Below are positions 1 to 36,743 of a DNA stretch of 36,743 bases, piece after piece. This stretch comes from Bacillota bacterium (GTDB taxonomy: Bacteria > Bacillota_I > Bacilli_A > ML615J-28 > CAG-698). Where the stretch lies: contig JAEEHM010000065.1 in the NCBI GenBank assembly GCA_016280895.1, forward strand, positions 1 to 36,743. Direction: 5' to 3'. The translations under genes were made by a program, and so were the position numbers. Positions within the stretch are counted from its first letter, which is position 1. Each line of letters starts with the position of its first letter. The notes beneath the pieces are model-generated. The model did not search any database. It worked only from the letters and a program-made list of their open reading frames with translations, and was not told the DNA's origin.

Positions 1-141
1 AAAGTAAATCCAGAAAAAGCTAAAGAATTATTAGAAGTTAATAAAGAAGAAGCTCAAAGAAGATATACTATGTATCAACGTTATCTAACAATGGATTTTT
101 CTGAAGAATATAAGAATCAATTCACAAAAGAAGGTGAATAA
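1..141 (+). CDS. C-terminal end of a protein, probably pyruvate:ferredoxin (flavodoxin) oxidoreductase
   Basis: Only the last 46 codons are inside the window; the reading frame is open from base 1 and stops at TAA 139-141. The visible tail is charged and helical, with a pattern of the type LLEVNKEEAQRRYTMYQRYL. Such a tail (a helix with an A.RRY..Y motif) ends many NifJ-type pyruvate:ferredoxin oxidoreductases, which make acetyl-CoA and reduced ferredoxin. That match is from memory and the fragment is short, so the product is a guess; that it is a genuine coding 3' end is supported by the terminator right after the stop. Confidence 0.5.
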   Translation, partial: KVNPEKAKELLEVNKEEAQRRYTMYQRYLTMDFSEEYKNQFTKEGE

Positions 142-149
142 AAATATAG

Positions 150-178
150 AGGACTAAGTGTTTTACTTAGTCCTTTTT
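150..178 (+). terminator. Intrinsic terminator
   Basis: A perfect 10-bp stem (AGGACTAAGT / ACTTAGTCCT) with a 5-nt loop is followed by a T run. It ends the upstream partial gene. A nearly identical hairpin lies at 1918-1947, after the two lipoprotein genes. Confidence 0.9.
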
Positions 179-189
179 ATATTAAATCA

Positions 190-218
190 TTGAATCGGTA
201 AATATCTTATGATATAAT
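190..218 (+). promoter_or_regulatory. Sigma-A-type promoter of the lipoprotein pair
   Basis: TTGAAT (190-195) and a perfect TATAAT (213-218) are separated by 17 bp. Transcription would start near 225, about 30 nt upstream of the start codon at 257. Confidence 0.8.
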
Positions 219-256
219 GACATCAATAGATATTAATAAAATAAAGGAGTGATATT

Positions 257-1177
257 ATGGACTTACATGTAAATAATAAAACAGTAAGATTATTTAATAT
301 AATGTTGATTGTAGTCATATTTATTTTTGTTTTGCTGTTATCATCTTGTGGCAAGAATAAACTAATAGGCCGTAAAAAAGTAAAATTAGAACTAGGCGAT
401 GAATATGTTGAAGAAGGATTGAATTTAGAAAGCGGATATACTTATGTTCCATATAGTAATTTAATTAATAATATGGAAGGCGAGTATGAAATTGAATATA
501 AAATATATGATGAAAATGGTAAATACATATCATCACTTTATAGAAAAATAATTGTGAAAGATAAAACAGCTCCAATATATGAAGAAATAAAAAGAGATAG
601 ATTATATGTTGGTAGAGCATATAATGTATCTTCATTTATAAAGAATATCAAAGATGCTAACGATTATGAAATAAGTCCTAATAATGAAATTATATATTTT
701 CAAACAGGTGATGTAACAATACATTATGTAATCAAAGATGCAAGTAATAATGAAGCAATATATGATAAAAAATACAACAAAGTAAGAGATGCTAAATCAA
801 TGATAGAAGAAATGGAAAAAGAAGGCTTAATTGAACATAGTACTTCAACTATTATTCATATATCAGATGAATATGCATTTACTGTATCTACAGAAGGTTT
901 AAATAAGAGATATGTATTATCTTATAATAATAAAAATAAAGACCACAAAGGTGAATACATTTCTTACAATGTTAAAGTAAGTTCAAGCAATACTATTACG
1001 ACTAGCGTAAGTTCTTCATATTGTAGAGAATTCTCATATTCAGGTTATGAATGGGATGAAGAATATATGGATACAAAAGTGCAAATTAAAAATGAAGAAG
1101 AGTCAGCAAATTTCAAAGCTAAAATGTATGAAATTAATTTCTTGTTCCAATTGTATTTTGAAGCATACGAGGGATAA
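257..1177 (+). CDS. Lipoprotein with two Ig-like (DUF5011-type) domains
   Basis: Probable surface lipoprotein of 306 residues. Residues 12-31 form a hydrophobic signal ending in the lipobox LSSC, so Cys31 would be lipidated. After it come two consecutive Ig-like segments: roughly residues 40-102, with a 'lelGdeY...EYEIEYKIYDENGK' pattern as in DUF5011/cell-wall Ig-like domains, and 103-172, starting at DKTAPIY. The rest (about 175-306) has no recognised fold. AAGGAG at 244-249 sits 7 nt before the ATG and fixes the start. The next gene begins 2 nt after the stop and is a shorter paralogue of the second half of this protein. Exact role unknown. Confidence 0.8.
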   Translation: MDLHVNNKTVRLFNIMLIVVIFIFVLLLSSCGKNKLIGRKKVKLELGDEYVEEGLNLESGYTYVPYSNLINNMEGEYEIEYKIYDENGKYISSLYRKIIVKDKTAPIYEEIKRDRLYVGRAYNVSSFIKNIKDANDYEISPNNEIIYFQTGDVTIHYVIKDASNNEAIYDKKYNKVRDAKSMIEEMEKEGLIEHSTSTIIHISDEYAFTVSTEGLNKRYVLSYNNKNKDHKGEYISYNVKVSSSNTITTSVSSSYCREFSYSGYEWDEEYMDTKVQIKNEEESANFKAKMYEINFLFQLYFEAYEG

Positions 1178-1179
1178 TT

Positions 1180-1911
1180 ATGAAGAAAAATATCATTATA
1201 GTAATAATATTGACATTATCTTTATTTCTACTTTCGAGTTGTAAAAAAGATAATAGAATAGAAATTAAATGTGAAGAAACAGGAATTGATGTATTATATG
1301 CAGGAATAGCTTATGATATTGATGATTTTATACTTGTAGACAATATAGATAATTATAAAGTAATAGAAGATTTTCCTATCATATTAACAGATGAAGAGAA
1401 AGCAACTGTATATATTAATCTATATAATGATAATAATTACATAGCATATAAAAAAGAATTTAATGTAATAAAAGATGAAGAATATATAATTAATTATTAT
1501 AAAGAAAACAATTTATATGAGGGTGATTTTATTAAAATATCGAATCGAACTATTTTTGAAGTAAGATACAAAGATTATAGCAATAAAGTTTCATTTTATC
1601 GATATTTGAGGGATATCAAGTCAGCAAGTGATAATTATAAAACTATTATCATATACTATTACACCGGAACAGAAAAATTTGATTGCAATTACCAGATACA
1701 AAAAGATAATGCATTCACAAAAATTGGTTATAGTTATGAACATGGTGATTTATACTCGAATATTAAAAAAATGAAATTAGGCGAAAATCAGTTGAACTTT
1801 AAGGAAGAGGATTTAAGAAAAGAAGTTGCACTAAATATTGGCCAAATAGAAAAAGAATTTAATTTCTTTAAATCCATTAATTGGAATAGTTTATACGGAA
1901 AAGAAGATTAA
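1180..1911 (+). CDS. Lipoprotein, shorter paralogue of the upstream lipoprotein
   Basis: Lipoprotein of 243 residues with signal peptide and lipobox LSSC (Cys21). Residues about 38-96 (LYAGIAYDIDDFI... to ...FNVIKDEE) align by eye with the second Ig-like segment of the upstream gene (LYVGRAYNVSSFI... to ...YNKVRDAK), and the C-terminal region has a similar layout. It looks like a tandem duplicate that lost, or never had, the first Ig-like domain. The 2-nt intergenic gap, with a GAGG site inside the end of the previous gene, indicates one operon. A terminator follows immediately. Function unknown; surface exposed by inference. Confidence 0.8.
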   Translation: MKKNIIIVIILTLSLFLLSSCKKDNRIEIKCEETGIDVLYAGIAYDIDDFILVDNIDNYKVIEDFPIILTDEEKATVYINLYNDNNYIAYKKEFNVIKDEEYIINYYKENNLYEGDFIKISNRTIFEVRYKDYSNKVSFYRYLRDIKSASDNYKTIIIYYYTGTEKFDCNYQIQKDNAFTKIGYSYEHGDLYSNIKKMKLGENQLNFKEEDLRKEVALNIGQIEKEFNFFKSINWNSLYGKED

Positions 1912-1917
1912 TAAATG

Positions 1918-1947
1918 AGGACTAAGTATATTTTACTTAGTCCTTTT
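1918..1947 (+). terminator. Intrinsic terminator, near-copy of the one at 150-178
   Basis: An 11-bp stem (AGGACTAAGTA / TACTTAGTCCT) with a 5-nt loop is followed by TTT. It terminates the lipoprotein operon and overlaps the 3' end of the convergent nuclease gene, whose stop lies at 1937-1939. The stem and flank match the 150-178 hairpin at nearly every position. Confidence 0.88.
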
Positions 1948-2926
1948 CTATTTCATTTAATCTTTTCTCTAAATATGCAGGTAATTCTTCAATCAATTTG
2001 TATTTAGAAATACCTAATTTCATATATGTATTTTTTAAAGTAGTTTCAGCTACAAACTTATCTGCATCTTTACATAATAATAAGCCTATTGTGTTATTAT
2101 CTAAATCTGTCTTTTCTAATGCATCAACTGCATTAACATAAAATATTAATTGACCTAAATGTTCCGGTTTGAATTTAGTAAGTTTTACTTCTATTACTAC
2201 ATATGCATGTATTTTAACATGATACATTAAAAGGTCAATATAGAATTCTTCATTTGTAGGAGATGATAATTTATATTCTTTACCAACAAGTGAAAAACCA
2301 GGACCTAATTCTTGCAAGAATTTAATGATATTATCAATCATTTGATTCTTTAAATCTTTTTCTGTTTTTATCTTTTCTTTGTCTAAAAAATCAAATACAT
2401 ATGTTTCTTTAAATAATTCATTAGTTAAATCATCAGATTTAGTAACATCTGTAGTTGATGGTTTTATTAATGATCTTTCATAAGCTTTAAGTTCTATTTG
2501 ATTAAGTACCATTGATCTTGACCAAGCATTTTTATGTGTTTCATTAATATAGAATAACATTTCTTCATGAGATTTAGATTTAGGAATAATAACAGTTACT
2601 AAAGTACCCCAAGGAATTTGGGCAACAGCTTGTTGCCTAATTTCATCAATTGTGAATTCATTTGCGAATTGAGACATATATTTTAAATTTCTAAATGAAT
2701 AACTAGTACCATAATCTTTTAAATCATTAGCTAAGTTCTGAATATATTTGGAACCCCAAGTTTTTCTTTCATTGATGATAGTACCTATTTTATAATAAGT
2801 CATAATCATAACACTATTAACAACAACCATTGCCTTGTGCTGGTTTATTTTAATGGTTTCTTTAATCTTTTGTAAATCATTAAAATAATCCTTTTCTAAA
2901 AATTGATTAGTTTCTTCTTTTTTCAT
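1937..2926 (-). CDS. PDDEXK nuclease, DUF1016/YhcG family
   Basis: About 329 residues. The N-terminal half, with INQHKAMVVVNSVMIMTYYKIG and a later YSFRNLKYMSQFA segment, is the DUF1016 N-domain pattern. The C-terminal half carries the PDDEXK-type core: Asp231 in FYIDLLMYH, then Glu246 and Lys248 in VIEVK, followed by HLGQLIFYVNAVD. Family members are predicted nucleases common in defence and restriction-modification neighbourhoods; the natural substrate is unknown. The start at 2926 is preferred to the ATG at 2932, because the only ribosome site (AGG, 2937-2935) is 8 nt from 2926 but 2 nt from 2932. The gene is monocistronic and preceded by a leader with an internal terminator (2933-3062). 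No key residue seems missing. Confidence 0.88.
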   Translation of the reverse strand: MKKEETNQFLEKDYFNDLQKIKETIKINQHKAMVVVNSVMIMTYYKIGTIINERKTWGSKYIQNLANDLKDYGTSYSFRNLKYMSQFANEFTIDEIRQQAVAQIPWGTLVTVIIPKSKSHEEMLFYINETHKNAWSRSMVLNQIELKAYERSLIKPSTTDVTKSDDLTNELFKETYVFDFLDKEKIKTEKDLKNQMIDNIIKFLQELGPGFSLVGKEYKLSSPTNEEFYIDLLMYHVKIHAYVVIEVKLTKFKPEHLGQLIFYVNAVDALEKTDLDNNTIGLLLCKDADKFVAETTLKNTYMKLGISKYKLIEELPAYLEKRLNEIEKD

Positions 2927-2932
2927 ATTCAT

Positions 2933-3062
2933 TTCCTACTTTTTTATGAAAAAGAAAAGACCTTGTTGTTTATCCAACAAGGTCTATTTTGATATTAAGT
3001 TGTAATTTAAGTATTATTTTTGTTTTCATATATATCACAACTTTCTATGTCTAATTATATCA
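2933..3062 (-). promoter_or_regulatory. Attenuator-like leader of the nuclease gene (copy 1 of a shared leader)
   Basis: Read on the minus strand: extended -10 TGATATAAT (3062-3054); a predicted transcript start near 3047; a 7-bp stem AAGTTGT (3043-3037) / ACAACTT (3003-2997) closing a 33-nt loop; the motif CAACTTAATATCAAAA (3002-2987); an 11-bp hairpin AGACCTTGTTG / CAACAAGGTCT (2985-2958) followed by TTTTCTTTTT; then the ribosome site and gene. A 19-codon reading frame (3029-2970) ends in the hairpin loop. The same arrangement occurs at 8661-8800. A terminator between promoter and gene suggests regulated read-through (inference). Confidence 0.6.
2951..2985 (-). terminator. Intrinsic terminator inside the nuclease leader
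   Basis: The stem of 11 bp with a 6-nt loop is followed on the minus strand by TTTTCTTT. The T run is much poorer on the plus strand, so it acts against transcripts entering the nuclease gene. Confidence 0.75.
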
Positions 3063-3094
3063 TATCTATATAGATAATGCTATCTATATAGATA
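3063..3094. promoter_or_regulatory. Tandem palindromic operator between divergent promoters
   Basis: Two exact copies of the palindrome TATCTATATAGATA (3063-3076 and 3081-3094) lie 18 bp apart centre to centre. They cover the -35 region of the leftward nuclease promoter and end 15 bp upstream of the -35 of the rightward ABC promoter. Perfect duplicated palindromes of this size fit a dimeric repressor such as a PadR, GntR or MarR type; none is encoded in the window. Confidence 0.65.
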
Positions 3095-3109
3095 ATACTA
3101 GTTAATGTA

Positions 3110-3138
3110 TTGAAAAATGTAATTAATTATTGTATACT
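3110..3138 (+). promoter_or_regulatory. Promoter of the ABC exporter operon
   Basis: TTGAAA (3110-3115), a 17-bp spacer and TATACT (3133-3138) give a start near 3145, just before the AAGGAG at 3148-3153. This excludes the upstream TTG at 3130 as the start of the first ABC gene. Confidence 0.75.
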
Positions 3139-3162
3139 TTTAAACATAAGGAGATAAAAGCC

Positions 3163-4932
3163 ATGAGAAGAGTATTTAAGTACGTTGGTATATATAAAGT
3201 ACGAATGATAATTGGTTTGATCATTAAAATAATTGGTACTTTAATGGATCTTGCTATTCCTTATATATTGTCATATATAATAGATGATGTAATACCGACA
3301 CAAGAATTAAACAGAGTAATATTATATGGTATTATCATGCTTGTATGCTGTGCTATTGGCTTTTCTTTTAATGTGATTGCGAATAGAATGGCAAGCTATG
3401 TTGCTATGAAAGTTACTACTTCACTTCGTCACGACTTATTTGAAAAGATTGAATCTTTGTCAAATAAACAATTAGATGATGTTACAATGCCATCATTAAT
3501 ATCTAGAATGACAACAGATACATATAATATTCATCATATGGTTGGTATGATGCAACGTATTGGTGTGCGTGCACCAATATTATTAATTGGTGGTATTATT
3601 GTTACTTTCACAATGGACCCTATTTTAACATTAGTACTTTTATCAACACTTCCATTTGTGGTATTACTTACAATAATAGTATCTAAGATAAGCTTGCCAC
3701 TATTTACTAAGGTACAAGAGGCGCTTGATAAATTAGTACGTGTAATTAGAGAAAATATTACTGGTATTAGAGTAATTAAAGCTCTGTCTAAAGAAGCATA
3801 TGAAAAAGATAGATTTAGTAAAGTCAATAAAGAAGTAATAAATTATGAACTTAAAAGTGGATATACAATGGCATCAATGTCTCCTATTATGAATTTAATT
3901 TTAAATATGGGGCTTGTTGCAGTTATTGTGTTTGGTGCATATAGAATATCAAGTGGTGATACTTTAATTGGTAAAGTTATTTCATTCACTTCATATTTCA
4001 CAATTATCTTAAATGCAATGTTATCAATTACAAGAATATTTGTGATATATTCTAGGAGTAATGCATCTGCGATTAGAATTGATTATATATTTAAATTAAA
4101 TCCTGAACTTGAAAGAGAAGAATGTGATGATAGTAGTGATTATTATATCGAATTTAGAGATGTTTATTTTGAATATAATAAAAAAGAGGAATTAAATACA
4201 TCTGACGTAAATAGATATAATTTAAATAATATTAACATTCAATTAAAAAAAGGACAGTCACTAGGCATTATTGGACCAACTGGAGCTGGTAAAACGACAA
4301 TCATTAATTTACTTCTTAGATTATATGATGTATCTAAAGGTAGTATTCTTGTAGATGGCAAAAATATTAAGGAATATGATAAAAAAGATTTAAGAGAAAA
4401 GTTTGGACTGGTTTTACAAAATGATACAATATTCAACGATACTATCAAAAACAATATTGATTTTTACAGAGGTGTAGATAATGATGATATCATTAAAGCA
4501 TCTAAAGTGAGCCTTGCTTATGATTTTATTGTAAATAATCGAGAAGAAGGATTTGATTTTGTGCTTGCTCCAAAGGGTAATAATATATCTGGTGGCCAAA
4601 AACAAAGATTACTCCTTGCTCGTGCTTTAGCAAATAATCCAAGTATTTTAATACTTGATGATTCATCTAGTGCCTTAGATTATAAAACTGATAGTATTAT
4701 TAGACATCAAATAAAAGAAAATTATCCTGATACTACAAATATCATTATAAGTCAAAGAATTTCTTCAATTATGAATTGTGATTATATTATGATGTTAGAT
4801 AGCGGTATGGTTACAGGATATGGATCACATGAATATTTGTTGAAGACTAATGCAGAGTATCAACAAATCTATAATGCCCAAATGGGTGTTAATAAACATA
4901 ATGTAAATATGGAGGTGCAAGATGAATTCTAA
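3163..4932 (+). CDS. ABC exporter half-transporter with degenerate ATP site (subunit 1)
   Basis: Membrane half-transporter of 589 residues: an N-terminal six-helix exporter domain (about 1-310) fused to an ATPase domain. Walker A is GPTGAGKTT (371-379) and the signature is ISGGQKQR. The Walker B stretch reads ILILDD, so the usual catalytic Glu is Asp500, and the switch His is replaced by Gln531 (ISQRIS). Such a degenerate subunit is typical of heterodimeric exporters of the LmrCD/TM287-288 kind, where one site binds but barely hydrolyses ATP. AAGGAG 9 nt upstream sets the start. The gene overlaps the next half-transporter by 11 nt. Likely drug or peptide efflux; the substrate cannot be read from the sequence. 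Confidence 0.9.
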   Translation: MRRVFKYVGIYKVRMIIGLIIKIIGTLMDLAIPYILSYIIDDVIPTQELNRVILYGIIMLVCCAIGFSFNVIANRMASYVAMKVTTSLRHDLFEKIESLSNKQLDDVTMPSLISRMTTDTYNIHHMVGMMQRIGVRAPILLIGGIIVTFTMDPILTLVLLSTLPFVVLLTIIVSKISLPLFTKVQEALDKLVRVIRENITGIRVIKALSKEAYEKDRFSKVNKEVINYELKSGYTMASMSPIMNLILNMGLVAVIVFGAYRISSGDTLIGKVISFTSYFTIILNAMLSITRIFVIYSRSNASAIRIDYIFKLNPELEREECDDSSDYYIEFRDVYFEYNKKEELNTSDVNRYNLNNINIQLKKGQSLGIIGPTGAGKTTIINLLLRLYDVSKGSILVDGKNIKEYDKKDLREKFGLVLQNDTIFNDTIKNNIDFYRGVDNDDIIKASKVSLAYDFIVNNREEGFDFVLAPKGNNISGGQKQRLLLARALANNPSILILDDSSSALDYKTDSIIRHQIKENYPDTTNIIISQRISSIMNCDYIMMLDSGMVTGYGSHEYLLKTNAEYQQIYNAQMGVNKHNVNMEVQDEF

Positions 4933-6724
4933 AGGTAGCGCCTCTATGGTAATGAAACGTGGTAATAGCCAAAAGCCTAAAGATATGAAATATACATTAA
5001 AAAGGCTTTGGGATTACATGTATAAATTTAAGTGGTTAATATTACTTGCATTTGTGCTTACGATATCTTCTAACGCATTTGCGCTTATTGGACCTAAACT
5101 TTTAGGATTTGCAATTAACGCTATGCAAATGGAAAATGTGGATGGAAGTAAATATGTTGATTTTGATGCTGTATTTTATTATGCTAGTTTAATGGCAATC
5201 TTTTATGTGCTTTCTAGTATTTTAGCATTCATCTTATCAAGACTAATGATATATATTGGTAAGCGTGTTGTCTACAAGATGAGAGAAGATGCATTTAATA
5301 AGCTGATGGCACTGCCTGTATCTTATTTTGATACTAATTTATTAGGTGATATTATATCTAAAATGAGTTATGATATTGATACAATCAATACATCATTATC
5401 ATCAGATATAATACATATCGCAAATAGTATTATTACTGTTACTGTATCATTTATTATGATGCTTACTATTTCACCACTATTAGTACTTGTGTTTGTGTTT
5501 ACAATCCCACTATCGCTTTTGTTTACAAGATTAATGCTTAAGAAAACTAAGCCATTGTTTAGAAAAAGAAGTAGTGATTTAGGAATGCTGAATGCTTATG
5601 TTGAAGAGATGATAACTGGTGCTAATACTATTAAAGCATATAGTAAAGAAGATAAGATTTTAGATATGTTTGATGAATATAATACAACATCAACTGAATC
5701 TTCATATAAGGCTGAATATTATGGTTCTATTACAGGACCTGGAGTTAATTTCATCAACAATTTATCTTTAGCTTTAATTTCTATTTTTGGAGCTATATTA
5801 AATATCTATCAAGGATTTAAATTAGGCGATTTAGGATCGTTTGTAGGCTATTCAAGAAAATTCTCGGGTCCAATTAATGAAATCGCAAATATCTTTGTAG
5901 ATATCCAGACATCCTTAGCAGCTGGTGAGCGTGTATTTGGACTAATTGATGCTAAAGCAGAAGATGCAGACAAGGTAGATGCAATAGAAGTTGATGCAAT
6001 TGGAGATGTTAAGTTTGAAGATGTATATTTTGGATATCGCAAAGAACACACTATTATCAAGGATTTATCATTTAACGCAAATAGTGGTCAAGTAGTTGCA
6101 ATTGTAGGTCCAACAGGAGCAGGTAAAACTACTATTGTAAATCTACTTATGAGATTTTATGATATTGATGAAGGTATGATTACTTTAGATGATAATGATA
6201 TCTATAATATTAAAAGAAGTAGCTTACGTAAAAATTACGCAATGGTACTTCAAGATACTTGGTTATTTGAAGCATCTGTTTATGATAATTTATCATATGG
6301 TAATGATAAAGCAACATTAGATGAAGTAATCAAAGCTTGTAAAGAAGTTAAAATTCATGATTTTATTATGCACTTACCCAATGGATATGATACAATATTA
6401 ACTGAAGGTGGTACTAATATATCTAAAGGTCAGAAACAATTACTGACAATAGCACGTGCGATGTTACTTGATAGTAAGATTTTAATATTAGATGAGGCTA
6501 CAAGTAATATTGATACAAGAACTGAAGAAATAATTAGTGAAGCTGTTAAGAAACTAATGAAGGGTAAAACTTGTTTCATGATTGCACATAGATTATCAAC
6601 TATTAAGAATGCTGATTTAATCCTTGTTGTTAAAGATGGTAATATCATAGAACAAGGTACACATGATATTTTACTTAATAATAATGGTTTTTATAGTGAA
6701 TTATATTATTCACAATTTGATTAA
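4922..6724 (+). CDS. ABC exporter half-transporter, catalytic partner (subunit 2)
   Basis: Half-transporter of 600 residues with a six-helix domain (about 30-340) and an ATPase domain. It has Walker A GPTGAGKTT (396-404), a canonical Walker B with catalytic Glu525 (LDEATS) and switch His556 (IAHRLST). Its signature is altered to ISKGQ (501-504). In a heterodimer that signature faces the Walker A/B of subunit 1, so the two sets of substitutions fall in the same composite ATP site, while the other site is complete. The start overlaps the previous gene by 11 nt, with GGAGGTG immediately upstream, indicating translational coupling. A lipoprotein gene follows 19 nt later. Confidence 0.92.
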   Translation: MNSKGSASMVMKRGNSQKPKDMKYTLKRLWDYMYKFKWLILLAFVLTISSNAFALIGPKLLGFAINAMQMENVDGSKYVDFDAVFYYASLMAIFYVLSSILAFILSRLMIYIGKRVVYKMREDAFNKLMALPVSYFDTNLLGDIISKMSYDIDTINTSLSSDIIHIANSIITVTVSFIMMLTISPLLVLVFVFTIPLSLLFTRLMLKKTKPLFRKRSSDLGMLNAYVEEMITGANTIKAYSKEDKILDMFDEYNTTSTESSYKAEYYGSITGPGVNFINNLSLALISIFGAILNIYQGFKLGDLGSFVGYSRKFSGPINEIANIFVDIQTSLAAGERVFGLIDAKAEDADKVDAIEVDAIGDVKFEDVYFGYRKEHTIIKDLSFNANSGQVVAIVGPTGAGKTTIVNLLMRFYDIDEGMITLDDNDIYNIKRSSLRKNYAMVLQDTWLFEASVYDNLSYGNDKATLDEVIKACKEVKIHDFIMHLPNGYDTILTEGGTNISKGQKQLLTIARAMLLDSKILILDEATSNIDTRTEEIISEAVKKLMKGKTCFMIAHRLSTIKNADLILVVKDGNIIEQGTHDILLNNNGFYSELYYSQFD

Positions 6725-6743
6725 AAAACGGGAGGAATTAAAT

Positions 6744-7787
6744 ATGTGTAAGAAATATATTTTAATATTGTCAGTTTTTATATTTTTGATATCGTTATCT
6801 GCTTGTAAAAAAGATTCAGATAATAAAACCGATGCAAACGAAGAACTTCCTAAAAACACATGTTATGATGAAGGTATGATAGTAGGAGACATAGAATTCA
6901 TGCCGATAATATATAATAATATTACGCCCCATAATGGCAAAACTACTATGTCACTTATTTTGCATTTGATTAATCATGGTGAAGAATCAATAAGTTTAAA
7001 TATAAATAAGGTTTATTTAATAGGGGAATCTAAAACAGAATATAAAGCTTATCCTACTATTAGATCTTCAACAGTAAAATATCTTGACCTATTTCCAGAG
7101 AGAATCGTAGAATTTTATGTAAATAGAGTATTTGAAACAGATAAAATGGAAGAAAGTTATACGCTTGTAATTGAAACTGACAAAGATACCTATACAATAT
7201 TTTTACGTGAAAATCCTAAATTTGCGGATAAACTAATTAATGTAAAATATATTGTGGATGGAAATGATGTAGGAAGTGATACGATTGCAAGTGGAAGAAT
7301 TAGACCCAGACTAAAAGATTATGTTTCTAAATATAAATTAAAATATGTTTCTTCTTCATCATGGCGTATACAAAGCACAGGTAATCCTGTATCTTATAAT
7401 ACCGTTATTACAGAAGATGTTGTATTAGAAGCTTATTCGCAAAAAATGTTCTCATATACTAGAGAATATGGCTATGCTACAATAACAGCAATAAATTATG
7501 TACCTGAAAACGGAGTATTAGTTATTCCTGATAATATCGAAAGTTCTATTCCATTGTTGAACTGTCAAATATATAGGGGATCTAATAATCATGTTTTAAT
7601 CAAAGAATTATATTTGCCTTATGATTTTGACTTGGGAAGCAAATTTGAAATATTAGATAATTCTGCATTAGAGAAAATTTATTATGATGGTAATGAAGAA
7701 GAATTTAATACAACAATTGAAGGTAAATCATTTGTAATACCAGAAGGTGTTCAAATAGTTTATAACACTAAATATACAGGCAATTAA
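6744..7787 (+). CDS. Lipoprotein with an InlB-type repeat and BspA-like region
   Basis: The ATG at 6744 has GGGAGG upstream and gives a clean lipoprotein signal ending in LSAC; an in-frame ATG at 6663 would put an odd segment in front and overlap the ABC gene. The mature part has an Ig-like N-terminal domain (about 40-165). Next is a segment 'VKYIVDGNDVGSDTI...W...VVLEAY' (about 170-235) like the InlB B/Listeria-Bacteroides repeat. The last part, with VLVIPDNI..., LIKELYLPYDF... and LEKIYYDGNEEEFN, resembles BspA-type leucine-rich repeats. It lies 19 nt after the exporter with no terminator between, so it is co-transcribed; it may be an accessory surface protein of the transporter (inference). 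Confidence 0.8.
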   Translation: MCKKYILILSVFIFLISLSACKKDSDNKTDANEELPKNTCYDEGMIVGDIEFMPIIYNNITPHNGKTTMSLILHLINHGEESISLNINKVYLIGESKTEYKAYPTIRSSTVKYLDLFPERIVEFYVNRVFETDKMEESYTLVIETDKDTYTIFLRENPKFADKLINVKYIVDGNDVGSDTIASGRIRPRLKDYVSKYKLKYVSSSSWRIQSTGNPVSYNTVITEDVVLEAYSQKMFSYTREYGYATITAINYVPENGVLVIPDNIESSIPLLNCQIYRGSNNHVLIKELYLPYDFDLGSKFEILDNSALEKIYYDGNEEEFNTTIEGKSFVIPEGVQIVYNTKYTGN

Positions 7788-7791
7788 TAAG

Positions 7792-7825
7792 ATAAGAGAT
7801 GTTAATATAACATCTCTTATTTTTT
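7792..7825 (+). terminator. Intrinsic terminator after the ABC-lipoprotein operon
   Basis: A 13-bp perfect stem (7792-7804 / 7808-7820) with a 3-nt loop is followed by six T. It also overlaps the end of the ancestral reading frame of the convergent RhuM gene (stop at 7817-7819). Confidence 0.92.
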
Positions 7826-7859
7826 CAACAGATCATCTTCCTTATTATCTTTAAGTTCG

Positions 7860-8660
7860 TTAATGTGAATCGTTTTTACCAATGCTGTTAAATGATGTTC
7901 CCATCATATAAACTGTCTCGTCAACAATAATATATCGATCATGAAATACGTTAGTGTTGATTAGATGAATATTATCTTTCAAATCGATATTATTAAGATA
8001 TGAGTTAGAAGATGTATAAATATATATAGGGATTTTAATTTCTTCAAGCATTTTTAATAAAAAACTATCTGCATACATATCTATAATTGTGAGTTTATTT
8101 TTAGCAAGGAAGAAAAGTTTTATTAAGAAAGAATAAGGCTCTAATATTTCTCCTTCATAAAATAGTTTATTATTATCTGAATATACTATTTCATTTAAAT
8201 TATTTACTTTGTTTTCTATTTCTTTATATTTAGATTGTAAATCTAAAATATTAGAAGTACAAGATAAGCATCTTTCTTCATTAATTACATGGCCTTTTAA
8301 TAAATATTGTTTTAATGTAGAAGTAGCCCATCGTCTAAAGATAATGCCACGTTTTGATTTTACTCTATATCCCACAGAAATTATCATATCAAGGTTAAAT
8401 AATTTTATTGTGCGTTTTACATGACGATTAGCCTCAAATTGAACTACCGAGGATTCCTCGGTAGTTGAAGGATCCAATTCCCCTTCATTAAGTATGTTTT
8501 TAATGTGAAGACCAATATTATCTGTTGAAACATCAAATAATAAGGACATTTCTTTTTGCGATAACCACACAGTATCTTCATTAGGCGATACTTTTACATC
8601 CAAACTAAAATCTCCGTCTTCAAATTTTATTAAATCATAGTGTTTTTCGTTGTTTATCAT
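7860..8660 (-). CDS. RhuM-family protein with PLD-like C-terminus, tail lost by frameshift
   Basis: 266 residues as read. The N-terminal half has the RhuM signature: VWLSQKEMSLLFDVS, IGLHIKNILNEGEL, then NLDMIISVGYRVKSKRG and FRRWATSTLKQYLLKGHVIN. The C-terminal part ends in HDRYIIVDETVYMMGTSFNSIGK, a phospholipase D-like HxD pattern found at the end of some relatives. The frame then breaks at an A5 run (plus strand 7873-7877): a +1 shift restores TIHINELKDNKEDDLLKK and a stop at 7817, inside the terminator arm, as expected for the intact gene. So one base was probably gained. Strong AGGAGG site before the ATG. RhuM is an accessory protein often found near type I restriction loci; its biochemical function is unknown. 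It shares its leader with the nuclease gene at 1937-2926. Confidence 0.8.
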   Translation of the reverse strand: MINNEKHYDLIKFEDGDFSLDVKVSPNEDTVWLSQKEMSLLFDVSTDNIGLHIKNILNEGELDPSTTEESSVVQFEANRHVKRTIKLFNLDMIISVGYRVKSKRGIIFRRWATSTLKQYLLKGHVINEERCLSCTSNILDLQSKYKEIENKVNNLNEIVYSDNNKLFYEGEILEPYSFLIKLFFLAKNKLTIIDMYADSFLLKMLEEIKIPIYIYTSSNSYLNNIDLKDNIHLINTNVFHDRYIIVDETVYMMGTSFNSIGKNDSH

Positions 8661-8800
8661 ATATTTTTCCTCCTATTTGATAAAATAAAAAAAGCCCGAT
8701 TGTATGTTTTACAATCAGGCGAATAGTTTTAATATTAAGTTGCTAAAAATTTGTTTTGAAATCATAATTCAGTCCAACTTTGTATATAATAATTATATCA
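8661..8800 (-). promoter_or_regulatory. Attenuator-like leader of the RhuM gene (copy 2 of a shared leader)
   Basis: On the minus strand: extended -10 TGATATAAT (8800-8792); stem AAGTTG (8780-8775) / CAACTT (8742-8737) closing a 32-nt loop; the motif CAACTTAATATTAAAA (8742-8727), 15/16 identical to copy 1; an 11-bp terminator hairpin (8720-8694) with seven T; then AGGAGG and the gene. A 16-codon frame (8765-8715) stops in the ascending arm of the hairpin. Order and spacing match the leader at 2933-3062. Confidence 0.6.
8687..8720 (-). terminator. Intrinsic terminator inside the RhuM leader
   Basis: GCCTGATTGTA pairs with TACAATCGGGC (11 bp, one G-T) around a 5-nt loop, followed on the minus strand by TTTTTTT. 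It lies between promoter and start codon of the RhuM gene. Confidence 0.88.
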
Positions 8801-8877
8801 TATTATTCATTGAAAATCTATATGATATTAAAATAGTCTTTAAAATTATCATATAAGATGCATTATATTTTAAAAAG

Positions 8878-8886
8878 TGTTATAAT
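8878..8886 (+). promoter_or_regulatory. Extended -10 promoter of the suf operon
   Basis: TGTTATAAT (8878-8886) is an extended -10 element about 32 nt upstream of the sufC start; no convincing -35 is visible. Confidence 0.5.
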
Positions 8887-8918
8887 ATGAATATATTGAT
8901 AAATTAAGGGAGAGTAAT

Positions 8919-9755
8919 ATGAAACTTGAAATTAAAGATTTACATGCTGTTGTTATTGATAACGAAACAGGTAAAGAAAAAGAAATATTAAAAGGTTTAA
9001 ATTTAAGTATAAATACAGGAGAGATGCATGCTATTATGGGTCCTAATGGTACTGGTAAGAGTACTTTAGCTAGTGTAATTATGGGTTCACCTGAATATAC
9101 TGTCACTAAAGGATCTATCACTTTAGATGGTGAAGATGTACTTGCAATGAGTGTTGATGAAAGAAGTAAAAAAGGTATCTTTTTAGCTATGCAAAATCCA
9201 AACGAGATTCCTGGTATTACTAATTCTGATTTCATCAAATCAGCGCTTGATGCTAGACTTGATAAAGATCAACATGTTTCTTTATTTAGATTCATTAAAG
9301 ATATGGATAAAGCAGTTAGTGATTTAAAAATGAATCCTGATTTACCACATAGATATATCAATGAAGGCTTTAGTGGTGGTGAAAAGAAGAGAAATGAGAT
9401 TCTTCAAATGAAGATGTTGAAACCTCACTTTGCGATTTTAGATGAAATTGATTCAGGCCTTGATGTTGATGCTTTAAGAATCGTTGGTGAAAATGTGAAT
9501 GATATGAAGAGTGATACTTTTGCATCTTTAGTTATTACTCACTACCAAAGATTACTTGATTATATCAAAGTTACTCACGTTCATATTATGCTTGATGGTA
9601 GAATTGTGAAAAGTGGTGGAGTAGAATTAATTGAAAAAATTGATAATGAAGGTTATGATTGGATCAAGGAAGAACTAGGTATTGTTACTGAAGCCACTCG
9701 TAAACAAAGCTTATCACTAGGTTCTTGTGCTTTAAATCCTAAGGAGAGAAAATAA
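8919..9755 (+). CDS. sufC: SufC, ATPase of the SUF iron-sulphur scaffold complex
   Basis: Soluble ABC-type ATPase of 278 residues that drives the SufBCD scaffold for Fe-S cluster assembly in the cytoplasm. Walker A GPNGTGKST is at 41-49; the SufC-specific signature FSGGEKKRNEILQM, the Walker B FAILDEIDSGLD and the switch His in VITHYQRLLDYI all follow. The C-terminal 20 or so residues (after WIKEELG) extend beyond the usual length of about 250. GGGAG precedes the ATG. The stop overlaps the start of the next gene as TAATG. It is the first gene of sufCDSUB, the usual order in Bacilli. Confidence 0.97.
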   Translation: MKLEIKDLHAVVIDNETGKEKEILKGLNLSINTGEMHAIMGPNGTGKSTLASVIMGSPEYTVTKGSITLDGEDVLAMSVDERSKKGIFLAMQNPNEIPGITNSDFIKSALDARLDKDQHVSLFRFIKDMDKAVSDLKMNPDLPHRYINEGFSGGEKKRNEILQMKMLKPHFAILDEIDSGLDVDALRIVGENVNDMKSDTFASLVITHYQRLLDYIKVTHVHIMLDGRIVKSGGVELIEKIDNEGYDWIKEELGIVTEATRKQSLSLGSCALNPKERK

Positions 9756-10774
9756 TGAAGCACTTTAAAGAATTTGAAGAAAAAGCATATTCTTTTATCA
9801 ATGATGGTGATAACTATATTATCTTCAATGATGGAAAAGCAATTAGATGCAATATTAATGAAGATGAAGTTGAACTAGAAGTTGATAATTATATCGATAG
9901 TTTTGATGTCTGTAAAAAGAAAAGAACAGATGTTGAAGAAGAGATATTAAGTAAGGCTCATTTTAATAATTATGTACATATCAAAAAAGATATTAATTTA
10001 AAATTAATATATCTAAATGATGATGAAGCTTATTTAAATTTCTCATATGTGTTTAAACGTGGTGTAAAAGCAAATTTAACACATATCTTCTTATCATGCC
10101 AAAAGGATTGTAAGGTCTTAAGAGATTATAATTTAAATGATGAATGTGAAGTTATGAATAATACCTTCAACAATTATGAAAATAAGGTATGTGAATATAA
10201 TAATTATTATTTAGATGATAAAGCAAAATTATATATCAATGATTTAAATATCAATGAAGTAGAATCAGAGAATATAAGTAATGTTTATTTGTATAGTGAA
10301 AAAGCAAGTGCTTATGTTTCTAATTCATGTATTAATGCATCATCTAAGCTACAAAAGAATAATTATAATATTTACCACGATGAAAAGAAAACAAAATCAG
10401 AACTAGTAGGTTATGGTGTTGTTTTAAATGATTCAACATTAAATATGGATACTTGTGGATATATTAAAAGAGGTGCAAAAAATGCTAACATGCATCAAAC
10501 ATCAAAGGGTATTATCTTAGATACATATTCAGTTATGCAAGCATGTCCACTTTTATATATCGATGAATTTGATTGTATGGCAAGCCATGGTGCATCAATT
10601 GGTGCAATCAGTGAAGAAGATGTTTATTATTTAATGAGTAGAGGCTTAAGTAGATATGATGCTGAGAAATTGATTGTGTATGGTTTCTTTAATCCATACT
10701 TGTCAAAAATAAATGACGAAAAGATTCTTGCTTATATTCAAGAAGTAATAGCCAAGAAATTGGAGATGAGATAA
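9755..10774 (+). CDS. sufD: SufD, scaffold subunit (short form)
   Basis: Beta-helix scaffold protein that pairs with SufB and SufC. The C-terminal half has the conserved SufB/D core: the ASHGASIGAI motif with the functional His, followed by EEDVYYLMSRGLSRYDAEKLIVYGFF. At 339 residues it is about 90 shorter than the Bacillus protein; the N-terminal half is reduced and diverged. TAATG overlaps join it to sufC and to sufS, so translation is probably coupled across the three. Confidence 0.92.
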   Translation: MKHFKEFEEKAYSFINDGDNYIIFNDGKAIRCNINEDEVELEVDNYIDSFDVCKKKRTDVEEEILSKAHFNNYVHIKKDINLKLIYLNDDEAYLNFSYVFKRGVKANLTHIFLSCQKDCKVLRDYNLNDECEVMNNTFNNYENKVCEYNNYYLDDKAKLYINDLNINEVESENISNVYLYSEKASAYVSNSCINASSKLQKNNYNIYHDEKKTKSELVGYGVVLNDSTLNMDTCGYIKRGAKNANMHQTSKGIILDTYSVMQACPLLYIDEFDCMASHGASIGAISEEDVYYLMSRGLSRYDAEKLIVYGFFNPYLSKINDEKILAYIQEVIAKKLEMR

Positions 10775-12000
10775 TGAATAGAAGTGAAGTTAAAAAGTTT
10801 GCAAGTGATTGTAAGAAATATTTTCCAATACTTACAAATAATAAAGATTTATGTTATTTAGATAGTGGTGCCACATCATTAAAACCTAAATGTGTTTTGG
10901 ATAAAATGAATGAATATTATGAAAATTATGGTGTTAATATTCATCGTGGTGTTTACAAACTAAGCTATGATGCTACCAATGCATATGATATAGCAAGAGA
11001 AAAAGTTGCTAAATTCATCAATGCTGATTTTAATGAAGTAGTTTTTACTAAAAATGTAAGTGAATCATTAAATGATCTATCGTTGATGCTAAAGGATAGT
11101 TTAAAAGCAGGCGATGAGGTTTTAACATCTGTTTTAGAGCATCATTCATCTGTACTTCCTTGGCTCATTAGATCAAAGGAAATAGGTTTAAAATTAACAT
11201 ACCTTCCGCTTAATGATAAAAACAGATTAGATATTGATAAAATCGAAGATTATATCAATTCGAATACTAAGATTATTGCACTTGGATATGTTAGTAATGT
11301 GCTTGGATATAAGGTAGATATGAAAAGAATTATTGAAATTGCGCATAAACATAATGTGCTAGTTATCGTAGATGCCGCTCAAGCAATTCAACATTTTCCA
11401 ATTGATGTCAAAGAATTAGATTGCGATTTCTTATGCTTCTCTGGTCATAAGATGTTTGGACCAATGGGTGTTGGTGTACTTTATGGTAAGAAAAAACATC
11501 TTAAAAAAATGATGCCTGTTTATTATGGTGGTGATATGAATGAGGAAGTATATCAAGATAGAGTAGATATCAAAGATATCCCTTATCGTTTTGAGGTGGG
11601 TACTCCTGCAATCGCAGAGGTTATTGGCCTTGGTGAAGCTGTTGATTTTATATCAAGTATTGGCTATGATAAAATCATTGAACATAATCAAGCCTTATGT
11701 GCATACATTGAAGAAAAATTTAGAAATATAGATGGAATTGAGCTTTATAATGATTCCTTTGATGAAGCAATTTTATCATTTAATGTGAAGGGTGTTCATC
11801 CTCATGATGCATCTAGCTTTTTAGATGAGAAAAATATTTGCGTGCGTGCAGGTCATCATTGTGCTCAACTTCTAACAAAATATTTAGGATTAAATGGTAC
11901 AGTTAGAGCTAGCTTCTCAATTTTTAATGACTTTGATGATGTTGATAAATTAGCAGATTGTGTTAAAAAAGTAATTGATTTCTTTAAGGAATTTAATTAG
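10774..12000 (+). CDS. sufS: SufS, cysteine desulfurase
   Basis: Class II PLP-dependent cysteine desulfurase of 408 residues that provides sulphur as a persulphide. The PLP-binding Lys226 lies in CFSGHKMFGPMGVGVLYG, and the active-site Cys363 in RAGHHCAQ, a group II hallmark. VLEHHSSVLPW and VDAAQAIQH are the expected cofactor-contacting motifs. Length is normal. It overlaps sufD by one base and is followed 8 nt later by its sulphur acceptor sufU. Confidence 0.97.
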   Translation: MNRSEVKKFASDCKKYFPILTNNKDLCYLDSGATSLKPKCVLDKMNEYYENYGVNIHRGVYKLSYDATNAYDIAREKVAKFINADFNEVVFTKNVSESLNDLSLMLKDSLKAGDEVLTSVLEHHSSVLPWLIRSKEIGLKLTYLPLNDKNRLDIDKIEDYINSNTKIIALGYVSNVLGYKVDMKRIIEIAHKHNVLVIVDAAQAIQHFPIDVKELDCDFLCFSGHKMFGPMGVGVLYGKKKHLKKMMPVYYGGDMNEEVYQDRVDIKDIPYRFEVGTPAIAEVIGLGEAVDFISSIGYDKIIEHNQALCAYIEEKFRNIDGIELYNDSFDEAILSFNVKGVHPHDASSFLDEKNICVRAGHHCAQLLTKYLGLNGTVRASFSIFNDFDDVDKLADCVKKVIDFFKEFN

Positions 12001-12008
12001 GTGATTAT

Positions 12009-12440
12009 ATGAATTATGATATGGAAAAATTATACCGTGAAGTAATGACAGACCATTATAAGAATCCAAGAAACAAAGGATTAAAAGGCGAAGGAAATTT
12101 AATGCATAAACGTAATCCTTCTTGTGGTGATGATATTGAAGTTGAAGTATTACTTAATGGAAATAAAATTAAAGAAGTTAGACATGATGGTAAAGGCTGC
12201 TTAATATGCTGTTCAAGTGCATCAGTAATGTGCTCTGTACTTGAAGGAAAAACAGTAGATGAGGCTAAAGAGATATCGAAAAACTTTTTTGATATGTTGA
12301 AAGGTGAAGATGCTGATTTGGATTTACTTGATGAGGCATCAATATATCAAGGAGTTTCTAAATTCCCAGCACGTATTAAATGTGCTGCCCTTCCTTGGCA
12401 TGCCTTTTACGACAATGTAAGTGGTGAAGACAATGAATGA
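12009..12440 (+). CDS. sufU: SufU, zinc-dependent sulphurtransferase for SufS
   Basis: 143 residues. The zinc ligands of SufU are all present: Cys39 and Asp41 in SCGDD, Cys64 in GKGCLIC, and Cys125 in [13 protein letters not shown]. SufU accepts persulphide sulphur from SufS and passes it to SufB. This copy has extra cysteines next to Cys64 (CLICCSS) and at 75, which is unusual. The start is placed at the ATG after GGTGAT; the 3' end overlaps sufB. Confidence 0.95.
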
Positions 12441-13845
12441 TCAACATAAAAAAGAAATAAATGATATTGTCGGTGATTATAAATATGGTTTTAAAACTGA
12501 TGCTAAAACTGTAGTTGATACAGGTAAGGGCTTATCAGAAGAGATTGTAAGAAAGATATCTGAACTTAAGGGTGAACCTGATTGGATGTTAGAATTTAGA
12601 CTTAAGGCTTATCACAAATTTGTGGAGATGGAACAACCTAATTTTGGACCAAATTTAGACTTCATTGATTTTAATGATTATACTTATTACATAAAATCAT
12701 CTGAGCGTGTTTCTAAGTCTTGGGATGATGTACCTGAAGAAATTAAAGACACTTTTGAGAAATTAGGTATACCTGAGGCTGAAAGAGATTATTTAGCTGG
12801 TGTTACAACTCAATTTGAATCTGAGGCAGTATACCATCATAATATGGAAGAATTAGAAAAACAAGGTGTGCTTTTCTGTGATACTGATACAGCACTAAAA
12901 AAATATCCTGAAATATTTAAAAAATATTTTGCGACAATTGTACCTTATACTGATAATAAATATGCAGCACTAAATAGTGCTGTATGGAGTGGTGGAAGCT
13001 TTATCTATATACCAGAAGGTGTAAAGTTAGAAAAACCACTTCAATCATATTTTAGAATCAATAGTGAACAAATGGGCCAATTTGAAAGAAGTTTAATAAT
13101 TGTAGATAAGGGTGCAAGCGTTCATTATGTTGAAGGCTGTACTGCCCCAATTTATTCAAAGGACTCACTTCATGCGGCTGTTGTTGAAATATATGTTGCT
13201 GATGATGCATCATGTAGATATTCTACTATTCAAAACTGGAGTAACAATATTGTAAATCTAGTTACAAAACGAGCATTATGTGAAAAGAATGCGTTAATGG
13301 AATGGATTGATGGTAATGTTGGATCAGGTTTGAATATGAAATATCCTGCATGCATCCTAAAGGGCGATGGCGCAAGAGGAAATACTATTTCTATCGCATT
13401 TGCGTCTAAGGGTCAATATCAAGATGCTGGTGCTAAGATGATTCATATTGGAAAGAACACTTCATCTACTATTATATCTAAATCAATTTGTAGATTAGGT
13501 GGAGTTGTTAATTATCGAGGTACTGTAAATATCGGCAAGAATGCACTTAATTCTAAGAGTCATGTTGAATGCGATACAATCATCTTAGATGAAATATCTA
13601 AAAGTGATACTATTCCTGTTAACATTATTAAGAATTCTAAAAGCAAAATTGAACATGAAGCAACAGTATCAAAGATATCTGATGAACAATTATTCTATCT
13701 AATGAGTAGAGGAATAAGTGAAAAAGATGCTATGCAAATGATTATTATGGGCTTCATTGAACCATTTGCGAAAGAACTACCAATGGAATATGCTGTTGAA
13801 TTAAATCGACTTATTTCATTAAATATGGAAGGTTCAATTGGATAA
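12433..13845 (+). CDS. sufB: SufB, core scaffold subunit
   Basis: 470 residues. Full-length SufB on which the Fe-S cluster is built. Visible hallmarks are [44 protein letters not shown], the cluster-related Cys in [12 protein letters not shown], and the C-terminal [24 protein letters not shown]. The ATG at 12433 (ATGAATGA overlap with sufU, GGTGA 5 nt upstream) is preferred over the GTG at 12421. It is the last gene of the operon, with a strong terminator after it. Confidence 0.96.
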
Positions 13846-13852
13846 TAAAAAT

Positions 13853-13888
13853 AAAGAACTTAATTTAAATTGAAATTAAGTTCTTTTT
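13853..13888 (+). terminator. Intrinsic terminator of the suf operon
   Basis: A perfect 14-bp stem (13853-13866 / 13873-13886), 6-nt loop, then TTTTT. Confidence 0.93.
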
Positions 13889-13906
13889 ATTTAGTTTGAT
13901 TTATAG

Positions 13907-13912
13907 TATAAT
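13907..13912 (+). promoter_or_regulatory. -10 element upstream of the ABC-like pair
   Basis: TATAAT sits 16 nt before the ATG at 13929, so the leader would be only about 10 nt. It also lies downstream of the ATG at 13896, which makes that ATG an unlikely start. Confidence 0.5.
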
Positions 13913-13928
13913 ATTCACAGGTGATAAT

Positions 13929-14696
13929 ATGATTAAAATAAATGATCTACAATTGAATAAATATAAGATAAATGCAGATATTGATACTAGTATTAACACA
14001 TTAATTATCGCAAGTAAGGAAATAGCTTATGATTTTTCTAAAATAATTGCTGGTATTAATAAGTCTGATATCACATATTTAGATGAATTAATATATGATA
14101 ATGATAATTATGCAAGAAATAGAATATATATTGATAATAATATTGCATATTTGGATAATCTCAACAGCAAAAGAATCGAAAATATGATGATAGAAGATTA
14201 TCAAAAAGTATTTGATTCAGCATATTTCAATTCTTTAATTAAAAAAACACATTTAAGAATTGATGTAAGAAGAAAAGATAAATATGAATTTGTTGGAAAA
14301 TATCGAAGTATATCTAATGATATATTTGCACTTTCAACATATTGTATAAGAATATTTTATTTAGCTTTTAAGGATTTGGATAAGAATATCTTAAAAGATG
14401 ACTTTATTCAACATAAAGGAAATATCTTTTTTACATCATTTGAACAAGAAAATATCAAATTATATGAGGATATAATTGATGATTTTATTGTTTTATATGA
14501 GGATAGATGTTTTAAAATAAATAAAAATGATAAGATTTTAAAAGTAAAGAAAGAAAAAGACTATAATCATATAAGTATTATTAAGAATCTAATATATGAA
14601 AATGATGAATATTATTATGTTTTAAAAGAAGCATTAAGTGATAAGACTTTACATGCTAAAGCAAGTGAAATAAATATATATGATATAGGTAAATAA
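13929..14696 (+). CDS. Unrecognised protein resembling an ABC ATPase without Walker A
   Basis: 255 residues, not assigned to a family with certainty. The layout is that of a small ABC ATPase. The strand-loop-helix TLIIASKEIAYDFSKIIAGI (residues about 24-43) sits where 'GxNGxGKSTLLKIIAGI' would be, but the glycine-lysine loop is gone. Later SISNDIFALSTYCIRIFY occupies the place of the signature helix, and IIDDFIVLYEDRCFKI resembles the 'D-I-V-L-x-G-K' end of such domains. No Walker B or switch His is visible. AGGTGAT before the ATG decides the start. One base separates it from a membrane protein gene, as in ABC-2-type two-gene transporters. It may be a non-hydrolysing relic or a different fold; moderate to low certainty. 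Confidence 0.6.
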   Translation: MIKINDLQLNKYKINADIDTSINTLIIASKEIAYDFSKIIAGINKSDITYLDELIYDNDNYARNRIYIDNNIAYLDNLNSKRIENMMIEDYQKVFDSAYFNSLIKKTHLRIDVRRKDKYEFVGKYRSISNDIFALSTYCIRIFYLAFKDLDKNILKDDFIQHKGNIFFTSFEQENIKLYEDIIDDFIVLYEDRCFKINKNDKILKVKKEKDYNHISIIKNLIYENDEYYYVLKEALSDKTLHAKASEINIYDIGK

Positions 14697-14697
14697 T

Positions 14698-15261
14698 ATG
14701 AAGAGATTTCTTAAATATCATAAAATAAGTATTATAATAAATATCTGTATTATACTAGCCCTTATTCTTTATTTTTCATTTAGTGATAAGTATTATTTTG
14801 TAACATTTTTGTATATGTTTATGCCATTTTCGATTGCCTCTGTAGCGTTTTTTAACAAAAATGACGACATAATAAAAATTAATCTCGGCACAACAAGACA
14901 TAATTTATACAAAAAACACCTAAAATTTTTAATAAAAATCTTTATTTTCAGCTCAATTTATTTATTATTAATATACTTATTTATCTTTATTAAATCTGAT
15001 TTTAAGGATTTATTATATAAAGATTTCATAATAAAATATCTATTTTTACTTCTTAATAATACCATTGCAGTTAATATTTTATTGCTTTTTAATAAAAATA
15101 CTAAAAATTTAATATTAAAGATATTATATTTATTAATAATTAGTATTAATTTAGTATTATTTATTGCTGATTATAGATTTATTTCTTTGATTATTGGCTT
15201 TGTGTTTGCGATTTGTTCGAGTATTTTAAATTATTATATTTTTATGCATGAAAAGATCTAG
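14698..15261 (+). CDS. Multi-spanning membrane protein, partner of the ABC-like protein
   Basis: 187 residues, about six hydrophobic helices (roughly 10-28, 33-50, 70-90, 108-126, 132-152, 158-183). There are no recognisable catalytic motifs. Its position directly after the ATPase-like gene suggests the membrane half of an ABC-2-type exporter, though it is shorter than most. Extremely rich in Phe, Ile, Leu, Lys and Asn, following the local base composition. The stop lies in the stem of the terminator. Confidence 0.65.
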   Translation: MKRFLKYHKISIIINICIILALILYFSFSDKYYFVTFLYMFMPFSIASVAFFNKNDDIIKINLGTTRHNLYKKHLKFLIKIFIFSSIYLLLIYLFIFIKSDFKDLLYKDFIIKYLFLLLNNTIAVNILLLFNKNTKNLILKILYLLIISINLVLFIADYRFISLIIGFVFAICSSILNYYIFMHEKI

Positions 15262-15280
15262 AAATTCTAGGTCTTTTTTT
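15253..15280 (+). terminator. Intrinsic terminator
   Basis: AAGATCTAG pairs with CTAGGTCTT (9 bp, one T-G) around a 5-nt loop, followed by a run of seven T. It overlaps the stop codon of the membrane protein. Confidence 0.88.
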
Positions 15281-15734
15281 AAAGCTTAAAATTTGGTATT
15301 AAAAATGATATATTTTTTTAATAAAAGATAATTAAAATCAAAAGAATTCCCAAATTTCAGCAAAAATAGCCCTAGTCTTAAAATTTGCGATTTGAAAATA
15401 TTAGATGCCGATTCAATTAACTAAAGGTGAAAAAGAAGAAAAACGATGTAAGGGCCAATTTTAGGCTTATTTTTGAGAATAAAATTAAGTCTTAAAGTTT
15501 AAGGTTTAAATTTTTGGGTATTTTTAATTGATTTTTGAATATTTGAAAATAAAGTGATATTATAGGCTAATTTTAGGGCTTAAAATAATAGATAAATTTA
15601 GGGATAAATATTATAAATAAATATATCTTAAATATAGTTAATAAAATAATAAGAAAATATTAGAGATTTTTTATGATAATTTTTAGTTAAATATAATAAA
15701 ATAGTATTAAATTAAGAAATAAAATATTAAATAT
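15281..15734. other. Long AT-rich intergenic region with weak repeats, no gene seen
   Basis: About 450 bases with no credible coding frame. Related short strings recur: CTTAAAATTTG or CTTAAAGTTT near 15285, 15377 and 15491, and (A/G)GC(C/T)AATTTTAGG(G)CTTA near 15454 and 15565. No tRNA, terminator or DnaA-box cluster is visible. It could be a decayed gene or an unrecognised RNA; most likely spacer. Confidence 0.4.
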
Positions 15735-15763
15735 TTGTATAAATATGATAAAAGTAGTATAAT
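15735..15763 (+). promoter_or_regulatory. Promoter of tilS-hpt-ftsH-rqcP
   Basis: TTGTAT (15735-15740), a 17-bp spacer and TATAAT (15758-15763) precede the tilS ribosome site GAGG (15775-15778). Confidence 0.75.
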
Positions 15764-15786
15764 AAATTGGTTTTGAGGAAAAAAAT

Positions 15787-17139
15787 ATGAATTTATTAAA
15801 TGAATTTAAGGCTTTTTTAGATGAATATAAGCTTGATTTACATAAAAAAAGACTAGTGCTCGCAATTAGCTGTGGTGTTGACTCATCAGTCTTATTAGAT
15901 ATTCTAGAAAAATTCAAAGATGAATATGAATATGAGATAATTCTTGCTCATGTTAATCATAAAAGAAGAATTGAGTCTGATATTGAAGAAGAATATATTA
16001 GAAATTATGCGAAAAATAAGTATAAATTGCATGTATTAGAGCTTGAAAAACAAGAATATATCCCTTCTTTTCAAGAATATGCAAGAAATTTACGAAATGA
16101 TTTCTTTGATAAGGTGATGAAAGAAGAAATGGCTGATTATTTAGTGCTTGCCCATCATTTAAATGATGACATAGAAACATTTTTCATGCATTTAATGCGT
16201 TCTTCGAGTATAGAATCATTGATAGGAATTAATCCTGCTTATAAAATGAATGATTATATGATTATTAGACCTTTAATTAAGGTATTAAAGGCTGATATTT
16301 ATGAATATGCAAAGAAGAATGATGTTAAATTCTTTGAAGATGCATCTAATGGTGAAGATGATTACACAAGAAATAGGATAAGACATAATATTGTGAGTGC
16401 TTTATTTAAAGAAAATCAAGATTTTGGAAGTGCTTTTATCAATTTTAAAGAAAAAATGGAATTTGTGAATAGGTTTATTATTGGAACTAGAGATAATTAT
16501 ATTGATTATTACATTGATGTCTTTGAAGATCATTTTTCTTTTAAACAAGATAATTTCTTATGTATTGATAAGTATCTACAAGAAGAGATATTATTTTATT
16601 TATTGAAAAGATATCATTATAGTCGAGGCTTTATTTTAGAATTAATGAAAGATATTAGTTCTAATAAAAGAACTTTTGTGATCAATTATAAAGATATTTC
16701 TTTAATTAAAGATGGAAATGAGATTAGAATCAATTATTATTTATATGAATCTAAAGATACTTATTTAGAAATTAATGATTTTGGTAGATATCAATTAAAT
16801 GATGAATATGATATTGTGTTTGAAAAAGTAGATAATATTGAAAAAAATAATGTGTTTAATATTGGAAGTCTTGAGATTATATGGTATAATAGTAATATGT
16901 TTCCATTTGTGATTAGAAGTAGACGTGATGGTGATAAAATGAAGCTATCAAGTGGCCATAAAAAGGTAAAAGATATCTTAATTGATTTACAACTTAGTCA
17001 AATTGAGAAAGATAAAGCTTTGTTACTTTTAAATAAAAATGGAGAAATTATTTCTATTCTTAATGTGAAGAAAAGCGATATAATTAAGAATATGGATGAA
17101 TATAATCTAAAAATAGAATTGATAAGGAGATTAAAATGA
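15787..17139 (+). CDS. tilS: TilS, tRNA(Ile)-lysidine synthase
   Basis: 450 residues. It converts the wobble C of tRNA-Ile(CAU) to lysidine so that it reads AUA, using ATP and lysine. The N-terminal PP-loop is at residues 23-34 and reads LVLAISCGVDSS; the first Gly of the usual SGGxDS is Cys29. AHHLNDDIETFFMHLMR and NGEDDYTRNRIRHNIV are the expected TilS motifs, and the C-terminal substrate domain (PFVIRSRRDGDKMKLSSGHKKVKDI) is complete. It overlaps hpt by 4 nt (ATGA). The tilS-hpt-ftsH order is shared with Bacillus. Confidence 0.95.
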   Translation: MNLLNEFKAFLDEYKLDLHKKRLVLAISCGVDSSVLLDILEKFKDEYEYEIILAHVNHKRRIESDIEEEYIRNYAKNKYKLHVLELEKQEYIPSFQEYARNLRNDFFDKVMKEEMADYLVLAHHLNDDIETFFMHLMRSSSIESLIGINPAYKMNDYMIIRPLIKVLKADIYEYAKKNDVKFFEDASNGEDDYTRNRIRHNIVSALFKENQDFGSAFINFKEKMEFVNRFIIGTRDNYIDYYIDVFEDHFSFKQDNFLCIDKYLQEEILFYLLKRYHYSRGFILELMKDISSNKRTFVINYKDISLIKDGNEIRINYYLYESKDTYLEINDFGRYQLNDEYDIVFEKVDNIEKNNVFNIGSLEIIWYNSNMFPFVIRSRRDGDKMKLSSGHKKVKDILIDLQLSQIEKDKALLLLNKNGEIISILNVKKSDIIKNMDEYNLKIELIRRLK

Positions 17140-17687
17140 AAAACTTGCATCCAGCAATCGAAGAAGTATTAGTTAAACATGAAGATATCGTAGCTAAGTG
17201 TGAAGAACTTGGTAAAAGAATATCTAAAGATTATGAAGGAAAGTGCCCAATATTGATTGGATTATTGAAGGGTGCTGTGCCTTTTATGGCTGAATTGATT
17301 AAACATATTACTTGTGATATTCAAATAGATTTTATGGATGTTAGTAGCTACAATGGTGTTGAAAGCACTGGCGTTGTTAGAATTTTAAGAGATGTATCTT
17401 CAGATGTTAGTGGTAGAGATATCATTTTTGTGGAAGATATTATTGATACTGGTTTGACTTTACATGCTGTTGTACAAGAATTTAAGACTAGAAAGGCTGG
17501 AAGTATCGAAATTGCGACTCTTCTTGATAAGCCTGAAGGTAGAAAGATTAATGATGTCGTTCCTAAATATATCGGATACAACATTCCTAAGAAGTTTGTA
17601 GTTGGATTTGGTCTTGATTACAATGAAATATATCGTAATCTTCCATATATCGGTGTTTTGAAAAAAGAAATTTATGAAAATAAGTAG
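17136..17687 (+). CDS. hpt: Hypoxanthine(-guanine) phosphoribosyltransferase
   Basis: 183 residues, the usual length for bacterial Hpt, a purine salvage enzyme that makes IMP/GMP from base and PRPP. The PRPP loop is IIFVEDIIDTGLTL (about 96-109), and LIGLLKGAVPFMAEL, DFMDVSSYNG and FVVGFGLDYNEIYRNLPYIG are family motifs. It starts inside the tilS stop and is followed 11 nt later by ftsH. Confidence 0.95.
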   Translation: MKNLHPAIEEVLVKHEDIVAKCEELGKRISKDYEGKCPILIGLLKGAVPFMAELIKHITCDIQIDFMDVSSYNGVESTGVVRILRDVSSDVSGRDIIFVEDIIDTGLTLHAVVQEFKTRKAGSIEIATLLDKPEGRKINDVVPKYIGYNIPKKFVVGFGLDYNEIYRNLPYIGVLKKEIYENK

Positions 17688-17698
17688 GTGATTAAAAT

Positions 17699-19744
17699 AT
17701 GAATAGTAATAATAACAAAAAGCAAGCTCCAAAGCGTAATATAAGAGATATCTTAATGATCGTGCTTGTTGCTGTGATCTGTGTTGGTGTTTTTGTAGCC
17801 ATCATGAGACACAGAAATACGCCTGATGAGCTTACTTACAACAAATTTATAACTTATGTTAATGATGGAAGCATTACATCAATTGAGGCTCGACCTGTTG
17901 GAAATGGTGGTAATGCGAAATTATATGTGTTAAGTGGTGAATATAAGGTTAATTCAACAGTTAAAAAATATGAAATCATTGTAAGCGATGAGACAGTTAG
18001 CATGCTTGCGCAAATGATTGATAGTGGTAGTGCTGATTTTAGTCTTGAATATAGCGAATTAGTTACAGTTGATTGGTTAAGCATTATTTCAATTATTATT
18101 TTACCAGTTGGCGCAATCCTTCTTTTAGTATTTATGTTTAGAAATACTAATAGAAGCAACAATCAAGCCTTTGATTTTGCGAAGAGTAGAGCTAAATTAA
18201 ATCGTAAAGCCACTACAACATTCGCAGACGTTGCTGGTGCTGATGAAGAAAAAGAAGAAATGCAGGAAATCATTGATTTCTTAAAATACCCACAAAAGTA
18301 TTATGAAATTGGTGCGCGTATTCCAAAAGGTATCTTATTATTTGGTCCTCCAGGAACAGGTAAAACATTACTTGCTAGAGCTGTTGCTGGTGAGGCTAAG
18401 GTGCCTTTCTATTCAATTTCTGGTTCTGATTTCGTAGAAATGTTTGTTGGTGTTGGTGCTAGCCGTGTTAGAGATATGTTTAAGGTGGCAAAACAAAATG
18501 CGCCTTGTATCGTATTTATCGATGAAATAGATGCTGTTGGTCGTCAACGTGGTGCCGGACTTGGTGGTGGTCACGATGAAAGAGAACAAACACTTAACCA
18601 ATTATTGGTTGAAATGGATGGCTTTGGTGATAATAGTGGTATCATTGTTATGGCGGCAACAAACCGTCCTGACGTATTAGATCCAGCTTTACTTAGACCT
18701 GGTAGATTTGACCGTCAAATCACAATGAGTAATCCTGATGTTAATGCGCGTGTTGAGATTTTAAAAGTTCATGCAAGAAATAAAAAATTATCTCCTAAAA
18801 TTAATTTAGAAGATGTATCTAGACGTACTCCTGGCTTTAGTGGTGCCGATTTAGAGAACTTATTAAATGAAGCTGCCCTACTTGCTGCAAGAGAAAACCG
18901 AAAAGAAATTAAGATTTATGATATCGATGAAGCAATCGATAGAGTAATCATGGGTCCTGCAAAGAAATCAAGAAGATATACTGATGAAGAAAAGAAACGT
19001 GTTAGTTTCCATGAATCTGGTCATGCTATCATAGGTGTTAAACTTGATAATGCGGAAACTGTTCAAAAAGTTACAATTGTACCTCGTGGACAAGCTGGTG
19101 GTTACGCAATGATGACTCCTGATAAGGAATCATTTGTAACTACTAAGACTGAATTAATGGATGAAATTACTGGTTTACTTGGTGGACGTGTCAGTGAAGA
19201 ATTATTTATTGGCGATATTTCTACTGGTGCCCATAATGATATTGAAAAAGCAACTAAGATTGCGCGTGCAATGGTTGCTGAATATGGTATGAGTAGCCTA
19301 GGCCCTATTCAATATGAAAGACAAACTGGTTCAGTATTCTTAGGTCGTGATTATATGGCTGAAAAGAACTTCTCTGACCAAATTGCACTTGAAATTGATA
19401 AGGAAGTTAGAAAGATCTTTGATGAATGCTACGAAAGAGCAAAACAAGTTTTAACTGAAAACAAGGATTTAGTAGCATTGATTGCTAATCACTTAATGGA
19501 AATTGAAACATTAACAAAAGAAGATATCTATGAGCTTGTAAACACTGGTCGTCTTGATTGGTGGGAACGTAAGAAAGCAAAGATTGAAGCTGAAAAGGTA
19601 GCTAAAGAAAAAGAAGCTGAACTTCAAGAAATTTATCGTAAACAATTAGAAGCAATGAAGAATTCTAATAATGGTGAAGATAATAAGGTAGAAGATACAA
19701 ACAGCAACAATCAAGAAAATAGTGAAACTGAAAATAAAGAATAA
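17699..19744 (+). CDS. ftsH: FtsH, membrane-bound ATP-dependent zinc metalloprotease
   Basis: 681 residues. Two N-terminal membrane helices (about 16-36 and 122-147) flank an extracytoplasmic domain; then comes the AAA+ module with Walker A GPPGTGKT (216-223), Walker [13 protein letters not shown] and the second-region-of-homology stretch [23 protein letters not shown]. The M41 protease site HESGH is at 438-442. It degrades damaged membrane proteins and regulators. The C-terminal tail is charged and rich in Glu and Asn. GTGATT precedes the ATG. The stop overlaps the rqcP start as TAATG. Confidence 0.97.
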
Positions 19745-20004
19745 TGCGATTAGATAAATTTTTAAAAGTATCGAGAATAATTAAAAGGCGCACTGTTGCA
19801 AAGGGAGCAGCAAATAGCGAAAGGGTTCTAGTGAATAATAATGTTGCCAAACCTTCTAAAGAGATTAAGGAGGGCGATATTATTACGATTGAGTATTTTA
19901 AGAGAAAATTAGTTGTAAAAGTATTAGAAGTTAAAGAGAATGTCAAGGCACAGGATGCTGATAAGATGTATGAAGTATTAGAAATGAATTCAAGTGATGA
20001 TTAA
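19744..20004 (+). CDS. rqcP: RqcP-like S4-domain RNA-binding protein
   Basis: 86 residues, almost entirely an S4 domain: [20 protein letters not shown] at the N-terminus and KEIKEGDIITIEYFKRKLVVKVLEV after it. This matches the YabO/RqcP (Hsp15-like) family, which helps RqcH add alanine tails on stalled 50S subunits in Bacilli. It is translationally coupled to ftsH by a TAATG overlap, a neat link between ribosome rescue and proteolysis. The stop lies in the palindrome TAATTCATATGAATTA (20002-20017), which could act as a weak terminator. Confidence 0.88.
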   Translation: MRLDKFLKVSRIIKRRTVAKGAANSERVLVNNNVAKPSKEIKEGDIITIEYFKRKLVVKVLEVKENVKAQDADKMYEVLEMNSSDD

Positions 20005-20040
20005 TTCATATGAATTATGATTTTCTAATATTTCAATATC

Positions 20041-20084
20041 AAATCAACTTGTGTTATTGATTTGCTGATGATTAATTCAGCGAA
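20041..20084. promoter_or_regulatory. Two adjacent inverted repeats upstream of the GH4 gene
   Basis: AAATCAA (20041-20047) pairs with TTGATTT (20057-20063), and TTGCTGA (20062-20068) with TCAGCGAA (20077-20084). They lie directly before the GH4 ribosome site (CAGGAG) and could be an operator for a sugar-responsive regulator. No convincing promoter is visible with them. Confidence 0.3.
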
Positions 20085-20111
20085 TATTTTAAAAGAAAGA
20101 CAGGAGAAAAA

Positions 20112-21413
20112 ATGAAAAACGGAATTAAAATTGCAATTATTGGATCTGGCTCAACTTATACACCAGAGTTAATGGAGGGATTTATTAATCACAAGGATTC
20201 ACTTCCAGTTAAGGATTTATACCTAATGGACATTGATGATAGAAAGTTAAATATTGTTGGTGGACTTGCTCAAAGAATGGTTAAATATGCTGGATTGGAT
20301 ACTAATGTAGTATTAACAAAAGATTTAGATGAAGCATTAAAAGATTGTACATTTGTATGTGCACAAATTAGAGTAGGTAAGCTTCCTGCTCGTGTAAAGG
20401 ATGAAAAAATCCCACTAAAGTATGGTCTACTTGGACAAGAGACTAATGGTATTGGTGGTATGTTTAAAGGACTTAGAACTATTCCAGTTATCTTAGATAT
20501 CTGTAAACGAATGGAAAAATTATGTCCTAATGCATGGTTAATCAATTTCTCTAACCCAAGTGGTATGATTGCTGAAGCAGTACTTAATTACACAAACACA
20601 AAGATGATTGGTTTATGTAATGTTCCTATTAACTCAATTGATGGTATTAAAAAACAAATGAATTTACCAAATGCATTTGTAGAATATCTAGGACTTAACC
20701 ATTTAGCTTGGATTACAAAAATCGAAGATAATGGTAAAGATTATTTACAAGAAGCTATTGATGCAGGCTTAGAGTCTTCTAATATGAAGAACATCCCTAC
20801 TTTAGGTTTCTCTCATGAATTAGTTCAAACAGTTGGTGCTATTCCAACATCTTATTTGAATTATTATTATCATAAGGATAAGATGGTTGAAAAATGCTTA
20901 AAAGCTGAAAAATGTCGTGGTGAAATTTGCATGGAAATTGAAGAACAACTTCTTAAGATCTATGAAAATAGTGAACAACACACTAAACCAGAATTATTAA
21001 GTAAACGTGGTGGTGCAAGATATTCAGAAGTTGCTATCAATTTAATTGATGCTATTTATAATGATAGAAATAATATTCAAGTTGTTAACGTATTAAATAA
21101 GGGTGCTATTCCTTGGATGGCTGATGATGATGCTGTTGAAATCAGTGCTATTGTTGGTAAAGATGGTGCTAAACCTATCCCTACAACATATCGCAACAAA
21201 AACATTGAAGAATTAGTTCATACTATGAAGGAATATGAAAAACATGCAGTTAAAGCTGCTATGACTGGTAGTGTTGAAGAAGCAATGCACGCTTTAATGG
21301 TTAACCCACTTGTATTCGATTATGATAAAGCATATAATTGTTTCTTTGATTTATTAGAAGCTCATAGAGAATTCTTACCTCAATTCAAAGATGCAAAAAA
21401 GGTTGAAGAATAA
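20112..21413 (+). CDS. GH4 family phospho-glycosidase (6-phospho-beta-glucosidase type)
   Basis: 433 residues of the NAD- and divalent-metal-dependent glycoside hydrolase family 4, which cleaves phosphorylated disaccharides by a redox-elimination mechanism. The NAD fold is IAIIGSGSTYTPEL at the N-terminus. NFSNPSGM, the metal-ligand Cys169 in GLCNVPI and His197 in GLNHLAW are in place; these strings resemble LicH/ChbF rather than the alpha-glucosidase branch. The stop overlaps the next gene, a GlcNAc-kinase-like protein, as TAATG. Together they would suit chitobiose-6-phosphate: the hydrolase releases GlcNAc and GlcNAc-6P, and the kinase recovers the free sugar (inference). No PTS or other transporter is adjacent. 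Confidence 0.85.
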   Translation: MKNGIKIAIIGSGSTYTPELMEGFINHKDSLPVKDLYLMDIDDRKLNIVGGLAQRMVKYAGLDTNVVLTKDLDEALKDCTFVCAQIRVGKLPARVKDEKIPLKYGLLGQETNGIGGMFKGLRTIPVILDICKRMEKLCPNAWLINFSNPSGMIAEAVLNYTNTKMIGLCNVPINSIDGIKKQMNLPNAFVEYLGLNHLAWITKIEDNGKDYLQEAIDAGLESSNMKNIPTLGFSHELVQTVGAIPTSYLNYYYHKDKMVEKCLKAEKCRGEICMEIEEQLLKIYENSEQHTKPELLSKRGGARYSEVAINLIDAIYNDRNNIQVVNVLNKGAIPWMADDDAVEISAIVGKDGAKPIPTTYRNKNIEELVHTMKEYEKHAVKAAMTGSVEEAMHALMVNPLVFDYDKAYNCFFDLLEAHREFLPQFKDAKKVEE

Positions 21414-22411
21414 TGGATTATATTTTAGGAGTTGATGGTGGTAATACCAAAACCGATTATTTCTTATTTGACCAATATGGTAAATTCATAGGTATGCTTA
21501 GAGATGGTACATGTTCTCATGAAGGCCTAAGCGATTCCTTTGATGGTACAAAAAGAGTAATGGGTGCCGCAATTAATAATTTACTTTCTAAATACAATGT
21601 GAAGGTAGAAGATGTTAAGGCTGCATGCTTTGGTCTTGCTGGTGATGATATCCCATCACAACAAAAAAGATTAGATGAAATTGTTGCTTCACTTGGCTTT
21701 AAGAACTTTGTAGTTGTTAATGATTCAACACTTGGTATTAAGGTTGGTACTACTAAGGGCTATGGCGTATGTTCAATCAATGGTACAGGTACATCTGCTA
21801 GTGCTATAGATAAGAATGGTAAGGTCCTTCAAATTGGTGGTATTGGCGAGGTTACTGGTGATGAAGGTGGCGGAAGACATATTTCAAGAAAAGTTGTTAG
21901 AGCAGTATATGATGAATGTTTTAGATTTGGAATTAAAACTTCTTTAACTCCTATTGTTTTCAAAGGACTTGGAATTAGTGATAAATCCGAACTTATGGAA
22001 GCAATCAGTGAAAAATTCTATCTTAGAAGCTTTGATTATAATCAATTCACAGTTGCTTGCTTTAAAGAAGCAAACAAGGGTGATAAAGCTAGTATAAAAA
22101 TACTAGAAGATATTGGTGCATGTCTTGCTCATTCTGCTGCTGGTGCTGCAAATAATCTTAATTTAGATGAAGAAGTAGAATTTGTACTTGCTGGTTCTGT
22201 TTATGTTAAGGGAGAATGCCCAGTACTAGTTGATACATTTAAGAAGACTGCAAGTGAATTATTAAATAAGAAATGTGTATTTAATATTTTACAAGTACCA
22301 CCTGCAACAGGTGCAATTATTTGGGCAATGGAATTATATAATAAGAAATTCCCATCTTTAGAAGAAAGATTAAAAATTGTAGATGTTGTAAGTGCTGCAC
22401 TTAATAAATAA
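21413..22411 (+). CDS. BadF/BadG/BcrA/BcrD-type ATPase, probable N-acetylglucosamine kinase
   Basis: 332 residues of the ASKHA ATPase fold. Phosphate 1 motif YILGVDGGNTKTDYFLFD is at the N-terminus, the Asp in FVVVNDSTLGI is the likely catalytic base region, and SINGTGTSASAIDKNG is phosphate 2; IGEVTGDEGGGRHISRKVV is typical of GlcNAc kinases of the NAGK/BadF group. It is coupled to the GH4 gene by a one-base overlap and ends at a strong terminator, so the two form one catabolic unit. The exact sugar is inferred. Confidence 0.85.
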   Translation: MDYILGVDGGNTKTDYFLFDQYGKFIGMLRDGTCSHEGLSDSFDGTKRVMGAAINNLLSKYNVKVEDVKAACFGLAGDDIPSQQKRLDEIVASLGFKNFVVVNDSTLGIKVGTTKGYGVCSINGTGTSASAIDKNGKVLQIGGIGEVTGDEGGGRHISRKVVRAVYDECFRFGIKTSLTPIVFKGLGISDKSELMEAISEKFYLRSFDYNQFTVACFKEANKGDKASIKILEDIGACLAHSAAGAANNLNLDEEVEFVLAGSVYVKGECPVLVDTFKKTASELLNKKCVFNILQVPPATGAIIWAMELYNKKFPSLEERLKIVDVVSAALNK

Positions 22412-22417
22412 GATAAT

Positions 22418-22450
22418 AAAGACTATTTAGATATCTAAATAGTCTTTTAA
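22418..22450 (+). terminator. Intrinsic terminator
   Basis: A perfect palindrome of 15 + 15 bases (AAAGACTATTTAGAT and complement) ends in a T run. Confidence 0.88.
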
Positions 22451-22467
22451 ATTTTTCTTTAATGAGT

Positions 22468-22473
22468 TATAAT
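22468..22473 (+). promoter_or_regulatory. -10 element of the SDR-maf operon
   Basis: TATAAT lies 22 nt upstream of the ATG at 22496, with AGGAGG (22486-22491) between. No clear -35. Confidence 0.5.
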
Positions 22474-22495
22474 AATATAAGAAATAGGAGGAATT

Positions 22496-23269
22496 ATGAA
22501 AAATATTGCGATAATTACAGGTGCATCTTCCGGATTTGGAAAAGAGTTCGTATATCAAGTTGCAGCTAAATATGAAAGTATAGATGAAATATGGGTAATA
22601 GCTAGAAGAAAGGAAAGGCTTGAAGAATTAAGAAATCAAGTAAGTGTTAATATTGTGCCAATGGCTCTTGATTTAACAAAGGATGAATCATTTGATATAA
22701 TAAATCAAAAATTAGAAGAAGAAAAACCAAATATAAAGGTCCTTGTTAACGCAAGTGGCTTTGGTTATTTTAAAGCATTCACAGACAGACCTCTTGATGA
22801 TTGGATGCGTCTTATAGATTTAAATGATAAGGCTCTTGTTAAATTGAATTATTTAAGTATTCCTTATATGCAAAGTGGTGCTCATATTTATAATATTGCG
22901 TCAACATCAGCATTTCAACCTGTGCCTTATATAAATGTTTATGCTGCATCTAAGGCTTTTGTGTTATCTTTTTCAAGAGGCTTAAATGTGGAATTAAAAG
23001 AAAAAGGTATTAAAGTAATTGCGGTATGTCCACATTGGACAAAGACTGAATTCTTTGATACAGCAGTTGTAGATGATACAATCAAATATTACAATACCTA
23101 TAATACTCCTACACAAGTAGTTAGTGCAGCTATTAATAATATGAAGAAAGGTAAAGATGTTTCTTTAGTTGGTGCTAAGGTTAAAAACCAAATTTTCTTG
23201 GTCAAACATTTCTCACATAAATTTGTGATGAAGACTTGGTGCAATCAACAGAAATTTAATAAGAAATAG
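22496..23269 (+). CDS. Short-chain dehydrogenase/reductase (SDR)
   Basis: 257 residues, a classical SDR oxidoreductase. The NAD(P)-binding motif TGASSGFGKEF follows the first strand, VIARRKERL suggests NADP preference, and VLVNASGFGYF takes the NNAG place. The catalytic Ser lies in NIASTSAF and the YxxxK motif is YAASK. Related proteins include YqjQ-like enzymes of unknown substrate. Maf follows 2 nt after the stop, so they are co-transcribed. Confidence 0.9.
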   Translation: MKNIAIITGASSGFGKEFVYQVAAKYESIDEIWVIARRKERLEELRNQVSVNIVPMALDLTKDESFDIINQKLEEEKPNIKVLVNASGFGYFKAFTDRPLDDWMRLIDLNDKALVKLNYLSIPYMQSGAHIYNIASTSAFQPVPYINVYAASKAFVLSFSRGLNVELKEKGIKVIAVCPHWTKTEFFDTAVVDDTIKYYNTYNTPTQVVSAAINNMKKGKDVSLVGAKVKNQIFLVKHFSHKFVMKTWCNQQKFNKK

Positions 23270-23271
23270 AT

Positions 23272-23820
23272 ATGTTGATACTAGGTTCTAAATCGCCAAG
23301 AAGACAAGAGATATTAAAGATGTGTGGCTATGATTTTAAGGTTGTAGTCAGCAATGTAGATGAAAACGTGAAAGCCAAATCAATTACTGAATTTAGCTTA
23401 AAGATTGCGAAAAAGAAATGTGATGCTATTTTTAAAGATTATCCAAATGACACAATTATAACTGCTGATACTATTGTAGTCGTGGATAATCAAGTATTAG
23501 AAAAACCTGAAAATAAAGATGATGCCCGTGATATGATTACAACACTACAAGGACGTGTTCATCAAGTATATACATCTGTTGTAGTTAAAAAAGAAGATTT
23601 TGAAGAAGAGTTTTTAGAAGTAACAAATGTGTATGTTAGTAAAATGTCAACATTAGAAATAGAAGATTATATTAATACTGATGAGCCCTATGATAAGGCT
23701 GGTGCTTACGCAATTCAGGGATATTTTGCGAAATATATTGAAAAAATCGAAGGAGACTATTATAATGTAATGGGTCTTCCTATTAATAAATTGAGTAAGA
23801 TATTAGATAAGTTAAATTGA
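23272..23820 (+). CDS. maf: Maf-type nucleoside triphosphate pyrophosphatase
   Basis: 182 residues, full-length Maf. SKSPRRQEIL near the N-terminus, TIITADTIVVVDN with the catalytic Asp, EKPENKDDARDMITTLQGRVHQVYTSV, and DKAGAYAIQGYFAKYIEKIEGDYYNVMGLPI are family motifs. It hydrolyses non-canonical or UTP/dTTP-type nucleotides to monophosphates. Only 2 nt separate it from the SDR gene; no strong ribosome site, so translation may be coupled. Confidence 0.95.
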   Translation: MLILGSKSPRRQEILKMCGYDFKVVVSNVDENVKAKSITEFSLKIAKKKCDAIFKDYPNDTIITADTIVVVDNQVLEKPENKDDARDMITTLQGRVHQVYTSVVVKKEDFEEEFLEVTNVYVSKMSTLEIEDYINTDEPYDKAGAYAIQGYFAKYIEKIEGDYYNVMGLPINKLSKILDKLN

Positions 23821-23836
23821 AAGAGAGAATAACATT

Positions 23837-24436
23837 ATGAAGATTGCTTCTAAAATTTTAAAAATTATTGGACTATGTTTGCATATATATGGTTCAGTTT
23901 TATATTTAATTCCATATGATATGCTTCCAGTTCAAGGTCTTAGAACAATCCTTGGGGGATGTTTTATATATTTGATTGCATATCTTCTAAATTATATTAA
24001 TTATAATAGAAACGAAGAGATTACAGATGGTATTGCAGCATTTCAAATATTACTTCCTGTTTTTATTGCTCTTACTCTTGGCTTAGGTTTCACTTATACT
24101 ATTTACACGATTGTGTTTTATTATATTTATAATGTTTTCTTTATGGGAATAATATTATTTGCGCTTATTCAAAAAGATAATAGTAAATACAGAACATGTG
24201 TTTCTAATAAATTTAAAACTTTTATGAAAATAATGATTATTGCATCAGCTATATTATTTGCGAAACATACAATTCTTGTCCAATCATATATTGTTGTATA
24301 TGATGTTCCTAGATATGAAGATAGCAATGTAATATTAGATTATTTCAACAATATAAGTACAATTGCAATTGCGTATTTATTCACAATTATATATTTGATT
24401 ATTAAGTTTGTGAAAAGAAAAAAGTATATGATATAA
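23837..24436 (+). CDS. Membrane protein of unknown function
   Basis: 199 residues with about six hydrophobic helices (roughly 8-26, 32-53, 68-86, 90-112, 128-150, 172-193) and few charged residues between them. No family recognised. GAGAG upstream of the ATG and a 16-nt gap to maf make it the third gene of the operon. A terminator follows at once. Confidence 0.7.
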   Translation: MKIASKILKIIGLCLHIYGSVLYLIPYDMLPVQGLRTILGGCFIYLIAYLLNYINYNRNEEITDGIAAFQILLPVFIALTLGLGFTYTIYTIVFYYIYNVFFMGIILFALIQKDNSKYRTCVSNKFKTFMKIMIIASAILFAKHTILVQSYIVVYDVPRYEDSNVILDYFNNISTIAIAYLFTIIYLIIKFVKRKKYMI

Positions 24437-24437
24437 A

Positions 24438-24474
24438 AAATACCGGTTTATATTATAACCGGTATTTCTTTTTA
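24438..24474. terminator. Intrinsic terminator between convergent genes
   Basis: AAATACCGGTT pairs with AACCGGTATTT (11 bp) around 8 nt, with a T-rich 3' flank (TTTCTTTTTA) on the plus strand and A-rich 5' flank, so it can serve both the membrane protein operon and convergent hslO. Confidence 0.88.
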
Positions 24475-25350
24475 TTTTCCTTGTTTTAGCGCTTCATCAA
24501 TTAATGCTTGTATTTCATTTTCACTGAACTGATATTTGTTGTTGCAATAATGACATACTGCTTCAATTTGATGATCTTCATTTTTGATTTCTGTTAATGT
24601 TTTAGATCCAAGGGTAAGTAAACTTCTTGAGAATGTTTCTTTTGAACAATTGCATTTAAAACATACTTCATTTTCTTCTAATATTTCAAAGTTATCAGCA
24701 AATAACATTTTTAAAATTTCTTTAAAAGATTTTTCTTTTAAAGTATTTGAAAAATTAGAAAGTAGATTTGCTTTAGATTCTACATATGATATTTCTTTGT
24801 CTGTCGCATTTGGAAGTACTTGGATAATGATACCACCACTGATATCACAATTATTATTTTCATTTACTAGTATTCCTAATGATACAAGGGATGGTGTTTG
24901 TTCCGACTCGAAGAAATAATATGTGAAATCTGATGCTAAATTTCCTGTTAGTTTAACTGATGATGTGAATAAATCTTTCATTTTTAAATCTTTTATTACT
25001 TCAATTAAACCATCAGTTCCAATTGCATAATAATCATTTAAACCACCACTGTTGTTGACAAAATTAACATCTGGGTGATCAACGTATCCTCTAACCTCAC
25101 CTTTTGCGTTACAATCTACTATTACTTTACCTAAAGAGCCATTACCTGCAATTTTAATAGTTAGGGCAGCATCGCCTTTCAACATTAGTCCCATCATTTG
25201 GGCCATAGATGTTACTTTGCCTAAAACTGATGTTGCCGATGGCCATAGATTATGTCTTTTTATTTCTTCATTTACGGTGTTTGTGTTATTGATTAAATAT
25301 ACTCTAATTGTTTCATTTAGAGCTAGTGCTTTTATACATGTATCTTTCAT
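24472..25350 (-). CDS. hslO: Hsp33, redox-regulated chaperone
   Basis: 292 residues. Hsp33 is a cytoplasmic holdase switched on by oxidation. The zinc redox switch is intact near the C-terminus: CFKCNC (CxC) and CHYC (CxxC), about 30 residues apart. The N-terminal part has GKVTSMAQMMGLMLKGDAALTIKIAGNG, GEVRGYVDHPDV and GIIIQVLPNATD, all typical. GAGG precedes the ATG; an extended -10 TGTTATAAT lies at 25379-25371 on the minus strand. It stands alone on this strand. Confidence 0.96.
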   Translation of the reverse strand: MKDTCIKALALNETIRVYLINNTNTVNEEIKRHNLWPSATSVLGKVTSMAQMMGLMLKGDAALTIKIAGNGSLGKVIVDCNAKGEVRGYVDHPDVNFVNNSGGLNDYYAIGTDGLIEVIKDLKMKDLFTSSVKLTGNLASDFTYYFFESEQTPSLVSLGILVNENNNCDISGGIIIQVLPNATDKEISYVESKANLLSNFSNTLKEKSFKEILKMLFADNFEILEENEVCFKCNCSKETFSRSLLTLGSKTLTEIKNEDHQIEAVCHYCNNKYQFSENEIQALIDEALKQGK

Positions 25351-25388
25351 ATTATTATCCTCGTTTTATTATTATAACATAAAACTGT

Positions 25389-25416
25389 TTGAAATTTAAG
25401 TATTTTGTGATATAAT
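25389..25416 (+). promoter_or_regulatory. Promoter of the YcxB-like gene
   Basis: TTGAAA (25389-25394), a 16-bp spacer and TATAAT (25411-25416) with an upstream TG at the extended position. Confidence 0.7.
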
Positions 25417-25445
25417 ATAATAAATAATTTTATAAGAGGTATTAT

Positions 25446-26111
25446 ATGAGCGAAAACAAATTAAATAAGAATAGTTCTATTGATAGAGTGATATCAAAAA
25501 CTAAATATAATCGAGGTGAACATAAAAAGTTCTATTTATTTCATTTATTCCATAGAACTCAAACATTATATTTTATGTTTGCGTTAATTATATTTTTATT
25601 AGTTTTAACTATTGTTAATGTAGCTAAGCAACAAAATGTAGTATTTTCATGTATTATGTTTGGTGTTACATGTGCAATGGTTCCTATTCTTATTATATCT
25701 AAGATTAATCAAGTTGTTAAACAAGAAACACCTGAGCGTGTTAAATCAACTGACACAATTGAAGTTACAAAATCTAAAATTACAAGATCTAATGATGTTA
25801 CATCTGGTAAGGCTGTAGTTGGATGGAATAATATTGATTGCGTATGTGAAAATGATAAATTTATCTATATCTATTTAACTGATCAATCTGGCTTATTTAT
25901 TAAAAAAGAAGATATAGTAGAGGGCGATGTTGAAACATTTAGAAAGCTTGCTATCAATAATATGAAGGTTGATAAGAGAGGTCGTATTTTATATAAAAGA
26001 TATCAAAGTGTTGGAAAAGCTTATCGTCTTGAACAAAATGAGCTTAAGAAACAAAAAAGAAAAGAAGCTAAGGCCCAAAAAGCATTAGAAAAGAAAAAGG
26101 AAAAGAAGTAG
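25446..26111 (+). CDS. YcxB-like membrane protein
   Basis: 221 residues. Two membrane helices (about 40-60 and 66-86) are followed by a cytoplasmic domain with VVGWNNIDCVCENDKFIYIY and FIKKEDIVEGDVETFRKLA, the pattern of YcxB-type C-terminal domains ('W..i....e..d.iyly......iPK..f'). The tail from about residue 195 is a Lys/Glu-rich helix. GAGGT precedes the ATG. The next gene starts immediately after its stop. Function of the family is unknown. Confidence 0.75.
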   Translation: MSENKLNKNSSIDRVISKTKYNRGEHKKFYLFHLFHRTQTLYFMFALIIFLLVLTIVNVAKQQNVVFSCIMFGVTCAMVPILIISKINQVVKQETPERVKSTDTIEVTKSKITRSNDVTSGKAVVGWNNIDCVCENDKFIYIYLTDQSGLFIKKEDIVEGDVETFRKLAINNMKVDKRGRILYKRYQSVGKAYRLEQNELKKQKRKEAKAQKALEKKKEKK

Positions 26112-26645
26112 ATGAACGATAATAATGATTTTAAATCTTGGTATTTAGAAAATGCTTCCTTATTTGAAGAATTACATAATAAAAATTCTGTACTTTTTTA
26201 TCATGTTAAAGATATTATTGATTCACTTGCTTATATTGATCATATGATTGAAAATGATAATGCAAGTTCAGAATTATATGATATATTTGATACTGGTTAT
26301 GCATATTTATATGCTTACATCAATGAATTAAAGATATATCTAAATAATTATTTTGATAATGATATGAATGAATTATTAAAATATGAAGTATTTTTAAGAT
26401 ATTGTTTTTACTTAAATGATATAAAAGATTTATTAATTGATGAAAACATATATAATGGAGATATCAAAGAAGAAATTGATTATATCTTAAATGATATTGA
26501 AGAAGTATTGAAAAAGAATAAATTAAAAGATGAAATGTTGCTAGATGAATATGATTCAAGGATAGAAATAGTTATTCCTAAAGACAAGCATATTCAAACT
26601 ATTCCAGAGATTTTTTCAACTGTTGTTGATAATTTAGAAGTATAA
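26112..26645 (+). CDS. Acidic helical protein of unknown function
   Basis: 177 residues, soluble, very rich in Asp, Glu, Asn and Tyr, and probably all helical (no signal or membrane segment). No family recognised. It begins directly after the stop of the YcxB-like gene, so the two are co-translated, which suggests a shared but unknown role. Confidence 0.65.
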   Translation: MNDNNDFKSWYLENASLFEELHNKNSVLFYHVKDIIDSLAYIDHMIENDNASSELYDIFDTGYAYLYAYINELKIYLNNYFDNDMNELLKYEVFLRYCFYLNDIKDLLIDENIYNGDIKEEIDYILNDIEEVLKKNKLKDEMLLDEYDSRIEIVIPKDKHIQTIPEIFSTVVDNLEV

Positions 26646-26680
26646 TAACTTAAAAATATCTTAAAAAATACCGATTTTTA

Positions 26681-26710
26681 TTGACAGGATATTAGCATAT
26701 ATCTTATAAT
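26681..26710 (+). promoter_or_regulatory. Promoter of the riboswitch-flotillin unit
   Basis: A perfect TTGACA (26681-26686), an 18-bp spacer and a perfect TATAAT (26705-26710). The start near 26717 is about 15 nt before the riboswitch. Confidence 0.85.
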
Positions 26711-26731
26711 TATATTGTAAGTGAATATTAA

Positions 26732-26819
26732 CTAAAAGGGAGTAGAATACCTCAATTTGGTTTTTAATATCGTCAGGACGATTGAATCCGGTATTAAATT
26801 AAATTTCGAGACTTTTAAT
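26732..26819 (+). ncRNA. yybP-ykoY-like (Mn2+) riboswitch
   Basis: The order of conserved pieces fits the manganese-sensing yybP-ykoY aptamer. There is a P1 5' strand with AAAAGGGAGTAG (26734-26745), a small P2 hairpin ATACC/GGT, then TTTAATATCGTCA (26763-26775) and CCGGTATTAAA (26788-26798), whose arms form P3 with the UCGUCA and CCGG loop sequences. CGAGACTTTTAA (26808-26819) closes P1. The P1 3' strand is also the first arm of the terminator at 26809-26845, so the two structures exclude each other; metal binding would then favour read-through. Assigned by eye from the remembered consensus. Confidence 0.78.
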
Positions 26820-26845
26820 CGATTGCGATTAAAGGTCTTTTTTTA
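26809..26845 (+). terminator. Riboswitch expression-platform terminator
   Basis: AGACTTTTAATCG (26809-26821) pairs with CGATTAAAGGTCT (26826-26838) over 13 bp, with one U-G, followed by T7. Its first arm contains the P1 closing strand of the aptamer. Confidence 0.88.
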
Positions 26846-26899
26846 GCTTTATTCATTTAAATGTATCCATTTTAATAATGTGAGAATGGGGGTTATATT

Positions 26900-28411
26900 A
26901 TGAAAACATTATTATTTTTATTGAGTACTCCAGTATTGATTGGAGTTGTTGTTGGCATTGCTGTAGTATTATTGATTCTATTTATTGCAAGTGGCTATGT
27001 AAAAGCTGCACCTGATACAGCAATAATTATAAGTGGTCTTGGCAAAAGAAAGATTTTGATTGGTAAAGCTGGTTTTAAGATTCCTTTCTTTCAAAGAATC
27101 GATAAATTATCTTTAAGAGTATTCCAAGTTGATATTAAGACAGATGAATCTATTCCAACATCTAACTTTATTAACATCAAAGTTGATGGTGTTGCTAATT
27201 TAAAGATTTCTTCTGATCCAAAATTATTAGATTTAGCTGCTGAATCTATTTTGAATATGAGCGAAGGTGATTTGATTGCACAAGTTCAACAAGTGCTTCA
27301 AGGTAATATGCGTGAAATTATTGGTACTGTTGATATTAAAAGACTTGTTCAAGATAGACAAGGTGTTGCTCAATCAGTAAAAGAAAATGTAGTTCCTGAT
27401 ATGGCTAAGATGGGAATTGAAGTTGTTAATTTCAATATTCAATCATTCTCTGATGACAATCATGTTATTGAAAATTTAGGTATTGATAATATTTCACAAA
27501 TTTCTAAGGATGCTGCTATCGCAAAAGCAAATGCTGATAGAGATGTTACAATTGCGAAGGCTTTAGCTGAAGAAGCTGCTAACAGACAAAGAGTTGAGGC
27601 TAATCAATTGATTATTGAACAAAACACTGAGCTTTCTTTGAAGCAATCTTCTCTAAAACAAAAAACAGATACAGCACAAGCTACTGCAGATGCTGCATAT
27701 GCAATTGAGGAACAAAAGAGAAAACAAGAAATCAATATCGCACAAATCAATGCTGATATTGCTAAAAGAGAAAGAGAAGTTGAATTAGGTCAAAAAGAAG
27801 TAGAATTACAAGAGAGAAAGTTACAAGCACAAATTAATAAACAAGCTGAAGCTGAAAAATATGCTGCTGAACAAAAAGCTATTGCTGATTTATTTACTCG
27901 TCAAAAAGCAGCTGAAGCTAAAAAATATGAGCTTGAACAAGAAGCTGAGATGCAAAAGATCAGAGCTGAAGCTGATAAGGTTGCTAAAGAAAAAGCAGCT
28001 GAGGCTTTAAAGATTGAAGCATTAGCTAAAAAAGAAGCTGCACTTGCAGAGGCTGCTGGAATTGAGGCTAAGGGTAAGGCTGAAGCAGATGCTATTAAAG
28101 CAAAAGCAGATGCTATGAAACAATATGGTGAGGCTGCAACACTTCAATTAATTCTAGATTCTAATGTGTTACCTGAAATGATTAAAGCATATTCAGAACC
28201 AATGGCATCTGCTATGTCTAAGATTGATTCTATCACTATGTATGGTGAAGGTAATACTGCTAAATTAAATGAAGAGATTACTAAAAATGGAACTCAAATT
28301 ATTAAAGGATTAGAATCTGCTACTGGTTTAGATATCAAATCTTTAATAGCTGGTTATTTAGGTGGTAAATTAATCACTAAAAAAGAAGAAGAAAAGACTG
28401 AAGAAAAGTAA
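26900..28411 (+). CDS. floT: Flotillin-like SPFH membrane-domain protein
   Basis: 503 residues. One N-terminal membrane helix (about 10-31), then an SPFH/Band 7 domain (YVKAAPDTAIIISGLGKRKILIGKAGFKIPFFQRIDKL... to ...VVNFNIQSFSDDN), and a long Ala/Glu/Lys coiled-coil (about 195-420) with the EA-rich repeats of flotillins. The C-terminal segment (AATLQLILDSNVLPEMIKAYSEPMA) is also flotillin-like. It organises membrane microdomains, as YuaG/FloT does in Bacillus. The ribosome site is a GGGGG string (26888-26892). Control by a manganese-type riboswitch upstream is unusual for this family; no NfeD partner gene is adjacent. Confidence 0.92.
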   Translation: MKTLLFLLSTPVLIGVVVGIAVVLLILFIASGYVKAAPDTAIIISGLGKRKILIGKAGFKIPFFQRIDKLSLRVFQVDIKTDESIPTSNFINIKVDGVANLKISSDPKLLDLAAESILNMSEGDLIAQVQQVLQGNMREIIGTVDIKRLVQDRQGVAQSVKENVVPDMAKMGIEVVNFNIQSFSDDNHVIENLGIDNISQISKDAAIAKANADRDVTIAKALAEEAANRQRVEANQLIIEQNTELSLKQSSLKQKTDTAQATADAAYAIEEQKRKQEINIAQINADIAKREREVELGQKEVELQERKLQAQINKQAEAEKYAAEQKAIADLFTRQKAAEAKKYELEQEAEMQKIRAEADKVAKEKAAEALKIEALAKKEAALAEAAGIEAKGKAEADAIKAKADAMKQYGEAATLQLILDSNVLPEMIKAYSEPMASAMSKIDSITMYGEGNTAKLNEEITKNGTQIIKGLESATGLDIKSLIAGYLGGKLITKKEEEKTEEK

Positions 28412-28416
28412 AAAAA

Positions 28417-28447
28417 GAGAGCTTAATATTCAATATTAAGCTCTTTT
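28417..28447. terminator. Intrinsic terminator between floT and lysS
   Basis: GAGCTTAATATT (28419-28430) pairs with AATATTAAGCTC (28432-28443), with T4 and T-rich sequence after. A-rich sequence before it lets it serve the convergent lysS as well. Confidence 0.88.
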
Positions 28448-28460
28448 CTTATATATATAA

Positions 28461-29945
28461 TTAGTTTTGTTTACGCATTTGTGGGAATAGTAGTACATCA
28501 CGAATTGATTCAGTACCAGAAAGTAACATTACTAATCTATCAATACCGATACCAATTCCACCTGTAGGTGGCATACCATATTCTAATGCATCTAAGAAGT
28601 CTTCATCGATTTCACATGCTTCTTCATTTCCTAATTCTTTTTCCTTTAATTGATTTTCGAATCTTGTTCTTTGATCAATTGGATCGTTTAATTCAGTGAA
28701 GGCATTTCCATATTCATGTTTACAGATGAATAATTCAAATCTTTCTGTAAATCTTTCATCTTTGCTCTTTTTAGCAAGAGGAGATATTTCAATTGGATGT
28801 CCATACACAATTGTTGGTTGAATTAATGTTTCTTCAACATATTTTTCAAAGAATAGGTTGATGATATGTCCATATGATTCTTCATGTTTTTCTACTTTGA
28901 TATCATGCTTTTTCGCAAGTTCTAATGCTTCAGCTGTATCTTTCACTTGATAGAAGTCTACACCACATGCTTCTTTGATAGCATCTACCATATGGATACG
29001 TTTGAATGGTACACCTAAATCAATTGTGTAGCCTTGGAAATCAACAGTAGTAGTACCAATGCATTCTTTAGCGATATATCTAAATGAATTTTCAACAAGA
29101 TCCATCATTCCATACATATCTGAATATGCAAGATATGCTTCCATTGTAGTGAATTCCGGATTATGAGTTGCATCCATTCCTTCATTTCTAAATTGACGGC
29201 CAATTTCATATACTGCTTCCATGCCACCAACGATTAGACGTTTAAGTGCAAGTTCAGTTGCAATACGTAAATAGAAATTAGAATCTAGTGCATTATAATG
29301 TGTGATGAATGGACGAGCATTAGCTCCACCTAGTATTGGATGTAACATTGATGTTTCTACTTCTACGAAGCCATTATCATCCATATATTTTTGAAGTGCA
29401 CGAATGATTTTTGGTCTTAAGAAAGCTACACGTTTTGAATTCTCGTTCATGATTAAATCAACATAACGATGTCTTCTTGCTTCTTCACGGTCTTGTAGTC
29501 CATGGAATTTTTCAGGAAGTGGACGAAGTGCTTTAGCAAGATGTGTATATTTTAAAGCTTTAACTGTTACCTCACCAGTATTTGTGATCATTACTTCTCC
29601 ATTAATACCAATGATATCACCAATATCAGCCTTATCATATAAATAGAATTCATCTTCTGTTAAAGCATCTTGTCTAACATAGATTTGGATTAAGCCATAT
29701 TTATCTTGAATATGCATAAAGCCAGCTTTTCCTTTTCCACGTTTTGACATAATACGTCCAGCTACTGATGCAGGAATGTGCATTTCATGTAATTGTTCCT
29801 TATCAGCATCTTTGTATTTTTCTTTTAGATCGATTGAATAATCACATCTTTCGAATCTTTGACCGAATGGATCAACACCTCTTTCTCTTAAATCATTCAT
29901 CTTTTGACGTCTTACTATTTCTTGATCGTTTAATTCTTGTGCCAT
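28461..29945 (-). CDS. lysS: Lysyl-tRNA synthetase, class II
   Basis: 494 residues, full-length class II LysRS. The N-terminal OB-fold anticodon domain (about 55-160, with [21 protein letters not shown]) precedes the catalytic domain; motif 2 is [20 protein letters not shown] and motif 3 [21 protein letters not shown] lies 8-10 nt before the ATG. The leader is short, with no T-box. Monocistronic. Confidence 0.97.
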
Positions 29946-29975
29946 ATAATTAATGACCTCCTTTAAATCTATCTT

Positions 29976-30004
29976 ATTATATCATAATCTTATAATTTTT
30001 ACAA
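29976..30004 (-). promoter_or_regulatory. lysS promoter
   Basis: On the minus strand TTGTAA (30004-29999), a 17-bp spacer, TATAAT (29981-29976), about 30 nt before the start codon. Confidence 0.75.
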
Positions 30005-30030
30005 GAATTATTGTTGTCACATATTTTTTA

Positions 30031-30059
30031 TTGTAATTTTTTAATATTTATTATATAAT
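30031..30059 (+). promoter_or_regulatory. Promoter of the gene at 30077
   Basis: TTGTAA (30031-30036), a 17-bp spacer and TATAAT (30054-30059). It is divergent from the lysS promoter and gives a very short leader. Confidence 0.7.
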
Positions 30060-30076
30060 TTCTAAAAGAGGTTTGT

Positions 30077-30616
30077 ATGAAATATTTTATTATTGCGCTT
30101 ATTATATTAGCATTTATTGTGTTGTGTTTTATTATTGGAAATATTATTACAAGTAAAAAGATTTTTAAATTTCTTAATTCATTTAATGATAGATACCAAC
30201 TTATTAAAGCAAAAAGAAAATCATATGATTATGTTTTAAGAACTGATGATTTAGATATCTATTTATGTGTTTTGAAAGTTCCTAAGCACTGTGAGATTTG
30301 TATCAACTCAAAAGAGACTTGGAAGTTGTCATATTCATTTACTAAAAATGATCCAGGTAAAGCATATTCTTCATTTAGATATCTAAATGAAATTGAATAT
30401 TTCTTGAAAAATGATATTATTACTAAAAGACCTTATTTGAAAGTTGTTTTTCTTTATAAGAGATGCGATAAGATTGTAAGATATTTAAATGAAACTGAGC
30501 TTGATGTTATTGATATTAATAAAAGTCCATATGGCTATAAGATTACATCTTTAGAAAATTTTAGTGCTGATTTAGATATTTTATTAAAAAAAACAATTGA
30601 CAATAAGGAAAAATAA
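30077..30616 (+). CDS. Membrane-anchored protein of unknown function
   Basis: 179 residues with one N-terminal membrane helix (about 3-25) and a mixed alpha/beta cytoplasmic domain. The latter contains YLCVLKVPKHCEICINSKETW and LKVVFLYKRCDKIVRYLNE, which hint at a nuclease-like or adaptor fold, but no catalytic motif can be named. AGAGG is before the ATG. The perfect tRNA promoter begins inside its last codons. Unassigned. Confidence 0.65.
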   Translation: MKYFIIALIILAFIVLCFIIGNIITSKKIFKFLNSFNDRYQLIKAKRKSYDYVLRTDDLDIYLCVLKVPKHCEICINSKETWKLSYSFTKNDPGKAYSSFRYLNEIEYFLKNDIITKRPYLKVVFLYKRCDKIVRYLNETELDVIDINKSPYGYKITSLENFSADLDILLKKTIDNKEK

Positions 30617-30625
30617 TAGTATAAT
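30597..30625 (+). promoter_or_regulatory. tRNA operon promoter
   Basis: Consensus TTGACA (30597-30602), a 17-bp spacer and TATAAT (30620-30625), overlapping the 3' end of the preceding gene. Confidence 0.88.
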
Positions 30626-30661
30626 AATATAGCAATCGAGATTATATACTTGTGTGCTGAT

Positions 30662-30746
30662 GGAGAGATAGCGAAGTGGCTAAACGCGGTGGACTGTAAA
30701 TCCACTCTCAACGAGTTCGATGGTTCGAATCCATCTCTCTCCACCA
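30662..30746 (+). tRNA. tRNA-Tyr (anticodon GTA)
   Basis: 85 nt with a long variable arm (class II), as expected for bacterial tRNA-Tyr. The acceptor GGAGAGA pairs with TCTCTCC, the anticodon stem-loop reads GGACTGTAAATCC, the T arm has GGTTCGAATCC, and the CCA end is encoded (30744-30746). Confidence 0.97.
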
Positions 30747-30761
30747 TTTTTATTTTAAGGT

Positions 30762-30836
30762 AGGGCTTTAGCCAAGCGGTAAGGCATCAGACTTTGACTC
30801 TGACATTCACTGGTTCAAATCCAGTAAGCCCTGCCA
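30762..30836 (+). tRNA. tRNA-Gln (anticodon TTG)
   Basis: 75 nt. The acceptor AGGGCTT pairs with AAGCCCT, with discriminator G and encoded CCA. The D arm is GCCAAGCGGTAAGGC, the anticodon loop CTTTGAC, and the T arm GGTTCAAATCC. It lies 15 nt after tRNA-Tyr in the same transcript. The first pair is A-U; Gln tRNAs usually have U1. Confidence 0.96.
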
Positions 30837-30849
30837 TTCAAGAGTAATT

Positions 30850-30877
30850 GTTTGATATTTATATATCAAACTTTTTT
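30850..30877 (+). terminator. Intrinsic terminator of the tRNA operon
   Basis: GTTTGATAT pairs with ATATCAAAC (9 bp), 4-nt loop, then TTTTTT. Confidence 0.9.
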
Positions 30878-30957
30878 ATTTTTAAAGAATCAATTAAAGA
30901 TAAAATGAATATAAAAAAACGAGTAGTAGTTTTCATGTAAGCAAAGGAGAAAGAGGC

Positions 30958-31002
30958 ATGAAGAAAAATCAGTTTATTACATATGAGTATCTTATTCATT
31001 AA
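30958..31002 (+). pseudogene. 14-codon reading frame with strong ribosome site, possible gene remnant
   Basis: AAAGGAGA (30943-30950) is ideally placed 8 nt before an ATG that opens MKKNQFITYEYLIH and stops. The start resembles the beginning of small unannotated proteins of Firmicutes beginning 'MKKxxFxxYEY', so it may be what is left of a gene, or a real small peptide. No promoter is clear. Confidence 0.3.
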
Positions 31003-31022
31003 ATATAGAAAATAGCTAATAA

Positions 31023-31052
31023 TTGACATTAATAATTGCAGTATGTTAGAAT
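31023..31052 (+). promoter_or_regulatory. Promoter of the lipoprotein-protease operon
   Basis: Consensus TTGACA (31023-31028), an 18-bp spacer and TAGAAT (31047-31052) with an upstream TG (extended -10). Confidence 0.75.
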
Positions 31053-31090
31053 ACTAATGAAATATATTAATGTGAAGAGGTGGCTGAAAT

Positions 31091-31660
31091 ATGAAAAAGT
31101 TTTTAATTATAGTAACTTTGCTATGTTTACTACTTTTGTGCGGATGTAAGAACAAGCAAGAATTGCCATATGATGCTCAATTGCTTTTTGTTGGCAGCTG
31201 CCACCATCGTTACGCCAAATTATTAACAGAAGAATTTGAAAAAGATAATAAAATTAAAGGTGGCTCATATAGCAATCCCGAATATAATGGGAATAATGAT
31301 GAATACATTTATAATGATGAAGGCCCTGAATACATATTAAAAATCATACGTTCTAAAGAGGAAGAGGAAAAGATATTGAATAAAGAATATAGAACCTATG
31401 ATATAGATTATGAGAAAGAATTGCTAATACTATATATAAAAGTATCTATGAATTGTGCTTTTTATTTGAATGATTTAGCTCTAGAAGAATGTGAGGAAAA
31501 ATCAACACTGAAGATATATTTTGATTATAAAATAGTTGATTCCACACAACCACATCAAAGAGCATTTTTAGTGAAAATAGAAGCGATTGAATTTGATGAA
31601 GTGAATTTTCTTTTTAATAAAACCACTTCTAATGAATTTAGTTTAGGGAGAAAGAAATGA
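31091..31660 (+). CDS. Lipoprotein coupled to the secreted protease
   Basis: 189 residues. The signal MKKFLIIVTLLCLLLLCGC ends in a lipobox with lipidated Cys19. The mature part is small, acidic, with a Cys in GSCHH and one in SMNCAFYL. No family recognised. AGAGGTGG precedes the ATG. The stop overlaps the start of the protease gene as ATGA. By position it could be a protease inhibitor or secretion helper, as inhibitor genes often sit next to streptopain-like proteases; there is no sequence proof. Confidence 0.75.
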   Translation: MKKFLIIVTLLCLLLLCGCKNKQELPYDAQLLFVGSCHHRYAKLLTEEFEKDNKIKGGSYSNPEYNGNNDEYIYNDEGPEYILKIIRSKEEEEKILNKEYRTYDIDYEKELLILYIKVSMNCAFYLNDLALEECEEKSTLKIYFDYKIVDSTQPHQRAFLVKIEAIEFDEVNFLFNKTTSNEFSLGRKK

Positions 31661-34600
31661 TAAGAAGATTTATTTTACTATTTATTATTACTTGCAGTCT
31701 TTTATTTTTTATTTTTTTATATGGAAAAAACAACTCCATTCAAGCATTTTCAGCAGAAATTAGCACCAAGGAGTTGGAAGTATATACAAAAAAAATGTGT
31801 AAAACTTTAGGCCCGTTAGAAATAGAGAGTGTAGAATTTTTATATGGTTTTAATGATTCGCCCGATTTCGTATATTTTGATTTTAAAACAAACGGGTATG
31901 CTATATTTTTTAAAGAAACATTTGAATTAATGGAATACTCATATCAAAATAATTTAAACTTTTCCAAAGAGAAAAAAAGAAAGTATTATGCAGGTCCAAG
32001 TAATTATTATGAAAAAGAAGGAAATTCTTATATTTCTATAATTACAGGAACCGAATTGATAATAAAAAATGAAGATGCTAAAAACTATTCATTGCAGTTA
32101 TACGATTTGTTTAACAGAAATGTTCATCAAAGAGAAGAAATAATGATAAATGTTAAACAGAAAAACGACAAATCCTTATTAAATAATATAAATGAAGATT
32201 ATGTAAATAGAAATTGTAGCAAAGCAATACCATCTTTTGATGAAGAAAACATGATTGACGCGAGTCCTCCGGGTTCAGTTGATACAGTATATATTAATAA
32301 TTATAATTATTTCTTTCTAAACCCATTACATGGGGAAAATGTTCATGGAACATGTGGGTCGGTGGCTACTCAGTTATTACTTAGCTATAACAATTACTAT
32401 AATGATAGAAGGATTATTTCTCCCGAATATTTAAATGGCGGATGGAAAACTATTAATAATGGTGATATTTTTGATAGAACAAATTATTATTTTCCAGAAA
32501 GAGATCCAAATGTAACTTCAAATCCTAATAACGCTAATTCCCAGTTATTGGGAAGTAATATTGATTATTATAATGAAATAATTTCGATTATCGAACCTTC
32601 TGGATTACCTGCGAACTGCGTACATACTATTGGACCAAACGGAGAAATTATTCATAGTCATAATGGCAGCAGTTATGGCGATGTATGCTACGGACTTGAA
32701 GATATTTTGAATCTTGAACTAGATGATTCGGATTATACAATTAATTCAGATACAAAAATTTGGTTTTTTGGCTGGTCACCAATTAGTTCTATCCCGATAA
32801 AAAATGAAATAAATAACAATAGGCCTTTAATAATTGGCATGAATCAAAATTTAGATTCTATTAATCATTGGGTAGTAGGTTATGGATATCAAAACTATAC
32901 ATATCCTGGAGGTGGAACTTATTCGGGATATATTGTTCATATGGGTTGGGATAGCGATAGTAATAATATATGGATTAACGAATCGTGGTGTGATTCATAT
33001 ATTGCTTTAACAATGAATCATACGCATAATTATAGTCAGACATTCAATATAATAAATAACGAAGACATTGAAATGCGTTGTACTATATGTAATCATAGGA
33101 CAACAGAAGATATTTATGATTATGTAAATAACACTATTACTGGATTTAATCATTTAATTACTGGCGATATTATCATTCCTGATTCAATCAACGGAAATAC
33201 AATAACAGCAATTTCGTCAAATGCATTTTGCGGTTTCACGTCAATAGAATCAATCACTATTCCATCAACACTCACAAATATTGGATCAAATGCATTTTAT
33301 GGTTGCACTTCATTAGAAGAAGTTGTAATTAATAGATCGGAGAAGCCAATTACTAGTTTAGGGTTAAATGCTTTTGATAATTGCGCATCAAATCTTACAA
33401 TTACAGTTCCTACTAATAGAGTATGTGAATATAAAAACACTCCATTTTGGTCTAGTTATAGAGATAAGATTGTGCCATCTTCTCCAATAGCCAATCATCT
33501 AGATTTAGATTGTATGGTTAATGATGATGTAACAACATTTCTATATGCAGGTTACAACAAATTATATCGACTTGATGTAGAATGTGATGGTTGGTATACA
33601 ATATCATGTACAAGCGGTACCCACTATAATATTTATAATTCTAATATGGTAAAAATTGCAGGTGCTTATGATACTTATGAATTAACTCTTAATGAAGGTA
33701 CATATTACATAGATATTGAATGGGAAAATCCAACTGATTCAGGTTATGCTACACTACATTTTTTAAATAAAGGAATAAATGTTTCTGATAATATTACAAA
33801 CAATATCTTACCTCATTTGCATCAAGTAAGTTTTGGTGATTATAGAGTGAGATTAAAATATAACAATACTCAAGGAGCAGGATATTATAAGTTTACTCTA
33901 ACTGCAACATCAAGTAATAGTAATCCAGTAGAATATATTTTAGGCGCTATAACGATGTATACTGCTTTTGATAGAGATGGCGCCATGAACAAATATAGCG
34001 ATGATAAATATACACTGTCTGCTGAAAGTCTAGCAGGTGAAAATAGCATGGTTGTGTATTTAACGAGCAATGGATATTACTATTTTGATGTAAAAATGAA
34101 TACTAATAGTTTATCTAGCTTAGTTTTGAATATTACACCATATATTAGTTCTGACATAGATTTGTTTGATTGTAGTGTATCATCAAATCATGATATAGAT
34201 ATAATCAATGCTAACGTAAAAGGCGATTATTTTCAAAAAAAGGTCTTAAAACAGAAAGGAAAGTTTAAAATATCGTTTACCTACACTGATCCTGATCCAA
34301 ACAATATTAGCTCATCAGATGTAGTTGTGGTAGTAACTAAAGTAACATATAACGCGAACACAAATACATATAGTTTCACAAATGTTTATAGTGCTAATTT
34401 TTGCGAAGTAGATGTGTTATTTACTAGTTATATTTTTGAAGATTCAAAGGAGTTAGATGCAGGAACTTATCATATTGGATATTTTAATAATACAGATTGT
34501 GCCAATATAAAAGTTGATTTTGAACGTAAAATTACTCAATATGGTAGTTACAACCTAATATCAGATCCTGATGCAAATGAAGATTATGGAAGTGAAGTAA

Positions 34601-35130
34601 GATTTAATAATGGTTCATACTTAGGTAGTACTTTAACTGTTGGATTTACAAGATTCATTTATCTTAATTATGATTATATCTTACCATCATATTCAAGATT
34701 AGATTATTATTTCTATTCATCAAATGATAGTATTGCATCAATTTCAGAATATGGCACATTACTTGGTAAAAGTGCTGGAACTGTTAAAATAATGGCTGTA
34801 TATAAAAATGATCCATCTATTACTTTTGTGAAACAATTTACAATACTTGCTGATAATAGGGTCAATAATTTAATAATTTATGATACTGATAGTATTGATT
34901 ATACTGGTAGTGGCCAAATATATCAAATAGAATTAGATGATTATAATTCATATTTCCCACAAATATCACTATATAATTGGACACTTATAAGCTCAAGTAA
35001 TAATTATAGCTATAGTATTAGTGAATGGGGAACATTTAGTTTATATGGAGCAGATATAATTGTGATTGAAGGAACATCTAAACTTAATTCAAAAATAAAG
35101 ATAAGATTAACTATAACTGTTACAAATTGA
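31657..35130 (+). CDS. Secreted papain-like cysteine protease with BspA repeats and Ig-like domain
   Basis: 1157 residues. A signal sequence (about 1-32) is followed by a propeptide-like region (about 33-210). The protease domain (about 215-450) has nucleophile Cys233 in HGTCGSVATQLLLSY, catalytic-type His404 in INHWVVGYGYQ and then GWDSDSNNIWINESW, where the third residue of a C10/C39-like triad would lie. BspA-type LRRs follow (about 500-600: ISSNAFCGFTSIESITIPS, IGSNAFYGCTSLEEVVI). Then come several beta-sandwich segments, one like a pre-peptidase C-terminal domain (about 615-705), and a Big_2-type Ig-like domain (about 1010-1075: SNDSIASISEYGTLLGKSAG). No LPxTG anchor, so it is secreted or held non-covalently. 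The 4-nt overlap couples it to the lipoprotein. Likely degrades host or dietary protein, or binds a surface; the substrate is unknown. Confidence 0.82.
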   Translation: MIRRFILLFIITCSLLFFIFLYGKNNSIQAFSAEISTKELEVYTKKMCKTLGPLEIESVEFLYGFNDSPDFVYFDFKTNGYAIFFKETFELMEYSYQNNLNFSKEKKRKYYAGPSNYYEKEGNSYISIITGTELIIKNEDAKNYSLQLYDLFNRNVHQREEIMINVKQKNDKSLLNNINEDYVNRNCSKAIPSFDEENMIDASPPGSVDTVYINNYNYFFLNPLHGENVHGTCGSVATQLLLSYNNYYNDRRIISPEYLNGGWKTINNGDIFDRTNYYFPERDPNVTSNPNNANSQLLGSNIDYYNEIISIIEPSGLPANCVHTIGPNGEIIHSHNGSSYGDVCYGLEDILNLELDDSDYTINSDTKIWFFGWSPISSIPIKNEINNNRPLIIGMNQNLDSINHWVVGYGYQNYTYPGGGTYSGYIVHMGWDSDSNNIWINESWCDSYIALTMNHTHNYSQTFNIINNEDIEMRCTICNHRTTEDIYDYVNNTITGFNHLITGDIIIPDSINGNTITAISSNAFCGFTSIESITIPSTLTNIGSNAFYGCTSLEEVVINRSEKPITSLGLNAFDNCASNLTITVPTNRVCEYKNTPFWSSYRDKIVPSSPIANHLDLDCMVNDDVTTFLYAGYNKLYRLDVECDGWYTISCTSGTHYNIYNSNMVKIAGAYDTYELTLNEGTYYIDIEWENPTDSGYATLHFLNKGINVSDNITNNILPHLHQVSFGDYRVRLKYNNTQGAGYYKFTLTATSSNSNPVEYILGAITMYTAFDRDGAMNKYSDDKYTLSAESLAGENSMVVYLTSNGYYYFDVKMNTNSLSSLVLNITPYISSDIDLFDCSVSSNHDIDIINANVKGDYFQKKVLKQKGKFKISFTYTDPDPNNISSSDVVVVVTKVTYNANTNTYSFTNVYSANFCEVDVLFTSYIFEDSKELDAGTYHIGYFNNTDCANIKVDFERKITQYGSYNLISDPDANEDYGSEVRFNNGSYLGSTLTVGFTRFIYLNYDYILPSYSRLDYYFYSSNDSIASISEYGTLLGKSAGTVKIMAVYKNDPSITFVKQFTILADNRVNNLIIYDTDSIDYTGSGQIYQIELDDYNSYFPQISLYNWTLISSSNNYSYSISEWGTFSLYGADIIVIEGTSKLNSKIKIRLTITVTN

Positions 35131-35145
35131 TTTTGATATGAAAAG

Positions 35146-35175
35146 ACCTCTAGAGTTTTCACTTTAGAGGTTTTT
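35146..35175 (+). terminator. Intrinsic terminator of the protease operon
   Basis: ACCTCTA (35146-35152) pairs with TAGAGGT (35165-35171) around a 12-nt loop with partial inner pairing, followed by TTTT. Confidence 0.8.
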
Positions 35176-35192
35176 ATTGTTGATTTTTAAAA

Positions 35193-35221
35193 TGTGCATA
35201 ATAAATGGGAGAAATTATAAT
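35193..35221 (+). promoter_or_regulatory. Promoter of the structured RNA
   Basis: TATAAT (35216-35221), with a weak -35 (TGTGCA, 35193-35198) at 17 bp. The predicted start near 35228 coincides with the first base of the RNA's closing stem. Confidence 0.5.
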
Positions 35222-35227
35222 AGTGAG

Positions 35228-35353
35228 ATGTGTTGTTTGAAGAATATGGGTACGTAGGGGTACGCAAATCATATCAAAATTGTACACGCAACACATATTA
35301 AAACAACTGTGTTGATATGAGATTTTATTCTCAAATCAACACTTTTTCTTTAT
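35228..35353 (+). ncRNA. Unassigned structured RNA with riboswitch-like geometry
   Basis: P1 is ATGTGTTG (35228-35235) with CAACACAT (35289-35296). Inside are a GATATG/CATATC-type stem with a bulged A, and a GTAC/GTAC hairpin. Downstream, the terminator arm GTGTTGATATGAGA (35309-35322) begins with GTGTTG, complementary to the CAACAC of P1, so P1 closure would free the terminator, and P1 opening would allow an antiterminator. No known class fits (not purine, SAM, preQ1, c-di-GMP or ZTP by eye). No gene follows within 270 nt; it may be a free small RNA or a leader that lost its gene. Confidence 0.4.
35309..35353 (+). terminator. Intrinsic terminator ending the structured RNA
   Basis: GTGTTGATATGAGA pairs with TCTCAAATCAACAC (14 positions, one A-A mismatch), 6-nt loop, followed by TTTTTCTTTATTT. 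Confidence 0.88.
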
Positions 35354-35358
35354 TTATA

Positions 35359-35409
35359 GGCAATTATGGTATAATCCAAGTCCCGTTATCAATAAAATTG
35401 CCTTTTTTT
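35359..35409 (+). terminator. Second hairpin with T7 tail
   Basis: GGCAATT (35359-35365) pairs with AATTGCC (35396-35402) around a 30-nt partly paired loop, followed by TTTTTTT. It may be a backup terminator or a separate small element; the loop contains an extended -10-like TGGTATAAT. Confidence 0.5.
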
Positions 35410-35498
35410 ATTAACTGAAAAAAGCTAATAAAGTGTGTTTACACGAAAGGTATAAATTTTTAATAAAATGCACTAAGAAAAATTAAACATACTTACTT
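35410..35498. other. AT-rich spacer before the sigma-factor promoter
   Basis: About 90 bases of AT-rich sequence. The only feature is a short inverted repeat GTGT-GTTT-ACAC (35432-35443). Nothing else is visible. Confidence 0.3.
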
Positions 35499-35527
35499 TT
35501 ACAATATAACTACAAATATGATATAAT
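35499..35527 (+). promoter_or_regulatory. Promoter of the ECF sigma operon
   Basis: TTACAA (35499-35504), a 17-bp spacer and TATAAT (35522-35527) with an extended TG. It is a housekeeping-type promoter; any autoregulated ECF promoter is not recognisable. Confidence 0.65.
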
Positions 35528-35622
35528 AAAAAATAAATAAAATAGTATGTCACCTTTTGCTATTGTCAAACGTTATTATGTGTGAAATGAAAATAAGTGA
35601 TAATGGCTGGGGGGGTAGAAAT

Positions 35623-36120
35623 ATGAATTATATGACTAATGATGAATTTAACAGGGTATACAACGCTTATTATAAGTTGTTATTACATGTTGCTTTTGAC
35701 TATCTTCATAGTAAAAATGATGCAGAAGACGTAATACAAGAAGTATTTATGAAACTATATGAATCTAGAAAGCAATTTAATGATGACGAACATTTAAAAT
35801 ATTGGTTAATTAAAGTGACAAATAATAAATGTATAGATCATTTGAGACATATCAAGAATAAAGAAATGTTGATAAGTAATGATTATATTGACATTTTAAA
35901 CAATCAAGATAATAAAGAAGATTCCCTTCAAAAAACAGTACAAGAAGCTATTGATAAACTAAATATCAATGATAAAACAATCATAGTATTATATTATTAT
36001 AATGATTTATCTTTGAAAGAAATATCTAAAGTTTTATCAATAAGCGAGGTAAGTGCTAAAAAACGTATTTCAAGAGCAAGGATAAAATTAAAAAGTATTA
36101 TAGGTGATAAAAATGAATGA
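35623..36120 (+). CDS. ECF-type RNA polymerase sigma factor
   Basis: 165 residues. Region 2 contains LLLHVAFDYLHSKNDAEDVIQEVFMKLYE and YWLIKVTNNKCIDHLR; region 4 is KTIIVLYYYNDLSLKEISKVLSISEVSAKKRISRARIKLK, with the helix-turn-helix. The start is at 35623, following a seven-G ribosome site (35609-35615); an earlier in-frame TTG at 35557 would add 22 unconserved residues. The final codons overlap the next gene (ATGAATGA), a membrane protein that is likely its anti-sigma partner. Probably controls an envelope stress response; targets unknown. Confidence 0.92.
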   Translation: MNYMTNDEFNRVYNAYYKLLLHVAFDYLHSKNDAEDVIQEVFMKLYESRKQFNDDEHLKYWLIKVTNNKCIDHLRHIKNKEMLISNDYIDILNNQDNKEDSLQKTVQEAIDKLNINDKTIIVLYYYNDLSLKEISKVLSISEVSAKKRISRARIKLKSIIGDKNE

Positions 36121-36743
36121 TAAAGAGATTAAAGAATTATTAAGACATGAGTATCCAGAGTTTGATAATAAAGGAAATGAAATATATGAATTAGTATCAA
36201 ACCAAAGAAAAAGACCTTTTTTCACAAGAAAGATGATATTGATGCCTATAGCATCAGTTATTATTGCATTATTAGTTATTCTTGTATTTACACTTAGTGG
36301 TAATAAAGGATTTAAGAAAATATGTGATGGTGTATATGTTTCTGCAAGTACACTTGATTTATCTGGTGAAGTAGATATGAGTATTTGTGAAGGAATAGTT
36401 GAAGAATCTAGAAATGATTTAATTGTGATTTTGGAAGAAGAACATAGTGGTGCATTTAGTAACATGTGGGGATTTCGTCATCCACTTTATTTTAAATTTC
36501 CTGAAAAAGGTATTAGCTATTACATATATGATAACAATTTTTCATATATGAGCGATAATCATAATAACTCAATCTATCAAGAAGATGATTACCGATATAT
36601 CGTATGGAATAGGTTTGAAGATTGGCTTAATATAACCCAAAATTTAAGCAATGATGAAGTAGACGATTTATTAGAACAGTATTCTCAATATTATGTGTTA
36701 ATAGCAATAAAAAAGAATAAAGAAAACTACGGGTATATTATAT
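36113..36743 (+). CDS. Probable anti-sigma factor, partial at the window edge
   Basis: The open frame starts at 36113 with an 8-nt overlap with the sigma gene and runs off the window end (at least 210 residues). A short cytoplasmic N-terminal part (about 1-42) is followed by one membrane helix (about 43-64, MILMPIASVIIALLVILVFTL) and an extracytoplasmic domain of at least 145 residues with no recognised family. This layout, with translational coupling to an ECF sigma gene, is typical of membrane anti-sigma factors; no zinc-binding HxxxCxxC motif is seen in the N-terminal part, so the class is not ZAS. Confidence 0.75.
   Translation, partial: MNDKEIKELLRHEYPEFDNKGNEIYELVSNQRKRPFFTRKMILMPIASVIIALLVILVFTLSGNKGFKKICDGVYVSASTLDLSGEVDMSICEGIVEESRNDLIVILEEEHSGAFSNMWGFRHPLYFKFPEKGISYYIYDNNFSYMSDNHNNSIYQEDDYRYIVWNRFEDWLNITQNLSNDEVDDLLEQYSQYYVLIAIKKNKENYGYII

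Follow-up and report, generated by a model that had tools for sequence, protein, structure and literature searches.

The window, meaning the whole 36,743-nucleotide stretch of DNA analysed here, contains a flotillin (floT-like) gene that is preceded by a strong promoter, a compact aptamer of the yybP-ykoY type and an intrinsic terminator overlapping the aptamer. The features of the locus are as follows.

26681-26710, + strand: promoter TTGACA-18-TATAAT (sigma-70-type), 12 of 12 consensus positions
26733-26738, + strand: 5′ strand of P1 (switch helix P1.1), UAAAAG, pairing with CUUUUA at 26812-26817
26738-26745, + strand: 5′ side of L1, GGGAGUAG, the last G of which opens helix P1.2
26749-26761, + strand: P2 hairpin ACC-UCAAUUU-GGU, weak in the window (3 pairs) and stronger in relatives
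26764-26772, + strand: 5′ strand of P3.1, 9 pairs with 26789-26797
26773-26779, + strand: L3, UCAGGAC, compared with L3 of the crystal structures (PMC6754395)
26780-26788, + strand: P3.2 hairpin GAU-UGA-AUC, from the flotillin-leader alignment A2
26789-26797, + strand: 3′ strand of P3.1 with the conserved CGG, from alignment A2 and 45 transporter leaders
26805-26812, + strand: 3′ strand of P1.2 and 3′ side of L1, UUCGAGAC, with pair exchanges across relatives
26808-26844, + strand: intrinsic terminator, 14 pairs, loop of 4 and U-tract, -16.4 kcal/mol, with covariation
26888-26892, + strand: ribosome-binding site GGGGG, 3′ of the terminator, read from the sequence
26900-28411, + strand: flotillin (floT-like) gene, monocistronic, 503 amino acids, SPFH/Band_7 domain
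28412-28450, no strand assigned: terminator-like hairpin AGAGAGCTTAATATTCAATATTAAGCTCTTTTCT between floT and lysS, read from the sequence

The floT product matches Pfam Band_7 at 1e-22, and reading of its translation reveals an N-terminal membrane segment followed by a Glu/Ala-rich coiled region, as expected of a flotillin (SPFH) protein. Since lysS (28461-29945) is convergent with floT, the gene stands alone; the original prediction had placed the leader directly before a solitary floT and behind a consensus promoter, and both points hold. At locus L010, too, the flotillin gene forms a monocistronic unit, and a ClpB-like gene converges on it. TTGAC or TTGAA boxes are likewise found upstream of the leaders in many relatives. 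Ahead of the -35 region, a (TA)CGATTTTT stretch is conserved (26660-26686 in the window; also at L010, L102, L105 and L122); in some relatives it forms the right arm of a AAAATCGTAC..GTACGATTTTT hairpin, which is probably a terminator that recurs in this group.

yybP-ykoY riboswitches normally turn on manganese-export pumps. The aptamer in the window spans 26733-26817 (~85 nt) and harbors the core motifs of this class in order, namely GGGAGTAG (26738-26745), TCGTCA (26770-26775), CCGG (26788-26791) and CGAGAC (26807-26812). A combined search for the four motifs gives a single match in the window and none in 100 shuffles, so that the predicted arrangement is confirmed. L1 displays the GGGGAGUA ... 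CGAGA sequence of the class, framed by P1 and P1.2, and L3 displays a (U/A)CA with its invariant adenosine, A26775, followed by CCGG/YGG. In crystal structures, Mn2+ is held by five phosphoryl oxygens and by N7 of the invariant L3 adenosine, the L. lactis L3 reading UCA(41)AUUC and that of X. oryzae ACA(48)UACU (PMC6754395). Judged by sequence, A26775 corresponds to this Mn2+-binding adenosine (A41 in L. lactis, A48 in X. oryzae). GGGAGTA in L1 and the C-A of L3 are both invariant over 59 leaders (14 preceding flotillin and 45 preceding transporter genes), and much variation is seen at the two positions following UCA, in flotillin and ATPase leaders alike.

The leader of E. coli alx is a proven Mn2+/alkaline-pH riboswitch, and the E. 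coli mntP leader is also a proven Mn2+ riboswitch. The L3/P3.2 module of alx (CGUCAUUAC-GAU..AUC-CGG; in full CGUCAUUAC-GAUGUG..CACAUC-CGG) is nearly identical to that of the window (CGUCAGGAC-GAU..AUC-CGG), in which the GGGAGUA and GAGAC of alx are present too. In L3, UCAUUAC of alx and UCAAUUC of L. lactis (PMC6754395) share a UCA-N3-C form, to which UCAGGAC of the window conforms. In contrast to the window, the alx leader carries extra stems between P3 and GAGAC, and alx encodes a TerC-type Mn2+ exporter. Relative to the class as described by the Rfam model RF00080, the likeness extends to L1 (GGGAGUA..(C)GAGA), to L3 (CGUCA with the invariant A) and CCGG, to the sharing of the P1 3′ strand with the terminator in an ON-switch layout, and to sister copies before Mn exporters; the differences are a short aptamer without P4, which like alx lies below RF00080 detection, and a flotillin rather than a transporter as the gene concerned.

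The lack of a match to RF00080 had been named beforehand as grounds for rejecting the assignment, and indeed no match to the window element is found with this 177-position model even at E<=10. The proven Mn2+ riboswitch of alx (L132, 1871-2005) is equally missed at E<=10, so that the null result at the window is uninformative, and the E. coli mntP leader reaches 40.9 bits, below the cut-off of 45. A sister leader preceding mntP (L069) scores 33.9 bits (E 1.5e-5). The absence of useful RF00080 matches over the window's own genome and 60 relatives likewise reflects the model itself. The gathering score of RF00080 is a detection threshold and not a defining property of the yybP-ykoY class; the model misses many compact members, including most compact ones from Bacilli and one (alx) that has been proven experimentally.

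A second Rfam model, RF02617 (SSRC10), matches the window over its whole length at 26733-26844 with 37.8 bits (E 7.7e-6), short of its gathering score of 56 bits, and gives weak matches over relatives, two of which (L002 and L005) precede mntP; those at L001, L003 and L004 resemble plain terminators and were rejected. The order of motifs and the terminator are the same in SSRC10 and the window; unlike the window element, SSRC10 is filed as an sRNA and precedes a calcium-transporter-like gene in S. pyogenes. As SSRC10 was detected by Northern blot as an ‘sRNA’ (PMC3675131), the terminated leader might act in trans as a small RNA, with floT being merely the next gene. This explanation is very improbable: the gene that follows SSRC10 encodes a ‘putative calcium transporter’ (PMC3675131), as befits a terminated riboswitch leader, and the sister elements are followed on the same strand by ion-transporter genes or by floT. 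The leader preceding a Ca/Mg-ATPase gene in S. agalactiae carries a yybP-ykoY annotation (PMC4448216). Together with the position of SSRC10, this makes it most likely that RF02617 describes a terminated yybP-ykoY leader mis-filed as an sRNA.

Independent evidence for class membership comes from a covariance model, R1, from which flotillin leaders were held out. A loose motif pattern run over 296 genomes of the taxonomic class returned many obvious relatives, of which 58 leaders, each possessing a P1 helix and none located before flotillin, were kept. Fifty-seven have a usable downstream gene, and by Pfam class every one of these encodes an ion transporter: 22 P-type cation ATPases, 18 MntP, 9 Na_Ca_ex, 3 Na_Pi_cotrans, 2 CNNM/CorC, 2 CitMHS/ArsB-like and 1 TrkH. 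The Mn/cation transport gene typically found downstream in this class is thus present behind all 57 sister leaders and replaced by flotillin in the window. R1 was built from 45 of the non-flotillin leaders and searched against the window, the flotillin loci and the E. coli leaders. On the mixed alignment of these 45 leaders, RNAalifold recovered no more than 8 pairs, belonging to P1 and a portion of P1.2, because P2 and P3 had been misaligned by MAFFT; R1 was retained for its sequence power, and P2 and P3 were tested on the flotillin-only alignment instead. The window element scores 63.4 bits (E 1.2e-15), the second highest value among flotillin leaders, and 13 other flotillin leaders are matched at E 9e-10 or better. 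The proven Mn2+ riboswitches of E. coli are found as well (alx, E 0.001; mntP, E 0.0046). At flotillin loci lacking the element R1 finds none, the sole further match being at chance level (E 0.7).

The element has been conserved before floT. Flotillin loci were gathered via flotillin homologues in named genomes, and the element lies directly 5′ of floT in at least 14 genomes of Anaeroplasma-related bacteria from gut and rumen: the window, Anaeroplasma bactoclasticum ATCC 27112 (L097), L098, L100-L104, L109, L112 (same record as L010), L113, L116, L117 and L119. Within this Anaeroplasmataceae set (L097-L119) the same element precedes orthologous floT genes, in some cases with CAAGAC or UGAGAC instead of CGAGAC. 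On alignment A2, which comprises the 14 flotillin leaders, 83.3% of the aptamer cells are paired and 14 pairs are changed on both sides, compared with 35-55% and 3-9 pairs in slid controls; these counts are not independent events, owing to shared ancestry, yet they are unmatched by slid versions of the same alignment. The inner pairs of P1 are kept in nearly all 14 leaders, 6 of the 9 pairs of P3.1 show changes on both sides, P1.2 exchanges G-C for A-U and A-U for G-C across relatives, and the terminator has 93.5% of its cells paired with 6 pairs changed on both sides. The pairing proposed for the window is therefore present in relatives, and assignment to the yybP-ykoY class is supported by this covariation, the R1 match, the near-identity of the core motifs to alx and the transporters behind the sister elements. 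Several flotillins of 71-82% identity have no element upstream, and control of floT by the element is accordingly not universal; the flotillin tree, in which flotillins of related clades lack the element, requires 3-4 gains or losses of it.

The weak P2 of the window (3 pairs), and the fact that the copy at floT is the sole one found in an incomplete genome, could be taken to indicate a decayed riboswitch that has lost its switching. Such decay is extremely improbable given that the core motifs are all intact, that the promoter and terminator are near perfect and that the R1 score ranks second among flotillin leaders.

The terminator (GAGACTTTTAATCGATTGCGATTAAAGGTCTT-TTTTT) lies at 26808-26839; shuffled sequences contain 0.0 terminators on average. 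Nucleotides 26812-26817 belong both to the P1 3′ strand and to the 5′ arm of the terminator, as in other members of the class. The predicted reuse of the P1 strand is thus correct; the length had been put at 13 bp, and the tool gives 14 pairs with G-U counted. According to the published mechanism, Mn2+ stabilises P1.1 and so blocks the overlapping terminator (PMC11087558), and the parts of this competition are all present in the window leader. Folding without metal favours the terminator, and the docked fold (-7.8 kcal/mol, against -16.1 kcal/mol for the energy minimum) is not the minimum on its own; a fold that depends on metal and tertiary contacts would be expected to behave in this way, which is no proof of switching. 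On this basis RNA polymerase would start at the strong promoter upstream of the leader. At low Mn2+ the weak P1 would fail to hold, 26812-26817 would be drawn into the terminator and polymerase would halt at the U-tract near 26840. At high Mn2+, L1 and L3 would dock, A26775 and the L1/L3 phosphates would bind the ion, P1 would be stabilised, and exclusion of the terminator would allow floT to be transcribed. The extra flotillin might then help membranes, or membrane-bound exporters, to cope with high Mn2+. It is very likely that the leader constitutes a yybP-ykoY-class genetic ON switch that acts on floT through transcription termination and raises its expression at high Mn2+; we infer Mn2+ as the ligand, the occurrence of regulation and a benefit of flotillin at high Mn2+ from the features described.

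A flotillin-type sub-lineage could conceivably retain the yybP-ykoY fold and have switched to another divalent ion, or serve mainly as a pH switch. L3 varies after UCA, the UCAGGAC of the window offering no U for the U-turn of L. lactis, and several flotillin leaders carry CAAGAC in L1; moreover, yybP-ykoY leaders of E. coli respond to alkaline pH (PMC9603457), and termination in S. agalactiae rises in acid (PMC4448216). However, P-type ATPase leaders too have CAAGAC and the L3 variants UCAAGAC, UCAGAAC and UCAGCUC, all 14 flotillin leaders retain the metal-contacting adenosine, and known members use pH and Mn2+ together, with alkaline pH helping (PMC9603457). A change of ligand, or a role mainly as a pH switch, is unlikely.

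The flotillin target forms part of a larger set of elements. Over 11 other genomes with a flotillin element, R1 finds 2 to 6 copies each and 38 in total, of which 11 precede floT and 17 precede MntP, Na_Ca_ex, P-type ATPase or Na/Pi transporter genes (transporters having been assigned partly by eye from the sequences). Nine copies (L161, L166, L167, L170, L174, L177, L178, L186 and L189) lie before genes that encode small membrane proteins, zinc-ribbon proteins, lipoproteins or proteins of unknown function, including a DUF3784 protein, and one further copy (L173) completes the count. Most of the non-transporter targets carry the flotillin-type element (GAAACC.. UCGUCA..), and this sub-type therefore seems to have spread in the lineage. 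The riboswitch class itself has been described before; what appears to be new is its use at flotillin, together with the lineage-specific growth of the Mn regulon in Anaeroplasmataceae. A tentative reading, with slightly less than an even chance of being right, is that the riboswitch co-induces an envelope programme (flotillin, small zinc-ribbon membrane proteins and lipoproteins) with MntP, Na/Ca exchangers and P-type ATPases. If so, rising Mn2+, together with alkaline pH, would be the trigger, and membrane organisation would form part of the metal-overload response. In the window's own metagenome-assembled genome (84% complete), the only R1 copy found is the one at floT; MntP was not found in it, and the Na/Ca exchanger found there has no element in front. 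The closest genome compared (G001; same genus, 94% complete) has neither this flotillin nor any R1 element.

In B. subtilis, the TerC proteins MeeF and MeeY co-purify FloT and FloA, and meeY is controlled by a Mn riboswitch (PMC10550928); no other measured physical link was found in the literature searched. By analogy with this co-purification, flotillin could plausibly act near Mn exporters or in the metal loading of secreted proteins. The conserved pairing of riboswitch and floT fits these data and offers a direct connection, open to experimental test, from metal homeostasis to membrane microdomains; high manganese probably leads these cells to reorganise their membranes. Mycobacterial efflux platforms were considered as a further precedent and dropped, as the foci formed by the zinc-efflux proteins PacL1/CtpC exclude FloT, which is dispensable (PMC9374683). 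No paper describing a yybP-ykoY riboswitch before flotillin, or one in Anaeroplasma, was found in the literature searched, most subscription journals lying outside it.

Several sister elements of the Mn type precede genes outside the usual MntP/TerC/ATPase list: Na/Pi cotransporter-like genes at L060, L080, L081 and L184 (NptA-like), CorC-like genes at L045 and L046 (CNNM/CorC), and a TrkH gene at L083. Others lie before CitMHS/ArsB-like permeases (L072 and L079, the latter at G034:C79). In sequence, the element at L079 resembles that of the window very closely, and the L079 permease may be an unrecognised Mn exporter.
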